Positions 1 to 64,000 of a DNA stretch of 64,000 nucleotides are shown here, piece after piece. Every line of letters starts with the position of its first letter. Position 1 is the stretch's first letter. Origin of the DNA: Candidatus Hydrogenedentota bacterium (GTDB lineage Bacteria > Hydrogenedentota > Hydrogenedentia > Hydrogenedentales > JAGMZX01); the NCBI GenBank assembly GCA_029556545.1, contig JAKQEQ010000073.1, positions 1-64,000 of the forward strand, written 5' to 3'. The notes beneath the pieces are model-generated. The model did no database searches. It worked only from the letters and a program-made list of their open reading frames with translations, and had not been told where the DNA came from. A program made the position numbers and the translations under genes.

Positions 1-975
1 CAGCTTCGTGCCGTCCGCCGACGACGCCACGGAATACCACCAGCGGTTGCTGTCCCTCGGGGTCCAGGTCGCGCCCGAGTCCGTCGAGGTGTAGATTTGG
101 CCATTCTCCGCACAGGCGACCAGCTTCGTGCCGTCCGCCGACGACGCCGCGCTACGCCAACTCTCACGTTCGTTCCCCAACGGTATCCAGGTCGCGCCCG
201 AGTCCGTCGAGGTGTAAATCTGGCCGCTCGAAACACAGGCGACCAGCTTCGTGCCGTCCGACGACGACGCCACGGACTGCCAGTAGCGGCCGCTGTCCCT
301 CGGGGTCCAGGTCGCACCCGAATCCGTCGAGGTGTAAATCTGGCCGCTCGAAACACAGGCGACCAGCTTCGTGCCGTCCGCCGACGACGCCACGGAACAC
401 CACCAGCGGTCGCTGTCCCTCGGGGTCCAGGTCGCGCCCGAGTCCGTCGAGGTGTAAATCTGGCCGTTGTTCACACAGGCGGCCAGCTTCGTCCCGTCCG
501 ACGACGATGCCACGGACTGCCAGGAGCGGTTGCTGTCCCTCGCGGTCCAGGTCGCGCCCGAGTCCGTCGAGGTGAAAATCTGGCCGTTGTACACACAGGC
601 GGCCAGCTTCGTCCCGTCCGACGACGACGCCACGGAATGCCAGGAGCGGTTGCTGTCCCTCGCGGTCCAGGTCGCGCCCGAGTCCGTCGAGGTGTAAATC
701 TGGCCGTTGTTCACACAGGCGGCCAGCTTTGTGCCGTCCGCCGACGACGCCACACCGCACCAGGAGCGGTTACTATCCCTCGGGGTCCAGGTCGCGCCCG
801 AGTCTGTCGAGGTGTAAATCTGGCCGCTTAAAACACAGGCGACCAGCTTCGTGCCGTCCGACGACGACGCCACGGACCACCAGGAGCGAACCTCCCCGCC
901 CGTCCTCCGCAAGGTCCAGGACGCGCCGAAATCGGCCGAGGTGTACAGTTTACTGGGCATACTACCGTCGCAGGC
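1..975 (-). repeat. 120-bp tandem repeat array coding 40-aa Asp-box units
   Basis: Eight consecutive units begin with the same CAGCTTCGTGCCGTCC-like stretch near 1, 121, 244, 364, 484, 604, 724 and 844, spaced 120 bp except one 123-bp unit (121-243) that is internally divergent. The array continues off the left edge; a degenerate unit follows near 976. The units at 484 and 604 differ at only a few bases, which points to recent duplication or gene conversion. All units are in frame in the minus-strand gene. Confidence 0.9.
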
Positions 976-2151
976 CAGGAGTTTCGAACCGTCCGACGAC
1001 GACGCGAAGGCGCTCCAGATGCCCGCCATTCCCCGGTCGGTCCAATAGATGCCGCCGAACCCGAGGGTCCCGATCTGCCCGGTGTCAATGGTCTGGCCCG
1101 CGCCTTGCCCTATCCGCCACCCGCCGGCGCCGTAGCCGCGCACGTACAGCGTGTCGCCGGCCGCCAGCGCCGCGGAGGGCGGCAAGGTGAAGCCGATCTC
1201 ACTGGCGCTGTTGGCGACGTACCCGTTGTTCGGGGCCATCTGCTGCGACGCGCCCGTCACCACGTTCCAGCCGAACCGCTGCACCTTGCTTCCGCCCCAG
1301 TACAGGTCGCCGCCGACGTTGTACAACCGGCCCGCCGTGGGACTGGGCGCGGCGGCCGGACCGACGCCGACGAAGCTGTTGTTCACCGTCAGCGAACCGG
1401 TCATCGTGTCGCCCGTCTTGGCCACGTACCGGGTGTCGGACTGCGATTTCGTATAGACGTCGGCGGCGTTGGCCTTCGCGGCGATCGCGGTATTCTGCGC
1501 CGCCTGCGATGTATCCACCTGCGTCTTGGTGTAGACGTCGGCGGCGTTGGCCTTCGCGGCGATCGCGGTATTCTGCGCCGCCTGCGACGTATCCACCTGC
1601 GCCTTCGTGTACACGTCCGCGAGATTGGCCTTGGCGTTCAACTGGCCCTGAATACCGGACGCGACGCCGTCGAGCGTGTTGAATTCCGTGTTGCTCACCT
1701 GGCCGCCCGCGATCGTGGGCGCGTTCACGTGCGTCACCGCCTGTGTTTGCAGCGCAAACGGCACGCTGCTGACCTTCACCCGGTTCGGAAAGACGTCGTT
1801 CGCGCCCAGCCCGTCCGGCGCCGCGTCGCTGTCCACGGCGACTTCGTACCATGCGCTCGCGCTGTTCAACACCGGCGTCGGCGGCACAATCACAAGGCTG
1901 AACAGCCCCTCATTGGACAATTCCGTCACACCGCCGAAATCCCCGCCCAGTTGCGCGCCGCCCGTCGGCGCGTCGAAGAAGCGCACCCGGTACTCGCGAT
2001 TGCCCGCCAGCGCCTTTCCCTGCGCATCGAGCAACTGCCCGCGAATGACCATTTCCGGCGGCGGCGCCGCGTCCGCCGCCAGGCACAGCAGCATGCCCGC
2101 CACGACGACGATTCCCACTGGAAGCCACCTGCACATCCCACGCTTTCTCAT
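1..2151 (-). CDS. Secreted BNR/Ycf48-like repeat protein, C-terminus beyond the window
   Basis: Open for 717 codons without a stop down to base 1, so the C-terminus lies outside the window. The ATG at 2151 follows a strong AGGAGGAAGG ribosome site. The N-terminus is a signal peptide (basic start, then a hydrophobic stretch ending in LCLAADAAP). Next comes a domain resembling the N-terminal part of phage-tail-like surface proteins, with two near-identical 27-residue units (ADVYTKxQVDTSQAAQ) likely to be coiled, then a DTRYVAKTGDTMTGSL segment typical of tail-fibre-like proteins. From about residue 380 on there are 40-residue repeats with the Asp-box core TSTDSGATWTPRDSNR and VASSxDGTKLVAC, as in BNR/sortilin/Ycf48 beta-propellers. 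Function is not assignable; a surface-exposed or secreted propeller is the best guess. Confidence 0.85.
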   Translation of the reverse strand, partial: MRKRGMCRWLPVGIVVVAGMLLCLAADAAPPPEMVIRGQLLDAQGKALAGNREYRVRFFDAPTGGAQLGGDFGGVTELSNEGLFSLVIVPPTPVLNSASAWYEVAVDSDAAPDGLGANDVFPNRVKVSSVPFALQTQAVTHVNAPTIAGGQVSNTEFNTLDGVASGIQGQLNAKANLADVYTKAQVDTSQAAQNTAIAAKANAADVYTKTQVDTSQAAQNTAIAAKANAADVYTKSQSDTRYVAKTGDTMTGSLTVNNSFVGVGPAAAPSPTAGRLYNVGGDLYWGGSKVQRFGWNVVTGASQQMAPNNGYVANSASEIGFTLPPSAALAAGDTLYVRGYGAGGWRIGQGAGQTIDTGQIGTLGFGGIYWTDRGMAGIWSAFASSSDGSKLLACDGSMPSKLYTSADFGASWTLRRTGGEVRSWWSVASSSDGTKLVACVLSGQIYTSTDSGATWTPRDSNRSWCGVASSADGTKLAACVNNGQIYTSTDSGATWTARDSNRSWHSVASSSDGTKLAACVYNGQIFTSTDSGATWTARDSNRSWQSVASSSDGTKLAACVNNGQIYTSTDSGATWTPRDSDRWWCSVASSADGTKLVACVSSGQIYTSTDSGATWTPRDSGRYWQSVASSSDGTKLVACVSSGQIYTSTDSGATWIPLGNERESWRSAASSADGTKLVACAENGQIYTSTDSGATWTPRDSNRWWYSVASSADGTKL

Positions 2152-2714
2152 AACGATCCTTCCTCCTTTCCTTGCCTCAGTTAAGGGCGTTCCGGTACTT
2201 GTTCGCCCCCGCGCCCCCGATCCTGACCGCAAAATTCCCACTACACCCCCAAGACACGGCCCGGAGTCCAGATTCTGGACGCTGATTACACCAGGCTCGC
2301 AGCGGCCCCGCGACGGACGCGACAGTCGCGCCATCGCGTTTCACCCCCGTTCTACCGTGCTTTTCTTTATGTCCCGCGCTGCTCAAACGTCCTCTCCCGT
2401 TCGGCTCGCCAAGTAGTAAAACGCAGGTTTCGTGCCAACTCTATTTTGCCGCCTCGAAAACCTTGATAAACGCTTACTGGACAATGGCTTACGAAAAATG
2501 GCCTGGAAAATGCCCCCGATCGGGCCCCGCGACAGGCCGCACGAGAGTCCAGATTCTGCACACGGTCTTGCCCCGTTTCTGGGCTGGCGGCATTCCCCCA
2601 AGAGGCCTCGCGGGAGGGCGTAGTCTCACGATGCTGGTGCTGACCGGTTGCTCGCGCCACGTCTCCTCACATGGCGAGGAGAAGACACGATGGTCGCGGA
2701 TGGCTTCCCGGCTC
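2152..2714. other. Intergenic region, no gene seen
   Basis: About 560 bases upstream of the repeat protein and downstream of the Na/Pi cotransporter gene. I see no credible ORF or RNA. It contains a perfect 15-bp palindrome GTCCAGATTCTGGAC at 2266-2280 and a near copy of it (GTCCAGATTCTGCAC) at 2547-2561. Promoters for the minus-strand repeat gene must lie here, but no clear -35/-10 pair is recognisable. Confidence 0.5.
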
Positions 2715-2730
2715 GCCGCCCGAGGGCGGC
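2715..2730 (-). terminator. Possible transcription-end hairpin after Na/Pi cotransporter
   Basis: GCCGCCC-GA-GGGCGGC forms a GC-only stem with 7-bp arms, beginning 16 bases past the stop codon of the cotransporter gene. There is no U-tract, so a classical intrinsic terminator is not certain; the loop would open to four bases in practice. Confidence 0.35.
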
Positions 2731-2746
2731 GGCGCGATCTGCGCGG

Positions 2747-5290
2747 TCAGGAGGCGGTGACCTTTGCGGCGCGCTCGGCGCGCTCGGCGATGTTGAGCAG
2801 GTGGTCGTTGACGCGTTCGAGGTGGGTCAACGCGTCGAGGTAGATGACTCCCGCCTGGATGTTGGAGACCCCTTCGTCCAGGCGCTTGACGTGGTCGTCC
2901 GTGGACTGCTTGATGAAGCGTTGAATCTCGCGCTGGGTGGCCTCGACGTCGGAAAGGTCGCGGGTTGCGCCGTCCTGGAGCAGCAGATACACGTTGTCGA
3001 ACTGCCGGTTGAGCATGGCGAGCACCGCGCGGACGCCGTCCAGCGCTTCGGGGGAGAGTTGGAGTTGCTGCTCGACGAGGATATGGCGGAGTTCGAGCAT
3101 TTCCTCCGCGTGGTCGCCGAGCCGCTCGGCGTCGTTGATCATGTGGATCAGCGCGGGCATGAGCTGGATTTCGATTTCGTTGAGGTCGTTCCGCGACAGT
3201 TCGACGAGGTACTCCGAGATTTCGCGCTGGAGACGATCGATGACTTTCTCCCGCTCGATTACGGACGCCTCGTATTGCGGCACGTTGTCGATGAGGAACT
3301 CGCAGCTTTCGTTGATGGATTTCTGCCCTTTCTGGATCATGTAATTCACCTCGCGGATCGCCTGCTGCAGCGCGATCGAGGGCGTCTGCAAGAGGCGCGG
3401 TTCCAGGTACCGCAGCACCGTGTCCCGGTCCGCGTCGGTAATCGGGATGATGGTCTCGCAGACGCGCGCCATGATCGCGACGAAGGGCAGGAAGAGCAGG
3501 CAATTCACGATGTTGAAGAGCGAGTGCGCGTTCGCGACGTGCCGCAGGATGTTCTCGGGGAACACCGCGAAGACCTGGCCGGGGGTGATGGCGTCGATCA
3601 GCCCGAGGAAGACGGGGCGGCCCTCCCACCACGGCAGAAAGAAGAGCAGGAACATGCACGCCGCGCCGAAGACGTTGAACAGCGTGTGCGCCAGGGCGGC
3701 GCGCCGGGCGTTCCGGTTCGCGCCGATGGCCGCGAGGTTCGCCGTGATCGTCGTGCCGATGTTGTCGCCGAGCACGAGCGGCACCGCGGTGTAGAAACTG
3801 ATGAGCCCCTGGCTCGCCAGCGCCATGACGAGACCCACCGTCGCGGAACTGGACTGGATCACGCACGTCATGACCGTGCCGATGAGGATGCAACTCAGCA
3901 CCGGTCCGACCTGCATGAACTCGCCGTCGGCCGGGGTGCAGTCGAAGAGTTGGAACCAGCTCACGAACTCGGGGCTGTAACGCAGCGGCCTGAGTATGCC
4001 GGACATGGTCATCATGCCGAGGAAGAGAAGACCGAATCCGAGGATGCTCTCGCCCAGCGACTTGATGTACGGGCGCTTGAAGAACATGACCAGCACGAAC
4101 CCCAGCGTGATCGCGGGATAGGACATTTCCTCGATATTGAAGGAAATGATCTGGGCCGTGACGGTCGTACCCACGTTCGCGCCGAAGATAACGCCAATCG
4201 CCTGTTGCAGCGTCATGATCCCCGCGTTCACAAAGCCGACCACCATGACCGTTGTCGCGCTTGAAGATTGGATAATCGCGGTCACGCCAACGCCCGCAAG
4301 CACGGCCATGACCCGGTTCTGCGTCATGAAGCCGAGCACCTGCTTGAGCCGGCGGTCCGCGAGGCGCTGGAGTCCCTCCGACATCATCTTCATGCCGAAT
4401 ATGAACACCGCGAGCGCGCCGAAGAGCACCAGGCCCAACTGGACCTTGTTCATGGCCATCGCCTCGAACTCGAAGGCCCGCGCCCGAAACCGCTCTTCGT
4501 CGTCGACGCCGTTCACCGGGTCCGCGGCCTTCGAGGGCCGCCCGTCCCTGATCTCGACAGACGCGAAGTACTGCTGCACGTGCTTGCCGAGCGTCCACGT
4601 GGTCAGCGCCCAACCGTCCGTGTCCGTCCGCTTCACCTGATGCCCGACGGACGCCCCCTGGCCGTGCCCCTCGACCCGAAAATACACCTCGACGCCCTCG
4701 ACCGGCGCGCCGTCCCGCCCCACGAGCCGTACGCCCAACTCGTCGATGGTCCCGCCGGTCCTGGTTTCGGGGCGGCTCTGGCGGCGCGCGACGCCCGCCG
4801 TCGCGCGAAACGTCGCCACCGGGATGTGGGGGTGGTCAGGCAGCGACGCGATGACCGTCACGTCGCCGGCGCGGCGACCAAGGCGCAGCCGTGCGCTGGC
4901 GGCCCCCGCCGAGTCCGTCACCGTGTCCAGCGTGGGCTGGAAATCCGCCTCCGCGTCTCCCGAACCTTCGAGCGGCGCCAACAGGCCGCCGTTGGCCGTC
5001 TCGACCCGGAATCGGACCCGCACGCCCGCCACCGGATGGCGCTCCCCCTTGCCGCCGAGCAAACCCGGCAGCACCGGACTCTCCACCACGACCCGAAGCG
5101 GTTTCTCCAGTTCCCGCTCATACATGCCGACCTGATTGTCGCCCGATGCGTGAGCGTCCAGGATCAACCGGTCCGGTTGCAGCCGTTCCTCGCCGCCGCG
5201 CCGCGCCCACCACAACCCGCCGACAAACAATAGGGTCAGCAGGGGCAGGCCGATGGCAAGGATTGTGCGCCTATTCGCTTTCATTGTCAC
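2747..5290 (-). CDS. Na/Pi cotransporter family protein with N-terminal Ig-like (Big-1) domains and C-terminal PhoU domain
   Basis: Sodium:phosphate symporter of the NptA/PNaS family in the inner membrane. Residues about 10-30 form an N-terminal membrane anchor. About 35-165 and 180-265 look like two Big-1/invasin-type Ig-like domains (PVAGVRVRFRVE, TDSAGAASARLRL; VEGVEVYFRVEG), which would lie outside the membrane. The transporter core follows with both signature repeats (AIIQSSSATT near 340, CVIQSSSATV near 475). The last 220 residues are a helical PhoU-like domain. The GTG at 5290 lies 7 bases after GAGGGTG; an ATG two codons later (5284) is an alternative. The Ig-like extension is unusual for this family, whose members usually start at the first core helix. 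Confidence 0.9.
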   Translation of the reverse strand: MTMKANRRTILAIGLPLLTLLFVGGLWWARRGGEERLQPDRLILDAHASGDNQVGMYERELEKPLRVVVESPVLPGLLGGKGERHPVAGVRVRFRVETANGGLLAPLEGSGDAEADFQPTLDTVTDSAGAASARLRLGRRAGDVTVIASLPDHPHIPVATFRATAGVARRQSRPETRTGGTIDELGVRLVGRDGAPVEGVEVYFRVEGHGQGASVGHQVKRTDTDGWALTTWTLGKHVQQYFASVEIRDGRPSKAADPVNGVDDEERFRARAFEFEAMAMNKVQLGLVLFGALAVFIFGMKMMSEGLQRLADRRLKQVLGFMTQNRVMAVLAGVGVTAIIQSSSATTVMVVGFVNAGIMTLQQAIGVIFGANVGTTVTAQIISFNIEEMSYPAITLGFVLVMFFKRPYIKSLGESILGFGLLFLGMMTMSGILRPLRYSPEFVSWFQLFDCTPADGEFMQVGPVLSCILIGTVMTCVIQSSSATVGLVMALASQGLISFYTAVPLVLGDNIGTTITANLAAIGANRNARRAALAHTLFNVFGAACMFLLFFLPWWEGRPVFLGLIDAITPGQVFAVFPENILRHVANAHSLFNIVNCLLFLPFVAIMARVCETIIPITDADRDTVLRYLEPRLLQTPSIALQQAIREVNYMIQKGQKSINESCEFLIDNVPQYEASVIEREKVIDRLQREISEYLVELSRNDLNEIEIQLMPALIHMINDAERLGDHAEEMLELRHILVEQQLQLSPEALDGVRAVLAMLNRQFDNVYLLLQDGATRDLSDVEATQREIQRFIKQSTDDHVKRLDEGVSNIQAGVIYLDALTHLERVNDHLLNIAERAERAAKVTAS

Positions 5291-5519
5291 CGTGTGTCAC
5301 CCTCAGACCGGCCCGTCCGCGTCGGGGATAGGCGAACGAGGCCAGGGGAGCGTGGCGCGGTCCGTCCCTCTTGCATAAGCTCCCCTCGTTCCGACGCACA
5401 GCCTAGCACGCAGGCGGTCCGTACATCAATTTTCCGCCGCGCGTAAAGTGCGCCAAATCCGCCTGACAACAGCCCAAAATCGATAGAATTTCGTTAGTAA
5501 TGTGCCGATTTTCGCCCCC

Positions 5520-5549
5520 TTCACTCACGTCCGGGCGGCGGGCTATAAT
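5520..5549 (+). promoter_or_regulatory. Sigma70-type promoter for threonine aldolase
   Basis: TTCACT (5520-5525), an 18-bp spacer and a perfect TATAAT (5544-5549), lying 52 bases before the ATG. The intergenic region 5291-5601 between the divergent cotransporter and aldolase genes shows no other clear element. Confidence 0.5.
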
Positions 5550-5601
5550 GGCGCGTCTTTTCAGACGCTTTCCGCTTATGACATGCCCGGGGAAGAACGT
5601 C

Positions 5602-6609
5602 ATGATCGATCTACGCAGCGATACCGTAACGCGACCATCGCCCGCCATGCGGGAGGCCATGGCCGCCGCGGAAGTGGGGGACGACGTCTACGGCGAGGAC
5701 CCCACCGTCAATCGCCTGGAAGCACGGAGCGCGGCCTTGTTCGGCAAGGAAGCCGCCGTGTTCCTGCCCACGGGCACCATGGCCAATCTGGCGGCCTTTC
5801 TCTCCCAGACACGGCCCGGCGACAGCGTGATCCTGAGCGAGGAGTCCCATCCGTTCCATTACGAGGCGGGAAACATGGCCATGTTCGCCGGACTAATGCC
5901 GATCACGGTTCCCGACCTGCTCGGCAAGATCACGCCCGCGCAAGTGGCTGAAAAGATTAACCTTATCGACGATCCCCATTACTCGCACACGACGCTCGTC
6001 AGCATCGAAAACACGACCAACCGCGGCGGCGGCGCCTGCTACACGCCCGAGGAAACGGCGGCGATTGCGGCCGTCTGCCGGTCCCACGGATTGAAGCTCC
6101 ATTGCGATGGCGCGCGCATCTTCAACGCCGCGGTCGCGCTCGACGTCGATCCCGTGGACTATGGCCGCCACTGCGACACGCTGTCTTTCTGCCTCTCGAA
6201 GGGACTCGGCGCGCCCGCCGGATCGCTGCTCGTGGGCGACCGGGAAACCGTGCACCGGGCGCGGCGTTTCCGCAAGATGCTGGGCGGCGGGATGCGCCAG
6301 GCGGGCATCCTGGCGGCGGCGGGGCTGTACGCCCTCGATCATCACATCCAGGAGCTGCACGAAGACCACCGACGCGCCCGCACGTTCCGCGAGGCGCTCG
6401 AAGCGGCGGGGTTCACGTTCTGCTTGCCTTCCCCGACGAATATACTGTACCTTTATGTCCAGAATGGCCTGGAGGCGGTTGCCGCGCTCGCGGACGCCGG
6501 GGTGCTCATGCTCGAACACGGCCCGATTCTCCGCGCGGTGTTGCACCGGGACATCGACGACAACGCGCTTGATCAGGCGGTGGATATCTGCAAGCGGGTG
6601 CTCGGCTGA
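5602..6609 (+). CDS. ltaE: Low-specificity L-threonine aldolase
   Basis: PLP enzyme that cleaves L-threonine/allo-threonine to glycine and acetaldehyde (beta-eliminating lyase fold, PF01212), cytoplasmic. 335 residues, the usual length. It opens with the family signature [20 protein letters not shown] and carries [15 protein letters not shown], the substrate/PLP-contact stretch PTGTMANL, and the Schiff-base lysine in [15 protein letters not shown] near residue 199. The ATG at 5602 is preceded by GGGGAAGA at good spacing; the upstream ATGs in frame lack this support. It is followed 85 bases later by another PLP enzyme, so the two may be co-transcribed. Confidence 0.93.
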
Positions 6610-6694
6610 TCGGCGGCGTGTGCATGGCCGCGGGCATAGGCGACCGCTCAAGACTGTTTCTTCGTGCATCGTTCCGGGAAAGAGGCACACGGCT

Positions 6695-8179
6695 TTGAAT
6701 ATCGAGACAAGAGACTTGCTTCGCGATCCGCTTTGGCGGGAAGAGGACCTCGGCTGGCCCATACCCGACGCGGTTCACGCCACCTCGATGGCCCTGCCAT
6801 TGTGGCGGCACGTCATCGGTTACGAGGAGAAAGACCCGGCGGTCCTGAACGCCCTCGCGTGCGGTTATCCCCGCTTCGTGTTTCACCCGTTCGTCCGGCG
6901 TCTTTTCGACGCGTGCGCACAACGCTATTGCCGCCCCGGCGAAACGGCCTTCGTCTTTCCGTCCGAGGCGGTCGCGACGCGCTGCCTGCGCTTCGTGCGC
7001 GCCAAGACGGGGGCGGAGGGGCGTATCGAGTCTTGCCGAGACTTCGGCGTGTTTGCGGTCCTCATCCCCGAGGCGGCCTTCGACGCCGCGAAGCGCTTCT
7101 GGCAGCACTTCGGCGAGATCGTCAGTTCGCGCCAGGCCGAGGCCATTCTCGAAGGCCGCGCGGCGCGGCCCTCGAACGCCAAAGCCGCGCTCCGGGCGCG
7201 CCTCGCTGAGTTCGCCGGCTTGCGCCGCGAGGACGTCTACTTCTACCCCTCCGGGATAGCCGCGCTGGCCGAGGCGCACCGTATGCTCCAGGCGTGCGCG
7301 CCGGGGCTGAAGAGCGTGCAGGTCGGCTTTCCCTACGTGGACGTGCTCAAGATTCAGACCGAAACCGAGCCTGGCGTGCATTTTTTCCCCAGCGCGGACG
7401 CGGATCACATCGGCGCGGTCGAGGCGCTGCTGGCCCGCGAGCGCGTGTCCGGCGTCATCTGCGAATTCGCGGGGAATCCCCTGCTCACGAGCGTGGACGT
7501 CATCCGGCTGTCCGAACTGCTGCGACGCCAGGGCGTGCCCTTCATCATCGATGAAACCCTCGGCACCTTCGTCAACGTGGACTTGCGCCCGTGCGCGGAC
7601 GCGCTTGTGACGAGCCTGACGAAGTACGTCGCGGGCGCGGGCGACGTGATGGGCGGGTCGCTAATCCTGAACGGCGCGTCGCCGTTTCACGGTGCGTTCG
7701 AGGTCTTCCTGCGCCGGGAACACGAGGACCTCCTGTGGGAGGAGGACGCCGCCGTCCTCGAAGGCTATTCCCGGAACTTCCCCGACCGCGTCACGGCAAT
7801 CAACCAAGGCGCCGAGCGCCTGGCGGACTTTCTGGCGGCGCACCCGAAGGTCGAGCGGCTCTACTACCCGAAATACACCACGCCGCGCCACTACGAGCAG
7901 GTGCACCGCCCCGGCGGCGGCTTCGGCGGCCTCATGTCGATTATTCTCAAGAACGCGCCCGAGGCCGCGCCGCGATTCTACGATGCCCTCCGCGTCAACA
8001 AGGGCCCCAGTCTGGGCACCAACTTCACGCTGGCGTGCCCCTACACCTTGCTCGCCCATTACGGCGAACTCGAACAAGTCGAGGCATTGGGCGTGTCGCG
8101 CAACCTCGTCCGCGTGTCCGTCGGCCTCGAACCACCCGAGGACCTCGTCACTCGATTCGAGGAAGCGCTTGGAAGGTAG
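6695..8179 (+). CDS. Cys/Met-metabolism PLP-dependent enzyme (cystathionine gamma-synthase family)
   Basis: Fold-type I PLP enzyme of PF01053. The C-terminal two-thirds matches the family: PSGIAALAEAHRM (PLP-phosphate region), FIIDETLGTF (Asp contacting the pyridine N), SLTKYVAGAGDVMGGS (PLP lysine near residue 309), and GFGGLMSIIL, NKGPSLGTNFTL and NLVRVSVGLEPPEDL near the end. The roughly 150-residue N-terminal extension before the core resembles the long fungal-type MetB/STR2-like branch rather than bacterial MetB (about 380 aa). No in-frame ATG fits the homology, so I choose the TTG at 6695, which follows AGAGG by nine bases. The exact reaction (gamma-synthase, gamma-lyase or sulfhydrylase) cannot be told from the sequence. 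Confidence 0.85.
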   Translation: MNIETRDLLRDPLWREEDLGWPIPDAVHATSMALPLWRHVIGYEEKDPAVLNALACGYPRFVFHPFVRRLFDACAQRYCRPGETAFVFPSEAVATRCLRFVRAKTGAEGRIESCRDFGVFAVLIPEAAFDAAKRFWQHFGEIVSSRQAEAILEGRAARPSNAKAALRARLAEFAGLRREDVYFYPSGIAALAEAHRMLQACAPGLKSVQVGFPYVDVLKIQTETEPGVHFFPSADADHIGAVEALLARERVSGVICEFAGNPLLTSVDVIRLSELLRRQGVPFIIDETLGTFVNVDLRPCADALVTSLTKYVAGAGDVMGGSLILNGASPFHGAFEVFLRREHEDLLWEEDAAVLEGYSRNFPDRVTAINQGAERLADFLAAHPKVERLYYPKYTTPRHYEQVHRPGGGFGGLMSIILKNAPEAAPRFYDALRVNKGPSLGTNFTLACPYTLLAHYGELEQVEALGVSRNLVRVSVGLEPPEDLVTRFEEALGR

Positions 8180-8327
8180 CGACTGATTGAGAGTCCGGGT
8201 AGCCGCGCGAGAAGACCTCAGCAGTTCAGTTCGTTGTAGCTTCTTGAATTCTTCCGAATCGATGCGCTGCGCGGCCCCGTTGGCGGCTTGTTTCGCACGG
8301 TCGCGGCGTCCCCGTGACGCCCTTCGC

Positions 8328-9152
8328 TCACCTTCCCGCGGTCGATCCGGTGCGGTAACCGGCGAGATCGAGCGTGGCGTGACGGTACCCGGCGCGGGTG
8401 AGGGCGTCGATAATCGCGCGGCGCGTCTCGCCGTCCAGGACCTTCGCGAAGTCCGCGGGGTCTATCTCGATGCGGCAGAGGTCGCCGTGGTGCCGCGCGC
8501 GGTACTGGCGGAAGCCCAGTAGCCGTAACGCGTCCTCGGCCTGTTCGACCTGGGACATGGCCTTCACGTCCACCCGATCGCCGACGGGAAACCGGGAAGA
8601 CAGGCACGCGAAACTGGGCTTGTCCCACGTGGGCAGACCGTGATGCTTGCTCAGGGCGCGAATGTCGTCCTTACGGAACCCGAGTTCCGCGAGCGGCGCG
8701 ACGACGCGGTGCTCGCGCGCGGCCTTCGCGCCGAGCCGCGTGGGATCGAGGCCGTCGTCCGCGTTTTCGCCATAGGCGAGCACCCGCAAGCCGTGTCCCT
8801 TCGCGAAGGCGTCCATCTTGGTAAAGAGTTCGCTCTTGCAGAAATAGCAGCGCCGCCCGTCGTTCTTCAGGTATTCCTCGTTGTCGAATTCCTGGGTTCC
8901 GATTAGCGTCAAGCGCCAGCCGCGCGCCTTCGCCAGGGCCAGCGCCTGGGCGACCTCGAACCGCGGAATGCTCGGCGAGTCGGCGAGCACCATGTGCGCT
9001 TTATCGCCGAGCGCCTCATGGGCCATGGCCGCGAGGTACGCCGAATCCACACCGCCGGAGTACGCGACCGCGATCGCGCCGTAATCGCGCAGACGCCGCT
9101 TGAGCGCATCTTCCTTCGCGATCAGGTTCTCCGAGATAGTATCAACCGCCAT
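8328..9152 (-). CDS. larE: ATP-dependent sacrificial sulfur transferase LarE
   Basis: LarE adenylates a pyridinium carboxylate and transfers sulfur during synthesis of the nickel-pincer nucleotide cofactor of lactate racemase. A PP-loop SGGVDSA motif lies near residue 35, followed by GRRCYFCKSELF and the PSFACLSSRFP stretch containing the conserved cysteine region of the family. About 274 residues from the ATG at 9152 (preceded by GAGGAA); a GTG at 9188 would add 12 residues but has no ribosome site. larB, larC and larA are not in the window, so the target enzyme is unknown; LarE-like proteins also occur without racemase. Confidence 0.88.
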   Translation of the reverse strand: MAVDTISENLIAKEDALKRRLRDYGAIAVAYSGGVDSAYLAAMAHEALGDKAHMVLADSPSIPRFEVAQALALAKARGWRLTLIGTQEFDNEEYLKNDGRRCYFCKSELFTKMDAFAKGHGLRVLAYGENADDGLDPTRLGAKAAREHRVVAPLAELGFRKDDIRALSKHHGLPTWDKPSFACLSSRFPVGDRVDVKAMSQVEQAEDALRLLGFRQYRARHHGDLCRIEIDPADFAKVLDGETRRAIIDALTRAGYRHATLDLAGYRTGSTAGR

Positions 9153-9240
9153 CAGGCTCAATTCCTCGACTGATAAGTCTCTTGTCACGGAACGCGCGCC
9201 GCCGCGCCCAGCATTCCCGGTACCCTACTCCCGGTCTTCC

Positions 9241-9266
9241 TCGTGCTCGTGCTCGTGCTCGTAATC
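9241..9266. repeat. Short CTCGTG/CTCGTAATCG low-complexity tract
   Basis: Four TCGTGC/TCGTAA hexamers lie directly after the stop codon of mtaB. The same motif recurs in a longer tract on the other side of mtaB (10627-10691), so the gene is bracketed by copies of one simple-sequence family. Confidence 0.7.
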
Positions 9267-9267
9267 G

Positions 9268-10608
9268 CTAAACCGCCGCCACAACCTGGCTTTCCTTATC
9301 CTCAACCGTTCCGATCATCACATCGCCCCGGACCGCCGTCAACCGCACCGGAAGCAGACGATTCGTCAGGTCTGCCTCGCTCTCGACGGCGACACGAAGG
9401 TAGTTTTCGGTGTATCCCGTCCAGCAGCCGCCCTCCCGATGCTCGAAGAGGACCTCCATCGCGCGGCCCGCGTATCGATCGAGGAACGCGCGCTCCTTTA
9501 TCGCGCTAATCCGGCGGACGCGGGCGCTGCGCCGGCCCGCCGCGCTCGGGTCCACGGCATGCGGCATTCGCGACGCCGCCGCGCCTTCCCGCTCGGAGTA
9601 CTTGAAGACGTGGGCGTAGAAACACGGGCTCTCCTCGAAAAGCATGCACGTTTTCTCGAAGTCCGCGTCGGTCTCGCCGGGAAAGCCGACCAATATGTCC
9701 GTGCCGATGCCGATATCCGGCACGCGGTCGGCGGCCATGCGCGCGAACGCGAGGAACTCCTCGCGCGTGTACTTGCGGCGCATCGCTTCGAGCACGCGGC
9801 TCGATCCGGACTGCATCGGCAGATGAAGATACGGCACGAGGCGGTGTCCCGGATCGGCCATGCGTTCGAGCAGTCCCTCGGGAACGGTGGTCGGCTCGAT
9901 GGAACTGACGCGGATGCGCGCGAGCCCCTCGATGTCGTTCAATCGGTCGATCACGTCGAGAATTGAGCGCCCCGCGTAATCGTACAGCCCGAGATTCACG
10001 CCGGTCAGCACGAGTTCCCGCGCGCCGCGTCGCACGAGGGATTCCGCTTCCTCGATCACGTTCTCGATTTCGCGCGACCGGGCGCGGCCCCGCGCGAAGG
10101 GGATGATGCAGAAGCTGCACATGAAATCGCAGCCGTCCTGCACCTTCAGGTTCGCGCGGCGCGTCAGCGGCGTATCCGTCGCGGCGAAGTCGATGGTGAA
10201 ATCATCGCGCACGAAGCGGTCGCGCACGATGAGCGGCGTCTTGTTCTTCCCCGCCGCGACGTGATCCAGGAGATGGAGCTTCTCCTGATTCCCGATAATG
10301 AGGTCGATGCCCGGTATGGCGGCCAGCGCGGCCGGGCCCATCTGCGCGTAACAGCCGATCACCGCCGTATAGGCGTGCGGATTCGCGCGGATGAACTGGC
10401 GCACGAGTTTCCGCGACTTCGCGTCCGCTTCCCGCGTCACCGTGCACGTGTGAATGATCCCGAGATCGGCGGGCTCGCCGAACGGCACAAGCGCGTACCC
10501 CGCCGCCGTCAGCGTCTCCGCCAGCAGCGCGGACTCCGCCTGATTAAGCCGGCAGCCCAGGGTGTGGATGGCCGCCCGCCTCGGATGTCCTACACAAACA
10601 GTCATCAT
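9268..10608 (-). CDS. mtaB: tRNA (N6-threonylcarbamoyladenosine(37)-C2)-methylthiotransferase MtaB
   Basis: Radical SAM enzyme that adds a methylthio group to t6A37 of ANN-decoding tRNAs. 446 residues, typical length. The N-terminal UPF0004 domain has HTLGCRLNQAES and the three cysteines of the auxiliary cluster (TLGCRLNQ, HTCTVT, GCYAQMGP). The radical SAM motif CDFMCSFCIIPFARG (CxxxCxxC) is near residue 160. The segment VLTGVNLGLYD and a C-terminal TRAM-like domain complete the family layout. The CRLNQ form is diagnostic of MtaB rather than MiaB or RimO. Confidence 0.93.
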   Translation of the reverse strand: MMTVCVGHPRRAAIHTLGCRLNQAESALLAETLTAAGYALVPFGEPADLGIIHTCTVTREADAKSRKLVRQFIRANPHAYTAVIGCYAQMGPAALAAIPGIDLIIGNQEKLHLLDHVAAGKNKTPLIVRDRFVRDDFTIDFAATDTPLTRRANLKVQDGCDFMCSFCIIPFARGRARSREIENVIEEAESLVRRGARELVLTGVNLGLYDYAGRSILDVIDRLNDIEGLARIRVSSIEPTTVPEGLLERMADPGHRLVPYLHLPMQSGSSRVLEAMRRKYTREEFLAFARMAADRVPDIGIGTDILVGFPGETDADFEKTCMLFEESPCFYAHVFKYSEREGAAASRMPHAVDPSAAGRRSARVRRISAIKERAFLDRYAGRAMEVLFEHREGGCWTGYTENYLRVAVESEADLTNRLLPVRLTAVRGDVMIGTVEDKESQVVAAV

Positions 10609-10626
10609 AACTATCTCGAATATCTA

Positions 10627-10691
10627 CTCGTGCTCGTAATCGTGCTCGTAATCGTCCTCGTAATCGTCCTCGTAATCGTCCTCGTAATCGA
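10627..10691. repeat. Imperfect 12-bp tandem repeat CTCGTAATCGTC/G
   Basis: Five to six copies of CTCGTAATCGTC or CTCGTAATCGTG in a row between mtaB and the toxin gene. Translated on the minus strand it would read as an acidic DYEDDYEHDYEHE tail, but no gene runs through it. The related tract at 9241-9266 shows this is a dispersed simple-sequence family in this genome. Confidence 0.85.
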
Positions 10692-10763
10692 GTCTTCCAC
10701 GCCGCAACCACCGTCCGCTTGCCCCGCCTCCGCCTCAACTTCATCGCCTCTCAAATATACCTT

Positions 10764-11027
10764 TCAACGGTAGACCTCGCGCCGATGCCCGATTTCCACC
10801 ACGAGCACCAGGAGCGCCTTGTCCCGGATTTGGTAGAGAACTCTGCAATCGCCGACGCGAATGCGATACAGATCGCCTTCCGCGCGGAGTTTCTTCGCGT
10901 TCGGCGGGCGCGGCGTAGTCCGCAGCAGCGCCAGCGCGAGCACAACCCGCTCCTGAACGTCCGGCGTCAGCTTACGAAGCGCACGAACGGCCGCCGGGAC
11001 CAACTGCACGCGGTACGTCTTGCTCAA
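10764..11027 (-). CDS. RelE/ParE-family toxin
   Basis: 87 residues with the RelE mRNA-interferase pattern: VQLVPAAVRALRKLTPDVQERV, then PPNAKKLRAEGDLYRIRVGDCRVLYQIRD and a C-terminal VEIGHRREVYR. The basic residues and the terminal HRxxVY match ribosome-dependent RelE/YoeB-type toxins that cleave mRNA in the A site. The start overlaps the antitoxin stop by four bases (ATGA), indicating translational coupling. Confidence 0.9.
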   Translation of the reverse strand: MSKTYRVQLVPAAVRALRKLTPDVQERVVLALALLRTTPRPPNAKKLRAEGDLYRIRVGDCRVLYQIRDKALLVLVVEIGHRREVYR

Positions 11028-11305
11028 GGCCGCTTCCCGGGAAGTCGAACGCCCAACTCGCGGGCTACCTCCTCGAGCGACGTGGCCGTCGCGCCGGAAC
11101 GCTCAAAGTCACACAAGGCGCGCTCCGCCGCCCGCGCGTCGCGCGCGTCCTCGATCGATTCAAGCAACTGCAGGTCTTCCATGGACACCAGCGCGGCCAC
11201 GTCTTTCCCGCGACGCCGGACCACCACGCGCTCGCCGCGATACGCCACCTGATTCACGACGTCCGCCGCCGATTTTCGCAACTCACTCGCGGTTACGCGC
11301 GTCAT
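11024..11305 (-). CDS. Phd/YefM-family antitoxin
   Basis: 93 residues. The N-terminal half has the Phd/YefM fold signature (MTRVTASELRKSAADVVNQVAYRG, then ERVVVRRRGKDVAALVSMEDL), which dimerises and binds the operator; the C-terminal half is the toxin-neutralising tail. Transcribed first in the pair and likely autorepressing through the palindrome 22 bases upstream of its start. Confidence 0.92.
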   Translation of the reverse strand: MTRVTASELRKSAADVVNQVAYRGERVVVRRRGKDVAALVSMEDLQLLESIEDARDARAAERALCDFERSGATATSLEEVARELGVRLPGKRP

Positions 11306-11326
11306 CCGGACTTCTCCTCGCAGGTG

Positions 11327-11343
11327 TTGTACATAATGTACAA
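11327..11343 (-). promoter_or_regulatory. Palindromic operator of the Phd-RelE operon
   Basis: TTGTACATAATGTACAA is a perfect odd-centred palindrome, followed by a further half site ATTGTAC at 11344-11350. YefM-type repressors are known to bind palindromes with TGTACA cores, so the site fits autoregulation of this operon. It overlaps where the promoter should be. Confidence 0.75.
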
Positions 11344-11395
11344 ATTGTACCTAAACCCCTCCGGGAAGCACAAGCCGGCGCCGATCGCTTCAGCC

Positions 11396-14300
11396 CTACA
11401 GCAGTGCCTTCGGGATGAACGCGATCGACGTCTGCATCGGATACGCGCAGGTACAGCCCGAACTGGACTCGGGGATCATAATGATGCCGCCCGCCGGGAT
11501 GATATTGAGCCAGCAGCCGGGCCGGGACACCACCGTGAGCGGGATGCCTTCCGTCTCGGCGGTGTCGATGGGATACATCCGCGGGTTGCTGCCCCGTCCG
11601 TAAAGATAATGGGCCGACCCGGTCAGGCCGCCGCAGCCGTGGCCGCCGCGGTACAGGATGTAGTCCTTCCGCGTGCCCGAGCGCAGGTCGAAGGCGTAAG
11701 GACGGGCGAAGATGGCCCCCTGGTTGATGACGGGGTGTTGCCATTGTTCGCCGTGACTGCCCCCGACTTCGGCGAAGTCCATGCAGCGGACGTCCATGGC
11801 GCGGAAGGGCGTTTGCCACAGGTCCGCGCCAGTGGCCATGTCGAAAGCGAACAGCCCGTAATAGACCTTGTTCCCGTCGTTATAAGATCCGGACGCGAGA
11901 AGGACGCCGTCGTCGCCGTTCAGGTACATGATGTGCTGAAACGGCAGCGTGACGGGCCGCTCCCACAGTTTGTGGCCGGCTTCAATATCGAGGGCGATCA
12001 GATAGGTTTCCTCTTCGAGAAACTGCTTGATCCCGAGGCGTCCGTTCTTGTTGGCGCGCGCCTTCTTGTTGCGGCTCTCGACGAAATAGATGCGCCCCTC
12101 GGCGATCGTGACGGCGTCGTTCATGAGGATGCCGTCCTGATAACGCCAGCAAAGGCCGCCGTCGTGGCGGTCCAGACAGAACAGGTACTTGCTGATGATG
12201 ACCGGCCTGAAATCGCCTTCGAGAATGTTGACGGTCATCTTCGACATTTGATCGAAGGACGCGCCCGCCGCCTGCCCCGTGCCGATAAGCAGCGAATCCA
12301 CGCTGTTGAGATAACCCCAGTCATGCGTCGCATCGTCCGGCTGCGGCGCGAGGAAGGTATTCACTTGCTCCCCGGTCGCGGGGTCGAGCACCCAACACTC
12401 GTTTCGCCGCGCGATATAGAGCGCGTCGTCGGTCAGCAGTTGATGGCCGCCGGTCTTGAGGCTGCCGACGCGCCGCGATTCCGGCGCCTCGCCCCGCCAG
12501 AGCAGCGTTCCGTTATACGGGTCCACCGCAAGGACGAGATTGTCGCCGGGCACGAAGAGCCGGCCATTCTTGAACAGCGAAGACATGGGGCGATGGTGGC
12601 GGTCGATCATATCTCGCGGGCCCGGTTCGCCAAACCACAGGACATCGACCGGGCCACGCAGCGGGTCGCCGCTGCACGCCGTGTGCGCCGCGTTCGCGTA
12701 CAGTTGCGTCCATTCCCCGGCGTCCGGCAGCGGACCCCGCTCGATGTGCGCCCAGAAGCCGTTCTCCGTGTCCACGGCGAATCCGGCAAAGCCCGCACCC
12801 CATCCTTCGAGCGCCGCCGCGTCCAGGGCCGCTGGCGCGCCGATGCAGGCGATGCCGCCGTAGGGGCGCAGTACGCGAAACACCTCCTCGGGCGGCCAGG
12901 AAGGCATGTCGCCGCGAATCGCGCCATCCGAAACCACGAGATTCGCCATGTACGTCGTGAACGGAAGCGTGTCCTCCGTCCAGTGCCGCACCGCGACCCG
13001 CACGCCGTACAACCCGGCGGCGTCGAGGGCCGCGCGGGCGCGCGCGACGTTGGCGGGATCGCGATCGATCCCGACGATCTTGAGTTGCGTCCGCCGCGCC
13101 AGTTCATAGGCGAGGCGACCCTCGCCACAGTCAAGGACGACACAATAGCCCTGCGCGATCCCGCCTCGCCGCAGTATTTCTTCAGCCGCCGCCGCATACG
13201 TTGCGCCATCGGAACTGTCCGCATAAGGGGAAGCAGGGTGTTCCTTTCGCACTACCCGATCGCCTTCGGGCGGTGTCGGCGCGAAACAATGTATCGTGCC
13301 CCGGTCCGTGCTCACATACAGGCGTCCGTCGGCGAACGCGAGGCCGTAGGCGCGCCCCGCAACCTCCGCCCGCCAGACGAGACCCCCGTCCTCCGTGCTG
13401 AACGCCGCCACGTGATCGTCGCCGCCCGCAAAAAGTACGTCCCCGGCAAGTATGAGTTCGTACGGCGCGGCGTGGGGCGTCTCCCACAAATAGCAGGCGC
13501 GCATCGCGTCCGCCAGTTCGGCCCGCCGCGCCTCGATGCCGTCGAGTTCCTGCTGCAACGCCGAATCATTGTTTCCCGTCGCCTTCAGTTGCTTCTCGAC
13601 GTCCTTGGCGCGCTGCGTTTCCCGCGTGTATTCACGCCCAAGCTCCAGGAACCGGGGCCGGTCCAGCGCCCGCAGGCCGGTCGCCGACTGGATGTACGAT
13701 CTCGGACCGTGAATGACGAGGCGAAGCCCCTCGGCGGTGGCGATCGTCTCCGCGGTTTGCGCATCCGCGAAGCGCACCGTCTCGACTTCGCGAGTACCCG
13801 GCCCCACCGCGACGGTGTCCTCCATGACCAGGGCGAAGGGACCGCCGCCGCTTCCCAGCGCGCCCAACGCCGCGCCCGAGTCCCGGGCGAACACCGCCGG
13901 GTTCGTGCGTCCCGTGGGCGCGAACAAGCGCCCCGGCGAAGCCGCGAGATAGCCTTGCGGCGAAGTGTTGTCCGTCGGCAGCCGCCAGACCGCCGCGGCG
14001 CTCGCCGCGTCGAGGGCGCAACGGTACACCGCCTGCTCCGGGAACAGCCCCGCGCAGTAATACGCCGTGCCGTCGTCCACCAGCACGCCCGTGCGCACCG
14101 GAAGCGCCGAAATGACGCGGCCATTGCCCGGAAGCCAGCGGTCGGAGTGGGAGGGGCGGTCCTTCCAGAGGACCGCGCCGTCCTGCGCGGCCAGACAGTA
14201 CGCCCAGCCGTCGTCCGATCCGAAATACGCCCTGCCCTCCGCCACGGTGGGCGCAAGCCGCACCGGCCCGTCCGCGAAAATCGTCCACTGCACGTTCCCC

Positions 14301-14686
14301 GTGGCCGCGTCCAGGCAGTACACCTGGTCATCCGCCGAGGACCCGAAAAAGAGCCGTCCCTCCGCGACGGCCACCTGGAATGCCCGGTCATAAGTCGTCA
14401 CCGGACGCAGCTCCCGCACTTCATTCCAGAAGTCCTGCTTCGCGGGCGCGGGCCAAGCGGGCGCAGGCGGATGCGGCGACTCGAAGGTCCACGCCGCGTG
14501 AAGCGGCAGCGTCGGCTGCTCCCGCGTCACCCCGCTGCGCGCCGCGTCATGCCGGTACGTAGGCCAGTCATCCGCCGCGGCGGCCACCGCCAAGAGAGCG
14601 AGAGAGAGACGACCAAGCGCTATTGCAGAGCGATAGCAAATCTGTGGTGAACAGAAGAAAAGTGATTGTCCGTTTCTGTGTTTCAC
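11396..14686 (-). CDS. Secreted PQQ-like beta-propeller protein with an embedded class I methyltransferase-like domain
   Basis: 1096 residues starting at a GTG (14686) that follows AGGTG by seven bases. A signal peptide (LSLALLAVAAAADD) leads into the motif DWPTYRHDAARSG typical of PQQ-propeller secreted proteins. Propeller blades (YCLDAATGNVQW, VYCLDAATG-like, GLVWRAEVAGRAYGLAF) fill residues about 35-500. A Rossmann methyltransferase domain is inserted at about 530-660 (VLDCGEGRLAYELARR motif I, IVGIDRDPANVARAR motif II). Propeller blades resume to the end. Similar fusions occur in Planctomycetes and relatives, but the function is unknown and motif I (DCGEGR) departs from the usual DxGxGxG. 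An exported SAM enzyme would have no obvious methyl donor, so a structural or ligand-binding role is possible. Confidence 0.85.
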   Translation of the reverse strand: MKHRNGQSLFFCSPQICYRSAIALGRLSLALLAVAAAADDWPTYRHDAARSGVTREQPTLPLHAAWTFESPHPPAPAWPAPAKQDFWNEVRELRPVTTYDRAFQVAVAEGRLFFGSSADDQVYCLDAATGNVQWTIFADGPVRLAPTVAEGRAYFGSDDGWAYCLAAQDGAVLWKDRPSHSDRWLPGNGRVISALPVRTGVLVDDGTAYYCAGLFPEQAVYRCALDAASAAAVWRLPTDNTSPQGYLAASPGRLFAPTGRTNPAVFARDSGAALGALGSGGGPFALVMEDTVAVGPGTREVETVRFADAQTAETIATAEGLRLVIHGPRSYIQSATGLRALDRPRFLELGREYTRETQRAKDVEKQLKATGNNDSALQQELDGIEARRAELADAMRACYLWETPHAAPYELILAGDVLFAGGDDHVAAFSTEDGGLVWRAEVAGRAYGLAFADGRLYVSTDRGTIHCFAPTPPEGDRVVRKEHPASPYADSSDGATYAAAAEEILRRGGIAQGYCVVLDCGEGRLAYELARRTQLKIVGIDRDPANVARARAALDAAGLYGVRVAVRHWTEDTLPFTTYMANLVVSDGAIRGDMPSWPPEEVFRVLRPYGGIACIGAPAALDAAALEGWGAGFAGFAVDTENGFWAHIERGPLPDAGEWTQLYANAAHTACSGDPLRGPVDVLWFGEPGPRDMIDRHHRPMSSLFKNGRLFVPGDNLVLAVDPYNGTLLWRGEAPESRRVGSLKTGGHQLLTDDALYIARRNECWVLDPATGEQVNTFLAPQPDDATHDWGYLNSVDSLLIGTGQAAGASFDQMSKMTVNILEGDFRPVIISKYLFCLDRHDGGLCWRYQDGILMNDAVTIAEGRIYFVESRNKKARANKNGRLGIKQFLEEETYLIALDIEAGHKLWERPVTLPFQHIMYLNGDDGVLLASGSYNDGNKVYYGLFAFDMATGADLWQTPFRAMDVRCMDFAEVGGSHGEQWQHPVINQGAIFARPYAFDLRSGTRKDYILYRGGHGCGGLTGSAHYLYGRGSNPRMYPIDTAETEGIPLTVVSRPGCWLNIIPAGGIIMIPESSSGCTCAYPMQTSIAFIPKALL

Positions 14687-15158
14687 AAGAGCACCTTTTC
14701 ACCATGTCTTCCGGAGCAAGTCGCGCAGTCTAACACACGCTGGAATTTTCACGAGAACCTCGGGTACAGCCTGCGCCTCACAATCTGGCCACAGCTTCAT
14801 TGTGACAGATCAAGGACGGCAATTCGTAGGTTGTCCACTCGTGTTCGCACAAGGCGCGTCTTTCACGCATTGCGGATTCCCGCCTTCCGGTTTGTCGATC
14901 CGCTCGGAGCCCCCACGCATGCGCGAGTGAGTTACCATGATCCACCGCCCTTTTTCTCGAAAAGCATGCCGGATTTGTCAGCGCGCTTCAGCGCGGCTTG
15001 CCTCCATTTCAGGTTTCCGCTCCACCCCGCATGAATGCGGGTGCAAAGAAGAGCCCGCCAAGGCGGGCCAAACAGGTTGCGCGTACACGGATTCGATTAT
15101 CGGAAAGCCGCGCGCAGTTCTTGCTCGCCGCCCCACCAACCTCCAACTGGATCGCACG
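14687..15158. other. Intergenic region with three consecutive GC hairpins
   Basis: No gene is visible. Three small perfect inverted repeats occur in a row: CGCGCT-TC-AGCGCG (14982-14995), CCCGCAT-GA-ATGCGGG (15026-15041) and GCCCGCC-AA-GGCGGGC (15053-15068). They lie downstream of pepA on its transcript and may stop or protect it. The remaining 300 bases next to the propeller gene should hold its promoter but show no clear motif. Confidence 0.55.
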
Positions 15159-16652
15159 TCATCCTTGACAATCCATGACCCACCGCGTCAGGAGCCGGAC
15201 GCCGTAGCCGGTGGCGTGTTTCGGGTCGAGATACGAAATGTTCTTCACACCCCACGCGGTCCCGGCGATATCGAGGTGCGCCCACGGCGTCTTCCCCACG
15301 AATTTCTCAAGGAACGCGCCGCCGACAATGGTCCCCGCCTCCTTGGGCGGGCCGATATTGCACAGGTCCGCGTGCGTCCCCTTCGTCAACTCGCGGTAGT
15401 CGTCCCACAGCGGCAGCCGCCAGATGCGCTCCCCGGCGGCGCTTGCCGCGCTTTCGAGAGCCGCATGCAGCGCATCGCTGTTCGATAGGACGCCCGCCGC
15501 ATAATGGCCCAGCGCGATGACGCACGCCCCTGTGAGCGTGGCCACGTCGACGACGGCTTTCGGGCGAAAACGCTTGACGGTGTAAGCGAGCGCGTCGGCC
15601 AGGATAAGCCGGCCCTCGGCATCGGTGTTGTGCACTTCGATGGTCACGCCGTTCGACGCCGTAACGATGTCGCCGGGCGTCTGCGCGGCGGGGCCGACCT
15701 TGTTCTCGACAGCGGGTACGACGCACACGACGTTCAGCCGCGGGCGCAGTTGCGCGACGGCGAGCATCGTGCAGAGCGCCGCCGCCGCGCCGCACATGTC
15801 GTACTTCATCTCGTGCATGGCTTCCGGCGGCTTGAGCGAGACGCCGCCCGTGTCGAAGGTGACGCCCTTGCCCACGATGGCGACGGTCCGCGTCGCCCCG
15901 GGCGGCGTGTACCGAAGCACGATGAGGCGAGGCGGCTCGTCGCTGCCGCGCGCGACGCCGAGCAGCGCGTTCATGCCCAGTCGGCGCATGTCTTCCTCGT
16001 CGAGGACCTCGCACGCGCAGTGCGGTTCCTTCGCCACGCCGATCGCGAAGGCGGCCAACGCCGTGGGCGTCATGTCGTTCGCGGGCGTGTTCGCCAAGTT
16101 GCGCGCCGCGTTCGCGCTCAATGCGACCACCGCGGCGTATTCGCAGCGCCTACGGACGCGCGGTACGTCGCCGCTCGCGCCCACGACGACCGTTACGGCG
16201 AGGACACGGCTCTTCGGCGCGTCCTTCTCGTCCGGCTTCTTGTAAGCGTCGAATTCATAGCCGCCGAGGATCAGCCCCTCGACGAACGCCTCGACCGGCA
16301 ACTGGCGCTGCCCGGAAACGTCGACCACAACATGCTCGACCCGCTGCTGCCGCAGGATCGCGCAGGCGCTGCCCGCAGTGCGACGGAGCACCTCCGCGTC
16401 AACGCCCCGTCCCTTCCCGAGACCCGCGACGAGTACGCCGTCGTGCCTGCCGCCCGGCGTGGGCAGGTAATAGACCTCGCGCGCCTTTCCCGTGAGCACG
16501 CCTTGTTCCGCCAAGGCGCGCAGGGCGCGCCGCGCGACCGGATCGAGGAGGGAACCGTCCGGCGCGGCGCCGTTCTCGAACATGGGGAGGACCAGGCACG
16601 CCCGGCCCGGCGCCTTGCGCAATCCGCGACGCTGCACTACCTCAACACGCAT
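15159..16652 (-). CDS. pepA: Leucyl aminopeptidase (M17)
   Basis: Cytosolic dinuclear-metal aminopeptidase that removes N-terminal residues from peptides; some M17 enzymes also bind DNA. 497 residues, normal size. Metal and catalytic motifs are intact: VGKGVTFDTGGVSLKP (catalytic Lys and metal Asp), MKYDMCGAAA (metal Asp), and the hallmark NTDAEGRLILADALAY with catalytic Arg. The ATG at 16652 follows AGGAAGGA. The downstream membrane-protein gene is in the same orientation, 35 bases upstream in transcription order, so they may be co-transcribed. Confidence 0.95.
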   Translation of the reverse strand: MRVEVVQRRGLRKAPGRACLVLPMFENGAAPDGSLLDPVARRALRALAEQGVLTGKAREVYYLPTPGGRHDGVLVAGLGKGRGVDAEVLRRTAGSACAILRQQRVEHVVVDVSGQRQLPVEAFVEGLILGGYEFDAYKKPDEKDAPKSRVLAVTVVVGASGDVPRVRRRCEYAAVVALSANAARNLANTPANDMTPTALAAFAIGVAKEPHCACEVLDEEDMRRLGMNALLGVARGSDEPPRLIVLRYTPPGATRTVAIVGKGVTFDTGGVSLKPPEAMHEMKYDMCGAAAALCTMLAVAQLRPRLNVVCVVPAVENKVGPAAQTPGDIVTASNGVTIEVHNTDAEGRLILADALAYTVKRFRPKAVVDVATLTGACVIALGHYAAGVLSNSDALHAALESAASAAGERIWRLPLWDDYRELTKGTHADLCNIGPPKEAGTIVGGAFLEKFVGKTPWAHLDIAGTAWGVKNISYLDPKHATGYGVRLLTRWVMDCQG

Positions 16653-16687
16653 ACTGCTTCATCCTTCCTGGCGGAACCGAAGGCGCT

Positions 16688-17080
16688 TCAGCCCCTGCAC
16701 GTGACTCGACCGCGCCGCCGGGCCAACAGGTACAACACGCCGGCAACGGCGAACACGACACTATAGCCGGGCCGCACATGGCCCGATATGGGAAACTTGG
16801 CCGCCGTAAACGCGAGAAATCCGACCAGCACCACCGCGCCGCCGAGACGCTCGTATCGCAGACCCGCCAGCAACCCGATCACCATGACCAGGAACGCGCC
16901 GTCGCAGGCCCATTCCAGCGCCGTCATGTGAAACGGGTTCGGGACGCCCTCATAGAGCGCGAAGACCGCGACCATGAGCAACAACAACGTCGCAAGCCCG
17001 CGCGCCGCAAGGCGCGTCCCCTTCACGAGGGGGCCTTCGGCCCGCACCGTGACCACAGGGTTCCCATTTTCACGCGACAT
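16688..17080 (-). CDS. Small integral membrane protein of unknown function
   Basis: 130 residues with four predicted membrane helices (LATLLLLMVAVFALYEG; ACDGAFLVMVIGLLAGL; LGGAVVLVGFLAFTAA; VVFAVAGVLYLLA) and short charged ends. I do not recognise a specific family; DUF7670-like small membrane proteins look similar. The ATG at 17080 follows GGGAGG by nine bases; a GTG at 17107 has no comparable ribosome site. Divergent from the AAA+ gene at 17258. Confidence 0.7.
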   Translation of the reverse strand: MSRENGNPVVTVRAEGPLVKGTRLAARGLATLLLLMVAVFALYEGVPNPFHMTALEWACDGAFLVMVIGLLAGLRYERLGGAVVLVGFLAFTAAKFPISGHVRPGYSVVFAVAGVLYLLARRRGRVTCRG

Positions 17081-17189
17081 GACATGTGCCCTCCCGCCCT
17101 GATTCACTTGTGCCAGCCATGATAGCAGGCGCGCCCCCCCGCGGAAAAGGCCGCGAAACCTCGGCCGTGCGAGCGCGGGCTATCGGGGT

Positions 17190-17219
17190 TTGACTGCCGC
17201 GAACCTCGTTATTACAATG
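17190..17219 (+). promoter_or_regulatory. Sigma70 promoter of the DnaA-like/HD operon
   Basis: TTGACT (17190-17195), 18-bp spacer, TACAAT (17214-17219). One mismatch in each hexamer, 38 bases before the start codon. One of the best promoter matches in the window. Confidence 0.7.
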
Positions 17220-17257
17220 GGTTATCGGGATAGGTGCGGGACTGCGGAAGGCGCCGC

Positions 17258-18688
17258 ATGAACACATTCAGTTTTGAACAATTCGACGTGGCGGACGCGA
17301 ACCGCGCGGCTTATGAGACATGCCGCGACGTGGCGGCGCTTCGATACGCGGGGCCGCGCCCGGTGTTGTTGCTCGGTCCGGAGCAAAGCGGAAAGACCCA
17401 TCTGCTTTGGGCCATCGTGAAGCGGGTCCGCGCCGGCGCGGCCCAGGCAAGTCTCGCGCTCGTCATGGCCCATGAGTTCCCCGAGAAGGTGCGCGCGCTC
17501 GTGAAGGATGCTTCTCCGATCCGCGGCAAGCCCGCGGTTTTTCTCGTGGATGAGCTCGACCAATTTCAGGAAAATGCGGCCGACCTCGAGGCCGTGACGC
17601 GGCTCTTTCTCGAATACGGCCACCAGGTGGTGATCGCGAGCAGCGTCCATCCAGACCGCCTGGCGTCGCTCAGTCGGGAGTTCCGAAGCCTGCTGCACGC
17701 CGGGCGCATCATCGAGATTGAGCCGCGCTGGAGTGTGTCCGCGGCGGCGGCTTCCGAACCCGGCGAAGCCGATGGCGCGGCGCTTGCAGAGGCTCGGGCG
17801 ACTTTGGAGCGTGCGCAACAAGAGAACGACGTGCAACGGCGCGAGATTGCGCAGTTGCGCGCCATTGCCGAGGCATTGGGAAAGGAGCGTGACACCCTCG
17901 AAGCGAAACTGGCCGAAAAAGCGAGGTCGGGGGGGGAACTGGTGGAATTGCGGGAACGTGCCTCGGCTGCCGAGGCTGAGCGTGACCGGATCGCGGCGGC
18001 GTTGAGCGAATTGCGCGAGGAGCTTGCCGCGCGGGAGGCGGCCGCGGAGGAACATGCGAAGGCGCTGGCCGTTTGCGAGGCGGAACGCGCCGCTGCCGTC
18101 GAACAGCGGGACCTGATCGAGAAGCAACTCAGCGAGGCGTGGCAGCGCGCGGCCAAGGTGGACCGGCTACGCGAACTGTTGGCGGAGGCGCGCGAGGACG
18201 CGGCCGCCGCGTTCGCGCAGCAGGCGCGGCTGCAGGGCGAGGTGGGGGCACTGAAGTTCGCGGTCGAGGAATTGGAATCGGTGCGGGCGGAGCGGGACGC
18301 GGCGCGCGAATTCGCTGCGCAGTTGGAGGCGCGCGGGCGGGAGGCGCTTGATCGCTTCAACGCATTGCGGGGGATGTGGTTGGCGTCCTTTTCCGCGCTG
18401 CGCGAGCGCTTGGCCCGGACCGATGACAGCGGGGGAGAGGCGTGGTCGGGACTGCCGGGAGACGACGATTTTGCGTCGGAGATGATGGAAGAGGCGCGGG
18501 CCGCGCAGGGACGACTTCAGGTCGCGTTAGATGCCGCCCAGGCCCGCTTGCGCGCCGTCGAGGCGGAAATCGAGGCGCTGCGCCAGGAGCGCATCGAGCA
18601 GAACGCGGTAATTGAAGCCCTTCGCGACGCCGCCGCGCGTGCGGAAGACGGTTCGAGCCACGGGCAGGACGATCGCGACGATGGCTGA
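17258..18688 (+). CDS. DnaA/Hda-like AAA+ ATPase fused to a long coiled coil
   Basis: 476 residues. The first 160 match DnaA domain III: FSFEQFDVADANRAAY (compare YTFDNFVVGxSNRxAY), Walker A GPEQSGKTHLLWAI near residue 42, Walker B VFLVDELDQF near 97, and a sensor-like VVIASSVHPDRL followed by SREFRSLLHAGRIIEIEP. The helical lid and DNA-binding domain IV of DnaA are absent. Instead, residues about 175-460 are an Ala/Glu/Arg-rich heptad coiled coil (ELAAREAAAEEHAKALAVCE). Start ATG at 17258 after GGAAGG. This combination is neither DnaA (450 aa, HTH end) nor Hda (about 230 aa, no tail). The HD gene downstream overlaps its last codons. A role as a tethered or oligomeric regulator of replication or chromosome organisation is inference only. 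Confidence 0.75.
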   Translation: MNTFSFEQFDVADANRAAYETCRDVAALRYAGPRPVLLLGPEQSGKTHLLWAIVKRVRAGAAQASLALVMAHEFPEKVRALVKDASPIRGKPAVFLVDELDQFQENAADLEAVTRLFLEYGHQVVIASSVHPDRLASLSREFRSLLHAGRIIEIEPRWSVSAAAASEPGEADGAALAEARATLERAQQENDVQRREIAQLRAIAEALGKERDTLEAKLAEKARSGGELVELRERASAAEAERDRIAAALSELREELAAREAAAEEHAKALAVCEAERAAAVEQRDLIEKQLSEAWQRAAKVDRLRELLAEAREDAAAAFAQQARLQGEVGALKFAVEELESVRAERDAAREFAAQLEARGREALDRFNALRGMWLASFSALRERLARTDDSGGEAWSGLPGDDDFASEMMEEARAAQGRLQVALDAAQARLRAVEAEIEALRQERIEQNAVIEALRDAAARAEDGSSHGQDDRDDG

Positions 18689-19289
18689 CCAATCGCCCGG
18701 GCATCCGGAGTTTCCGGAGCAATTGATCGCGCTCTTTGAGGCTGTACACCCGCTGGACCGCGTGGCGCGCGCCGGGTACGTCCTTCGCGGCGTCGCCGAA
18801 CCCGAGTCGGTGGCCGCGCATAGTCACTTTGTCGCGTTGATGGCCCTTCTCTTCCTCGAAGAATATCCCGACTGCTGGGACCGCGAGAAAGTGCTGGCCA
18901 TGGCGCTCATCCATGACCTTGCCGAAGCGCGTCTCATGGACATCCCCATGCCCGCCGCCGACGCGCATCTGCGCGCGGCTAAGGATGCGGCGGAGCAGAC
19001 CATCATTGAGGACCTATTGCGCGGCTCTTTTGAGCACCTGACCGCGTTGCACCAGGAGTTTATCGAGGGACGCACGCCGGAAGCGCGGCTGCTGCGCGGC
19101 CTCGACAAGGCGCAGATGATGATCAAGGTCTTCTGCTACCAGCGCGAGCATCGGGGAAATCTCGAGGAGTTCTGGGAGAACCCGCGCAACTTCGAGGATT
19201 ACGGCGTCGAGCCCGTGTCCGCCTTATTCGATACGATCTGCGCCCGGGCCGGGCGCCCCCGCCCCGGAGCGCGTCCCATGAGTTGTTGA
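18681..19289 (+). CDS. HD-domain phosphohydrolase (YfbR/HDDC2-like 5'-deoxynucleotidase)
   Basis: 202 residues starting at an ATG that overlaps the end of the AAA+ gene by eight bases (ATGGCTGA), so translation is likely coupled. The metal ligands of the HD family are in order: SVAAHSHFVALMA (His), MALIHDLAEA (HD), LDKAQMMIKVF (Asp). Length and arrangement fit HDDC2/YfbR enzymes that dephosphorylate deoxynucleoside 5'-monophosphates. Its pairing with a DnaA-like ATPase would join dNTP-pool control to a replication-type protein; that link is inferred from gene order. Confidence 0.82.
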   Translation: MADQSPGHPEFPEQLIALFEAVHPLDRVARAGYVLRGVAEPESVAAHSHFVALMALLFLEEYPDCWDREKVLAMALIHDLAEARLMDIPMPAADAHLRAAKDAAEQTIIEDLLRGSFEHLTALHQEFIEGRTPEARLLRGLDKAQMMIKVFCYQREHRGNLEEFWENPRNFEDYGVEPVSALFDTICARAGRPRPGARPMSC

Positions 19290-19360
19290 AACTTGAAGAT
19301 GGTCTCCTCATCGCCCACAGTGGGCGTTGAAAGCTGTTCAAGACAGAAGAGGAAACCACC

Positions 19361-19540
19361 ATGGACGAGTATGACGTTGCGATGTTGTTGATGCAGGCGG
19401 AAGCAGAGGAACTTGGTGTCGTGTTCCGGGACTCGATGCGGGGCGTGGCGCGACGGACGGTATTGCGGGTGCTCGAGGCGGAGACGCAGGTCCTGTGCGG
19501 TGCGCTGTACCGGCCCGACGGAGGCTCGCAGTACCGGGAA
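19361..19540 (+). pseudogene. Possible IS256/Mutator-type transposase N-terminal remnant
   Basis: An ATG after GAGGAAACC opens a 60-codon segment (MDEYDVAMLLMQAEAEELG ... LEAETQVLCGALY) that resembles the N-terminal helices and the MEAEV-xx-LCGA motif of Mutator-type transposases. It then breaks off at a G-rich tract (GGGAAAGAGGGGGAAAAGG). If correct it is a decayed insertion element at the left edge of the mosaic island. The match is short, so a different small protein cannot be excluded. Confidence 0.4.
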
Positions 19541-19573
19541 AGAGGGGGAAAAGGGGGGACGGGGGAAAAGGGG

Positions 19574-19690
19574 AGCAGCCACCTATTTTCGCGTCGAAAA
19601 AGAGAAGCCGTACTTCCCGATGCTGTTCAGCTTCCTCGATTCCTACCGCCAGCAGATCGCGCCCCTGCCCGCGCCGGGCGCCCGGCAGGA
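19574..19690 (+). repeat. E1-3'-end-derived direct repeat, left copy around the GxGYxYP gene
   Basis: AGCCACCTATTTTCGCGTCGAAA, followed by about 64 bases nearly identical to the coding end of the E1 dehydrogenase (33149-33212). It translates as YFPMLFSFLDSYRQQIAPLP against YFPMPFSFLDAYHQQIAPLP in E1. The right copy is at 21596-21712. No working gene reads through it. Confidence 0.8.
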
Positions 19691-19732
19691 GGTCATGGGG
19701 AGTGTTTGGGCAACAAGGGAATAACCAAGACT

Positions 19733-21544
19733 ATGGTGTTCGTCAAGAAACCTTTGCTCGTTTTCTCGCTTGCGCTTGCAACAGCGCTTTTTTCGGGGCC
19801 GCTATTTGCAGCGGGTACGGCCCTGCCCGTATTGGTCGTTACTTCAGCGCAGCCGCCGGAGACCGCGGGTGAATCTACTCATACTGTCCCCCTTCCCGGT
19901 GAAGTTCGGCCATTAAGGGTGGTGGACATTACACGGGAAACACACCCGGCTGTCAAGATCGCGGCCCAAGCGTGCGCCGGGTTGTGGAATCGTGAATCCG
20001 GCGGCTCCGTCTTCACGCGCATGAGTGAAAAAGACTCCCACTGGATGGAGCAACTTTCACTGCAGCCCGATGCAATCATGAATGCCGATGATTTCCTGGC
20101 TGCCTGTATGACCGAATTCCCCCGGTGCGTGCGGTATTCCTACGCGGAGCAGCAGGAATTACTTCCAAATATCCTTACAATTAGCGCGGTTCTCAGGGCC
20201 ATACCGGTCGCCGTGGAAATGGATGTGCAATGTGAAAACATCGTATTTGACGCCACAGTAATGTTGAAGGAGCACGATACCCCTTATCTCGCAACAAAGT
20301 ACGTCTATGAAAACTTTGTGAACGAAACTACCGGACTCGCCATGCTCAACCCGGGATATCCAACCAAGGATGGATCGGTTTGGAACCCCGAGCTTAGCGA
20401 GGACATGAATCCGGCCATGATCGATTTTGTGTTCTCTGAAAAGCTGTTTACCATGTTCCTGGTGAACGGCTGCATAATGTGCACAGAAGAACACGCTCTT
20501 GTGAACGACATTGTCAGCGTGAATCCCTGGCCCAAGCCCATTGGCGTTTATGGGTATGCGAATTATTGGATGGTATTCGGCGGATACCTTTTCGAGGCGC
20601 AGACTTTGTGCGCCAAGTCACGAAACATGGGGGCTATCCCCACTACAGTCAATAACCTTTCCTTCTTCTCGACACGACGAGAGCCGATTACCGGTCCCGA
20701 CGGGCCAAAGCCAAACGAATTGGAGGGTATCGACTATGATCCCACCAAGACTTATGTGGCCTTTATCGTGGGTGACGGAGACAATATCGAGTTCATGATG
20801 GGCATGCGCGTGGAGTGGTTTCGTCAGCGGGCTGAGGCCTGTCGTGAGGGAGAAAATTTCTGCCCGCCGCTTACCTGGACCATCTCTCCGCACCTTGCCC
20901 GCATTGCGCCTGATGTCTTTGAATGGTACTACGAAATGAGTCGCGAAACCGGCAATGATTACTTCATGCTTCCGCCCAGCGGCCATCTGTATGCGTATCC
21001 ATCGTCCTTGGATGCAAGGACCATGCAGGACAAATTCGTCGAGGCCACGGAAGCAGACGCCCGCCTGCTCGGAACCAACAGTACCGTTCACTGGGAGGCC
21101 TTTTGGAGATGGCGATACGCTCAAAATTCATTCCTGCCGAAGTACGCAGGAACGGACGAGGGCATCAATGGTGTGTTTCCGGTGAACGTGCCCTATATGT
21201 TCCCAATGGGCACGTGGGAACATAATCAGTTCTTCAAGGTGATCGATGGCCAGGAGCACGGGAAGATCGTATTGTTCCGCCCCAGGCAGTGGAGGGGGGT
21301 CCATAATGGTGGTGCGTTCCTCAGCAAGAAATTCTACCTGAGCCCTGAAAACATGGAGAGAGAGCTGGGCGCGTACCCGAGGGGAACCGTTACGGCCATT
21401 TACATGACCAGCGACGGCGGACTCAACCTCAACAACTCTGTCATGGAGCTGGTCAAAATTCTCCCCGAACACATTCGGCTTGTCAGCGGTGACACCGCTG
21501 TTCAACTTGCTCTTGAAGCGTCAGAAACAATTGCGGCGAGATAA
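19733..21544 (+). CDS. Secreted GxGYxYP-family putative glycoside hydrolase
   Basis: 603 residues with a signal peptide (VKKPLLVFSLALATALFSG ... AAG). The C-terminal half matches PF14323: FIVGDGDNIEFMMG, WTISPHLARIAPDVFEWYY, NDYFMLPPSGHLYAYPSS (the SGxxYxYP signature) and HWEAFWRWRY. Start ATG at 19733; the in-frame upstream stretch from 19361 belongs to unrelated remnants. The gene is visibly less GC-rich than its neighbours and sits between two 115-bp direct repeats, which suggests it was acquired. The substrate is unknown; the family is linked to polysaccharide use. Confidence 0.85.
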   Translation: MVFVKKPLLVFSLALATALFSGPLFAAGTALPVLVVTSAQPPETAGESTHTVPLPGEVRPLRVVDITRETHPAVKIAAQACAGLWNRESGGSVFTRMSEKDSHWMEQLSLQPDAIMNADDFLAACMTEFPRCVRYSYAEQQELLPNILTISAVLRAIPVAVEMDVQCENIVFDATVMLKEHDTPYLATKYVYENFVNETTGLAMLNPGYPTKDGSVWNPELSEDMNPAMIDFVFSEKLFTMFLVNGCIMCTEEHALVNDIVSVNPWPKPIGVYGYANYWMVFGGYLFEAQTLCAKSRNMGAIPTTVNNLSFFSTRREPITGPDGPKPNELEGIDYDPTKTYVAFIVGDGDNIEFMMGMRVEWFRQRAEACREGENFCPPLTWTISPHLARIAPDVFEWYYEMSRETGNDYFMLPPSGHLYAYPSSLDARTMQDKFVEATEADARLLGTNSTVHWEAFWRWRYAQNSFLPKYAGTDEGINGVFPVNVPYMFPMGTWEHNQFFKVIDGQEHGKIVLFRPRQWRGVHNGGAFLSKKFYLSPENMERELGAYPRGTVTAIYMTSDGGLNLNNSVMELVKILPEHIRLVSGDTAVQLALEASETIAAR

Positions 21545-21595
21545 GCCTAACCGTCCCGTGAAGGCCGTCTTGCGCGGTGAGGAAGAAGAAAAACG

Positions 21596-21712
21596 GGACA
21601 GCCACCCATTTTCGCGTCGAAATCGAGGAGCAGTACTTCCCGATGCTGTTCAGCGTCCTCGACGCCTATCACCAGCAGATTGCGCCCCTGCCCGCGCCGC
21701 GCGCCCCCGCCC
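21596..21712 (+). repeat. E1-3'-end-derived direct repeat, right copy around the GxGYxYP gene
   Basis: Same composition as the copy at 19574-19690: GGGACAGCCACCCATTTTCG, then CAGTACTTCCCGATGCTGTT and onward, translating as EEQYFPMLFSVLDAYHQQIAPLPAP. The codons are those of the E1 tail. The rest of 21545-21900 shows no gene. Confidence 0.8.
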
Positions 21713-21900
21713 CCGCTGACGCCCGAGATGACTCAACGCCTGAGACCCACGTGTCGAGTCGTATCCGCCAGTCCTTTGCGCGGATAGTATTTTCGTCGCG
21801 CCGACCGCACCCGCACAACAAGGGCGCGCGGGCGGGGAACCGTGTTGGCTCCGCCGCCCGTGCGCCTGTTCAGGAGTCTATCGCACGCGTATGCGTCGCG

Positions 21901-24036
21901 TCAGGGGCCCATGTCGTGAACGCTATCCACGGCGAAGTCTCGACCGGCGCCGTGGCATACCGCGCAGGTCTCTACGCCCGCCGCGGCGTCCGCGTTCAGC
22001 ATTGCGTGGAAGTTGGCGAGCACGCTGTCGTGACACGACGTGCATGCCGCCCGTTCCGGCAGCACTTCGGTAACGGCCGTCCCGTTGTCCACCACGGTCG
22101 AGAGCGCGTCGGCGGGCAGCGGCACGTCGTAGGTGCCGGGCAGGTGGCACATCTCGCACTCGCGCCGGTCACCGGGGAACCGCACGTGCGTGAAGTCATG
22201 CGCGACGTTGCCATAACCGTAAACCGTGTACGGTCCGCTCAGTTCCTCGCCCGTGTGAATCTTATGGATCATCTGCTTGAAGTGGATGGTCGCCGTATCC
22301 GCGAGAGCGCCCTCAGGCCGCCGAGCAATGTCCGTGTTGTTTGGATTGTGGCAGAAGAGGCAGAGGTCCACGCCGAAACGCTGTGAGCCATGCGCCCGGA
22401 TTTCACCGTGACAGGCGTTGCACTTTGCCTCGTCCACAATGGCGCGGCGCGGCTTCGGCGCGCTGCCGTCGAGCGTGAAGAACGTCAGGCCGTTCGATGA
22501 CGTGCCCTGGGTGACGTTGGCGTCCCCGAACGCAAAGGTCCGGCGGCCTTCCATCGCCACGGCGAAGGTGTCGCCAGTGCCGACCGGCAGTTTGGCGCGA
22601 TAGGTGTATACGTAGGTGCCGGTGGGGCTCGCGTTCGTGTTCAACGTGCCGTTCGGGCCGCCGCCGCCCTGGATCGCCTCGCGGATATACGTTTCATACT
22701 CGGGGGCAGGGTAGGCCACCAGCGTCGAAACCGAACTGAGGTCGGCCAGCGCGGTCACCGGGCTGCCGTCGCCGTTCACGGCGGTGAAGGTGATTTGCAC
22801 GGTGCCGTCCGCGGGAATCGCGCTCACGTCGACGATATCCAGCGCCAGCCCGGGCGCTTCCTCGCTTTGCGTCGGGATGCGGTGGACGGTAGTAACGGCC
22901 GCGACGCCCGGCTCGTCCGGCGTGTGGCAGACCGCGCATTGGGTATCGGTCGGCTGATCGAAGTCGAACGGGTGGTTTTGGAAGCCTTCCGGCGTCGCGG
23001 TGGGATTACCGAACCACGTGCGGTCGTGGCACGAGCCGCAGCCGGCGCGCGTGGGCAGCATCTTGTACACGTCCGCGTGCGGCGCGTTCTGGTGGCACAC
23101 GGTGCAATTGCGGATATCCTGCGGGAAGACAACGGTCGAGTAGTCGTGGACGCTGCCGCCGAAGCCGATGATCTGGTACGGGTGGCCGTCCTCGACGCTG
23201 GGCAGTCCTTCGCCCATGTGAATCTTGTGGATGAGCACCGGCATATCGACCGAGTTGCCGGTGTCAGGATCGACGCTCTGCTCGTTGTGGCAGAGGATGC
23301 ACAATTGAATCTCGCGGCGGACGTCGCCGTGCAGCCCGAGCCGCGTGTGGCAGGCGTTACACGTTTCGGTATTGACGATTTCTCGCGTCTTGGCCACCGT
23401 GCCGCCGTCGGGCCGGAACGTGTATATCGGGTTGGCTATGTAACTTTTTCCGTCCACGATATACGTCCGGCGGAACTGGCCGCCCAACTGGTGGGTAGCG
23501 TCCCGGGCGTAGCCGGCGGGGAGCGCGGTCGCGAACTTGTACACGAAGGAGCCGTCCGGCTGCTGCGTGGTCCCGTTCAGGCGCCCGCCGTCGTAGGTCG
23601 CCTGACCGTTGCCGGACAGGATGTAGTTGACATAGCGGGGACTCGCCACGCTCTTGCCCGCGCCCGAGCCTTCGAGGTAGGCCAAGGTGAATCGCAGATC
23701 GCTGAACTCGGCCTTGTTGACGGTATTGCCCCGGTTGTCCCGCGCGCGGAACCGCACTTCGGGGCGCAAGTCGGCGGGCACGGTCACGCTATCTATAGTG
23801 ATGTCGAGGCCGGCATCCCAGGCAACGCCCGTGCCTGGAGGTCCCTGGGGCCCTTCGGGTCCTTCGGGCCCTTCCGGTCCCTGGGGCCCTTCCGGACCTT
23901 CGGGGCCTTGAGGCCCGGTCGGCCCCTGAGGTCCGGGACATCCGATGAGCAACGCCACGCTCATGCAGCACAGCATGAACAGCACGGTCCTCGTCGAAAC
24001 CGCCGCAAGCATCCTTGGTTTACGCCGCTGTGTCAT
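21901..24036 (-). CDS. OmcA/MtrC-type decaheme c-type cytochrome lipoprotein with collagen-like stalk
   Basis: 711 residues. A lipobox (SVALLIGC) ends the signal peptide, followed directly by a 36-residue Gly-Pro-x collagen-like stretch ([17 protein letters not shown]). Ten CxxCH haem motifs follow in two groups of five: CNACH, CILCH, CTVCH, CGSCH, CAVCH and CNACH, CLFCH, CEMCH, CTSCH, CAVCH. Each pentahaem module is preceded by a beta-rich domain, as in outer-membrane decaheme cytochromes (MtrC/OmcA) that pass electrons to extracellular acceptors. The ATG at 24036 follows AAGGG. No mtrA/mtrB-like porin-cytochrome partner is nearby, so the route across the outer membrane is unknown. Confidence 0.92.
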
Positions 24037-24262
24037 TGATTAGACCCTTACTTGGTTGTCCTCGGTTGTCGCCGAGAGCCCACTCCTGATTCCTGGCGCG
24101 GCGCGCCATTACACGACGCCGACCCGCGCCCACGTCCTCCTCGGTATCTATACTAACCCACCATGGATTGTGCATGAGCATAAGGTATTGCGGTCTCGTC
24201 AGCATCCGGGAAAGAATGTATTTTTCGGCAGTCCATCCGGGAAAACTACGAATGCCGATAAG

Positions 24263-25411
24263 TCAACTCAACGGCGGCACATCAACCCAGGTGCGGTGAC
24301 GCCAACTCTCGATGCCGAGTTCCGCCAGTTGGACGCCCTTCGCGCCCTCTCGCAAGCCCCAGCGGAACGGTTCGTCAAGCACGACGTGCCGCAGGAACAG
24401 TTCCCATTGCGCCTTGAAGGCGTTGTCGTAGCCGGCGTTCGACGGCACAGGCTGCCAGCCCGCTCGGAAATCGATGGGATTCGGCACATCCGGGTTCCAG
24501 ACGGGTCTGGGCGTTTCCGCGTCGTGCTGCACCCAGCATTCCCGCAAGCCGGCCACGGCCGAGCCTTCCGCGCCGTCCACCTGCACCGTCAGCAGGTCGT
24601 CGCGGCGCACCCGGGTACACCACGACGAGTTGAAGTGACAGATGACGCCCCGGTCCGTGATGAAGGTCGCGTAGGCCGCATCGTCCGCGTCCGCGTCGTA
24701 GGGTGCGCCATGCTCGTCCCAGCGCCGCGCGATGTGGTTCGCGCCCAGGCAGGTGAGCGAAATGACGTTGCCGAAAAGGTTATCAATCAGGTAGCGCCAA
24801 TGGCACAGCATGTCGAAAATGATGCCGCCGCCGTCCGCGGCGCGATAGTTCCATGAGGGCCGCTGCGCCGGTTGGTGCTCGCCTGGGAAGACCCAATAAC
24901 CGAATTCACCGCGCACGGCCAGAATGTCCCCGAAGTAGTCCGTGTCGATCAGGTACTTCAGCTTCAAGAAACCCGGAAGCCAGAGCTTGTCCTGCACGAC
25001 GCCGTGCTTGACGCCCGCGTCGCGCGCCGCTTCATAGAGTTCCATCGCCTGCTCGGTGGACATGGCCACGGGTTTCTCGCAATACACGTGTTTGCCCGCG
25101 CGGATGGCTTTCATGACCGACGCGTGCCGCAGCGGCGTGGATTGCGCGTCGAAGTAGATACTGTACCGGTCGTCCGAGAGCAGGTTGTCCAGGTCCGTGG
25201 ACCACGCCAAGTCGCCGTGCGCCTCCGACAGATGCCGGAGCTTTTCCGCGTTGCGCCCGACGAGCACCGGCTGGGGCATAATCGCTTCATCGTCACTCAC
25301 CCGGATCCCGCCCTGAATCTGGATGGCCAGGATAGAACGGATCAGGTGCTGATTCGTGCCCATTCGTCCCGTGACGCCGTTCATGATTATGCCGATTTCG
25401 TGAGTCTTCAT
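24263..25411 (-). CDS. Gfo/Idh/MocA-family oxidoreductase
   Basis: 382 residues. NAD(P)-binding Rossmann N-terminus (IGIIMNGVTGRMG) and the family's GKHVYCEKPVAMS motif with catalytic Lys, then an alpha/beta C-terminal domain (GGGIIFDMLCHWRYLIDNLFG). These enzymes oxidise or reduce sugars, inositols and derivatives in the cytoplasm; substrate not predictable. ATG at 25411 after GGGAGAG. The phrase MNGVTGRMGTNQHL is characteristic of a subfamily found in Planctomycetes and actinobacteria. Confidence 0.9.
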   Translation of the reverse strand: MKTHEIGIIMNGVTGRMGTNQHLIRSILAIQIQGGIRVSDDEAIMPQPVLVGRNAEKLRHLSEAHGDLAWSTDLDNLLSDDRYSIYFDAQSTPLRHASVMKAIRAGKHVYCEKPVAMSTEQAMELYEAARDAGVKHGVVQDKLWLPGFLKLKYLIDTDYFGDILAVRGEFGYWVFPGEHQPAQRPSWNYRAADGGGIIFDMLCHWRYLIDNLFGNVISLTCLGANHIARRWDEHGAPYDADADDAAYATFITDRGVICHFNSSWCTRVRRDDLLTVQVDGAEGSAVAGLRECWVQHDAETPRPVWNPDVPNPIDFRAGWQPVPSNAGYDNAFKAQWELFLRHVVLDEPFRWGLREGAKGVQLAELGIESWRHRTWVDVPPLS

Positions 25412-25626
25412 GCGTCTCTCCCGTAGTGTGTGCCGGGACAATGGTAACCCACAGGTCGTGTAGAAGGGAAAGGGACTCAAGCGACCCAAAAGACCCAAAG
25501 GCCAGAGCACCGCAATTCGCAAGCAGTCCACCGCGGGCGCGGCGTGTTCCTCGACCTTGCGCGCCGCTAAGCCCCGCGCGGCAGCCCTCAAGCGGGCCGC
25601 GCCGCCGGGTCCCCCCTCCCTCCCGC

Positions 25627-26352
25627 TCACGGGGCCTCAGGTTCCCCGGCTCTCTCGTCCCTTTGGCCCCTCTGGTCCCTTTCGTCCTTTCTTTTCCGCC
25701 CTTGCAGCTTGCGATACGCCTTGCCCCCCGGGAAGAGTTTCGCCATCTCTTTCGGATATAACTTTATCAGCCGTTCCCACATGAAATACGTCAGCGTCCG
25801 CCTGGCGTCCGGAGCCAAGTCCGCAAAGAGCACACCAAAACGAAGCGACCGGGGCCGCCTTTTGGGAGACGCTTCCTCGCGCACGACGCGCGCCCGCACA
25901 AGGTGCGGATCCTGACCCGGCAACGCCAGATAGATATCAAGCACTTCATGTAATTCGAGCGCTGCCTCGGGCTCAAGCAGCGCTCCCTCGGTGCTGATGT
26001 TGACGACCCGCATGTCCGCGGCCTTGCCCGCGGCGACGCGCCGCACGGGCGCGCGCAGGTCCAGGGGCACACGCCACGCGCGCCGGCGTTCCGCGCCGCT
26101 GATGTTCGGCGCGCGCATGAGGATCATGGCGTCTCCCGGCGCGCGCGGGCAAACGATGACCCGCGTGTAGTAAGAGACCGCGCCGTCCGGTCCCTCGAAT
26201 TCGAGCCCCACACCCGCGCCCTCGTCCGGGTAGGGCGGCGTATCCATCGTCACGCCGACGGTGTCTTGCGCGACGGCGAGAATCCGCGACGGCACGCGGC
26301 GTTCCGCCAGACATAGCGTGACTCTACGCCCCGGTTCGAGATACGACGCCAC
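25627..26352 (-). CDS. PilZ-domain protein, probable c-di-GMP receptor
   Basis: 241 residues, GTG start at 26352 after AAGGA. The N-terminal half is a YcgR-N-like beta domain. The PilZ domain follows with both c-di-GMP contacts: RRRAWRVPLDL (RxxxR) and VVNISTEGALL ((D/N)xSxxG), and FGVLFADL before a C-terminal helix (FMWERLIKLYPKEM). The last 30 residues (RKRKDERDQRGQRDERAGE) come from a purine-rich simple sequence and look like an accidental extension of the ORF. Likely adjusts motility, surface or polysaccharide functions in response to c-di-GMP. Confidence 0.85.
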   Translation of the reverse strand: MASYLEPGRRVTLCLAERRVPSRILAVAQDTVGVTMDTPPYPDEGAGVGLEFEGPDGAVSYYTRVIVCPRAPGDAMILMRAPNISGAERRRAWRVPLDLRAPVRRVAAGKAADMRVVNISTEGALLEPEAALELHEVLDIYLALPGQDPHLVRARVVREEASPKRRPRSLRFGVLFADLAPDARRTLTYFMWERLIKLYPKEMAKLFPGGKAYRKLQGRKRKDERDQRGQRDERAGEPEAP

Positions 26353-26373
26353 GTTTGTTCCTTATGCGATGTG

Positions 26374-27720
26374 CTAGATCGGCCCGAAGAAGGTCAGGTA
26401 AGGGCCGCTGTCCAACAGCCGCTTCAGGTACACGGCCAGTTCCATCGCGTGAAAGTCGCCCCACATGGACGATTCGCCGCACGGCGCGCGCCGTCCCTCG
26501 GGTACGTGATCCCACCCGTTCGGGCGGTGATACACCGAGTGAAGGATCAGCCCTTGATGTCGCGGGTCCTCTGAGAGATAGGGAGGCGCATAGAGCGTGC
26601 GGGCGACCGTCAGCCCCGCGCGCCAATAGCGGTCGCCTTCCTCCGGGCCGAGATAGCGTCCCAGCCGCAGCAGCCCCTGCGCGCTGATTGCCGCCGCGGA
26701 ACTGTCCACCGGCTCGATGTCGTTCTCCGGTTCCGAAACCCGCTCTCGATAGTCGCCCAAGACCGCGAGCCCCGGCGCGCCGGTGTCCCAGAAGGGGATG
26801 CCGTCCAGCGTCGTGTGCTCGATGTAGAAGTCCGCCGTGGCGCGCGCGCCCTCGACAAGCTGGTCCAGGAACGCTTCGTCCGGTTCGTCATCCTCGGCGA
26901 AGAACTCGAGTTGCTCCGCGCACCCGAGCAGGACCCAGGCGAGCCCGCGCGTCCAGGTGCTGAACGGCGAATAGCCCTGTTGCGTGCTGGGGCAGCGGTA
27001 CGCGCCGTCTTTCACGTTGAAGATGCCCTCGTGGGTCACGCGGCCGCGCACGTCGTAGGCGTCGCGGCCCGCGCCGAAGAAGACGTTGAATTGCAGCGTG
27101 TTTCGGATGTGCTCGACGGCCCGGGCGCGCAGTGAAATCCTGCGGTCTCCTTCGCCCATGAGGCAGTGACCGAGCGCGTCGGCAAGGACGAGGCTGCGGC
27201 ACGACCGGATGGTGTCGCTAAAGAGCGAGTGGGGGCCGTTGAACGAGTGGATGAAGCCCGTGCCGTCGGCGATCGTGGTCCAGCGCGCAGCCTGTACCGC
27301 GCCCGAGACCTTCAGCGCGAGGTCAAAGAAGGCCCGCGCATCCGCGGACTCGTCGATGCGGCCCTCGATTGCGAGCCGTCGTAGGATGCCGTAGGTCGAG
27401 ACGTTGTTGAAGCCATGATCATGCACGCCGATGTGGCTCACGTGCGGGGCCATGTACCGGAACGTGTTTTCGCGGCCCATGCGCAGAAATGTCTCGTCGC
27501 CCGTCGCGTCGAATTGCAGCAACTGCGCCCCGTACACGAAACCTTGCGTCCATTCCGTCCAACCGCGCGTCGTGTATTTGCCCGCTTGCGTGAAGACGGG
27601 CGCGCCCTGCGCGGGATCCCAGTGCTCCTGCAAGTCTCGGATTTTGTCGCCGCTCAGGCGGAAGAACGCCTCGATGGGCGCGCGCAGCCGTTCGAGCGCG
27701 AAGGTCGTGTCAATCTGCAT
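26374..27720 (-). CDS. GH88-like unsaturated glucuronyl hydrolase family protein
   Basis: 448 residues with an (alpha/alpha)6-barrel pattern. Diagnostic stretches: YTTRGWTEWTQGFVYGAQL, GVHDHGFNNVSTYGILRRLA (Asp in the catalytic region), YSPFSTWTRGLAWVLLG, DSSAAAISAQGLLRLG (second Asp), and a C-terminal SVYHRPNGWDHVP ... GESSMWGDFHAMELAVYL. GH88 enzymes hydrate unsaturated uronic-acid ends released by polysaccharide lyases. No signal peptide, so it acts inside the cell. Start ATG at 27720; 20 bases separate its stop from the PilZ gene start region, so the two could be co-transcribed. Confidence 0.85.
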   Translation of the reverse strand: MQIDTTFALERLRAPIEAFFRLSGDKIRDLQEHWDPAQGAPVFTQAGKYTTRGWTEWTQGFVYGAQLLQFDATGDETFLRMGRENTFRYMAPHVSHIGVHDHGFNNVSTYGILRRLAIEGRIDESADARAFFDLALKVSGAVQAARWTTIADGTGFIHSFNGPHSLFSDTIRSCRSLVLADALGHCLMGEGDRRISLRARAVEHIRNTLQFNVFFGAGRDAYDVRGRVTHEGIFNVKDGAYRCPSTQQGYSPFSTWTRGLAWVLLGCAEQLEFFAEDDEPDEAFLDQLVEGARATADFYIEHTTLDGIPFWDTGAPGLAVLGDYRERVSEPENDIEPVDSSAAAISAQGLLRLGRYLGPEEGDRYWRAGLTVARTLYAPPYLSEDPRHQGLILHSVYHRPNGWDHVPEGRRAPCGESSMWGDFHAMELAVYLKRLLDSGPYLTFFGPI

Positions 27721-27760
27721 GCCTCATCCCTTCCCGGCGCACGGGAGGCCGCGCGTCCGC

Positions 27761-29689
27761 TCAGAATAGCTTGGCTTCCGCGAGTTCATCGAGTTCGTAT
27801 TCGATGCTTTGAGTCACGGGAAATCGAAACCCGGTTTTCGGATCGAGATCGAGGTCCATAACCTTGAGGCTGACCGGGTGCTGGTCCCGTTTCCATTGAT
27901 TGAAGGCGAAGCGTTTGCCGAAGTCGGCGGTCCAGCGTCGCAACTGTTCGCGGTCGTGCTCCGGGTGTCGCAGACACGCCACACGCCAGCAGTCCGCGAG
28001 CGAGAGCCGCCGCTTCGCGTACAGGTAGAGCAGGTCGTCGAGGACGACATACGGCATGAGATCGCCCTCGTCCGTCTGGTTGGGCGCGAGTTCCGCGCTG
28101 GGCGGGATGTCGAGCACCTTCCGGAGCGACTGGATACCGTCGCGCCGCGCGATGTAATCGAGGAGCCGCGACACGAGGGTCTTGGGCACGTTGTTGATGG
28201 GCGAATAGCCGCCCTCGTTGTCGCCGCCCGTGGTGGTGTAGCCCACGCCGGCCTCGCTCAGGTTCGAGGTCACGAGCAACAGCCCGCCCACGCTGTTCGC
28301 CCAGTTCAGCATCATGTTGCCGCGCACCCGCGCCTGGAGGTTCTGCCGCGTCAGCGGCGTGACCTGGTCCTCGCCGCCGGCAAGCGCCGCCGCGCTGTCG
28401 AGGGCGAGGCGCGCCTCGGCTTCAATGCCGACCACTTGGAACGGCACGCCCAGTTCCTCGGCCAGCGAACGTGCGGCCTCCTGCGTCGCGTCGCTGCTGT
28501 ACGCCTCGTTCGGCAGGTAGGCCGCGCTGACGTGATCCGCGTAATGGCCCGCCTCGGCGCCGCCCTTCAGGCCCTTCGCCGCCTTGACGGCGAGCAGCAG
28601 GCACAACGCGCTGTCGCGCCCGCCCGAGAGCGCCACGAGGAACCGCTGGAACGCGCCCACCTTCTCGAAGTAGTCGCGCAGCCCGAGTGCGAGCGCTTCG
28701 TACAACTCATCGAGACAGCGGTCGGCCGGGTCGTCGTCGGCCTTCGGTTCCAGCCAGTAGAAACTCTTCGGCAGCCACGCGACAAACGACGCCAGCGGCG
28801 CAGGCTTGAAGGTGCCTTCGCTCGCGTCCACCTCGACCGTGTCCTCGGCTTCCTCGCGATCTGAAATGCTCACCCGCCACGTCGTGTTCTCGGCGCGGAG
28901 TCGCGCGATGTCGTCAAGATTCACCACGCCCTGGGCCAACGTCCAGGGCGCCCATGAAAGCACCGGGCCCTCCGCGACGATGCTGTCCGGCGTCGCGATG
29001 AAGCCGCCGCCGTCGAAGACCAACCGGCTGTTGTCGCAGCCGAGCAGGTTCGCGTAGGCGTAGGCCGCCTTGAGGCTCGACGCCGCGCCGAGGATCAACC
29101 GTTTGCGTTCCTCGTTCTTGCGCGGCGTGAAGGGGGAGGCGCTCGGGTTGCAGATGATCTCCGCGCCCGCGGCCACGCGCGCCCACGCCGGCGAATGAGC
29201 CGACCAGAGGTCCTCGCAAATCTCGGCGCTCACAACGCCGTAGGGCAGGCGAAACACGAGATCGCCCGCGGGAACCCCGTCGATTTCCGCCACGCCGCCC
29301 GGCCACGGCGACCAATTCCGCATTTCGTAGAAGATGCTGTAGGTCGGCAGGTACTTCTTCAGGATGAGCCCCAACACCCGGCCATCGTGGAGGAACGCCG
29401 CCGCGTTGTACATCATCGAATCGAGACGCACCGGCAGCCCGACAAACACACTGATGCCCGCGCACGCTTCCGCCAACTCCATCAGCGTCGCCCAACTGTG
29501 CCGCGCGATATCCGGCCAGAAGACGCGGTCTTCGAGGCTGTAGCCGGATATCCCGAGTTCCGGCGTGACCAACAGATGAACCCCTTCCTCGCGCGCGTGC
29601 TCGATGACCACGCGCAGACGCGCGGCGTTGCCCGTGAAATCGCCGACCTTCACGGACACCGCGCCGACTCCGATGCGCACTAACCGCAT
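27761..29689 (-). CDS. nadE: Glutamine-dependent NAD+ synthetase
   Basis: Final step of NAD synthesis: amidation of nicotinate adenine dinucleotide with glutamine nitrogen. 642 residues from the ATG at 29689 (GGAGG seven bases upstream). The N-terminal nitrilase-type glutaminase has Glu (VTPELGISGYS), Lys (LKKYLPTYSIFYE) and Cys (VSAEICEDLWS). The C-terminal synthetase has the P-loop LVALSGGRDSALCLLLA and TTSNLSEAGVGYTTTGGDNEGGYSPI-type loop (residues about 470-490). Length matches the two-domain bacterial type. Confidence 0.95.
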   Translation of the reverse strand: MRLVRIGVGAVSVKVGDFTGNAARLRVVIEHAREEGVHLLVTPELGISGYSLEDRVFWPDIARHSWATLMELAEACAGISVFVGLPVRLDSMMYNAAAFLHDGRVLGLILKKYLPTYSIFYEMRNWSPWPGGVAEIDGVPAGDLVFRLPYGVVSAEICEDLWSAHSPAWARVAAGAEIICNPSASPFTPRKNEERKRLILGAASSLKAAYAYANLLGCDNSRLVFDGGGFIATPDSIVAEGPVLSWAPWTLAQGVVNLDDIARLRAENTTWRVSISDREEAEDTVEVDASEGTFKPAPLASFVAWLPKSFYWLEPKADDDPADRCLDELYEALALGLRDYFEKVGAFQRFLVALSGGRDSALCLLLAVKAAKGLKGGAEAGHYADHVSAAYLPNEAYSSDATQEAARSLAEELGVPFQVVGIEAEARLALDSAAALAGGEDQVTPLTRQNLQARVRGNMMLNWANSVGGLLLVTSNLSEAGVGYTTTGGDNEGGYSPINNVPKTLVSRLLDYIARRDGIQSLRKVLDIPPSAELAPNQTDEGDLMPYVVLDDLLYLYAKRRLSLADCWRVACLRHPEHDREQLRRWTADFGKRFAFNQWKRDQHPVSLKVMDLDLDPKTGFRFPVTQSIEYELDELAEAKLF

Positions 29690-29915
29690 GGAACGCCTCC
29701 TTCCTTTGGTCAAGTATACTCCATGCCCCCGGATGCGCCATAGTGGCGGGAAGACGCAAACCCATCATGCCCGTTCGACAATGCCTATGGGACTCATAGG
29801 TCCTATAAGACCCATAAATCCCATCCCCGTGGCGAGAATGGCTTTTCCAGTCGTCCGCGGGCCATAATAAGCCCGCGAACCGGAGGAAGCCGTTGGCTTA
29901 CGGGGACGACCGTGT

Positions 29916-30443
29916 ATGTCGGAGCACTACTACATCGACGGCTACAACGTGCTGCATATGTCGGCCCTGCTGCGGCCGTTGCTCGATGCGGACTTCGAGG
30001 CGGCGCGCGAGGCCCTGATCGACAAGGTGGCCCTGTTTTGCACCGCCACGGGGAAACGCGCCACGATCGTCTTTGACGGGCGCGGAAAACATCATGGCGA
30101 ACCGGTGGCGCACGGGCGCGGCGTCGCGGGGCTCGAAGTGGTGTACACGCCGGGACGACTCACGGCGGACGCCTATATCGAACGGCTCGCCTATCAGGCA
30201 AGCGAACGGCGCGAGGTGACCGTGGTCAGCAGCGACCAGGGCATCCGCGCCTTGTGCCGGGGCCTCGGGACGCTGGTGATGGACGCGGATAACTTCCTGA
30301 ACACGGTCCGCAGTCTCCGCGCGGAGATGGACGGCGCGCTCGAGCGGCGCAAAGCGCCCGAGGCCATCGCACGCGTCGAGGACGGACTGGACCCCGAATC
30401 CCTCGAAAAGCTTCAAGCCCTGCGGAACATGCTGAAGAAGTGA
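29916..30443 (+). CDS. YacP-like NYN-domain ribonuclease
   Basis: 175 residues of the NYN/PIN-like fold: YYIDGYNVLHM with the first catalytic Asp, ATIVFDGRGKH with the second, ADAYIERLAYQA and VVSSDQGIRAL with the third. Family members such as Bacillus Rae1/YacP cut mRNA on the ribosome. The gene precedes the E1 dehydrogenase in the same direction but is separated by nearly 300 bases with two hairpins. Confidence 0.85.
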   Translation: MSEHYYIDGYNVLHMSALLRPLLDADFEAAREALIDKVALFCTATGKRATIVFDGRGKHHGEPVAHGRGVAGLEVVYTPGRLTADAYIERLAYQASERREVTVVSSDQGIRALCRGLGTLVMDADNFLNTVRSLRAEMDGALERRKAPEAIARVEDGLDPESLEKLQALRNMLKK

Positions 30444-30466
30444 CGGCGCGGTCCGGGCACCGCGTG

Positions 30467-30509
30467 TTGCGTGGGAAAACCACGCAATTGCGTCGTAGAA
30501 GGACGCAAT
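30467..30509 (+). promoter_or_regulatory. Two adjacent stem-loops with the same TTGCGT...ACGCAA arms
   Basis: TTGCGTGG-GAAAA-CCACGCAA (30467-30487) is followed without a gap by TTGCGTC-GTAGAAG-GACGCAA (30488-30508). Both stems are perfect and the arms cross-match, so alternative pairing between the two hairpins is possible. They lie 24 bases past the YacP-like stop and well before the E1 promoter; no U-tract follows. May be a terminator pair or a protein/RNA-binding site. Confidence 0.5.
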
Positions 30510-30641
30510 ATGAAGGTGTTGCTGCCAGCAATGCAGTTTGCAGCAGACGTGGACCATTGGCTGTAGCGGGTCCATCCCCATCTTTCCTAGATGCTCTTTC
30601 GTGCGCGTGAGGCGCAACATTCGCCTTGGGCGGCGAGAACT

Positions 30642-30650
30642 TGCTATACT
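30642..30650 (+). promoter_or_regulatory. Extended -10 promoter for the E1 dehydrogenase
   Basis: TGC-TATACT is an extended -10 element, 86 bases before the start codon; no convincing -35 hexamer at the expected distance. Confidence 0.4.
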
Positions 30651-30736
30651 CCTCTTGTTTTTATGGATTTTCCGCCAATTTATCGGGGAGCGAAGTGTAA
30701 GTTCTTGGCGGGGAAGCAACCGAGAGAAGGTGTGTC

Positions 30737-33274
30737 ATGACGAAGAAGCTGGTGGTCGATCCGCGGGTATGCCGGAAGCCGGGTGTTGTTGAACTGGGCG
30801 AAATCCCCGTCAATCAATATCGCAAGACGATCAAGCAGGAACTGAAATCGGGTTCGGGCGTTTCCGTCGAGCGCTGCGCGCGCATCTACCGCGACATGGC
30901 GGTGATCCGCGAGTTCGAGACCATGCTCGATACGATCAAGAAGCTGGGCGAATACGAGGGGATCGCGTACAACCACGCGGGGCCGGCGCACCTGTCCATC
31001 GGGCAGGAAGGCGCGGCGGTCGGCGAGTGCGTGCATCTCACGGTCGAGGACCACATCTTCGGCAGCCACCGCAGTCACGGGGAGATTCTCGCGAAAGGGC
31101 TGCGCGCCGTCGAGGACCTGTGCGGCAACCGGCTCGTCGAGATCATGGAGAACTATTTCGACGGCGCGATCCTGCGTGTGGTGCAGCGGCACGAGCCGAG
31201 TCACGCGGGGCTGCGCCTGCGGGCGAAGGGGCAACGCAAGCCGTTCCTCGCCACGAGCGACGAGGAGGAACTCGGCGTCGATTTCCTGATCTACGGGCTG
31301 CTGGCGGAAATCTTCGGGCGCGAGACGGGCTTCAACAAGGGCATGGGCGGCTCGATGCACGCCTTCTTCGTGCCTTTCGGGGTGTACCCAGCCAACGCCA
31401 TCGTGGGCGGCAGCGCGGACATCGCGACAGGCTCCGCGCTGTGCCGCAAGATTCGGCGCAAGCCCGGCGTGACGGTGGCGAACATTGGCGATGCGTCGGT
31501 GGCGTGCGGGCCGGTATGGGAGGCCATGAACCTCGCCGCGATGGCGCAGTACGAGACGTTGTGGGAGGCCGAGTACCGGGGCGGCCTGCCGATCATTTAC
31601 AACTTCATGGACAACTTCTACGGCATGGGCGGCCAGCCCATCGGCGAGACCTCCGGGTTTGATCGTCTGGCGCGTGTCGGCGCGGCGCTGAACGCGCGCA
31701 ACATGCTCGCGGAGGTCGTCGACGGCAACAACCCGCTCGCGCTCGCGGACGCCTACCGCCGCAAACTCGACGCGATCAAGAAGGGTCAGGGACCGGTCCT
31801 GCTCGACGTGCTCTGCTACCGTCAGTCGGGCCACTCGCCAAGTGATCAATCCGCGTATCGCGTGCGCGAGGAGATCGACCTGTGGCGCGCGGTGGACCCG
31901 CTGGTCGAGTTCGGCGGCAAAGTGGTAGACGCGGGGGTGCTTACCGAGGCGGACCTCGAAACGCTCCGCGCCTACGCGAGAGACAAGGTCGTGAAAGCGT
32001 GCCGTCTGGCCGTGAACACGGAGGTTTCGCCGCGCATGACCCTAACGCCCCATACGGGCGTATCGCAGCTCATGTTCTCGAACCGGGAGGAGGCGGATTT
32101 GCCGGGCCTCGAACGACCGGACGACGTGCTGATCCCGATGGCGGAAAACCCGCGCGTGCAGGCGATTGCGAAGAAGGCGCGCGGCGGCCTGGACGCGGAC
32201 GGGACCGTACTCAAGGCGTCGAAGGCGGTGACCTTCGGCGAGGCGATTTTTGAGGCGGTCCTGCACCACTTCCACCACGATTCGCGGCTTGCGGCGTGGG
32301 GCGAGGAAAACCGCGACTGGGGCGGCGCGTTCGCCGTGTACCAGGGGCTTACCGAGGCGCTGCCGTATCATAGACTTTTCAATTCGTCCATCTCGGAGGG
32401 CGCAATCGTCGGGACCGGCGTCGGTTTCGCGATGGAAGGGGGACGGCCGCTGGTCGAACTCATGTACTGCGATTTCATGGGCCGCGCGGGCGACGAAGTC
32501 TTCAACCAACTGCCCAAGTGGCAGGCCATGTCGGGCGGGCTGCTGACGATGCCCGTCGTGCTGCGCGTGTCCGTCGGCGCGAAATACGGCGCGCAGCATT
32601 CGCAGGACTGGACGGCCCTCTGCGCGCATGTGCCGGGGCTGAAGGTGGTCTTCCCGGCGACGCCGTACAGCGCGAAGGGACTCATGGCCTCCGCCTTGAG
32701 CGGCAGCGACCCGGTCGTCTTCTTCGAGAGCCAGCGCTTGTACAACCAGGTCGAGATTTTCCGGCCCGAGGGCGTGCCCGCCGAATACTACCGTCTGCCC
32801 ATCGGCGAACCGGCGATCATCAAGGAGGGTTCGGACCTGACGGTGCTTACCTTCGGCGCGACGCTCTACCGCGCCGTCGAGGCCGCAAAGCGGTTCGAGA
32901 GCGAATTCGGCATTTCCGTCGAGGTCATCGACGGCCAGACGCTCGTGCCCTTCAATTACGCGCCCGTCGTGGAATCGTTGAAGAGGACCGGCAAGATACT
33001 CCTCGCCAGCGACGCCTGCGAACGGGGGAGTTATCTGCACACCATCGCGGGGCAACTTACGCAGATTGCCTTCGACGAACTCGACGCGCCCCCGTGCGTC
33101 ATCGGCGCTGCCAATTGGATCGTGCCGCCCGCCGAAATGGAAGAACAGTACTTCCCGATGCCGTTCAGCTTCCTCGACGCCTACCACCAGCAGATCGCGC
33201 CCTTGCCCGGCTATGCGCCGCACATCCCGCGCACTCCGGAGGAATTCATCGCGCTGAATAAGCAGGGCGTGTGA
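30737..33274 (+). CDS. Fused alpha-beta E1 component of a thiamine-diphosphate 2-oxoacid dehydrogenase
   Basis: 845 residues joining the alpha (about 45-400) and beta (about 490-830) subunits that are separate in pyruvate, acetoin or branched-chain 2-oxoacid dehydrogenases. Alpha part: GSHRSHGEILAKG, FNKGMGGSMH, and the diphosphate motif as NIGDASVACG (GDA rather than GDG) with a longer spacing to IIYNFMDNFYGMGGQP. Beta part: TFGEAIFEAVLHHF, NSSISEGAIVGTGVGFAMEG, and the conserved C-terminal PPAEMEEQYFPMPFSFLDAY. ATG after GAGAGAAGG. No E2 or E3 gene is nearby, so the substrate is unknown. Its last 130 bp occur as fragments at 19.6, 21.6 and 34.5 kb. Confidence 0.88.
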   Translation: MTKKLVVDPRVCRKPGVVELGEIPVNQYRKTIKQELKSGSGVSVERCARIYRDMAVIREFETMLDTIKKLGEYEGIAYNHAGPAHLSIGQEGAAVGECVHLTVEDHIFGSHRSHGEILAKGLRAVEDLCGNRLVEIMENYFDGAILRVVQRHEPSHAGLRLRAKGQRKPFLATSDEEELGVDFLIYGLLAEIFGRETGFNKGMGGSMHAFFVPFGVYPANAIVGGSADIATGSALCRKIRRKPGVTVANIGDASVACGPVWEAMNLAAMAQYETLWEAEYRGGLPIIYNFMDNFYGMGGQPIGETSGFDRLARVGAALNARNMLAEVVDGNNPLALADAYRRKLDAIKKGQGPVLLDVLCYRQSGHSPSDQSAYRVREEIDLWRAVDPLVEFGGKVVDAGVLTEADLETLRAYARDKVVKACRLAVNTEVSPRMTLTPHTGVSQLMFSNREEADLPGLERPDDVLIPMAENPRVQAIAKKARGGLDADGTVLKASKAVTFGEAIFEAVLHHFHHDSRLAAWGEENRDWGGAFAVYQGLTEALPYHRLFNSSISEGAIVGTGVGFAMEGGRPLVELMYCDFMGRAGDEVFNQLPKWQAMSGGLLTMPVVLRVSVGAKYGAQHSQDWTALCAHVPGLKVVFPATPYSAKGLMASALSGSDPVVFFESQRLYNQVEIFRPEGVPAEYYRLPIGEPAIIKEGSDLTVLTFGATLYRAVEAAKRFESEFGISVEVIDGQTLVPFNYAPVVESLKRTGKILLASDACERGSYLHTIAGQLTQIAFDELDAPPCVIGAANWIVPPAEMEEQYFPMPFSFLDAYHQQIAPLPGYAPHIPRTPEEFIALNKQGV
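33210..33274 (+). repeat. E1 gene 3' end, source copy of the terminal direct repeat
   Basis: The last 65 bp of the E1 gene, coding LPGYAPHIPRTPEEFIALNKQGV and stop. A second copy at 34484-34548 codes LPPHTPPIPQTPEEFIALNRQGV and stop; from CCGGAGGAATTC to the stop codon they differ at only two positions. Confidence 0.8.
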
Positions 33275-33295
33275 ATCGGCAAGCGTGCCGTAGGC

Positions 33296-33323
33296 TTCCA
33301 ATTCGCCATCCGCGGTATATAAT
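33296..33323 (+). promoter_or_regulatory. Promoter of the MntA-HepT module
   Basis: TTCCAA (33296-33301), 16-bp spacer, TATAAT (33318-33323) inside TATATAATA, 30 bases before the first gene. Confidence 0.5.
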
Positions 33324-33353
33324 AGGAACGGACCAATAGAAGGCGGAAGCCAG

Positions 33354-33698
33354 ATGACAAAGCGATTGGAAGAAGCAAGTACGATCTCGGATAGCGACCG
33401 TGAACTCCTTCTTGAAGTGAAATCCACTATCCGGCGGTTTTTGCCTGAAGCCAAGGTGCTCCTATATGGCAGCACCGCGCGGGGCGAACGCGGTCGCGAA
33501 TCCGACTACGACATCCTTGTGCTCACGCCGAAACCATTGCCGCCCGACGTCGAGCAGGTCGTGGACGATGCGCTTTATGACTTGGAATTGGAGCGCGGCG
33601 TGGTGCTTGCAGTCACCTTTTGGCCCGAATCGGAATGGGTTCGTCACACGCGAATGCCCTTTAGAAAAGAAGTGGCACAGGACGGGATCGTGCTGTGA
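33354..33698 (+). CDS. MNT-type nucleotidyltransferase antitoxin (MntA-like)
   Basis: 114 residues with the minimal nucleotidyltransferase motif LLYGSTARGERGRESDYDILV (GSx10DxD), then a third acidic position in a short C-terminal region. In type VII toxin-antitoxin systems MntA proteins AMPylate the HEPN partner and silence it. It overlaps the HEPN gene by four bases (GTGA). Visibly less GC-rich than the E1 gene. Confidence 0.88.
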   Translation: MTKRLEEASTISDSDRELLLEVKSTIRRFLPEAKVLLYGSTARGERGRESDYDILVLTPKPLPPDVEQVVDDALYDLELERGVVLAVTFWPESEWVRHTRMPFRKEVAQDGIVL

Positions 33699-34096
33699 CC
33701 GCCGAGGAACGGGAATACGTACTCCACCGCATACGACAATCCCAGGAATCGATGCGGGTTGCGGAAGTCTGCCTGACTGAGGGGCTTACAATGACTGCGG
33801 TGAACCGTATCTACTACGGCTGCTTCTACCTCGTATCGGCTTTGTTGCTTTGCGAGGGACTTGCCTCATCAAAGCATTCCGGAGTCCGTTCACTTTTTGA
33901 TCAGCACTGGGTCAAGACTGGCCGCCTTCCATCGGAATTCTCGCGCTTCTACCGAAAAATGCTGAAGCGCCGTCACAGCGGCGACTATATTGATTTGGCG
34001 TCATTCGACCTGGACGAGGTTCGAACATGGTACGAGGAGGCTCGTAACTTCGAGTCTTGTCTGAACGAGCAGATAGGCCGTTTTCTTGGCCGCTGA
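33695..34096 (+). CDS. HEPN-domain toxin (HepT-like)
   Basis: 133 residues, GTG start overlapping the MntA stop. All-helical HEPN domain: RIRQSQESMRVAEVCLTEG, VNRIYYGCFYLVSALLL, and the FYRKMLKRRHSGDY stretch, where an R-x6-H arrangement and the conserved DY lie, as in HEPN ribonucleases. Toxin of the MNT-HEPN pair, presumably an RNase inactivated by AMPylation near the DY. Confidence 0.85.
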   Translation: MTAEEREYVLHRIRQSQESMRVAEVCLTEGLTMTAVNRIYYGCFYLVSALLLCEGLASSKHSGVRSLFDQHWVKTGRLPSEFSRFYRKMLKRRHSGDYIDLASFDLDEVRTWYEEARNFESCLNEQIGRFLGR

Positions 34097-34181
34097 GCCC
34101 CCTCGTTACGAACCGGACACAGCACAGTGGCTTATCCGAGACTGGGCACGACTTGTTCATACGCGGCGAAAGGGTGCGGCT

Positions 34182-34442
34182 ATGAATATCGTGAACCTGG
34201 CCGAAGGAGATCGGAGCGTCTCCGAACTCATCGAGATTGCGAAGTCGGGCCCCGTTCTTGTTCATGCAGTTGACGGAACGGACTTTGTGCTGGAGGAAGC
34301 CGACGCCTTCGAGCGCGAGGCAGCGATGCTGGGGGCCAGCGACGGGTTCAAGTCCTTTCTTCAGCAGCGGTCTCGCGAAGGAGAGGAGATTTCCGCTTCG
34401 GAGGTGGCGAAACGGCTTGGCATAGACGCTGAGGCCAAGTAG
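34182..34442 (+). CDS. Small antitoxin-like protein without a recognisable partner
   Basis: 86 residues, ATG at 34182 after AAGGGTG. MNIVNLAEGDRSVSELIEIAKSG resembles the start of Phd-type antitoxins (prevent-host-death fold), and the C-terminal EEISASEVAKRLGID is a short helical tail. No RelE/Doc/PIN toxin follows; the next sequence is the copied E1 end. It may be a remnant antitoxin or an accessory of the MNT-HEPN pair 85 bases upstream. Confidence 0.55.
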   Translation: MNIVNLAEGDRSVSELIEIAKSGPVLVHAVDGTDFVLEEADAFEREAAMLGASDGFKSFLQQRSREGEEISASEVAKRLGIDAEAK

Positions 34443-34483
34443 GATGCGCCGGACAACGCATTCCGCCAAGGCGCCGCTCTTCC

Positions 34484-34548
34484 GCCACACGCCGCCCATT
34501 CCCCAAACGCCGGAGGAATTCATCGCGCTGAATAGGCAGGGCGTGTAA
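34484..34548 (+). repeat. Second copy of the E1 gene 3' end, right border of the MntA-HepT insertion
   Basis: Translates in frame as ALPPHTPPIPQTPEEFIALN and RQGV with a stop, matching the E1 C-terminus. The core from 34510 (CCGGAGGAATTCATCGCGCT) matches 33236 onward almost exactly. It carries no start or ribosome site, so it is a repeat, not a gene. Confidence 0.8.
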
Positions 34549-34569
34549 CGGCCCGGGAACGCGGACGGT

Positions 34570-37500
34570 TCATTCCGTCGGCGCGGGGGTGAGGGTGATG
34601 CCATAACGCGGGCCGAATCGGGCACGGTCGCGGGCGGTGAGGCCGACGGTTATCGTTGTGGGGGCGTCCGGCGCGAGGGGCATCAATTCGCAATCCGCCA
34701 GTTCCGCCGCGGCGAATCGGTCCACGCTCTGCGGCAGCGGGATCTCGTAGTTCTCGGGGCCCTCGACCGTGATGAACACCGCGCCGTGTCCATCCGTCTC
34801 CCACTTGGCTTCGCCGAGGTTCGTAATAGTGAGCCGCGCCCGCACGGGCTCGCCCGGCTGCACAGCGACCTCATCTCCGCGCGACACGGCGCGCCAGACG
34901 CCCTTCGCGTCCAGCATCTCGACGCGGTCAAAGAAGCCGTCGAGATACTTGGGCGGATTCGCGCCGGTGTAGGGGACATTGCCCACGGCAATGAGCGGGC
35001 AGTCCGCCGAAGTAGCCCCTGTTCCCGCGGTTCTCAGCCCGGGACCTTCGCCCACGTCGATGAGCCGCCAGAACGTGTCTTTCACTTGTTCGTAAGCGCC
35101 GGCCACGCCCGCGGGATGGGCGTCGCGGTCGATCTCGATCCATTGCGTAATCGCGCGCGGCGGGGGGCCGTCGATGAAGCCGTTCGCATGTTCGCGGATC
35201 ACATTCGAGACGGGCCGGTCCGAGCCGTCGGGGTTAATGATCCCGTAGTCGCTGCGCTCGTTGGTGCGGTAGCCGCCGGGGTACCACCAGAAGTACACGC
35301 CATCCGCGCCGCTCTCGGTGAACATGCGGTACAGATGCGTGTAGTACTCCGCCTGAAACGCGAGCAGGTCCGGCGTATTGTCCATCACGCTTTCGGACCA
35401 GGCGTGGACGCCCGCCTCGGCCCAGAGCACGGGCAGGTGCGGCGCGGCCCAGCGCGCGTACTCGAACTGGAACCAGCCCGGCTTGACCTTCTCCCAGTCG
35501 CCGATGCGCCCGTAGGCCTCGGGTTCGAGTATATCGACCGCCGCCGCGAGGTACGGATAATCGTAGGGGATGCGCTCGCCCCAGAAGAAAGTCGGGTTGC
35601 CCGCCTCGGTCATGCGGAAGCTGACCAGGTGGACGGGGTCCACGCCGCGCACGAGCGTGCGCGCGCGGCTGTGGTATTCGTAGAGCAGCGTGTCGAGAAA
35701 ACGGCGGTACGCCGCCACCATGACGCGCCAGTCGCCGTCCTCGACGGTCATGTTGCCGAGCGGATTCGTGAGCAGCCCGGCCTCGTCGCGCGGCCCCTGG
35801 AAGCCCCAGTCGTTCTCCGCCGCTTCGATGTTCCCGTACCGCTCGACGACCCACTCGCGCCAGCGCGCGTCCCAACGCTTGCGCTCTTCGTGGTTGCCGA
35901 ACATGGGCTCCCACGCGAGGTCGAGCGCGAAGACGCAGTCGTGCTCGCGGATACGGTAGTACTCGATGAGTTCGCGCATCTTGTCCCACTCGAAATCGAG
36001 GGGTGTCCCCGGCCGCAGCGAGAGGTTGACCTTCAGGCCGAACGCCTCGCACTGGCGCAGCAGGTCGAGCAGGTTCTGCGCCCCGAGCGATTCGTGATAG
36101 ATGAACACGCTGACGGAATTCATGCCCAGATCGAGTATGTGGCGCAGGTCGCGGTCGATGATTTCGGGGTCGTAGGCACGCGCGCCGAGCCACTGCTCGA
36201 AGTAGGGACCGTCTTCGATGCCGATGCCCGACGAGGGCATGTAATTGACGCCGTGGGCACGCCAGCGCTTGCCTTTGAGCATGAAGTCGCCGTCTTGAAC
36301 GGTGATATAGGCGGGCTGCGGGTTTGGCCGCCAGACGTACACGTCGTGCTGGGTCTGATCGAGGATCGTGTCGCCGTCCGTGAGTTCGACGTAGGCCGTG
36401 AAGCCGCCCTCGGGCCACGCCGCGATTTGCGCGTCCTCCGCGACACGCACGGACGCGCCCGCGGGCACGGCAATCGCGAACTCGCGGAGGACGGTCTCGT
36501 CGCCCGTGTTGCGGTCCAGCAGGCGCACACGACCCGTGAGGCCATTGCGCGGTTCACTCGATGCGTTGAATACGCGCATGCCCAGCGTCAGCGGCTGTTC
36601 TTCAAAGTAGGTGTGGAAGTTCGCGCCGGCGTCCATGAGAAATACCCCGTCGCGCATACGCCGCAACAGTTCCGCGAGTCGATCGCGCACTTCGCGCGTC
36701 GCGTACCACTCGGGGTCGTCGATGGCGAACGACGCCCACACGCCGCCTTTGTACGGACCGTCGGCGTGGACCAGCAGCGTGGCCGGGTTGCCGCGCCACG
36801 CGCCCTCGGCGGTCCGCGTCTCGAGGAGCGGCGCCCAGCGCCACGCGCGCCCTTTGTCGAAACCGCCCGCCTTGGGTCTTGGGTGGCTTGCGAGCAGCCG
36901 CTCCGGCATGGGGAGGAGGCCCGTAGCCATGATTGCCTGATCCTTACGGACATACAGCGCCGCCGCATCCGCCGGAGCAAAGAACTTGTATCCCGGACAG
37001 AGCGTGTCGAGCGTAGGCAGCTTGACCGAGGTCAGCAGCTTGTCGTGAATCGGCGTGCGCGCGGCCGTACCGAACGGACCGAGCCAGTATTCGTGTCGCT
37101 CACCCCGGAGGCGCGTGTGCGAGTGCGCGAGGCCGATGCTCATCGAGGCGGCATTCGCCGGATCGAGTTTCGTTCCGGTGCGAGCGGGCGCGCTTTCCCA
37201 GAAACGGAAGTCCTCGGGCGCGAGCACGTACTGCCGCCACGCCTCCGTTAGCGAGACCGTCGCAATCCAGCGGGAGCCATCCTTCTCGGCCCATTCGACG
37301 GCAAGTTCCGTGGTGTCCGGTCCGCCTTTCGCCCAGAACACGGTCAGCGTGTGTCCTTCGGGAAACGGTGTATCGAGGGGCGGCGAGGCGAAGGTGTCCC
37401 AGTTGGTCAGCTTGTCGATGACGACGTGGATCGCGCGATCGAACGCGGCGTCTTCGACCGGCGCGACGACGTGGGTGGTTGTCGTGCTCATGTCGTTCGA

Positions 37501-37989
37501 GGTGCGTCGCCAGCCTTGAAGCGACGCGCAATCAAACAGTACGTGTTCCAGCAGGTCTTCCGCGTGCCTTTGGGCGTAGGTCTCCCGGTCTACCCACGCG
37601 CCCCGATCCTCGAGCAGGAGACGTTGCCACAACGGCGCGCTCAGCGCGAGAATATCGCCGCCGCGCTTCAAATACGCCGTGACGGTCTCGACGGACATGG
37701 CGGGCAAGGACGCCGCATCCGGCAGGACGAGCAAGTCCGCATCCTCTCCCAGCGCCGTTTCGTCGCACAGAACGGCGAAATCCACGAGGCGCACAGCGTA
37801 ACCCGCTTCTTCGAGCGCCTGCCGGAGGGAGGCAACGAGCGTTTCCGGCGCGGCCATAGCGGGGTCATGCACGATGACGGCGCGCGACGGCGATGCGGCG
37901 GTTTGCGATGCGAGACTCGCCGCAAGGACGAGTATCGCGAACAGCGTCGCGGCTGACTTTGACAATCTTGTTTGAGCCGCTGTAATCAT
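34570..37989 (-). CDS. Large secreted glycoside-hydrolase-like protein (TIM barrel)
   Basis: 1139 residues with a signal peptide (ATLFAILVLAASLASQTAA). Residues about 36-130 form a glutamine-amidotransferase-like domain (VIVHDPAMAAPETLVASLRQALEEAG; LLVLPDAASLP). A beta-sandwich follows (about 140-280). The central TIM barrel is cellulase/GH5-GH42-like: KRWRAHGVNYMPSSG, LDLGMNSVSVFIYHESL, LDLAWEPMFGNHEERKRWD (candidate acid/base Glu), VLWAEAGVHAWSES (candidate nucleophile Glu) and GVYFWWYPGGYR. C-terminal beta domain with an Asn-Leu-Gly ITNLGEAKW motif. Substrate unknown. Codon use matches the host, unlike the island to its left. Confidence 0.8.
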   Translation of the reverse strand: MITAAQTRLSKSAATLFAILVLAASLASQTAASPSRAVIVHDPAMAAPETLVASLRQALEEAGYAVRLVDFAVLCDETALGEDADLLVLPDAASLPAMSVETVTAYLKRGGDILALSAPLWQRLLLEDRGAWVDRETYAQRHAEDLLEHVLFDCASLQGWRRTSNDMSTTTTHVVAPVEDAAFDRAIHVVIDKLTNWDTFASPPLDTPFPEGHTLTVFWAKGGPDTTELAVEWAEKDGSRWIATVSLTEAWRQYVLAPEDFRFWESAPARTGTKLDPANAASMSIGLAHSHTRLRGERHEYWLGPFGTAARTPIHDKLLTSVKLPTLDTLCPGYKFFAPADAAALYVRKDQAIMATGLLPMPERLLASHPRPKAGGFDKGRAWRWAPLLETRTAEGAWRGNPATLLVHADGPYKGGVWASFAIDDPEWYATREVRDRLAELLRRMRDGVFLMDAGANFHTYFEEQPLTLGMRVFNASSEPRNGLTGRVRLLDRNTGDETVLREFAIAVPAGASVRVAEDAQIAAWPEGGFTAYVELTDGDTILDQTQHDVYVWRPNPQPAYITVQDGDFMLKGKRWRAHGVNYMPSSGIGIEDGPYFEQWLGARAYDPEIIDRDLRHILDLGMNSVSVFIYHESLGAQNLLDLLRQCEAFGLKVNLSLRPGTPLDFEWDKMRELIEYYRIREHDCVFALDLAWEPMFGNHEERKRWDARWREWVVERYGNIEAAENDWGFQGPRDEAGLLTNPLGNMTVEDGDWRVMVAAYRRFLDTLLYEYHSRARTLVRGVDPVHLVSFRMTEAGNPTFFWGERIPYDYPYLAAAVDILEPEAYGRIGDWEKVKPGWFQFEYARWAAPHLPVLWAEAGVHAWSESVMDNTPDLLAFQAEYYTHLYRMFTESGADGVYFWWYPGGYRTNERSDYGIINPDGSDRPVSNVIREHANGFIDGPPPRAITQWIEIDRDAHPAGVAGAYEQVKDTFWRLIDVGEGPGLRTAGTGATSADCPLIAVGNVPYTGANPPKYLDGFFDRVEMLDAKGVWRAVSRGDEVAVQPGEPVRARLTITNLGEAKWETDGHGAVFITVEGPENYEIPLPQSVDRFAAAELADCELMPLAPDAPTTITVGLTARDRARFGPRYGITLTPAPTE

Positions 37990-38136
37990 CGGAACACCTC
38001 CCCGCGTTTACGGAAGCCGCGCGGGCCTCCGCCGCAAACATGACGACGAGTTCTCAGCCCTATGGTAGTTTTCACGGAGCAACCGGCTCAAGCAATGCCG
38101 GGAGAGCGTGCTCGGGCAAGGCCCATTCTTCACGTA

Positions 38137-38222
38137 TTCTGGATTCCCGCTTGCGCGGGAATGACGGTGGGGAAGAGCGCGGCCTGCTACGTCGTCATTC
38201 CCGCGCAAGCGGGAATCCAGAA
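38137..38222. repeat. REP-type element with a perfect 30-bp inverted repeat
   Basis: TTCTGGATTCCCGCTTGCGC at 38137 continues to 38166, and its exact reverse complement occupies 38193-38222; each arm also contains an internal CCCGC...GCGGG hairpin. This is the form of intergenic REP/BIME elements mobilised by RAYT transposases in many bacteria. No RAYT gene is in the window. The rest of 37990-38319 holds no gene. Confidence 0.85.
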
Positions 38223-38319
38223 CTATCTCGAAGAGGCGGCGTTCCGCCGAAGAGGAGCAAGACCATCGCGTCCATTGCGTCCATACGGTCCACCGCGCAC
38301 GACGCCGCTCGCGCGATCC

Positions 38320-38859
38320 TCAGGACGCCGCGCTAACGGCCTCTTCGAGTTGCTCCCTAGTGACAACTCCTTCCCAGGTCTTGACGAGTCCGCCGGCGGA
38401 GTCGTAGAGCAGGGTCGTGGGCAGCACACCGCTGATTTCGGTGCGGAGCGCCTTGTCCATGTCCGATAGGTCGCTTGCGGCGTCGAGTACCAGGACGGGA
38501 AAGGGGAGCGCGTGCTTCTCGTGGAACGGTCGCACGGCGTCGTCGAGTTTCTCCGGGTCATCCAGCGAGACGCTCAGGAACTCGACGCGCGCGGAGTCGC
38601 GATTGCGGTAGAAGTCGGCGAGGTCGGGCATTTCCGCGACACACGGCGGGCACCACGTCGCCCAGAGATTGACGACGAGCGCTTTTCCTTTTGCCGCCGC
38701 TACGAGCGCCGCGACGCGGTCCGCCGAGGCGATCTCGACGCCCTCGGGCGGCGCGGGGACCGGTTGCGCGCATTGAGGCAATGCGGCGAGAATCAGAAAA
38801 CACGCGGCGGATCGAGTCACCCCAAGCCGCCGCGCTTCAGTCGGGATTCTCCGGCGCAT
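38320..38859 (-). CDS. TlpA-family thioredoxin-like lipoprotein
   Basis: 179 residues. A lipoprotein-type signal (ACFLILAALPQCA) places it outside the cytoplasmic membrane. Thioredoxin fold with NLWATWCPPCVAEMPDL (CPPC active site), LSVSLDDPEKLDDA and a cis-Pro loop GVLPTTLLYD. Probably reduces disulfides in exported proteins such as cytochrome c apoproteins. Three bases separate it from the redoxin gene upstream; all three redoxins form one operon. Confidence 0.88.
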   Translation of the reverse strand: MRRRIPTEARRLGVTRSAACFLILAALPQCAQPVPAPPEGVEIASADRVAALVAAAKGKALVVNLWATWCPPCVAEMPDLADFYRNRDSARVEFLSVSLDDPEKLDDAVRPFHEKHALPFPVLVLDAASDLSDMDKALRTEISGVLPTTLLYDSAGGLVKTWEGVVTREQLEEAVSAAS

Positions 38860-38862
38860 CCG

Positions 38863-39486
38863 TTAACTCGCGCGCTTGATGGTGCAACCCCATTGCTTGA
38901 CCTCGGCGGGGTCGGGAGCTTTGCCCTCGAGCAGGGCCTCGATAGCGTTCGCGAGCAACGGCGTTTCGCCCGGATCATCGGTGCCGCGCCGGTCGTCGAA
39001 CGCGCCGTGATAGGCCAGTTTTCCTTCCTTGTCCAGAAGGAAGACCTCGGGCGTCTGCTTCGCGCCCACGGCGTCCGCGTACTGGTTCTTCGGGTCCTTC
39101 AGGATCGGGAACGGGAGTTCCTTATCATCCTGATACTTCTTGATTTGCTCGGGCGTCGTGTCCTTGTGCGAGTCGATGGACAGGATGACTACGCCCTTCT
39201 CCGCGTACTTGCGAGCGATGTCCGCCAGATGCGGATCGGCCCCGCGCGAGTAGGGGCACTCCTGCGACGTGAACACGAGCGCGACGATCGCGCCCTTGTG
39301 GGATGAAAGGGAGTGGTCCTTGCCCGTCACGTCCGTCAACGTGAAGTCGGGCGCCGCCGCGCCAATCGCGAGTCGCTCTTTCGCGCCCTGCGAATTCGCC
39401 GCGCCGCACCCCGACAAGGCCGCCGCCGCAAGCAATGCGCCGGCGAATACGACCATTCCCACAGTGCTTTTCGAATACTTCCGCAT
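38863..39486 (-). CDS. AhpC/TSA-type redoxin lipoprotein with terminal GCTIKR cysteine
   Basis: 207 residues; lipobox AAALSGC. Peroxiredoxin/thioredoxin-like core: GAAAPDFTLTDVTGKDHSL, FTSQECPYSRGADPHL (single cysteine, CPxS) and TPEVFLLDKEGKLAYHGAFDDRRG. The C-terminus KQWGCTIKR provides a second, probably resolving, cysteine. Close paralogue of the next gene upstream. Lacks a CxxC motif, so thiol-peroxidase or sulfur-handling activity is more likely than disulfide exchange. Confidence 0.85.
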   Translation of the reverse strand: MRKYSKSTVGMVVFAGALLAAAALSGCGAANSQGAKERLAIGAAAPDFTLTDVTGKDHSLSSHKGAIVALVFTSQECPYSRGADPHLADIARKYAEKGVVILSIDSHKDTTPEQIKKYQDDKELPFPILKDPKNQYADAVGAKQTPEVFLLDKEGKLAYHGAFDDRRGTDDPGETPLLANAIEALLEGKAPDPAEVKQWGCTIKRAS

Positions 39487-39513
39487 GGTCTACAGCCTCC
39501 TTTTCCGCGCGCT

Positions 39514-40131
39514 TCATTCCGCACGCTTGATCGTGCATCCCCAGGACCGGGTTTCCGCCACGGGGATGCTCTTCCCTTCCAATAACGCCGCAAGTGCGTC
39601 CGCGGTGTACGTCTTGCCGCCGGGCGCATCGGTTCCGCGCCGGTTATCGAACGCGCCGTGGTAAACGAGCGCGCCTTCCCGGTCGACGAGGAACACCTCC
39701 GGCGTGCGCTTCGCGCCGACAAGGTCCGCGTAGCGGTTGCCTTCGTCCTTTACCGTGGCAAACGGGAGCCGCGCCGCATTGGCGTACGCGGCAATCTCTT
39801 CGGGCGATGTGTCGTAGTGCGAGTCAATAGCGAGAAAGACGACGTCCCGATCGCTGTACTCCTCGGCAAGGGCGGCAATTTGCGGGTCCGCGCCCTTGGA
39901 CCAAGGGCACTTGAACGAGGCGAACACCAGCACGACCGTCTTCCCGCGATACTGCGACAACGTATGCTCGACTCCCTCGATGTCGCGTAGCGTGAAATCG
40001 GGCATAGGCGCGCCAATCGCCACCGCCGCCGCCGGCTTGTCGAAGGCCCCGAGTTGCCACCCCGCGGCAACAAGCACCGCGCCCAGAATCACCACAAGCG
40101 CAATGATCACTAGCACCATAATCTTTTTCAT
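39514..40131 (-). CDS. Membrane-anchored AhpC/TSA-type redoxin, paralogue of its neighbour
   Basis: 205 residues from the ATG at 40131 (after GGGGCGG). An uncleaved anchor (KIMVLVIIALVVILGAVLVAAG) replaces the lipobox of its paralogue. Same core: PMPDFTLRDIEGVEHTLSQY, FASFKCPWSKGADPQI (CPxS), TPEVFLVDREGALVYHGAFDNRRGTD and the RSWGCTIKR end. First gene of the redoxin operon. Confidence 0.85.
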   Translation of the reverse strand: MKKIMVLVIIALVVILGAVLVAAGWQLGAFDKPAAAVAIGAPMPDFTLRDIEGVEHTLSQYRGKTVVLVFASFKCPWSKGADPQIAALAEEYSDRDVVFLAIDSHYDTSPEEIAAYANAARLPFATVKDEGNRYADLVGAKRTPEVFLVDREGALVYHGAFDNRRGTDAPGGKTYTADALAALLEGKSIPVAETRSWGCTIKRAE

Positions 40132-40315
40132 GTGACCGCCCCGCTTTCTGAAACGCTTCTCCGCTTCTCCTGCCGTTTGGAGTAACAACCCGCGCCGCAG
40201 GCGCATTCCGCTCCCGCGTCGCGCGGGATTGCCCGCCCGGCAATCCCTTATGGTATCATGCCGCGACACAAAAAGCCCACGATTTCAACCTGGAAAACAG
40301 CCTGCGGAGCGCGCC

Positions 40316-41983
40316 ATGAAGCAACCGGTTCTCTTCAGTTCCGTCGTGATCTGTATGACGCTCGGGGGACTCGCCTGCGGTCCCGCCACACAGCCGCCGA
40401 GCGATACCCGAGGCGCGGGTGATACCCTCGAGTCTTTCGGAACAGAGGTTCCTGCCGAGGATGGCGATTGGCTCTTGGTCCGCATGGGGGCTGAACCGCC
40501 GCACCTGAACCCGATCACGAGTTCGGACGCCTACGCCTCGCAGATCAACGCTCACGTCTTCGACACGCTGCTCGACCGCGACCCCGTCACCATCGAGTCG
40601 ATCCCCTGGCTCGCGGCGTCGTGGGACATCTCCGAGAATAAGCTCGAATACACGTTCCATCTCCGGCACGGCGTCGTGTTTTCCGACGGAACACCGCTCA
40701 CCGCCGAGGATGTGAAGTTCAGTTTCGACAAGATGATGCACCCCGCGGTGGATGCGCCCCACCTGCGAAGTTACTATGTGGACGTCACGAACTGCGAGGT
40801 GCTGGACGAGCACACGGTGCGCTTCACCTGTTCGAAGCCGTACTACCGGCATCTGGTCATGCTCGGCGACATTTCGGTGCTGCCCCGCCACGTCTACGCC
40901 GAGGGCGAATTCAACACCCATCCGAACAATCGCAAGCCTATCGGTTCCGGGGCCTATGTGCTCGAACGGTGGGAGACGGGCCGCGAGATTGTGCTGGCCC
41001 GGAACGCGCGTTACTGGGGCCGGGACGGCGGCAAATGGCCGCATTTTGATAAAAAGATATATAAACTGATAACAGATGAGAACGCGGCTTTCCAGGTGCT
41101 CGAACGGGGCGACCTCGACGCCATGGACCTTCGCGCCGAGGATTGGGTGCGGCGGGCGACCCGCCCGACGTTCGAGCAGCGGTTCAACAAGTTCGCCTAC
41201 TACGCACCGCAGTACACGTATATCGGCTGGAACCTACGCAAACCGCCATTTTCCGACAAGAAGGTCCGTCGCGCCATGACCATGCTCCTGGACCGCGAGA
41301 CGATACGCGAGACCATCTACTACGGGCTGGCCCAGACGGTGGCGGGCAACTTCATGATCGGCACCCCCGAGTGCAACGCCGAAATCACGCCGTGGCCCTT
41401 CGATCCGGCCCAGGCCGCCGCGTTGCTTCGGGAGGCGGGTTGGACGGACTCGGACGGGGACGGTCATCTTGACAAGGACGGGACGCAGTTTGAGTTCGAG
41501 ATGATGATCATCAACAGCAGCCCGGTCGCGGAGAAGATATGCACGATATACCAGGAGGAGTTGGCCCGGGTCGGGATCAAGATGACGATACGCATGCTGG
41601 ATTGGGCCGGGATGCTCGAGCGGACGGACAAGCGGCAATTCGACGCGATGATGATGGGCTGGCAGATGCCGCCGGACCCGGACCCGTACCAGGTGTGGCA
41701 TTCGTCGCAGGCGGAGGCGGGATCGAACTACGTGGGCTTCGTCAACGCGGAGGCGGACCGTCTGATCGAGGAGGCGCGGGTGAGCTTTGACCGAGAGGAA
41801 CGCATCCGCCTTTACCATCGCTTCAGCAAGATTCTGCATGACGAGCAACCATATACATTTACGTTTTGCAGAAAATCCCTGCTGGCGGTGGACAGGCGGG
41901 TGCATGGCATCCGGATTTATCCCTTCGGGCCCGACCCGCGCGAGTGGTTCGTGCCGAAGGCCACGCAACGGTATGGGAAGTGA
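40316..41983 (+). CDS. Peptide ABC transporter substrate-binding lipoprotein (SBP family 5)
   Basis: 555 residues, ATG at 40316 after GGAG. Lipoprotein signal ending LGGLACG. Family-5 signatures: GAEPPHLNPITSSDAYASQ, VVFSDGTPLTAEDVKFSFDKM, GSGAYVLERWETGREIVLARN and VRRAMTMLLDRETI. Binds oligopeptides or related solutes outside the membrane and passes them to the DppB-like permease whose gene follows 34 bases later. Confidence 0.92.
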   Translation: MKQPVLFSSVVICMTLGGLACGPATQPPSDTRGAGDTLESFGTEVPAEDGDWLLVRMGAEPPHLNPITSSDAYASQINAHVFDTLLDRDPVTIESIPWLAASWDISENKLEYTFHLRHGVVFSDGTPLTAEDVKFSFDKMMHPAVDAPHLRSYYVDVTNCEVLDEHTVRFTCSKPYYRHLVMLGDISVLPRHVYAEGEFNTHPNNRKPIGSGAYVLERWETGREIVLARNARYWGRDGGKWPHFDKKIYKLITDENAAFQVLERGDLDAMDLRAEDWVRRATRPTFEQRFNKFAYYAPQYTYIGWNLRKPPFSDKKVRRAMTMLLDRETIRETIYYGLAQTVAGNFMIGTPECNAEITPWPFDPAQAAALLREAGWTDSDGDGHLDKDGTQFEFEMMIINSSPVAEKICTIYQEELARVGIKMTIRMLDWAGMLERTDKRQFDAMMMGWQMPPDPDPYQVWHSSQAEAGSNYVGFVNAEADRLIEEARVSFDREERIRLYHRFSKILHDEQPYTFTFCRKSLLAVDRRVHGIRIYPFGPDPREWFVPKATQRYGK

Positions 41984-42017
41984 GAGGACATGGCGCGCGG
42001 GACGGGAGGCTGACGCG

Positions 42018-43013
42018 ATGAAGGCGTATCTCCTTCGGCGATTCCTGCTTATCGTGCCGACCTTCATCGGCATCAGCCTGATTACGTTCGCGATTATCCA
42101 ACTCGCGCCGGGCAGCCCGATCTATTTCAAGTTGCGCGGCGTCGAGGGGAGCCTGCGGGCGGAGCGGGACACCCAAGAGGTGATCGAGCAGACGAAGGCG
42201 CTCTACGGTCTCGATAAGCCCCTGCCGGTGCAATATGTGCGCTGGCTCGGGCGGCTGGTCACGCTGGATTTCGGGAATAGCCTCAAGGATCAGCGTCCTG
42301 TACTGGACAAGATCCGCGACGCCCTGCCGATCACGCTGCAATTGAACATTCTGTCCATCTTCCTTATCTACTTGATCTCGATCCCCATCGGCGTGTATTC
42401 CGCGACGCATCAGGGAACCGCGACCGATTCGGGCCTGACGCTCGGCCTCTTCATCCTCTACAGCCTGCCCACGTTCTGGGTGGCGATGCTGTTGATCATG
42501 TTTCTGGGCGGCGGGCAGTGGCTGAATTGGTTCCCGGTTCACGGTCTGAACTCGACGGGCGCGGACGCCTGGCCGTGGGGGCGGTGGTTTATCGACCGGC
42601 TGTGGCACATGGCCCTGCCGGTGTTCTGCATGACCTACGGCGGGTTTGCCGGACTGTCGCGCTACATGCGGGCTGGCATGCTCGATACGGTCCGCCAGGA
42701 CTATATCCGGACGGCGCGCGCCTACGGGTTCTCCGAGCGGGTCGTCATCTACAAGTACGCGATGCGCAATTCGCTGATCCCGATTATCACACTTCTGGGC
42801 GGGCTACTCCCGGCCATGATCGGCGGGAGCGTGATCATCGAGAGCATCTTTTCGATTCCGGGGATGGGCTGGCTCGGCTTCGACGCGGTGCTCTCGCGCG
42901 ATTACCCGCTCATCATGGGGATTTTCGCCATTTCCGCCCTGTTGACGCTGGCCGGTCTTATTCTCAGCGATATCTTGTACGCGCTCGTGGACCCACGCAT
43001 CCGCCTCGAGTAG
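42018..43013 (+). CDS. DppB/OppB-like ABC transporter permease
   Basis: 331 residues, ATG at 42018 after GGGAGG. Inner-membrane permease: MKAYLLRRFLLIVPTFIGIS start, PLPVQYVRWLGRLVTLDFGNS, and the EAA loop (YMRAGMLDTVRQDYIRTARAYGFSE) that contacts the ATPase. Normally followed by dppC and dppD/F; here the next gene runs in the opposite direction, so the second permease and ATPases must be elsewhere or lost. Confidence 0.92.
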   Translation: MKAYLLRRFLLIVPTFIGISLITFAIIQLAPGSPIYFKLRGVEGSLRAERDTQEVIEQTKALYGLDKPLPVQYVRWLGRLVTLDFGNSLKDQRPVLDKIRDALPITLQLNILSIFLIYLISIPIGVYSATHQGTATDSGLTLGLFILYSLPTFWVAMLLIMFLGGGQWLNWFPVHGLNSTGADAWPWGRWFIDRLWHMALPVFCMTYGGFAGLSRYMRAGMLDTVRQDYIRTARAYGFSERVVIYKYAMRNSLIPIITLLGGLLPAMIGGSVIIESIFSIPGMGWLGFDAVLSRDYPLIMGIFAISALLTLAGLILSDILYALVDPRIRLE

Positions 43014-43042
43014 CCGACGGACGCGAGAGCGGGGGAGAGGCA

Positions 43043-44170
43043 TCAGAACCAGACGGCGCGCGGCGCACCGGAACCGTTGCTCGTCTGCGGCGGCACGGGC
43101 TCCCAAACCCCGGGCAGGGCAGTCCGGCAATCGGGACAGTGCGCGCCGTCCATGCAATTCTGAACGACAAAGAAGCCGTGCCGCTCGATAAGCGTCGTGC
43201 CGCATTGGGGACAGCAGGTGTTTTCCCGTTCGCCCACCTGTCCCGGCAGATTGCCGGGGTAGACAAAGCGCAACCCCGCCGCCCTGCCGGCGCGCCACGC
43301 GCGGTCCAGGTCCTGCGCGGAGGTGCGGCGCGGTCCCGTCATCTTGTAGTCGGGGTGGAACGCGGTGATATGCCAGGGGATATCGGGCGATACGCCCGCG
43401 ATGAATTCGGCGATCCTGCGGATTTCGTCGTCGCTGTCGTTGAAGCCGGGGACGATGAGTGTGACGATCTCGACCCAGAAATCCATGGCCTTGAGGCGCT
43501 CGATGGTTTCGAGCACGTTGGCGAGCGTGCAACCGAGTTGGCGATAGTTGCGGTCGCTAAATGACTTCAGATCGACCTTGTATAGCGTGACGAAGGGCCG
43601 CAGGAACTCGATGACCTCGGGCGTCGCGTTGCCGTTGCTGACGAAGCCGCACACAAGCCCCCGCTCGCGGGCCCGCTCGAACACCGCGGCGGCCCAGTCC
43701 GCCGTGATGAGCGGTTCGTTGTAGGTGCTGACGACGACGGGGACGCTGTGGCGGAGGGCGAGGTCCACCAGTTCGCCCGCGCCGCAGAAATGCGGCATGG
43801 CCACCGCTTCATCGTCACGCAGCACCTGACTGCTGACCCAGTTCTGGCAATAGGCGCAGTGGAGGTCGCAGCCGAGCATGCCGAAGGAGAGCGCGTCACG
43901 GCCGGGAAATGCATGATAGAACGGCTTCTTTTCGATGGGATCGATTTGCAGCCCCGCGACGTAGCCGCCCGGCGCGCGCAACGCGCCGTCGCGGACGAAG
44001 CGCACGCGGCATACCCCGGCGCGGCCCTCGCGGATGAGGCAGCGGTGGCCGCAGGCCAGACAACGCACCGCGCGCCCGCCGCGGCCGTCCACTTCCTCGC
44101 GCGCGAGTTCGGGCGCGGCGGGGATCGTGTTATCCTCAAGCAACTCCCTGAGCCGGATCGTCTTACTCAT
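43043..44170 (-). CDS. amrS: AmmeMemoRadiSam-system radical SAM protein AmrS
   Basis: 375 residues from the ATG at 44170. N-terminal Cys-rich segment (VRCLACGHRCLIREGRAGVC), radical SAM motif CDLHCAYCQNW, then PVVVSTYNEPLITADWA, VSNGNATPEVIEFL and YKVDLKSFSDRNYR as in all AmrS proteins. A C-terminal zinc-ribbon-like part (CCPQCGTTLIERHGF; HCPDCRTALPGVW) is typical of one subgroup. Works with AMMECR1 and Memo homologues in an uncharacterised radical reaction; neither partner is in the window. Confidence 0.9.
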   Translation of the reverse strand: MSKTIRLRELLEDNTIPAAPELAREEVDGRGGRAVRCLACGHRCLIREGRAGVCRVRFVRDGALRAPGGYVAGLQIDPIEKKPFYHAFPGRDALSFGMLGCDLHCAYCQNWVSSQVLRDDEAVAMPHFCGAGELVDLALRHSVPVVVSTYNEPLITADWAAAVFERARERGLVCGFVSNGNATPEVIEFLRPFVTLYKVDLKSFSDRNYRQLGCTLANVLETIERLKAMDFWVEIVTLIVPGFNDSDDEIRRIAEFIAGVSPDIPWHITAFHPDYKMTGPRRTSAQDLDRAWRAGRAAGLRFVYPGNLPGQVGERENTCCPQCGTTLIERHGFFVVQNCMDGAHCPDCRTALPGVWEPVPPQTSNGSGAPRAVWF

Positions 44171-44333
44171 GGCGTAATCTCGCTCTAGACTGCTCGTGCG
44201 CGCGCGGACGTTGTGCGTCTGCGCCGCCCGCGCGTTATAATGCCACATGGCGCGGGCGCGCCGTGTCTCCTATTCCATAAGCCATTATAACACGGGGTTT
44301 CCGTCCCGTCTGGAAAGGCATGAGGGCGTTTTC

Positions 44334-44750
44334 ATGACGTTTCAGGAGTTCATCACCTTACACACCGCAACCGCGGGACAGATGCACGACTTGACGGAAC
44401 ATGTGCAGGAGATCGTGACGCGGTCCGGCATTCGCACGGGCGTCGCGCACGTGTTCAACATCGGCAGCACCGCGGGCATCGGCACGATCGAGTACGAGCC
44501 GGGGCTGATCGAGGACCTCCCCCGCGAGTTGAGCCGCTTGTTTCCGCCCGGCAGACACTACGCGCATGAGCAAACGTGGCACGACGGCAACGGTCATTCC
44601 CACTTGCAGGCGACCTTGCTCGGCCCAGAGACGACCGTGCCCGTGCGCGAGGCGCGGCTCGCGCTCGGAACGTGGCAGCAGATATTCCACGTCGAGCTCG
44701 ATGTGAAGCCCCGCACGCGCGAGGTCGTCGTCACCGTGATCGGCGGCTGA
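44334..44750 (+). CDS. YjbQ-family secondary thiamine-phosphate synthase-like enzyme
   Basis: 138 residues, ATG at 44334 after GAGGG. UPF0047 signatures: GIRTGVAHVFNIGSTAGIG, EQTWHDGNGHSHLQATLLGP (metal/catalytic His), LALGTWQQIFHVELD (GTWQ motif). E. coli YjbQ has weak thiamine-phosphate synthase activity, but the physiological role is open. Divergent from amrS; a TATAAT at 44236-44241 lies in the shared upstream region. Confidence 0.88.
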   Translation: MTFQEFITLHTATAGQMHDLTEHVQEIVTRSGIRTGVAHVFNIGSTAGIGTIEYEPGLIEDLPRELSRLFPPGRHYAHEQTWHDGNGHSHLQATLLGPETTVPVREARLALGTWQQIFHVELDVKPRTREVVVTVIGG

Positions 44751-45028
44751 AATCCGAGTACAATAGCGCCGGCGCGCCAGCGACACGGCCCGATAGTTGA
44801 GTGAAAAGCCTATCTATATGTCGTCATGAAACGCCACAAAGCGCAACAGCCTGCAAATACACGCCTTACGCATGATCGTCTTTCGCCACAGTGCGCCATG
44901 AATCGCCACAAAAGGCAAGACTTCGTTGTCATTGTCGTTGTCGCCTCAACCGCGCACTGCAGCCTGGAATTGCTTGAGAATGTAGCTCTCGATATTTTCT
45001 TCGTGAAGGAGGATCCGGCGGCTCCCTT
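44751..45028. other. Intergenic region with two similar GCCACAAA segments
   Basis: No intact gene. CATGAAACGCCACAAAGCGC (44826) and CATGAATCGCCACAAAAGGC (44897) are imperfect copies of one short sequence, likely part of a dispersed noncoding repeat, immediately upstream of the oxidoreductase remnant. Confidence 0.45.
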
Positions 45029-45316
45029 GAATCCACCATTCTCCGCGTCAATAAGGATTTCCTGGAAGATGTCGAAGTTCGACTCCACGAGAGCCCGGAT
45101 CATATTCGGACCTTCCTGGACTGTGTGAGAGTGCGCACGAAGCCGGTCACCGATGAAGAAATCGGTGGACGCAGCGCCATATGCTGTCACCTGCTGAATG
45201 AGGAGTACTACAATCACGAAGTCATCAAGTGGAATCCAAGGCAAATGTGTTTCGCGCACGACAGTGAAAAACCTGAATGGCTCACGCGCGACTACCGCGC
45301 TCCCTGGGACGTTTAG
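45029..45316 (+). pseudogene. Gfo/Idh/MocA oxidoreductase, C-terminal remnant
   Basis: About 95 codons in one frame: TILRVNKDFLEDV, DHIRTFLDCVRVRTKPVTDEE, RSAICCHLLNEEYY and a final RDYRAPWDV stop. This is the typical C-terminus of Planctomycete-type Gfo/Idh/MocA dehydrogenases (FLDCVRSR, HRSxxxCHLxNI, RAPW ending). The Rossmann domain and the first 250 or so residues are missing and the frame is closed by a TGA at 44975, so the gene is dead. Confidence 0.75.
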
Positions 45317-45464
45317 CGGCCCGCGCTCCATCCCGTGTGGTCAGAATACGCAACTGAGGCGCAATTGGTTGTGCCTGCGCGATTTGCATCAATCCTGACG
45401 GCGGTTCAAGTAATGTTGACGGTAAACGAAAACGATTTGCAAGGAGCCCTGCCTATTACGACTT

Positions 45465-46379
45465 CTACTCCCCGCTCATCCGCTTCGTCGTAATACGCCT
45501 TTGCACGTTGAGAAGGTTATGTTTGGTGATCTCGTACCCTTCGTCACAGACCGCGAGGGCGTTGTCATACCGTTCGAGTTCCGTCAGGCTTTTCGCCAGA
45601 AAGAGATAAGATTCGTAGAATAGTTGATCTTGATATGCGTCGAAGCGTCCCTCGGCCTTCTCGATGCGGGCCTTTTCTTCCTTGCCGTATGCAATGGCTT
45701 CCCGTAGAGCTTCGGCGGCCTTCTCGTAAGCCGTGGTGGGCGCCAGACCCAATTGCTGATGGTAGTCGAAGAGAAGCCGGCCCAGGGCGGCGCGGATTTC
45801 AAAGGTCCACGGGTTCGTCTTGACGCCGGCCTCAAGCAGGCTGCGGGCTTCTTGGGGCTCACCCGCGAAATCCGCCATGAAGAAGGCACTAAGGGTATAT
45901 AGGCGTTCGAGGTTCGGGTTGAGCTTCAGCGTCAGTTGGTACCAGGGTATAAGCTCGACCGGGTCGCTGTGACGGTGAATTTGCATGTGGGGCATTACTG
46001 CTCGGTGGAGGCGTCCCACCGGACCGCGCCAATCCATCTCGTCGCTCAGAGCGACCGGCACCCCGCACTTGTGCGCAAGACCGGAAGCCACATCCGTCGC
46101 CTCGCGGGCACGGAAACCGCGTCTTTCCTCCGCGGCGGTGGGCGTTCGCAGCGCGACGCCGTAATGAAGGTATTCAAGGGTTTTCATCCAGATAAGGCTG
46201 TGCGCGGTGAATTGGATCTGGCCCATCAGGCTGAGCGCTATGGATTCTTTGGCCGCCTCCAGTTCCTCGGCGGTGAATTGTGTCCGGGTCGTCTTGATCC
46301 GCGCGTCATGGAATTCGATGAGGAGTCCACACAGGACGAATCCCGGGAGGAGACTTAGAGGGAAAAGCTTTGCCCGCAT
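45465..46379 (-). CDS. Membrane-anchored TPR protein of an ABC-2 exporter operon
   Basis: 304 residues with an N-terminal signal anchor (LFPLSLLPGFVLCGLLIEF). The remainder is helical with TPR-like pairs (WYQLTLKLNPNLERLYTLSAFFMADFAGEPQEARSLLE is the clearest, residues about 165-200, and LFLAKSLTELERYDNALAVCDEGYEI). It lies 29 bases after an ABC-2 permease gene. Similar TPR proteins follow gliding-type or exporter ABC modules in Planctomycetes; function unknown. Confidence 0.72.
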   Translation of the reverse strand: MRAKLFPLSLLPGFVLCGLLIEFHDARIKTTRTQFTAEELEAAKESIALSLMGQIQFTAHSLIWMKTLEYLHYGVALRTPTAAEERRGFRAREATDVASGLAHKCGVPVALSDEMDWRGPVGRLHRAVMPHMQIHRHSDPVELIPWYQLTLKLNPNLERLYTLSAFFMADFAGEPQEARSLLEAGVKTNPWTFEIRAALGRLLFDYHQQLGLAPTTAYEKAAEALREAIAYGKEEKARIEKAEGRFDAYQDQLFYESYLFLAKSLTELERYDNALAVCDEGYEITKHNLLNVQRRITTKRMSGE

Positions 46380-46408
46380 CGCTATAATCCTCGTTGTCCG
46401 TGTGCATA

Positions 46409-47176
46409 TCACAATGCTGTTCGTCGAAAGCGCCAACAGCCGAGCGCAAGAAAGATAGTGGCGTATATCACTGCATAACCGGTCAGCGCCGCCAGCGCGA
46501 CGCCCGGAATAGACGGCCAGTCATGAATGACCTTTTTTGAGAGATCGAAGAGCTCCAGATGCGGAACGACCCAGTAGACCGCCTCGGCGAGTCTGCGCGC
46601 CGCGCCTTCCAATTCGCTGTGCACTGCGAGGACGGTGTTTGCGAACGTGCTCATGGCGAGGCAAAGCAATAGAGACACGGTGACGTTCGCGCCATGGGTA
46701 AGGAAGAGGGAAAGGGTTACGACGATGGCGGCTATCAGCCACATGGACAGAATACGCAGATATAACGCCTGAAAGAAGATCGCGCCGGCGGAGATGCCGA
46801 AAAGGAGGAATATCGCCAGCAGTTCCACCCAGAATAACAGCACCACAGCGGAACTCATCAGGCCGACACCGACATATTTCCCTAGAAAGACCGTCGTCCG
46901 GCTGACCGGCTTGGCCAGAAGCGGGTAAAGCGTTCGATTGTTGATCTCGACCGGGAGTTGTCGTGCCGCCGCCACCACGCAGATGGCGATACACAGAATG
47001 TTTGTCACCGTGAGCGCCACGTCTTTAACGAATTTCTCGAGCCCCTCGATCCCGAATTGGTTGAAGAGCGCGGCCCCCGACACAATGACCAAACCAAGAA
47101 TCAGGACGACATACGGGTCTTTTCGCCGAAAGGACTCCAGAATGGCGACATGCGCAATGCCAAGAACTTTTTCCAT
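46409..47176 (-). CDS. ABC-2 type transporter permease
   Basis: 255 residues, six predicted helices: YVVLILGLVIVSGAALF, NILCIAICVVAAA, MSSAVVLLFWVELLAIFLLFG, WLIAAIVVTLSLFL, VTVSLLLCLAMSTFANTVL and a last VALAALTGYAVIYATIFLAL. NNRTLYPLLAKPVSRTTVFLGKY is the cytoplasmic loop typical of ABC-2 permeases. Partner of the ATPase gene just upstream (39-base gap). Confidence 0.87.
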   Translation of the reverse strand: MEKVLGIAHVAILESFRRKDPYVVLILGLVIVSGAALFNQFGIEGLEKFVKDVALTVTNILCIAICVVAAARQLPVEINNRTLYPLLAKPVSRTTVFLGKYVGVGLMSSAVVLLFWVELLAIFLLFGISAGAIFFQALYLRILSMWLIAAIVVTLSLFLTHGANVTVSLLLCLAMSTFANTVLAVHSELEGAARRLAEAVYWVVPHLELFDLSKKVIHDWPSIPGVALAALTGYAVIYATIFLALGCWRFRRTAL

Positions 47177-47215
47177 GATGTCGATCCTTTCCGTGGACGC
47201 GAGCCGCGCGGGACG

Positions 47216-48148
47216 CTACGTCGTCTTGTGCCCGAGCTTGCGCACGAAGTAGTCCTCGAGTGAAGCCGGCGCCTCCTTGACCTCGAGAATCTTCGCGCCT
47301 TGCTTCTCCAAGTGCTCGCGAACGCGTTGCGCGAGGTCCCAGTCATCGACGGTATAGAGATGCACGCCGCTGCCCAGATTCCGGGCGATGACCTTGTCGG
47401 GCAGGTCGCCCACCCGGCTGTCGTGCCGCACTCGCAGAACCACGCACTTCGCCGACGCCAGCATCTGACCGAGGTCGTTCTCCTCGACGATGCTCCCGTC
47501 ATCCAGCAGAATGATCCGGTCGCATAGCAGGGCGACTTCCGTCAATTCATGCGAAGAAAAGAAAACGGTCTTGCCCTGCGTCTTGAAATTCCTGAGGATT
47601 GCGCGCACGTCGTGCCGGGCGACGGGGTCCAGCCCGGAAGTCACTTCATCCAAGATGAGCAGGTCCGGCTCGCCCATGATGGCTTGGGCGATTCCCACGC
47701 GCTGCAACATGCCTTTCGAGAACCCGCTTAACCGTTCCCGGTCGCGGCCAAGCAACCCGACTTTCTCGATCAAGTCGCTGATAAGCTGCTCGCGCTGCCC
47801 GCGTGGTATCCCGGCAACCTTTGCATAGAGCCGTAACGCTTCCCGCGCCGTCAGGAAGGGATAGTATAGGGCTACCTCCGGAAGATAGCCGATGCGGCTT
47901 CGCGCGGAGAGGGAACCGGCGGCTTCGCCGAAGAGACGCGCTTTGCCGCGGTCAGGTTGGATGAATCCCATCAGCACTTTGATCGTGGTGGTCTTGCCGG
48001 CGCCGTTTGGCCCGATGAAGCCCACCACCTCCCCTGGTCTTACGGACAGGTCGAGTCCGTTAACGGCGGTTACATGGCGGCCTAAGGGGGTCTTGAAGGT
48101 AACATGGAGTCCTTCGATCTCAATGACTGGCGCTCTCTCCTGTATCAT
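47216..48148 (-). CDS. ABC transporter ATP-binding protein (ABC-2 exporter)
   Basis: 310 residues, ATG at 48148 after GGAGGAG. Walker A GPNGAGKTT, Q-loop GYLPEVALYYPF, signature LSGFSKGMLQRVGIAQAI (FSKG form), Walker B LLILDEVTSGLDP and the H-loop SSHELTEV. The C-terminal extension (about 220-310) is usual in ABC-2 ATPases. First gene of the exporter operon with permease and TPR protein. Confidence 0.93.
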   Translation of the reverse strand: MIQERAPVIEIEGLHVTFKTPLGRHVTAVNGLDLSVRPGEVVGFIGPNGAGKTTTIKVLMGFIQPDRGKARLFGEAAGSLSARSRIGYLPEVALYYPFLTAREALRLYAKVAGIPRGQREQLISDLIEKVGLLGRDRERLSGFSKGMLQRVGIAQAIMGEPDLLILDEVTSGLDPVARHDVRAILRNFKTQGKTVFFSSHELTEVALLCDRIILLDDGSIVEENDLGQMLASAKCVVLRVRHDSRVGDLPDKVIARNLGSGVHLYTVDDWDLAQRVREHLEKQGAKILEVKEAPASLEDYFVRKLGHKTT

Positions 48149-48351
48149 GGCCTGCTCCTCCTGCCGAGGCACGCATTGTCTCGGGGCATGACGGAGTCTA
48201 TCGTGGCGTTTACACACGCCCGTTTGGATAACAGCGCTTTTCCGGGCATTTTCGAGAGACTATGTTGGCCGCGGCGACTCCGAGCAACTCGCGTCATGCA
48301 TAATTCACACTCCGTGAAGGGGCCGAGTTATTGTGAATACGCCCTTATATA

Positions 48352-49182
48352 CTATTCGTCCACGTCCAATTTGGTTCCGACTGGACAAGACATATATTGC
48401 GCCGGAAATTCCCGCCACAATCGCGCCATTGCGGGGAATCCGGTGCAGTGGGCCGACATCAGGCGCTGTACGCGGAGACGGCGGAATGCTTCGACCGTCT
48501 TGTCCATGCGTTCCGGACTTGCCGACACAAGATGCATTCCGCCGATGACGGTGTGAATAGGCCGATTATCCGTCAGGGACTGCACGTATTGGAGCGTATT
48601 GACAACGCCGGCGTGCGCACAGCCGAGGACAACGACGGTTCCTTCCGATGTCTCGAAATACAGGGCCTGATCGTCGGGGAAATCGTCCGGCTCACGGCAC
48701 GCGTAATCCGTGAAGAACGGTCCTCCGGCGTCCTCGAAGTCCGTCCGCCGGGGAATTGGTCCCGTGACGTACAGCCCCGCGGCGATTTCCGTCGGCGCTT
48801 CCGTCCACACCAGGCCTGTCCGCCTGCGGACCGCCTCGACGGCGTCCCGCGGCATACCGATTTCGCGCGGCGTGCCGTCAGGCATTCGGGCGTACCTCGA
48901 CGCGAGCGCGGCAGGATGCAGAAACACTACGGGATGCGTCTGTACATCGAGGACATCCGCCAGACCGCCGGTATGGTCAAAGTGGCCGTGACTCAGCACG
49001 ACGGCATCGGCGGTTTCCAGGGGGATATTGAGGCGGCGGGCATTATTCTCCAGGACATAGCCCTGACCCGTATCGAAGAGGACGTTGCGCCCGGCGTGTT
49101 CGACCCAAAACGACAGCCCGTGTTCCGCCAAGAGCGCTTGCCCGGCGGCGGTGTTTTCGACGACAACCGTAATGCGCGACAT
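48352..49182 (-). CDS. Metallo-beta-lactamase-fold hydrolase of the 7,8-dihydropterin-methyl-transferase-like group
   Basis: 276 residues. HxHxDH motif as LSHGHFDHTGGL, GCAHAGVVNTLQYV for the third metal-ligand region, GGMHLVSASPERMDKTVEA, and a final SAHCTGFPAM. This type is annotated as MBL-fold metallo-hydrolase, related to methanogen beta-RFA-P-synthase-like proteins, and is often found beside MinD/Mrp/NifX genes. It is the last gene of the long minus-strand cluster, 215 bases after the Mrp fusion. Substrate unknown. Confidence 0.85.
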   Translation of the reverse strand: MSRITVVVENTAAGQALLAEHGLSFWVEHAGRNVLFDTGQGYVLENNARRLNIPLETADAVVLSHGHFDHTGGLADVLDVQTHPVVFLHPAALASRYARMPDGTPREIGMPRDAVEAVRRRTGLVWTEAPTEIAAGLYVTGPIPRRTDFEDAGGPFFTDYACREPDDFPDDQALYFETSEGTVVVLGCAHAGVVNTLQYVQSLTDNRPIHTVIGGMHLVSASPERMDKTVEAFRRLRVQRLMSAHCTGFPAMARLWREFPAQYMSCPVGTKLDVDE

Positions 49183-49397
49183 GATTGACCTACTCCTTCC
49201 GAGTTGTTGGCGAAGCCTGATCCAGGTTCCACGGAGCGTTCTGGGCCGACTTGCCGCCCGTGAAGCCGTATAACGCCGTATATGCTCGGTCTTTTCCGAC
49301 AGCCTCTCGCGAATGACGAATCATTCAATCAGGAGCGTCACGCGACGCAAGCGCATCGGCTATTTGGATGCGTGACTTGATCAGCACCCGTTTGCGG

Positions 49398-51029
49398 TCA
49401 ATGGTCGCAGACGTTCTCGCCGGTCTGGAGTGTGCCGTCAAGGTAGGCCCGGACGAGTTGTTCGGGGGTCTCCGAAGGCGCGCCGATGATGACGTGTATG
49501 TTGTGTTCCTCGAACAGGTTTCGGGCGCGCGATCCCATGCCCCCGGCGATGATCACGTGGGCGCCCTGCTCCGCGAGCCAACGCGGCAACAAGCCGGGCT
49601 GGTGTTCGGGAGCATCCACCGTTTCCGTCTTAATAAGCTGTCCGGTGGAATGGTCCACGTCCACCAGCGCGAACTGCGCGCAATGGCCGAAATGCATGGC
49701 CAGTGCTCCGTTGGCAATTGGTACGGCGATACGCATGTATTTACTCTCCTCTTCGATGGTTGTCGGGGTCTTGGCGCCCTCAAGCGCGAGAATGGGCTGC
49801 ATCACGTGTTCAAATGCCTTAGCTGTCTCGGTCTGCGCATAGTGATACACATAGGGCGCGCCGGCATCGCAGGCTTCGCCCACCTGGGAGTCCAACGGGA
49901 TGCGGCCCAGGAAGGGCACGTTCATCTCGTCCGCCATGCGCTCGCCGCCGCCGACCTTGAAGATGTTGGTGACCTCGCCGCAGTGGGGGCAGACGAATCC
50001 GCTCATGTTCTCGATTACCCCCAGCACCGGCAGGCGCAGTGATCGGCAGAAGCTGATCGATCTGCGGACGTCGGCCACCGAGACGTCCTGCGGCGTGGTC
50101 ACAATGACCGCGCCGTCCGCGTTCTCGATCAACTGGCAGACGGATAGCGGTTCGTCACCGGTCCCCGGCGGCGAATCAATCACGAGATAATCCAGGTCGC
50201 CCCATTCGCAGTCCTTGAGGAACTGCTTGATGACCCCCATTTTCATCGGTCCGCGCCAGATGACGGCGTCGTCGGGGCTGTGGAGGAAGAAGCCAAGCGA
50301 CAGCACCTTCATGGCGCCGACCTCAATCGGTATTATCGCGCCGCCTTCACTTAAGACAGCCGCGCCCTCGAGGCGAAGCATTTTCGGGATGCTCGGGCCG
50401 TGGATGTCCACGTCCAGCAATCCCACCCGCCGGCCAGCCAACGAAAGCGATACAGCGAGATTCACCGCGACGGTGCTCTTGCCCACGCCGCCTTTGCCGG
50501 AGAGCACGAGAATCTTGTGCGCGATTCGGTCAAGCCGTTGCGCGAGGATTCGGCGTTCCAGGAAGGCCTCGTCACTTTCATCGTCCCGTCGCGCCGTCGT
50601 AGCGGCGTCCTCGGCGGCACAACCCTCGGCCGCACAGGAATCACACGACGCAGCCCCCCGCCTGTGCAGGTAATCCTGCGCGGCTGCTTGCATGGTATTG
50701 GCAGCCAAGAGCGCGCAATGCCAGTGGTCTTCCGGAAAAGGCTCGAGTTCTTCGAGGATATCCTCTTGCTCCATTTCGAGAGCGGTCTTGATGGACCGAC
50801 CTACGGCCAGTTCCGTGACCATGCTCCCGCAGGCGCAGGAAGGGCCGCAACCGGTCGTGGTGAAAGTTGCTTCCTTGACCCAACCCTTCTCGACGCGGAG
50901 CCAAATCTCCATCGTATCGCCGCACGGGCCGGTAATTCGGGCGTGACCATTGGCCTCCGCCAGAGAACCCATGTTCCGTGGGTTCTCGAAGCGCTCGAAC
51001 GCCCTGTGTGAAATCATATTTGTCGGCAT
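49398..51029 (-). CDS. Triple fusion: IscU/NifU scaffold - Mrp/NBP35 ATPase - NifX-like domain (MrpORP-like)
   Basis: 543 residues. Residues about 5-120 are an IscU-type Fe-S scaffold with all ligands: GPCGDTMEIWL (Cys and Asp), GCGPSCACGSM and HWHCALLAANTM. Residues about 170-420 are an Mrp ATPase: LVLSGKGGVGKSTVAVNLA, LDVDIHGPSIPKMLRLEG and FVCPHCGEVTNIF (the CPHC that bridges a [4Fe-4S] cluster between subunits). Residues about 435-535 are a NifX/NifB-type domain (MRIAVPIANGALAMHFGHC; DVDHSTGQL; HVIIAGGMGSRARNLFEE). MrpORP of Desulfovibrio has the ATPase plus NifX parts; the N-terminal scaffold makes build, carry and bind modules one polypeptide. ATG at 51029 after GAGG; other starts lie at 51053 (GTG) and 51017. 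Confidence 0.9.
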   Translation of the reverse strand: MPTNMISHRAFERFENPRNMGSLAEANGHARITGPCGDTMEIWLRVEKGWVKEATFTTTGCGPSCACGSMVTELAVGRSIKTALEMEQEDILEELEPFPEDHWHCALLAANTMQAAAQDYLHRRGAASCDSCAAEGCAAEDAATTARRDDESDEAFLERRILAQRLDRIAHKILVLSGKGGVGKSTVAVNLAVSLSLAGRRVGLLDVDIHGPSIPKMLRLEGAAVLSEGGAIIPIEVGAMKVLSLGFFLHSPDDAVIWRGPMKMGVIKQFLKDCEWGDLDYLVIDSPPGTGDEPLSVCQLIENADGAVIVTTPQDVSVADVRRSISFCRSLRLPVLGVIENMSGFVCPHCGEVTNIFKVGGGERMADEMNVPFLGRIPLDSQVGEACDAGAPYVYHYAQTETAKAFEHVMQPILALEGAKTPTTIEEESKYMRIAVPIANGALAMHFGHCAQFALVDVDHSTGQLIKTETVDAPEHQPGLLPRWLAEQGAHVIIAGGMGSRARNLFEEHNIHVIIGAPSETPEQLVRAYLDGTLQTGENVCDH

Positions 51030-51129
51030 TCCCTGATTCCTCAAACCAATCACACCAATACCGATGGCGCCGCAAACAAGCGGACGCCAAACTCGTGGTC
51101 TATGCTGTCTCGTTTCTCCACGTTATTCC

Positions 51130-52167
51130 TTATGGCGCTTCGCGATTCGCCTTGGGCTTATCCAGTTGCATCAATGCCGAGACTGCGGCCCAGACGTTTC
51201 TGATATCGTCCGCGACACCGTTGTTCGAGTATTCAAGAACGCTCTTGCCCGCGACTTGCGCGGCCGTGACAGCCCGGTCATATCGAATTCTGCCGACGGG
51301 TGTTGCGTCTAAGGTCACCGCGGCGGCCTCGATGGCGTCGGTCATATCGGGATTCAGGTCCCACTTGTTCACGCCTACCACGGCGGGAATGCGGAAGTGG
51401 CGCGCGAGTTCGGCGACGCGCTGCAAGTCGTGCTGACCGCTGAGCGTGGGTTCCGTTACGATGAGGACCAGTGACGCGCCCGTAAGACTGGCGATAACGG
51501 GACAGCCGATTCCCGGCGGTCCGTCAACGAGGATGAACTCCTTGTTCTGGTCTTGAGCAAGCTGTCGTGCCTGTTGCCGGACAAGACTCACGAGTTTTCC
51601 TGAGTTGTCGGCGGCAATACCGAGGCGGGCGTGCACCATGGGGCCGTGGCGCGTGTCGGAGATAAACCACTCCCCTGAGACCCGTTCCGGAAAACTGATG
51701 GCCTTCACCGGGCAGATGTCCACGCAGACGCCGCATCCCTCACACGAAATAGGATCAACGACAAAGGCTGTCTTGCGCGCTTCGCCGGACGCCTCCCTCA
51801 TGGCGTTAATCATGTCAAGCGACCGGAGCGGACATGACCGCACGCACACGTCGCAATCGTTGCAGGCGTGAATCCCGGCGCCAAACATCCATGCCAGGTC
51901 CGCGTTCGACACGGTCCTTATCGCGTCAAATCGGCAGTTCACCAGACACGCGCCGCATCCAATGCAGGCGTCTTGCCGGATCACGGCTTCGTGCCCGCTG
52001 CGAAACTCATTACGCGACCGAATCTCGGGTTGCAGCACCAAATGAAGGTCCGCGGCATCCACGTCGCAGTCCGCCAAGACCTTTGAGGGCGTCAGTGCTG
52101 CGAACGCGGCGACGATGCTCGTCTTGCCCGTCCCCCCTTTACCGCTGACAACGACCAGTTCCTTCAT
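51130..52167 (-). CDS. Ferredoxin-MinD-type ATPase with three four-cysteine motifs
   Basis: 345 residues. Walker A VVSGKGGTGKTS at the N-terminus, then an inserted ferredoxin region: CIGCGACLVNC, CNDCDVCVRSC and CEGCGVCVDICP. Family members normally have two such motifs; the middle one is extra here. The rest of the MinD fold follows: ILVDGPPGIGCPVIASL, VLIVTEPTLSGQHDLQR and VVGVNKWDLNP. Like its partner at 53141 it resembles the MinD-like Fe-S ATPases (DVU2103/2104) of the Desulfovibrio ORP complex. Overlaps the radical SAM gene by four bases. Confidence 0.9.
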   Translation of the reverse strand: MKELVVVSGKGGTGKTSIVAAFAALTPSKVLADCDVDAADLHLVLQPEIRSRNEFRSGHEAVIRQDACIGCGACLVNCRFDAIRTVSNADLAWMFGAGIHACNDCDVCVRSCPLRSLDMINAMREASGEARKTAFVVDPISCEGCGVCVDICPVKAISFPERVSGEWFISDTRHGPMVHARLGIAADNSGKLVSLVRQQARQLAQDQNKEFILVDGPPGIGCPVIASLTGASLVLIVTEPTLSGQHDLQRVAELARHFRIPAVVGVNKWDLNPDMTDAIEAAAVTLDATPVGRIRYDRAVTAAQVAGKSVLEYSNNGVADDIRNVWAAVSALMQLDKPKANREAP

Positions 52168-53144
52168 TCGACTGCTTCCTCATCCGCGCCATGAGCGGCC
52201 GCAAAAAAAGCGACGCCCCCGAGACGCTTCTCAACGACGGCGTTTTCCTCCAGCAAACGTTGCAGGAGCTTCGATACTTCAACGGCCCGTAACCCGAGGG
52301 CCACAGCAATCTCGCTGACCGGGCAGGGTCGCCGCTTGAGCAATTCCAGGATCGGCCCCGCGGTGGGATAGGCGTCCAGTTCCTCGGGCACGCCGCTGTA
52401 GTCCGCGATGACCTCCGCGCGGGGGCTGAACAACGCGGCCAGCGTTTCCAGGCGGGCGCGGGAAACCGGCACGGCAAAGGATTCCGCGGGCGGCCGCGCC
52501 ACCGTGTTTAGTTGAACACGATCAGGGCGACTATGCCAGACCTGATCGGCGATTTCCCTAACTTCCGATTCCTCGGCGTTAATGCCTTCCATGAGCATTA
52601 CCTCGAGCCAGATCGCATTGCGGAACGAGTCCCGAAATGCACTGAGCCCGTCGAGCATTTGTTCGAACGGCAATCCGGGCGCCGGCCGATTGATGCGTTC
52701 ATACAATCGGGCATTGCCCGCGTCCAGCGAGGGCAAGACGAGATCGGCGTCGCGCAGGGCTTCTCGAACTTCGGCGTCCCAGAGAAGCGAACCGTTTGTG
52801 AGGACGGCCAGCGGGGCGTTTGTCCGTATCTTCACGCCCTCCACGATATCGCCGAGGCGCGCGTGCAGTGTGGGCTCGCCCGCGCCGGACAGCGTGACGT
52901 AGTCGGGCGCGGGGCGCGAGGACAAGAAGTGATCGAGCTCGGCGAGTATCTCAGAAACGGGAACATATTCCTCTCGACGCGTCGTATGTCTTGTGGTCCG
53001 CCCCTGCTCGCAATACACACAGTTGTAGGTGCACGTCTTGAACGGCAGCATATCGACGCCCAATGACCGTCCCAGGCGCCGCGACAGCACGGGGCCGAAG
53101 AGGCGTCGGTATTTCGGTGTCACGTTCTGCGCGGGCTGTGTCAT
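52164..53144 (-). CDS. Radical SAM protein with C-terminal winged-helix domain
   Basis: 326 residues. FGPVLSRRLGRSLGVDMLP and the cluster motif CTYNCVYCEQGRT (CxxxCxxC) define the group, followed by YVTLSGAGEPTLHARLGDI, LAVLTNGSLLW and VQLNTVARPPAE. The last 70 residues look like a winged helix (PVSEIAVALGLRAVEVSKLLQRLLEE). Proteins of this type (wyosine/molybdenum-cofactor-like radical SAM) are common beside ferredoxin-MinD genes. The reaction is unknown. Four-base overlaps on both sides with the two MinD genes indicate a tight functional unit. Confidence 0.88.
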   Translation of the reverse strand: MTQPAQNVTPKYRRLFGPVLSRRLGRSLGVDMLPFKTCTYNCVYCEQGRTTRHTTRREEYVPVSEILAELDHFLSSRPAPDYVTLSGAGEPTLHARLGDIVEGVKIRTNAPLAVLTNGSLLWDAEVREALRDADLVLPSLDAGNARLYERINRPAPGLPFEQMLDGLSAFRDSFRNAIWLEVMLMEGINAEESEVREIADQVWHSRPDRVQLNTVARPPAESFAVPVSRARLETLAALFSPRAEVIADYSGVPEELDAYPTAGPILELLKRRPCPVSEIAVALGLRAVEVSKLLQRLLEENAVVEKRLGGVAFFAAAHGADEEAVE

Positions 53145-54016
53145 GTGGCGCTCTGGACTCCGTTGGGGGCTGAGAGCAGATCGCGAATCCGCAGATCCAG
53201 TTGAAGGAAGAAAGGGCGCACATCCGGAAGGGATTCCACGGCCATGCAGCCGCGAGAATAGGCCTCCGCGATACGCCGGTCATCGGGAATCTCGATCAGA
53301 ATCGGGATTTCCTCGCGTTGGCAGTAGTCGGTTACGCGGTCATCGCCAATATCGCAACGGTTGACCACGACGCCAAACGGGATGCCGATCTGCCGAACCG
53401 TGTCCACGGCAAGCGTCAGGTCGTGCAGGCCGAAGGGGGTCGGCTCGGTGACCAAAACGACAAAGTCGCTGTCTTTGACGGCGGCAATCACGGGACACGA
53501 GGTTCCAGGCGGGGCATCGAGAATTACGGTGCCTTCGGACGGAGATGCGGCCTTGGCCGCGCGAATGAGCGGGGGCGACATTGCCACGCCGATCTTCAAG
53601 CGTCCCTGAACGAAGCAGATATCGTTTGCGCGGCCTGTCTCGACCACGCCGATTTCGTGGTCGCATTCCGATATCGCATGTTCCGGACATGCCAGCATGC
53701 ACCCGCCGCAACCGTGGCACAGTTCCGTAAACACGAGCACTCTGCCTTTCACGCAGGCCAGCGCGTTATAACGGCACGCGGTTACGCATCGTGCGCAGCC
53801 GGTACATTTCTCTTTGTCCACTATGGGAACCGGAATGGCGACGCTGTTCGCGGCGGTGATGGCGGGCTTCAAGAATATATGGCCGTTCGGCTCTTCAACG
53901 TCGCAATCGACGTAGGCAACAGGGCCCTCCATGACCGCCGCGAGGTTCACGGCAATTGTGGTTTTTCCCGTGCCGCCTTTACCGGAGGCAATGGCAATGA
54001 TTCGTCGTTCACGCAT
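53141..54016 (-). CDS. Ferredoxin-MinD-type ATPase with two [4Fe-4S] motifs
   Basis: 291 residues, ATG at 54016. IAIASGKGGTGKTTIAVNLA (deviant Walker A), DCDVEEPNGHIFLKP, two ferredoxin motifs CTGCARCVTAC and CHGCGGCMLACP, then ILDAPPGTSCPVIAAVK and VLVTEPTPFGLHDLTL. Standard two-cluster form, partner of the three-motif protein at 51130. In Desulfovibrio the corresponding pair belongs to the ORP complex, linked to division-site placement. The start overlaps the methyltransferase stop by eight bases. Confidence 0.92.
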   Translation of the reverse strand: MRERRIIAIASGKGGTGKTTIAVNLAAVMEGPVAYVDCDVEEPNGHIFLKPAITAANSVAIPVPIVDKEKCTGCARCVTACRYNALACVKGRVLVFTELCHGCGGCMLACPEHAISECDHEIGVVETGRANDICFVQGRLKIGVAMSPPLIRAAKAASPSEGTVILDAPPGTSCPVIAAVKDSDFVVLVTEPTPFGLHDLTLAVDTVRQIGIPFGVVVNRCDIGDDRVTDYCQREEIPILIEIPDDRRIAEAYSRGCMAVESLPDVRPFFLQLDLRIRDLLSAPNGVQSAT

Positions 54017-54671
54017 GGACTGATTTCCTGAAGCAATGGATGCCTGCAAAACGAAAACCAAATCGAGTAAACACGAATAGACCGGTGGAAGCGACCGCGG
54101 CGTGGATGTCCGCTCTGCTCATGTGATGATCGCTGACCGTAAGCAGACCGCGTGGTCCGGTCAGACGATATATTTCGGCAAGTACGCTCGCAGGGTCCGG
54201 CAGTTCGTGTAGAACGTCATAGACTATGGCCACGTCGACAGTGCCGGGCGGGATGTGGTCCAAGTCGGTCGCCATGAGCGTTGTGATATTTGTGAATTTC
54301 TTTCTTGTCATTGTGTGGCGAACGGCGGCCAAGGCAAGCGGATTCACGTCGATCGCGAAAACTCGGCCCTCCGGTCCCACTATCTCGGCCGCCGCGATGG
54401 AGAACGCGCCGGGGCCGCAACCGAAGTCCAGTACCGTCTGGCTTGGCGTCAGACCGACCTCGTGAAGGATGGCCAAAGGCGGCTGGAACAGGTCTCGGAT
54501 ACGAAAGCCGAGCGCCATGAGCGAGAATGAAAGTCGACCTTGAGGGGCCGCATGCGTCCGGTGATTCCGCTGCCGCCTGATCCTCCGGGCCCTATTTGTG
54601 GAACCATTTCCGCGTGCGTTGTTCTCGTTTTCAAGGCGCGGAACGCGCGTGCTGGGCCTTATTTCATTCAT
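54009..54671 (-). CDS. Class I SAM-dependent methyltransferase
   Basis: 220 residues, ATG at 54671 nine bases after GGAGG. The family core starts at MALGFRIRDLFQPPLAILHE, followed by motif I VLDFGCGPGAFSIAAAE, motif II VFAIDVNPLALAAV, and VDVAIVYDVLHELPDPASVL. The first 50 residues (Arg/Asn-rich) are not conserved and may be mis-included. Related methyltransferases accompany Fe-S/MinD clusters; they could modify a cofactor precursor or a metalloid, but the substrate is unknown. Confidence 0.85.
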   Translation of the reverse strand: MNEIRPSTRVPRLENENNARGNGSTNRARRIRRQRNHRTHAAPQGRLSFSLMALGFRIRDLFQPPLAILHEVGLTPSQTVLDFGCGPGAFSIAAAEIVGPEGRVFAIDVNPLALAAVRHTMTRKKFTNITTLMATDLDHIPPGTVDVAIVYDVLHELPDPASVLAEIYRLTGPRGLLTVSDHHMSRADIHAAVASTGLFVFTRFGFRFAGIHCFRKSVHA

Positions 54672-54736
54672 GCTTGAGCGCCTCCACGCATACTTGAGGT
54701 TAAGAATATCGCCATTTGCGGACCGTGGCCTTTCAC

Positions 54737-56764
54737 CTAGACGCGCTTGTCGAGCAGTGAGACGCCCTCGAAATCCGAAGGGACGTCCGCCCCGAGATAC
54801 GCAAGTGTAGTGACTCCTATGTCGATTATCGCCGGACCCTCGACCAATGGGCTGTTTGAGAAGAGTATCCCCGGTGTCCCGGCGACATCCGAAGCGGCGT
54901 GGTCGCCGCTCCACTTGTCGTCGTTCAACGAAATGACTTCCGCGGGCGCGGCTCCCGCGGCGGAGGTCTTATCCGTCTGATACCCTTCCGCGTAACCTAA
55001 CTGGAGGTCCGGCGCGTCGTGAGCCGCGTCGCCGCGATAGGCTTCCTCTCGCGTGTAGACTGCGCGGAAAATTCGCACATTGGACTCCTTATCCGTGGCC
55101 GCCAGGAGCCTGTCGCGGATTTCCGCTCTCAGGGCGGGCGCGTCTTCCGGAGAAACGGCGCCTTGTCCTTCACGTCCCTTGATGTTGAGGTAAATGCTTC
55201 CCAGTCCGAGGCCGTAGGCCCTGGTCCGGGACCAGTCGTATTCCGTGAGATACTTGGCGTCGGTGAATGACGTCTCCGCATCGTTCCGGCCCTTCACCGC
55301 GAGATAACCGTTGCGTATGAGCCAGGTGTTGACGCTGAAGCCCTTGCGGAAACTATGGAATCCGTGATCGGAAAGCACCATAAGCAAGTCGTCTTCATTA
55401 AGCGCCTCCATTACCTTTCCGACCGCGGCGTCCATCCGTGCGTAAGTGTCTTCGAGGGCTCTTTGAAAGGCTTTAGCGCTCTTCTCGCTGTAGGTTGGAT
55501 GGCTAACGTCGCGAAAACGCCAGAACATGTGCGCGATGCGGTCGGTGCTTGTCCAGCCGCCAATAAGCAGATCGAAATCGCCGGAGCCCAACTCATCCAG
55601 GATGAGTTTGTCCTGCCAATCCATGGTCGCCCACGCCTCTTCCAGGAAGAGGGCTTCATCAAGTTCCCCCTGTTGCAGCGCCTTCGTGTCATCCGTCCAG
55701 CCGATGGTCTTGAACAACCCGAAGCGGTCCGCCAGTTGGCCCGCATACTCTTCCGGCGCGCTGATGGGCAGATGCGGCTCTTTGGGGTGCATTTGAAGGC
55801 ACGTCATGTACAGCCGTACGCGGGCGCCGGCCTCGAGGACGTGAACGCGGCTGATGGCGCGCACCGCAAACTTCGGGGTTACGGGGAAAGTCCACTCGAT
55901 CCAGTCCGACCATGCATGCTCCGAGAGACTGACAGTCTTGCCCTGGATTCCCAGCGTGATTGCGTGTTGTCCCCGGTCGACAACGACAGTCATGGGTACT
56001 TCCACCGATCGTCTTTCGCGGGGATGGCGAAGACCGGGCACTTGCACCTCCGCTTTGTTCCCCTCGAACTTGAGCGGCAGTCGCATGCCCCCTGGAAGCT
56101 GTTCGGTCTCTGAGAAGGCGTCCGAAAACGCGAGAAAAGTGCTCTGCGTGCCGCGAATATCGGGGACGTCCAGCCCGCAGAGCATCAGGCTTTCCGCGAG
56201 CGGCTCCGGCGGGTAGGCATAGGGAACATTCAACAGCTTGCACCGCACGCCCTGGCGGTTGGCCACTCTCCAGAATGTCTCGCCTTTCCGGTAGTTTACA
56301 TACTCGGCGGGTCGCAACAGGCTTCCGTCCGGAGCGAGTTCGGGGCTCCGCATCGCGCCGAAGCCAAGCCCCGGAATGTAGGTCTCCGGGTTCCGCCGAA
56401 GGAAATCATAGATGCCATGATTCCCCGGCCGCTTGCACGTGGCGAAAGAAGACCATGCCGTCGGCGACTGCGGAGGATTGCTGGACAGCAATCGCCGGTA
56501 GTTGCCTGCGGCCCGCAGGGCACGCAGGTTCGGCAGTTCGCCTGCCCTGAGCATGTCGTCAATGATCGTGGGTTCGACGCCGTCGAAACCTAAGATCACC
56601 ACGCGCCCACGCTTGGCCTTCTCGTGAATACCCGAGACGGCCGCAAAGACCCGTTGATGCTTCTTGACGCCGCCCGAACCGAGCGCCCACGGAGCGAGCG
56701 CCGAAGAAGTTCGCGCAAGAAATGACCGGCGGGTAATTTTGGCGGTAGGCTGGCCGCGTTTCAT
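54737..56764 (-). CDS. Tat-exported alkaline-phosphatase-superfamily phosphodiesterase/phosphatase
   Basis: 675 residues. Twin-arginine signal ITRRSFLARTSSALAPWALG. AP/nucleotide-pyrophosphatase core: VVILGFDGVEPTIIDDML (metal Asp; nucleophile region nearby), SSNPPQSPTAWSSFAT (Ser/Thr nucleophile stretch), GGWTSTDRIAHMFWRF (metal Asp and His), LMVLSDHGFHSFRKG (DH metal pair) and WSGDHAASDVAGTPGILFS (last His). Four-base overlap with the NifX-like gene upstream places it firmly in the same operon, which is odd for a periplasmic enzyme amid cytosolic Fe-S proteins. Substrate unknown. Confidence 0.87.
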   Translation of the reverse strand: MKRGQPTAKITRRSFLARTSSALAPWALGSGGVKKHQRVFAAVSGIHEKAKRGRVVILGFDGVEPTIIDDMLRAGELPNLRALRAAGNYRRLLSSNPPQSPTAWSSFATCKRPGNHGIYDFLRRNPETYIPGLGFGAMRSPELAPDGSLLRPAEYVNYRKGETFWRVANRQGVRCKLLNVPYAYPPEPLAESLMLCGLDVPDIRGTQSTFLAFSDAFSETEQLPGGMRLPLKFEGNKAEVQVPGLRHPRERRSVEVPMTVVVDRGQHAITLGIQGKTVSLSEHAWSDWIEWTFPVTPKFAVRAISRVHVLEAGARVRLYMTCLQMHPKEPHLPISAPEEYAGQLADRFGLFKTIGWTDDTKALQQGELDEALFLEEAWATMDWQDKLILDELGSGDFDLLIGGWTSTDRIAHMFWRFRDVSHPTYSEKSAKAFQRALEDTYARMDAAVGKVMEALNEDDLLMVLSDHGFHSFRKGFSVNTWLIRNGYLAVKGRNDAETSFTDAKYLTEYDWSRTRAYGLGLGSIYLNIKGREGQGAVSPEDAPALRAEIRDRLLAATDKESNVRIFRAVYTREEAYRGDAAHDAPDLQLGYAEGYQTDKTSAAGAAPAEVISLNDDKWSGDHAASDVAGTPGILFSNSPLVEGPAIIDIGVTTLAYLGADVPSDFEGVSLLDKRV

Positions 56765-57123
56765 GTCCAGTGTCCCGCGACATTGGGTGCGTCCGTCGGA
56801 GTCAAGGCGCCCGACTTGAAAGCTTCGATCGCTTCCGAAACCGTGCCTTGCGCGCCGACCATGACTTTGATGCCAGCGGAAGCCAGCGTCCTGAACGCAT
56901 TCGGGCCGCAGTGCCCGGTGATCAGCGCTTCCGCGCCCAGGCGCGATACGGTGTCGGCGGCCTGAATGCCCGCGCCTTGGGCGGCGTTCAGGTTCTGGAC
57001 ATTGTCATGCGCCGACCACGCGCCCGTCTCCGTATCCACAACGATGAGATAGGCCGCGCGTCCGAATCGCGGGTCCACTTGCGCGTCAAGGGATTGGCCC
57101 GACGCCGTAACGACTACTTTCAT
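56761..57123 (-). CDS. NifX/NafY-type cofactor-binding protein (ORP-like)
   Basis: 120 residues, the size of the stand-alone dinitrogenase iron-molybdenum cofactor domain (PF02579): MKVVVTASGQSLDAQVDPRFGR, YLIVVDTETGAWSAHDN, AAQGAGIQAADTVSRLGAEALITGHCGPNAFRTL (residues about 50-80) and GIKVMVGAQGTVSEAIEAF. DVU2108, the orange protein that binds a Mo-Cu-S cluster, belongs to this fold. ATG at 57123, 156 bases after the previous small ORF. Confidence 0.92.
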   Translation of the reverse strand: MKVVVTASGQSLDAQVDPRFGRAAYLIVVDTETGAWSAHDNVQNLNAAQGAGIQAADTVSRLGAEALITGHCGPNAFRTLASAGIKVMVGAQGTVSEAIEAFKSGALTPTDAPNVAGHWT

Positions 57124-57279
57124 GTTTGCCTCCAGTACCGCGAAGTTCTTGCGGCTAAACCTGTTCAGACAGTCGCGGCGCTGTCCGACGCTCGCGCGGT
57201 CTCCGAACTGATCCGAATGAACATCACGCCAAGAAGTCGCGTTGCGTGTTATCTGGGCTATTCTTGCGTGAGACAGCCC

Positions 57280-57396
57280 CTATCTGTGCGGACACTTCTT
57301 CAGCACCATGAACCAGTCAAGGACCTTGGTGCCCGCGCCTGGCTGCTCGACCCGTTCCTTGGCCGTTCCACAGGAACCTGGCGACGGGCCGCTCAC
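57280..57396 (-). CDS. Possible small protein, 38 aa
   Basis: A GTG overlaps the stop of the DUF5320 gene (TAGTG) and opens 38 codons: SGPSPGSCGTAKERV followed by VLDWFMVLKKCPHR, with two cysteines. I do not recognise it. The stop-start overlap and same-strand operon position support it; length and lack of an independent ribosome site count against it. Confidence 0.3.
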   Translation of the reverse strand: MSGPSPGSCGTAKERVEQPGAGTKVLDWFMVLKKCPHR

Positions 57397-57758
57397 TATT
57401 TCTCGGTGTCGGCGCCGGCCGCCAGCGTGTCCAGGCGCTGCCGGATCACGTCGAGTTGCTGCTGAAGCATCTCCGCTTGGCGCTGCAAGAGGACGCGCTC
57501 GGCCTCGCCCGGCGACGCGACGGGAACGGTCGCCGCGCCCCAACCAAAGCGCATCCAACCGGGCAGGCCGGTAGCGTAATACCAATGCCGCCACCCGCGG
57601 CCGCCGCCACCGCCGCCGCGCCCAAATCCGCGTCCCCAGAAACCTCGACCTGGGACCGGATTGGCATATCCCGGCATGTCAAACCCGGCACAACGCCCCG
57701 CGCCGCGCCCCGTCATGGGTCCCGCTCCGAGCGGGCCTGTTCTATCTCCGCCTGGCAT
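57396..57758 (-). CDS. DUF5320-family protein
   Basis: 120 residues. N-terminal signature MPGGDRTGPLGAGPMTGRGAG and RCAGFDMPGY identifies DUF5320, small Gly/Arg/Trp-rich proteins found beside NifX-like and Fe-S genes in anaerobes. The middle is glycine-rich (GRGFGRGGGGGGRGWRHW) and the end is a coiled coil (RQAEMLQQQLDVIRQRLDTL) suited to oligomerisation. Function unknown. Confidence 0.85.
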   Translation of the reverse strand: MPGGDRTGPLGAGPMTGRGAGRCAGFDMPGYANPVPGRGFWGRGFGRGGGGGGRGWRHWYYATGLPGWMRFGWGAATVPVASPGEAERVLLQRQAEMLQQQLDVIRQRLDTLAAGADTEK

Positions 57759-57822
57759 TTCATGTCTCCCTTATTCACGGGCCTCGCCCGTTTGCTGGAT
57801 ACCGCAATACAAACGCCTGGGG

Positions 57823-58074
57823 TCAACCACGGCGCATGGCCACGCCGCACGTGGGACAGGTGACTTGAGCGCACGGCACACCGCGCTCGTGCGGTTGCGA
57901 ATGACCGCATTGCGGACAGACGCATACCCCGCCAAGTCCCGCCGCATTTCCGCCTTGCCGTCCTTGCCCGCCACCTGCTTGGCCTCCGCGCCCGCGGCCT
58001 TGTCCCTGCCCGCCGCCGACGCCGCCGCTACCGCCAGCACGCCCGCCGCCTTTTCCTTTTCCGAATCCAAACAT
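57823..58074 (-). CDS. Gly-rich protein with C-terminal CxxC zinc-ribbon-like motifs
   Basis: 83 residues, ATG at 58074 after GGAG; the start overlaps the stop of the NifX-like gene (TAATG). The first 48 residues are Gly/Arg/Gln low complexity. The last 33 carry CVCPQCGHSQPHERGVPCAQ and CPTCGVAMRR: two CxxC pairs plus a further Cys and His between, a pattern common in small proteins next to ORP/NifX genes. Likely binds zinc or an Fe-S cluster. Confidence 0.82.
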   Translation of the reverse strand: MFGFGKGKGGGRAGGSGGVGGGQGQGRGRGGQAGGGQGRQGGNAAGLGGVCVCPQCGHSQPHERGVPCAQVTCPTCGVAMRRG

Positions 58075-58505
58075 TACTTTTTCTCCAGAGTAGGTCTTAC
58101 TTCGATGACCTCCCTTTGTTGGGCCGGCCCGCAACGGCCGCGTCGCGCGCGCAAGCGCCGCCCGCGGCCGCAACCGCAGCCCGGCATTGAAAACGCCTTG
58201 CTGGGAACGCCGCCCGCGATCACCGCGTCCATAACCTCACCGAACTCACCGGAGACAAACGGAACCAATCGGATACCGGAGGCAGTCACCAAGTCGGCCA
58301 GCGGACGGGAAACCGCGCCGCACACCAGCACCTCAACGCCCAAGGCGCGGAGCCGCGCGACTTTTTCGTGTCCCGAATCGGCCGGCAATTCCTCACTACG
58401 CTGGGAAACGAGGCCGCCCCCGTCGATATCAGCGACCACAAGCGCCCGCGCCGTGTCGAGGACCGGCGATATCCTGCCTTCCCATATGGTCATTGCAACT
58501 TTCAC
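58074..58505 (-). CDS. NifX-type cofactor-binding protein with Cys-rich tail
   Basis: 143 residues. GTG start at 58505, seven bases after AAGGG, gives the normal family start VKVAMTIWEGRISPVLDTA. NifX fold follows: LVVADIDGGGLVSQRSEEL, LRALGVEVLVCGAVSRPLADLV and GEFGEVMDAVIAG. The C-terminus adds a Cys/Arg-rich tail (MPGCGCGRGRRLRARRGRCG). First gene behind the sigma54 promoter. Confidence 0.88.
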   Translation of the reverse strand: MKVAMTIWEGRISPVLDTARALVVADIDGGGLVSQRSEELPADSGHEKVARLRALGVEVLVCGAVSRPLADLVTASGIRLVPFVSGEFGEVMDAVIAGGVPSKAFSMPGCGCGRGRRLRARRGRCGPAQQREVIEVRPTLEKK

Positions 58506-58545
58506 CGTCGAGCCCTTACTGGCAACTTCATGCAAGAAGAGAGAA

Positions 58546-58559
58546 GCAGGAACCATGCC
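58546..58559 (-). promoter_or_regulatory. Sigma54 (-24/-12) promoter of the ORP-like operon
   Basis: On the minus strand GCGGCATGGTTCCTGCTTC contains GG (58559-58558), ten bases, then GC (58547-58546), with GGCAT and CTGCT close to the TGGCAC/TTGCW consensus. Transcription would start near 58534, about 30 bases before the GTG. The neighbouring activator gene and its sites upstream support the call. Confidence 0.65.
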
Positions 58560-58648
58560 GCAGTAGTCAATAGAGGATTAGAACATGTAAGGTATTGAGC
58601 CGCAGGCACTTAATGTTGTAGGCGCGGCCTTGGTATCGCAACACCACA

Positions 58649-58664
58649 GTCGCAATATTGCGAC
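58649..58664. promoter_or_regulatory. Activator-binding palindrome 1 (UAS)
   Basis: GTCGCAATATTGCGAC is a perfect 16-bp palindrome about 90 bases upstream of the -24 element. It shares the TCGCA-N4-TGCGA pattern with the site at 58682; the centres are 32 bp apart, three helical turns. A further half site TCGCA lies at 58637-58641. Confidence 0.7.
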
Positions 58665-58681
58665 TCTATGACGAGACGGGG

Positions 58682-58695
58682 TCGCAATTCTGCGA
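58682..58695. promoter_or_regulatory. Activator-binding palindrome 2 (UAS)
   Basis: TCGCA-ATTC-TGCGA, second copy of the TCGCA-N4-TGCGA site, just past the stop codon of the sigma54 activator gene that probably binds it. Confidence 0.7.
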
Positions 58696-58700
58696 TGCTA

Positions 58701-60092
58701 TTATTGTCCGGGGCGCGCCGTTCGCCCGTCCTCGCGGGGTGGGGAGATACCCAAAGCCCGAATCTTGCGGAATAGGGTGCTCTTATGCATGCCCAATAAT
58801 TGGGCGGCTTCCGTGCGATTCCCGCCGCATTGTTCCAGCGCATTCAGAATTGCCTGCGCTTCCGCGGTCTTCACGGTCTGACCAAATGCGGATACGGAGG
58901 CCGGCGGCATCGAGCGTCGCTTCGCGGCGAGGGATTCCGGCAGACAGCGCGCGCGGATGGAGGCGTCCGGGCAGATCACGAAGGCATGTTCGATGATGTT
59001 CTCCAGTTCGCGAACGTTGCCGGGATAATCATGGGCCATGAGCAGCGCCATGGCCGCCGGGGATACGCCCGCGACGGCGCGTCCCTGCATCTGATTGAAT
59101 CGGTGGATGAAGTGCTCGACTAGCAGGGGGATGTCTTCCTTGCGTTCTCGCAGGGCCGGCAGTTCCAGCCGCACCACGTTGATGCGGTAGTAGAGGTCCC
59201 GCCGAAATTCTCCCTTGGCTACCAAATCCGCGAGGTTCTTGTTGGTCGCCGTGACAACGCGGACATCGGTCTTGATCGACTGCGTGCCGCCGAGCGGTTC
59301 GTACTTCTTTTCCTGGAGCACGCGCAGCAGCCGCACTTGGAGGGCCGCGCTCACGTCTCCGATCTCGTCCAGGAACAAGGTGCCGCCTTTCGCCAGCGCA
59401 AAACGGCCGGGCTTCTCCTTGTCCGCGCCGGTGAAGGCGCCCTCCTTGTATCCAAACAACTCCGATTCGAGCAGGGTATCCGGCAGGGCGCCGCAATTGA
59501 CCGCCACAAACGGCCCGTCCTTTCGGGCGCTCATCGTGTGCAACGCGCGCGCGAGCAGTTCCTTCCCGGTGCCCGTTTCGCCCTCGATGACGACCGTGGC
59601 GTCGCTCGCGGCGATCTGCGGCAACACGTCGAACAACTTTCGCATCGACGCGCTCCGGCTGACCATGTCGCCCACTTCGTACCGTTGCGCAATCTCCTTT
59701 CGCAGCTCCTCGACAAGGCTCAGGTCGCGGAAGGTCTCGACGCCGCCTACGATCTTCCCCTGTGCACTTCGCAGCAGGGCGGTGGACACGCTGATCGGAA
59801 TGCGCCGTCCATTGGCGTCGATGATGAAGGCGGACTTGTTGATAATCGGCTTGCCCGAGTCCATGGTCTGGCGCAGCGCGCATTCGGTCTCGCACATGCT
59901 CGCCCGAAACACCTCGCAGCACCGCCGCCCGATGGCTTCTTCGCGGGGGATTCCGGTGATCTCCTCCGCCGCATGGTTAAACGAGGTCACCCGCCACTCA
60001 TGGTCCACCGTGAAGACACCGTCCGATATGCTTTCCAGAATGATCCGCGTGCTTTCCGGGGGCAAGACGTTCGTTGTTCGTGTTCCGCTCAT
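58701..60092 (-). CDS. PAS-domain sigma54-dependent transcriptional activator
   Basis: 463 residues from the ATG at 60092. An N-terminal PAS domain (ILESISDGVFTVDHEWRVTS) contains a cysteine cluster RRCCEVFRASMCETECAL that could sense redox state or hold an Fe-S cluster. The AAA+ domain has Walker A GETGTGKELLARA, the sigma54-contact loop EGAFTGADKE, Walker B GGTLFLDEIGDV and FRRDLYYRINVV. The Fis-type HTH is at the end (ILNALEQCGGNRTEAAQLLG, MHKSTLFRKI). It matches the type of regulator (DVU2106-like) that controls Desulfovibrio ORP operons. The palindromes behind its stop codon and the sigma54 promoter make the downstream operon its likely target. Confidence 0.93.
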   Translation of the reverse strand: MSGTRTTNVLPPESTRIILESISDGVFTVDHEWRVTSFNHAAEEITGIPREEAIGRRCCEVFRASMCETECALRQTMDSGKPIINKSAFIIDANGRRIPISVSTALLRSAQGKIVGGVETFRDLSLVEELRKEIAQRYEVGDMVSRSASMRKLFDVLPQIAASDATVVIEGETGTGKELLARALHTMSARKDGPFVAVNCGALPDTLLESELFGYKEGAFTGADKEKPGRFALAKGGTLFLDEIGDVSAALQVRLLRVLQEKKYEPLGGTQSIKTDVRVVTATNKNLADLVAKGEFRRDLYYRINVVRLELPALRERKEDIPLLVEHFIHRFNQMQGRAVAGVSPAAMALLMAHDYPGNVRELENIIEHAFVICPDASIRARCLPESLAAKRRSMPPASVSAFGQTVKTAEAQAILNALEQCGGNRTEAAQLLGMHKSTLFRKIRALGISPPREDGRTARPGQ

Positions 60093-60262
60093 ACCGCCGT
60101 AAGAGTAGACGTTACCACGCGGGTGCTTCAAGCAGGGCAGGTTTGTTTTTTCGCGAACGGGGCGTATACTGAAGAAGGGTCGTGACGAAACACGTGTACA
60201 AGTCTGAAAGCCGACAGCGCCTCGCTCCGGCGAGGAGCGGGCGCCGCGCGAGGAGGTGGGCC

Positions 60263-62758
60263 ATGCGCGGAGCAAACATTCGGTATACTGTCTTCCTGGG
60301 AATCAGCCTGGCTGTCGTGGGTCCCGTGTTCGGGGGCCCCATCCATACGGCGGACCGTGACGGGGACCGCTGCGTCAGTCTCTCCGAACTACTGCGCGTT
60401 GTCCAGTTCTTCAATAGTCGCGCCTACCATTGCGATACTGAAGGCGAGGACGGCTACGCCCCCGGGGGCGGTAAGGACCACTCGTGTCCGCCTCACGATT
60501 CCGATTACATGGAAGCGGACTGGCGTATCAGCCTGTCGGAACTCCTGCGCCTGATTCAGTTCTATAATTCGACGGGTTATTTCCGCGCCGGGGACACCGA
60601 GGACGGCTTCGCGCCTGATTTGGGACTCCGCGAACAGCCCGGCTTGGCGGGTCATTACAGCGCGTTCAGTAATCCGGTCCAACCGAGCGCGCCCGGCTAC
60701 GCGCTGCCACTGTCCGTGGCCGGCATCGTCAACTACGAGGTATTCGACAGCCGTTTCGGTCTGCAAGCCGTGGAAAGTCACCTTGCAGCCAACGGCTTTG
60801 CTGTCATGGAATATGATCTGACGCCGTTCTACCCGGGGCAGGAGACGAACGACGACGTCATTTCGCCTTACCAGTACTTCAACGAAGACAACCTCCCGAT
60901 TTTCATCACGTCCGACTCGTTGTTGCATCTGTACCACGTGCAGTTCGGCGAAACGCTGAAGGACGTCGAGGAGCGCGAATTCATTCCGGACATCACCGCG
61001 TTGACGGCGGCCCTGCTCGATGCGGTCTTGGCGCAACATGACGACCTGACGGGCGACCTGCAAGAGGCGGCCCGGCGCGACGCGGCCTATCTCGCCGTGG
61101 CCCGAAAACTGCTTGAACCCGCGGCGGACACGCCGGCGCTTGTGGCGGACGTGGTCTCGAGCGAGATCGCCAAGATTGAAGCGCACGCGGGCTTCGCGGC
61201 GAGCGATATTCTCGTCTACGAGGAAGATTACTCGCAGTACGTCCCGCGAGGCCATTACACGCGCAGCGAGGCTCTCGAACGCTACTTCAAGGCAATGATG
61301 TGGTACGGTCGCCTGGCGTTCCTTCTCAAAGGCGATGAGGACTGGGGAAGGGAGGGCACTGCCCTGGTCAGCGTCCACGATGCCAAAATCCAGACGCTAC
61401 AGGCCGTGCTGCTGGCCAAGGCCATCGAGGACGTCGCCGTGGGCGAGCGCGCCGGCCGCGAGGTCTGGGACCGCATCTACGCCATTACCTCCTTCTACGT
61501 CGGGGTGGCGGACGACCTCACACCCTATGAATACATCGAAGTCATTACCCGGCTCTTTGGAGATGACTTCAACGTTTTGGAACTTGAGGACGAGACGGCT
61601 TTCTTCGACCTCAAGGCCGAGTTGTCGTTACTGCGGGCGCCGCAAATCTATGGGGGCACGGGCAATATCTACGTAACCCCGCCCGTGACGCCGGAGACGT
61701 TGAACGAGACGCTCGACAAGACAAAAGGCATGCGGTTCATGGGCCAGCGGTTCATCCCCGATTCGTACATGTTCCAGCGCCTCGTTTTCTCGTCGGTCCA
61801 GGACTATATCGGGACCATGAATCCGCCGCCGTTTTCGTATGGCTTTACGGGTGCGCGCTTCGCGCGTTGCTATCCTCGGGGTCTCGACGTCATGGCCATT
61901 CTCGAATCTGAATTGGCGGAGACGATTCTCGAGGAGGGCGGCGATACGGACTACCTCGAATTCGACGACCGCTTCAATGAACTCAAAGACCTGTTCAACG
62001 GCTTTGACGAAGCGGCCTGGAACCAGAATCTCTATTGGGGCTGGCTGTATGTTCTGAAGACGCTGCTCGAACCGGCGCCGGAAGGTTCTCCCAGCTTTAT
62101 GGGGACGGAGGCTTGGCGGAAGAAGCAACTCAATGCCGCGCTGGCTTCCTGGGCGGAACTGCGCCACGACACCATTCTCTACGCGAAGCAGAGCTACACG
62201 GAAACCGAATCCGGCGTGCCCGAACTGCCGCCGGGCTACGTCGAGCCCGTACCCGATTTCTTCGGGCGGCTCATGGCGCTGACACGGATGACCCGCGAGG
62301 GGCTCGCCGCGTTCGGCGCCCTTTCCGAGGCGGCCGCCGCTCGCCTTGAACTGCTCGAAGGGCTGCTTCAGCGGCTTATCGAGATCGCGAACAAGGAGTT
62401 GGTGAACGAGCCCTTGTCCGAGTGGGACATCTGGTTCATCAAGAGCTTCGGCGATACCCTCGAAGGGGTGGTGTTGGGCGTCGAGGAAGAAGGCGTGAAA
62501 ACGACGCTCGTGGCGGACGTGCACACGCACGCCCTCGAAGGCAACGTGGTGGAGGAGGCTGTCGGCGACGTGGACTTGATCTTCGTGGCCTGTCCCACGC
62601 CCGCCGGGGACGTATTCCTGGCCGTCGGCCCCGTGCTTTCCTACTACGAGTTCAAGCATCCCATGAGCGACCGCTTGACCGACGAAGCGTGGCGCGACAT
62701 GCTCGCCGGGCCGGAGCGGCCCGCCCGCCCGGAATGGTACGCGCCGCTCGTGAATTAA
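60263..62758 (+). CDS. Secreted DUF3160 protein with two N-terminal dockerin/EF-hand-like modules
   Basis: 831 residues; ATG at 60263 right after GGAGGT. Signal peptide (RYTVFLGISLAVVGPVFGG). Two 40-residue modules follow: DRDGDRCVSLSELLRVVQFF with HCDTEGEDGYAPG, and DWRISLSELLRLIQFYN with DTEDGFAPD. They combine a calcium-binding-like loop and an amphipathic helix; I associate this form with Hydrogenedentes-type genomes. The remainder (about 110-830) is DUF3160 (LPIFITSDSLLHLYHVQFGE, FMGQRFIPDSYMFQRLVF, LNAALASWAELRHDTILYAKQSYTE in pieces). Function unknown. Divergent from the sigma54 activator, sharing a 170-base upstream region. Confidence 0.85.
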   Translation: MRGANIRYTVFLGISLAVVGPVFGGPIHTADRDGDRCVSLSELLRVVQFFNSRAYHCDTEGEDGYAPGGGKDHSCPPHDSDYMEADWRISLSELLRLIQFYNSTGYFRAGDTEDGFAPDLGLREQPGLAGHYSAFSNPVQPSAPGYALPLSVAGIVNYEVFDSRFGLQAVESHLAANGFAVMEYDLTPFYPGQETNDDVISPYQYFNEDNLPIFITSDSLLHLYHVQFGETLKDVEEREFIPDITALTAALLDAVLAQHDDLTGDLQEAARRDAAYLAVARKLLEPAADTPALVADVVSSEIAKIEAHAGFAASDILVYEEDYSQYVPRGHYTRSEALERYFKAMMWYGRLAFLLKGDEDWGREGTALVSVHDAKIQTLQAVLLAKAIEDVAVGERAGREVWDRIYAITSFYVGVADDLTPYEYIEVITRLFGDDFNVLELEDETAFFDLKAELSLLRAPQIYGGTGNIYVTPPVTPETLNETLDKTKGMRFMGQRFIPDSYMFQRLVFSSVQDYIGTMNPPPFSYGFTGARFARCYPRGLDVMAILESELAETILEEGGDTDYLEFDDRFNELKDLFNGFDEAAWNQNLYWGWLYVLKTLLEPAPEGSPSFMGTEAWRKKQLNAALASWAELRHDTILYAKQSYTETESGVPELPPGYVEPVPDFFGRLMALTRMTREGLAAFGALSEAAAARLELLEGLLQRLIEIANKELVNEPLSEWDIWFIKSFGDTLEGVVLGVEEEGVKTTLVADVHTHALEGNVVEEAVGDVDLIFVACPTPAGDVFLAVGPVLSYYEFKHPMSDRLTDEAWRDMLAGPERPARPEWYAPLVN

Positions 62759-63069
62759 GAGCGCCGGCTATCGGACCTTCCTCTGACAGCGGCGCCAATC
62801 GCGACCCACGGCGAGCGGATTCGGGCGGCGAGGTCTCTATCGCTCATCCATCGCCTCTTGGCCCCTATCATTCCGGCACGGGCCATCAAGGGTTTGCTTC
62901 GCTGCTTCGCGCCTCTGACTGCCGCGTGCTGCGGCATGATGGACGGGTCCGCGATGGACGGATCCGTCGGGAAAGGGCAACGTCGCCGCACCGCGAACTA
63001 TGCCGTTGCGTCTGGAATATGAACCCGGGGCGCCTCCGGATGAAGTGGAAACCATCGAGGGGGGGACTA
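62759..63069. other. Intergenic region, no gene seen
   Basis: About 310 bases between the DUF3160 stop and the AbrB promoter. I see no convincing ORF, RNA or repeat; the small inverted repeat GATGGACGGGTCCGCGATGG with its near-duplicate GATGGACGGATCCGTC (62937-62971) is the only local structure. Confidence 0.4.
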
Positions 63070-63078
63070 TGCTATAAT
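63070..63078 (+). promoter_or_regulatory. Extended -10 promoter of the AbrB-VapC remnant
   Basis: TGC-TATAAT with a perfect -10 hexamer at 63073-63078, 30 bases before the antitoxin start; no good -35. Confidence 0.5.
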
Positions 63079-63107
63079 CATCTTGTCAATCCACAGGAGC
63101 GAAATTA

Positions 63108-63347
63108 ATGACGACGACCACAATCATCGCGGATGGTCAAGTAACAGTTCCCAAAGAGATGCTTCTAGCGCCAAATACCCAGACCGGCGGCAAGGTGGAT
63201 ATCGAAACCATGCCGGACGACGTTATCCGTGTCTTTCCCCAAACGCTTAATACGTCGGATGCGGCGGGTATGCTAGAGGCGAATGTTCAATTCACCATCG
63301 AGGGGACGGATGAAGCGGTTGCAGCCTTCAGGAGATCTTCTGGATGA
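63108..63347 (+). CDS. AbrB/SpoVT-type antitoxin
   Basis: 79 residues. MTTTTIIADGQVTVPKEML resembles the swapped-hairpin AbrB fold (GQVTVPKEM/L), followed by KVDIETMPDDVIRVFP. The last third is the toxin-binding tail. The stop overlaps the start of a VapC-like ORF (ATGA), the normal order for vapBC, but the toxin is truncated. Confidence 0.8.
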   Translation: MTTTTIIADGQVTVPKEMLLAPNTQTGGKVDIETMPDDVIRVFPQTLNTSDAAGMLEANVQFTIEGTDEAVAAFRRSSG

Positions 63348-63466
63348 ACGCTCTCGACACCAATATTGTCGTGCGAGGTCGCATGCCAGATACCGTTGTA
63401 TCGATACATACAAGTCACAACGAATTTCCTTTGTGTTGTCCTTTTCGTTTACAGTCTTTGTTATAA
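63344..63466 (+). pseudogene. Truncated VapC (PIN-domain) toxin
   Basis: Begins MNALDTNIVVR, the usual PIN-domain start with the first catalytic Asp, then after about 11-18 codons leaves any PIN-like sequence and stops after 40 codons. The lost part would be about 110 residues. The break coincides with an abrupt change to AT-rich sequence before the tRNA. Confidence 0.7.
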
Positions 63467-63528
63467 GGGTTATTTTATTATTATTTTAAACGATTGCAAA
63501 TAAAATACTTACAAATAACACATATAGT
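63400..63528. other. AT-rich junction between truncated vapC and tRNA-Arg
   Basis: About 130 bases of markedly AT-rich sequence (TTATTTTATTATTATTTTAA core) in a GC-rich neighbourhood. TTGCAA near 63496 and an A/T-rich stretch before 63529 may serve as tRNA promoter. No gene. Likely left by an earlier insertion or deletion. Confidence 0.5.
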
Positions 63529-63603
63529 GCCCCGATAGTTCAGTGGATAGAACGAGGCCCTCCTAAGGCTTAAACGCAGGTTCGATTCCTGCTCGGGGCG
63601 CCA
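63529..63603 (+). tRNA. tRNA-Arg (anticodon CCU)
   Basis: Full cloverleaf with encoded CCA. Acceptor GCCCCGA pairs with TCGGGGC, discriminator G, then CCA at 63601-63603. D arm GTTC...GAAC; anticodon loop CTCCTAA with anticodon CCU, reading AGG; T arm CAGG-TTCGATT-CCTG. The 3' half is the preferred target of many integrases, and a recombinase gene on the other strand ends inside it. Confidence 0.95.
63560..63603. other. Probable integration site (attL) in the 3' half of tRNA-Arg
   Basis: The overlap of tRNA 3' half and recombinase C-terminus marks the left junction of an integrated element extending rightward. The matching att copy should lie beyond the window; the exact crossover cannot be placed from one end. 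Confidence 0.5.
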
Positions 63604-64000
63604 GACTGTTATTTGACTTGCGGCATGGTCGTAAGTCGTTGCAAAATATACCGGTTACGGGGGTTAGAAAGTGTTTTCCGTCGAATTTCAGCCCTTGGGG
63701 GAAGGCGATCCGCTGCACGGCCATCTTGGATTCAAGGGAACCGCGTTCCCAACGTCGGCGGAAATCTGAGAGATTGCGCACGGCGGCATCCGCGAGTTTC
63801 GCCACGTCGATGCAAGCCGACTGCCTTACCGCTTCCAGTCGTTCCAACAACGTGCGCTCTTCGGCATCCAGTCGGTTACGCTCGGAATCGTATGTTGCCT
63901 GGTCGATTGCTTTCTCGTACACGAAAGCGTCAACCAAGCACCGCCGTTTTTCTTCGATACGATCAAGGTCGGCTTGGATGGGTTTCCGGGAATCGATTTT
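63563..64000 (-). CDS. Serine recombinase, C-terminal part, continuing past the right edge
   Basis: Open in frame from base 64000 (KIDSRKPIQADLDRIEEKRR) to the stop at 63563. The helical part VDAFVYEKAIDQATYDSERNRLDAEERTLLERLEAV (about 35 residues) and the tail DFRRRWERGSLESKMAVQRIAFPQG match the coiled C-terminal region of large serine recombinases/resolvases. The last dozen residues (LAPRAGIEPAFKP) are encoded by the antisense strand of the tRNA, a well-known sign of integrase reading across attL. The catalytic domain lies outside the window. Confidence 0.85.
   Translation of the reverse strand, partial: KIDSRKPIQADLDRIEEKRRCLVDAFVYEKAIDQATYDSERNRLDAEERTLLERLEAVRQSACIDVAKLADAAVRNLSDFRRRWERGSLESKMAVQRIAFPQGLKFDGKHFLTPVTGIFCNDLRPCRKSNNSLAPRAGIEPAFKP

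Follow-up and report, generated by a model that had tools for sequence, protein, structure and literature searches.

The locus studied here lies in a 64,000-nt stretch of DNA from a Candidatus Hydrogenedentota bacterium (hereafter the window) and holds two genes and a promoter-like site (Table 1). The first gene encodes a protein in which a DnaA-type core is followed by a coil, and we use T3 as a label for the family with this arrangement. The second gene encodes an HD-domain enzyme and overlaps the end of the T3 gene by 8 bases. Both open reading frames lie where an initial annotation, made from the sequence alone, had placed them. Elsewhere in the window, a 1096-aa frame at 11396-14686 (minus strand) has PQQ-repeat-like sequence with a methyltransferase-like middle (labels by eye), and an M17 leucyl aminopeptidase gene lies near it at 15159-16652. 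A 711-aa frame at 21901-24036 (minus strand) combines collagen-like GPQGPEGP repeats with several CxxCH haem motifs after them, and by eye resembles an outer-membrane multi-haem cytochrome.

Table 1. Features of the T3-HD locus; positions are those of the window.
Feature	Position	Strand	Basis
T3 gene: DnaA-type core plus coiled coil, 476 aa	17258..18688	+	ORF, profiles, model
DnaA domain III-like alpha/beta core without lid, T3 residues 1-157	17258..17728	+	PF00308, VIA-align
Walker A GPEQSGKTHLL, T3 residues 40-50	17375..17407	+	Lys invariant in 52/52 T3 cores
Walker B VFLVDE, T3 residues 94-99	17537..17554	+	Asp98 invariant in 52/52; position 99 variable, D/E in 21/52
Coiled-coil rod, T3 residues 165-465	17750..18652	+	Periodicity and AlphaFold2 helices
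HD-domain phosphohydrolase of the HDDC2/YGK1/YfbR kind, 202 aa	18681..19289	+	Profiles, structure relatives
Predicted metal ligands of the HD enzyme, H47...H78-D79...D142 (first to last)	18819..19106	+	Invariant in 47/47
Sigma-70-like promoter TTGACT-17-TACAAT, beginning 68 nt before the T3 start codon	17190..17218	+	10/12 matches

The first part of T3 matches PF00308 (Bac_DnaA) with an E value of 2.3e-12 and 47.9 bits against a cut-off of 23, and profile A1, which we built from 48 T3 cores, matches B. subtilis DnaA at 5.3e-20. When the AlphaFold2 model of T3 (mean pLDDT 85.8, 25 sequences) was compared by VIA-align, its core corresponded to DnaA domain III minus the lid. Residues 1-157 align with B. 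subtilis DnaA at Z 18.2 (rmsd 3.1, 155 residues aligned) and with Hda at Z 17.1 (rmsd 2.3, 144 aligned). The DnaC and IstB loaders have related AAA cores (Z 12.7-13.5), yet the profile search of the ATPase part ranked DnaA far above IstB and placed T3 in no unrelated family. From VIA-align only matches were counted as evidence; missing hits carried no weight. The N-box (FSFEQF...NRAAY), the THLL-bearing Walker A loop and the Walker B FLVDE are all present as the initial annotation described them, and it is in the N-box, the THLL of Walker A, the first Walker B Asp and the fold (Z about 18) that T3 resembles DnaA domain III (1L8Q, 2HCB, 8BTG). In a MAFFT alignment of T3 cores the N-box Phe is found in 52/52 and the N-box Asn in 51/52, and the Walker A Lys and first Walker B Asp are invariant.

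Other elements of DnaA are missing. T3 has no lid, no domain IV and no domains I-II, and carries a coil instead. The second Walker B acid is kept by a minority of T3 cores (Table 1), a short deletion precedes Walker B, and the sensor-1 Asp is not among the eight commonest residues (51/52 sequences). At the arginine finger (Arg285 position) the same alignment shows Leu in the window T3 and Arg in only 4/52 T3 proteins, so that the finger is lost in 48/52. By comparison, the DnaA of the same genomes (8/8) retains the second Walker B acid, the arginine finger, the sensor-1 Asp and the stretch before Walker B, and the finger position is also Arg in 7/7 DnaA proteins from outside the phylum and in 14/14 members of the MshEN-DnaA family described below. 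In DnaA this arginine is described as contacting the ATP of the neighbouring protomer (PMC5742627). Because the ATP loop is kept and the arginine finger is gone, T3 should, judging from these residues, bind ATP but not build an active DnaA filament alone. Lacking the finger, it cannot act on itself as DnaA does, and it could still receive a finger from another DnaA-fold protein.

T3 scores far below the equivalog models of both DnaA (TIGR00362, 48.6 vs 343.9 bits) and Hda (TIGR03420, 35.9 vs 194.8 bits). A tree of 82 cores gathers T3 into a single clade with support 0.87, apart from the DnaA of the phylum and from the MshEN-DnaA family, with its exact placement uncertain because of the long T3 branch. 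The own genome of the window has five PF00308 matches (DnaA, an MshEN-DnaA protein, the window T3, a T3 paralogue and an IstB-like protein), none of them a candidate Hda. Profiles, equivalog scores, tree and position-by-position residues thus agree with the initial annotation that, as far as sequence can tell, T3 belongs to the DnaA clade and is neither DnaA nor Hda; it is a new form within that clade. Hda retains the lid and the arginine finger. Like T3, Hda (3BOS, 5X06) is a DnaA core without a DNA-binding domain, and some T3 relatives have a clamp-like peptide; the clamp peptide of Hda, however, is described as N-terminal (PMC5742627), whereas T3 begins at the N-box, which starts at residue 4-6 and leaves no space before it for an N-terminal clamp-binding peptide.

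No match to the DnaA C-terminal domain was found in T3, and in the model a helical rod follows residue 165 in place of the domain IV helix-turn-helix, which upholds the earlier statement that a coil has replaced the DNA-binding end. Over residues 165-476 the 3.5-residue hydrophobic periodicity exceeds that of 500/500 shuffles when V/L/I/M/F/W/Y are counted (z 9.1), and is reached by 2/500 shuffles when A and C are counted as well. The AlphaFold2 helices run from 170 to 221, 228 to 391 and 403 to 465 (52, 164 and 63 residues). The coil itself is therefore borne out, while its length is nearer ~300 residues than the 280 first given. Across 51 relatives the rod and tail together vary from 131 to 1412 residues on a core that is constant at about 157, and in seven relatives identity to the window is 28-57% in the rod, 37-74% in the core and 54-74% in the HD enzyme.

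At the C-terminal end, a clamp-like QxxLF peptide lies at most 110 residues from the C-terminus in 8/52 T3 proteins (families f2, f7, f9 and f11), where 0.5 were expected and at most 4 were seen in 2000 shuffles. The independent events are fewer than eight because of shared descent, and one carrier (L077) branches far from the others in the core tree. The peptide is absent from the window T3 and from its one same-genus relative, as it is near the C-terminus in 44/52. The family has ten QxxLF matches, two of them mid-coil. Bacterial clamp peptides are described as following QL(S/D)LF (PMC9690074), and the replicative DnaE carries QTSLFD in 4/4 genomes examined (G000, G002, G007, G021).

Other tail motifs were considered. 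LF alone is not enriched (22/52 vs 22.7 expected), and an EM motif search for a family-wide C-terminal peptide, which used the 39 of 50 tails that were non-redundant, two MshEN paralogues having been taken out beforehand, gave only a generic end-of-coil helix (log-likelihood 200 vs 150-168 in six shuffles) that we did not accept as a motif. Nine T3 proteins (L053, L055, L056, L057, L062, L067, L071, L073, L078) end in -SI, mostly -DPSI or -DHSI; they belong to families other than those of the QxxLF carriers, and the ending looks like a C-terminal docking peptide. The T3 C-termini of family f11 (L058, L059, L066, L070) have a second peptide like YFEALPxDF after the LF motif.

The HD protein matches PF13023 (4.1e-27, 95.5 bits, cut-off 22.5) and the YfbR-like PF12917 (1.2e-9, 38.6 bits, cut-off 25.9), and falls below the YfbR equivalog PRK03826 (18.6 vs 122 bits). 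The solved structures nearest to it are 2CQZ and 1XX7 (archaeal), HDDC2 (human) and YGK1 (yeast), ahead of YfbR, and among phosphatases it is closest to the HDDC2/YGK1 type. The four residues of the H...HD...D metal-ligand motif, as defined in PMC8177086, are intact and invariant (Table 1). The protein shares with HDDC2, PH0347, YGK1 and YfbR this site, the Asp nine residues past the HD histidine (D87) and the fold, and differs from them in the conserved C-terminal tail of the Hydrogenedentota proteins. The structure model was built on an alignment of just 20 rows, has a mean pLDDT of 78.9 and falls below 50 in segment 28-47, and its active-site geometry was set aside. The two family matches and the intact site agree with the earlier assignment to the 5'-deoxynucleotidase kind, and we predict that the enzyme is a dNMP phosphatase, a further member of the HDDC2/YfbR kind.

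T3 was found in 59/68 Hydrogenedentota genomes (profile A1, E 1e-30 or better). In the nine others the best A1 match was 6e-18 to 6e-21, the level of DnaA and its MshEN relative. The HD gene is likewise present in 59/68 genomes at 52% identity or more, four of them having fragments only (61-71%); eight genomes are without it and one (G033) has only a 32% match. Both genes occur together in 51 genomes and are same-strand neighbours in 40 of these. In 37 of the 40 the distance from T3 to the adjoining HD gene, measured up to where the HD alignment begins, is between -10 and 449 nt and does not exceed 152 nt in 36/37; the window, G040 and G043 bring the number to 40. Among the 11 genomes in which the genes are not adjacent, several T3 genes stop at a contig edge and five (G004, G024, G029, G042, G052) are clearly unlinked; in part of family f4 both genes are present and far apart. 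The adjacency spans nine families while the flanks have changed, and when all frames of 60 stretches were clustered no other neighbour was common to most loci. The next two groups were apparently antisense frames of T3 and HD, and later groups cover at most 15 loci. This survey of relatives carries the pair far beyond the strain in which it was first noticed. We conclude that the pair is real and old; its job is a guess. The two genes are not strictly dependent, since each occurs without the other in eight genomes: eight of the nine T3-less genomes keep the HD gene, and eight T3 genomes have no clear HD gene. Two T3 genes occur in G002: one is highly divergent (34% identity) and adjoins the HD gene, the other is long and unlinked. 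A location near dnaA is not general: it was seen in G058, at about 4 kb, and in G047, at about 11 kb, and the intervening genes have no theme.

Outside the phylum, twelve genomes gave DnaA-level matches or none. We also scanned contigs with a single peptide pattern, which gave at least 80 loci. Among the matches listed, L106-L136 and L143 are Hydrogenedentota/Hydrogenedentes except L131 (uncultured bacterium), and L137, labelled Rhodothermaeota, matches G028 (same order) and was counted with Hydrogenedentota. Ten of the 47 other loci among the matches listed were read, and all were by eye DnaA with its C-terminal domain. Absence of T3 outside Hydrogenedentota is thus likely, not proven, as it rests on one pattern scan, these ten readings and the twelve outside genomes.

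The initial annotation had also given the pair a strong promoter. The site found there is a good one (1 site vs 0.3 expected in the region), and most relatives have a similar one. A site with at least 9/12 consensus matches lies within 160 nt upstream of 37/50 T3 genes (base-shuffle mean 2.0, maximum 5), and one with at least 10/12 upstream of 27/50 (shuffle mean 0.3). This set comprised T3 genes with at least 100 nt upstream, and included two MshEN paralogues, both below threshold. We propose that T3 and HD make up an operon of two genes and would be co-transcribed from a sigma-70 promoter of their own.

Taken together, these features make T3 a probable ATP-binding anchor carried on a rod. 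The best explanation that we can offer for the locus, and we offer it tentatively, is that this DnaA-derived, ATP-gated anchor is a replication controller made together with a dNMP phosphatase. On this view T3 would be an ATP-binding module of DnaA descent that no longer binds origins or stimulates its own hydrolysis. In its ATP-bound form the core may dock on the end of another DnaA-fold protein, which we propose because it offers an ATP site and no arginine finger. The rod would dimerise, and the C-terminal end, clamp-like in several sister lineages, may keep the complex at the replication machinery. Translated from the same mRNA, the HD enzyme would dephosphorylate dNMPs at that site or during the same growth state. 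T3 might then act somewhat like YabA or Hda, coupled by co-production to the phosphatase. YabA is described as a helical oligomer that bridges replication partners (PMC4705661), as proposed here for T3, a likeness by description only; YabA as described has a C-terminal domain that binds zinc, and it lacks an AAA core. Replication control by the T3 family is plausible. The link between replication control and nucleotide pools suggested by the initial annotation is conjectural, its only hint in the sequence being the QxxLF tail that the window protein is missing. We consider it unlikely that T3 is a hydrolysis-poor ATP switch on a rod that caps DnaA, reaches the sliding clamp and is operon-coupled to the dNMP phosphatase, with initiation and nucleotide supply set as one unit; if true, Hydrogenedentota would have a replication controller that resembles none of Hda, YabA and SeqA.

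Several relatives of T3 contain MshEN, which was identified by profile in the own genome. The MshEN-DnaA protein has an N-terminal MshEN domain and a DnaA core with arginine finger and lid, without domain IV (L207:6655-9039, minus strand, G000 contig C100; also L194, L195, L196, L198 and L203); it is a DnaA-type ATPase in an apparent type IV pilus motor operon. A PilT-like gene follows the PilB-like gene in the own genome and at 3/5 other loci (Pil labels by eye). The genus-level T3 paralogue (L095:3907-6339, plus strand; L096:2049-4472, minus strand) is a frame of about 810 aa with a DnaA core, a long coil and a C-terminal MshEN. At L101:4671-6131 and L104:4963-6402 (minus strand), in G052 and G064, a distance of 31-82 nt separates an MshEN-HDOD gene from the HD gene downstream of it.

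These relatives bear on the main rival to the controller reading, namely that T3 serves cell polarity or type IV pili as a scaffold, in which the core is an ATP-dependent docking module, the rod positions partners and the HD protein is a passenger or a signalling-nucleotide hydrolase. That a T3 paralogue from the same genus ends in MshEN (5.3e-18 and 1.7e-13) speaks against a replication controller and points to pili or c-di-GMP. In the own genome and at 5/5 other loci examined, the gene right after that of the MshEN-DnaA protein is PilB-like, and in G052 and G064 it is an MshEN-HDOD gene instead of T3 that the HD gene follows. The T3 clade is, however, separate from the MshEN-DnaA clade, and no pilus gene was recognised as a common neighbour of the T3-HD pair. 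Moreover, MshEN occurs in 15 copies in the own genome, so that fusions with it are not rare and the link is a moderate hint only. On balance we think a pilus or polarity role rather unlikely. We judge much the same of co-expression alone, in which the two would be housekeeping genes sharing a promoter while T3 is a structural protein of nucleoid or cytoplasm and HD an ordinary dNMP phosphatase, the two never in physical contact. The genomes that have one gene without the other, and the members of family f4 that keep the two far apart, are consistent with this; adjacency across nine families despite changed flanks argues against it.

A DNA organiser like SMC or MukB, with the AAA core as its ATP head, would also combine a long rod with a nucleotide-binding head, and the coil weakly matches SMC, Rad50 and JetC models. 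These matches are confined to the coil and far below cut-off (SMC 17.8 vs 567 bits), and the head is an AAA core that is N-terminal only, with no second head half. The SMC-like scaffold of the initial annotation therefore finds no support as kinship, and we regard such a function as improbable. HD dNTP hydrolases act in defence elsewhere, and the HD protein weakly matches a phage dATP triphosphohydrolase model (3.7e-6), but an anti-phage system that depletes nucleotides, with the ATPase as sensor and HD as effector, is very improbable given that PADLOC returned nothing credible (for the ATPase 8.7e-5 at best, and no match to the HD protein) and that the pair sits in most genomes of the phylum behind a housekeeping-type promoter, unlike a mobile defence system. 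An origin in phage was rejected as well: PHROGs gave weak HD matches only, and 0.0096 for the T3 core.

In the literature consulted we found no description of such a DnaA-core-plus-coil protein, and no replication biology for Hydrogenedentota turned up. T3 shows the ATP-binding core of DnaA freed from DNA, rebuilt as the head of a rod and retained by most of a phylum that has been little studied. Its steady pairing with a dNMP-phosphatase-like enzyme connects a DnaA relative with nucleotide supply directly and in a form that can be tested. If T3 binds DnaA or the clamp, it would represent a new architecture among the controllers of DnaA; binding to pilus motors would instead show that DnaA folds have been reused outside replication.

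Follow-up and report, generated by a model that had tools for sequence, protein, structure and literature searches.

The GxGYxYP gene of this uncultured Hydrogenedentota bacterium, a secreted-enzyme gene, lies at the 3′ end of an HD-domain gene, between two direct repeats (R1 and R2) that are each assembled from three sources. Neither the gene nor the repeats are present at the corresponding site of the only congener compared (G001). Our preferred account, to which we assign an about even chance, is that the locus is a lineage-specific patchwork insertion at the HD gene 3′ end, and that the repeat pair arose via single-crossover integration. By itself the locus is a modest example of a gene stitched in behind another. 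A broader arrangement, in which displaced copies of a gene's 3′ end alternate with small unrelated genes, is the more interesting of the two, and might represent a previously undescribed means of gene collection. Coordinates refer to the window, the whole 64,000-nucleotide stretch of DNA analysed, unless a contig is named. The locus comprises the following features.

18612–19289, forward strand: HD-domain gene (Pfam HD_3, E=5e-27), its 3′ end being the insertion site
19242–19265, forward strand: H0, HD gene end; it recurs at the right edge of R2 (22/24 nt) and, in part, at that of R1
19271–19538, forward strand: 5′ part of an insertion sequence (IS) with the start of its transposase gene, right side truncated; 85% identical to G024:C30:3290-3540, and over 58 nt 88% identical to G058:C437
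19566–19683, forward strand: R1, left direct-repeat copy (repeat searches)
19571–19589, forward strand: RAYT/REP-type end motif in R1, GGGA(G)CAGCCACCTATTTT (motif-family search)
19592–19671, forward strand: E1-derived 80 nt in R1, 85% identical to E1 33130–33209
19667–19683, forward strand: H1, 17-nt HD-end-like piece at the right edge of R1 (16/17 nt)
19733–21544, forward strand: GxGYxYP putative glycoside hydrolase gene, 603 aa (Pfam PF14323, GxGYxYP_C, E=4e-20)
21590–21706, forward strand: R2, right direct-repeat copy (repeat searches)
21595–21612, forward strand: RAYT/REP-type end motif in R2, GGGACAGCCACCCATTTT (exact match)
21615–21694, forward strand: E1-derived 80 nt in R2, 89% identical to E1 33130–33209
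21690–21713, forward strand: H2, the HD gene end again (22/24 nt), at the right edge of R2; a TGA matching the congener's HD stop follows

R1 and R2 share the same orientation and are 88% identical over 118 bp (E about 1e-36), with the GxGYxYP gene between them. The 117-bp direct repeats that an earlier note on this DNA had placed at 19574 and 21596 are therefore real. So is the block AGCCACCyATTTTCGCGTCGAAA described upstream of the E1 piece, which is present exactly in both copies and occurs twice in the window, where zero occurrences are expected. It has no exact match in the scanned genome collection, from which near records were possibly left out. The genome-wide search for further copies of the fused block, as proposed in that note, returns the R1/R2 pair alone: the whole 6.1 Mb assembly holds no third copy of R, and R is absent from every other genome searched. 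A mobile-element family bounded by R is ruled out, the genome having just these two copies; known as a single pair, R bounds no family of elements.

Each repeat is a composite of a RAYT/REP end motif, a piece of the E1 gene and a piece of the HD gene end. R1 and R2 have their composite junctions in common, so the composite predates the doubling. The first component, GGGACAGCCACCYATTTT, is an end motif of the RAYT/REP elements of this bacterial order; 20 of 70 genomes contain matches, reversed controls none. It frequently forms inverted pairs in other genomes, and in G033 a motif pair flanks a 231-aa protein with a Pfam Y1_Tnp domain (E=1.6e-12). The second component had been described as about 64 bases nearly identical to codons near the end of the fused E1 gene 13 kb away. 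Its origin in E1 is confirmed; its length is 80 nt, and the distance fits R1 (13.5 kb) but not R2 (11.5 kb), the source gene lying downstream of both. The term gene end does not hold, since the piece (33130–33209) breaks off 65 nt ahead of the E1 stop codon and the E1 part of R is thus not the gene's very end. Comparison of the right flanks of R1 and R2 with the last part of E1 likewise rejects R as a full E1 end: 423 and 101 of 2000 shuffles, respectively, are as good. Codon differences are 3 synonymous versus 6 non-synonymous between R1 and R2, 3 versus 7 between R1 and E1, and 5 versus 4 between R2 and E1. Judged by these counts, the three diverge without a clear coding signal, and R is decaying like non-coding DNA.

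The third component ties the repeats to the left flank. The annotated final codons of the HD gene run into the IS fragment; at the equivalent position the G001 orthologue terminates in ..ARAGRRRPR*. The HD gene end lies 2.4 kb upstream of its copy at R2. There the H2 region continues into the stop region of the G001 HD gene (80% over 40 nt; 0 of 1000 shuffles as good), and the 24-mer of R2 matches nothing in the window besides the HD gene end: at up to 3 mismatches there are two hits in all, with 0.01 expected. These HD-end repeats are short and GC-rich, which counts against the patchwork account. The IS fragment, between the HD gene and R1, represents the first about 268 nt of the element, its right limit being judged by eye.

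The enclosed gene has homologues in seven relatives at 73–82% DNA identity. With 53.8% GC against 63.1% for the window, it is AT-richer, as had been noted. An open reading frame at 19361–21544 is an artefactual extension that joins the gene in frame to the IS fragment; the likely start is 19733. Beyond R2, positions 21901–24036 encode an MtrC/MtrF-like multihaem outer-membrane cytochrome with a collagen-like stretch.

Comparison with G001 supplies the evidence for gain. The counterparts of 17190–19265 and 21893–23916 lie together on one contig of the congener with 651 bp between them, and this gap contains no GxGYxYP gene, IS fragment or R. Adjoining flanks without these three elements indicate that the segment was gained or swapped in by this lineage. 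A short reverse-strand gene, CYTH-like as judged by eye, occupies the gap; the site is therefore not cleanly empty, and the pre-insertion state is not seen directly. The comparison for empty sites that had been suggested is accordingly positive for the absence of enzyme, IS and repeats, and negative for a clean empty site. The GxGYxYP gene of G001 is 82% identical (next best relative 77%) and resides on a different contig, with an alcohol dehydrogenase gene as its neighbour. Here the counterpart of that site is occupied by an auxin-efflux-type gene (read by eye) and lacks a GxGYxYP gene. The differing positions are suggestive only, and would fit movement or re-acquisition of the gene; gene order between the two is poor overall, which makes one gene's changed position weak evidence for mobility. 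No flanking repeat is detected around the GxGYxYP genes of six other relatives, some of these loci extending less than 1 kb on one side; the G001 gene, in which a contig ends, was left out of this comparison. Repeats as the usual boundary of GxGYxYP genes are rejected, none being detected around the relatives' genes.

The anatomy, the three sources of R and the segment's absence at the congener's site are established directly; from this anatomy we infer an order of events, a crossover and a circular intermediate. (i) Pieces of foreign and ectopic origin, namely the IS left end, the RAYT/REP end motif and the 80-nt E1 piece, would first have joined into the stop-codon region of the HD gene, leaving the 24-nt HD-end repeat on the outside. 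(ii) The GxGYxYP gene would then have entered with another unit of REP motif, E1 piece and HD end. (iii) The doubling would most likely reflect one homologous crossover between chromosomal R and the R of an incoming or excised circle carrying the GxGYxYP gene, yielding R–GxGYxYP–R. Repeats of 118 bp would also permit RecA-type loss or re-duplication. A protein profile scan recognizes no recombinase gene in the insert.

In the earlier note the locus was likened to an inserted cargo with a copied gene end on either side, a reading that is supported in part. Absence of the segment from the G001 site agrees with this description. The CYTH-like gene at that site, the single R pair, the missing true E1 end in R and the repeat-free GxGYxYP genes of relatives disagree with it. 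The general idea is real elsewhere, at the E1 gene of this window (34471–34548) and, much more plainly, at a GSU2086-type gene in 10 genomes. The relevant features are listed below.

30737–33274, forward strand: fused E1 gene, dehydrogenase E1 plus transketolase domains (Pfam E1_dh, Transket_pyr, Transketolase_C), source of the E1 piece of R (33130–33209)
33354–34096, forward strand: MNT nucleotidyltransferase and HEPN pair of toxin–antitoxin type, directly 3′ of E1 (NTP_transf_2 E=4e-11, HEPN E=5e-13)
34471–34548, forward strand: displaced copy of the final 78 nt of E1 including the stop codon, 78% identical overall and 88% over 57 nt
C81:203545-208875 (L147:3545-8875): array behind the GSU2086-type gene of this genome (related loci L236–L246)

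The MNT gene has a weak MntA antitoxin match, below cut-off. A third small open reading frame accompanies the pair between E1 and its displaced end (33216–34548). In G001 other genes follow E1, with no displaced copy of the E1 end behind it. Scanning 864 kb of this genome for local repeats yielded two clearer cases than R, the one at E1 and the GSU2086 case on contig C81. There a deoxyhypusine-synthase-like gene of the GSU2086 family (NCBIfam NF052581) has its end at 204657. Downstream of it stand a GmrSD_N/NsnA-like gene, the gene for an 88-aa MazE-like antitoxin whose homologue in G021 matches PF04014, and DUF4258 and MqsA-like genes. A 90% copy of the gene end comes next (207563–207646), then a methyltransferase and a third end copy. 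The congener has kept the second copy, the methyltransferase and the third copy (83%); a VapC toxin (TIGR00028, E=8e-23) precedes its second copy, so cargo has turned over.

The end of the GSU2086-type gene was searched for in 68 genomes and 20 loci were read. Displaced ends are found in 10 genomes of four families (G000, G001, G015, G021, G047, G053, G055, G056, G057 and G062). Each genome has one to six extra copies, with unrelated small genes between them that are often of toxin–antitoxin type: four copies lie behind the gene in G021 and three in G047. In G062, six ends separated by cargo, a DUF4258–MqsA cassette included, form an ectopic array (G062:C1120, L239:14702-18661) behind a miaA-like gene, about 12 kb from the parent gene and on the opposite strand. 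Most displaced copies comprise about the last 75 nt before the stop, a minority being shorter or frameshifted; the left limit varies from 75 to more than 150 nt, and the array units measure about 0.25–3 kb. In several cases (G047, G055, G015) cassette start codons overlap or abut the gene's stop, so that cassettes would be expressed as the operon's next gene. Displaced ends are 65–96% identical to the host gene end and the segments between them are mutually unrelated. Simple tandem duplication is unsupported as their origin, since the ends are recognizable while the intervening segments are unrelated. Varied cargo is a property of the GSU2086-type ends, whereas the displaced E1 end and R have one cargo each, in this genome only. 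About 1.1 kb downstream of a 765-aa gene in G021 (G021:C71:107748-110045), at about 111170, lie 216 nt copied from that gene's end, in frame and for the most part conserved.

Several observations point to movement of the cassettes. The MazE-like cassette is found in G000 and G021 (61%), the DUF4258–MqsA cassette in G000, G021 and G057, and a membrane-protein cassette in G021 and G047 (66%). Homologues of DUF4258–MqsA at about 55% identity or more lie at the GSU2086-type gene or its displaced ends in 7 of 8 genomes. The eighth (G018:C58, a short contig end) has the pair without a visible gene end; distant homologues occur elsewhere. Cassette identity also conflicts with host-gene identity, which is counted as evidence for movement: the MqsA part is 85% identical between G057 (family f10) and G021 (f9), whose host genes are 77% identical, and 61% identical between G057 and G051 (both f10), whose host genes are 84% identical. 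Toxin–antitoxin cassettes thus appear, on sequence comparison, to move between families. Displaced ends differ from the host gene by 81 synonymous and 48 other changes, where about a quarter synonymous is the neutral expectation (nominal p 2e-17, the events not being independent). Among those compared, 4 of 13 displaced ends have their nearest gene end in another genome. Seen in these data, displaced ends have behaved as functional gene ends before displacement, in the manner of gene-restoring integration (PMC4383910), and not as dead local copies. The variable left limits would speak against a single exact crossover site; homologous recombination that requires a minimum length would fit them. 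No recombinase is recognized among the scanned proteins from the window insert and the cassettes.

The phenomenon is gene-specific. By count, gene-end copies show no overall excess over internal or 5′ ones. At E≤1e-3, 828 genes of this genome give 11 downstream ends, 17 internal copies and 6 heads; at E≤1e-7, 1347 open reading frames of four genomes give 19, 17 and 11. Most counted copies are paralogues or low-complexity sequence. E1, the GSU2086-type gene and one G021 gene stand out as strong end-only cases; the effect is confined to particular genes and not genome-wide. One match, on contig C157, turned out to be a scattered intergenic repeat, GGAGACCTTCGGTCGGGCCGGTGGCGCGGTCAGGAGACCGGCCACAAC, with several copies (C134:195626-198742; C157 near 30311 and 32513), some beside RAYT/REP motifs. 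Other repeats in the window are 120-bp tandem repeats in six to nine copies, apparently coding (1–1023), and a perfect 30-bp inverted repeat with a 26-nt loop (38137–38222; TTCTGGATTCCCGCTTGCGCGGGAATGACG).

It is conceivable, as a tentative proposal, that Hydrogenedentota possess an undescribed cassette-collecting system, with the GxGYxYP locus as a decayed ectopic member of E1 type. Small units carrying cargo (toxin–antitoxin, defence or unknown genes) and a host gene 3′ end would integrate at that gene end, restore the gene and push the old end downstream, stacking into arrays and at times using ectopic sites. Applied to R1–GxGYxYP–R2 itself, this gives the closest competitor of the patchwork account: small circles with cargo and a gene 3′ end would recombine into that gene end, at times elsewhere, as arrays. 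We consider it doubtful for this locus. The same genome does contain the order E1, MNT/HEPN, E1 end, and the order GSU2086 gene, defence and toxin–antitoxin genes, end, methyltransferase, end. The six-end array of G062, about 12 kb from its parent, parallels R at 11.5–13.5 kb from E1, and the E1-frame of R1 closes 8 nt before the GxGYxYP start codon. Against these points, R is missing the final 65 nt of E1, while other displaced ends reach the stop codon or nearly so; R includes REP and HD pieces; it shows no clear coding signal, which displaced GSU2086 ends have; and it is found in no other genome searched. Ectopic direct repeats of a gene 3′ region around cargo are the trait the locus has in common with the arrays, but the piece is internal and fused to debris, so its membership is uncertain.

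Insertion with a long target duplication is unlikely. A break in a single R would have been repaired with GxGYxYP DNA as filler, doubling 118 bp. The 24-nt HD-end repeat at the outer boundary suggests that repair-type duplications may have happened there, and duplication during repair of a break leaves a sequence identical to that of the crossover route. A length of 118 bp is long for end-joining repair, however, and the homologous route gives the same structure by a known mechanism. An assembly artefact or chance similarity is highly improbable even in a draft of 195 contigs with 4.27% contamination, given that the copies differ by 12% and so are not one repeat collapsed or misjoined, that E-values are about 1e-36 and that the flanks agree with the congener's gene order.

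Among known systems, a composite transposon also has cargo between two direct copies, as in R1/R2. Its flanks carry transposase, whereas R is about 118 bp, lacks a transposase and occurs at this site only, one IS 5′ fragment lying outside R1. RAYT/REP elements (defined in PMC2817692) are related through the end motif that flanks the RAYT gene in G033; in R1/R2 the motifs have the same orientation and enclose GxGYxYP, with no RAYT gene between them. Gene-restoring islands of the tRNA/tmRNA type (Islander, PMC4383910) or the SGI1 type at the trmE 3′ end (PMC8409611) leave an intact gene, an insert and a displaced 3′ fragment, and tandem and secondary-site insertions have been described (PMC2297512). 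That displaced end is found at 34471–34548 and the GSU2086-type loci and not at R1/R2, where the fragment is internal to E1 and ectopic. Such islands are integrated by an integrase and usually span many kb; here units of about 0.25–3 kb have variable left ends, and no integrase is seen in the inserted DNA among the proteins scanned. Integrons and CALINs (integrase-less attC clusters) resemble the GSU2086 arrays (not R) in their small head-to-tail cassettes, several of them toxin–antitoxin, and repeats of about 75–150 nt. The integron repeat is attC, whereas that of the arrays is a protein-coding gene end without a consistent fold. Across about 30 gene-end copies no consistent attC-like hairpin is found on either strand, energies being mostly near those of shuffled sequence, and no integron integrase is recognized in the loci read. 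The searched literature, which most subscription journals lie beyond, contains no matching description of gene-end cassette arrays. The broader arrangement is thus one of integron-like arrays without a recognized integrase, which have an ordinary protein gene's 3′ end as their base and consist partly of toxin–antitoxin cassettes. If confirmed, it would offer a testable way for genes to be captured in a phylum that has hardly any cultured representatives.
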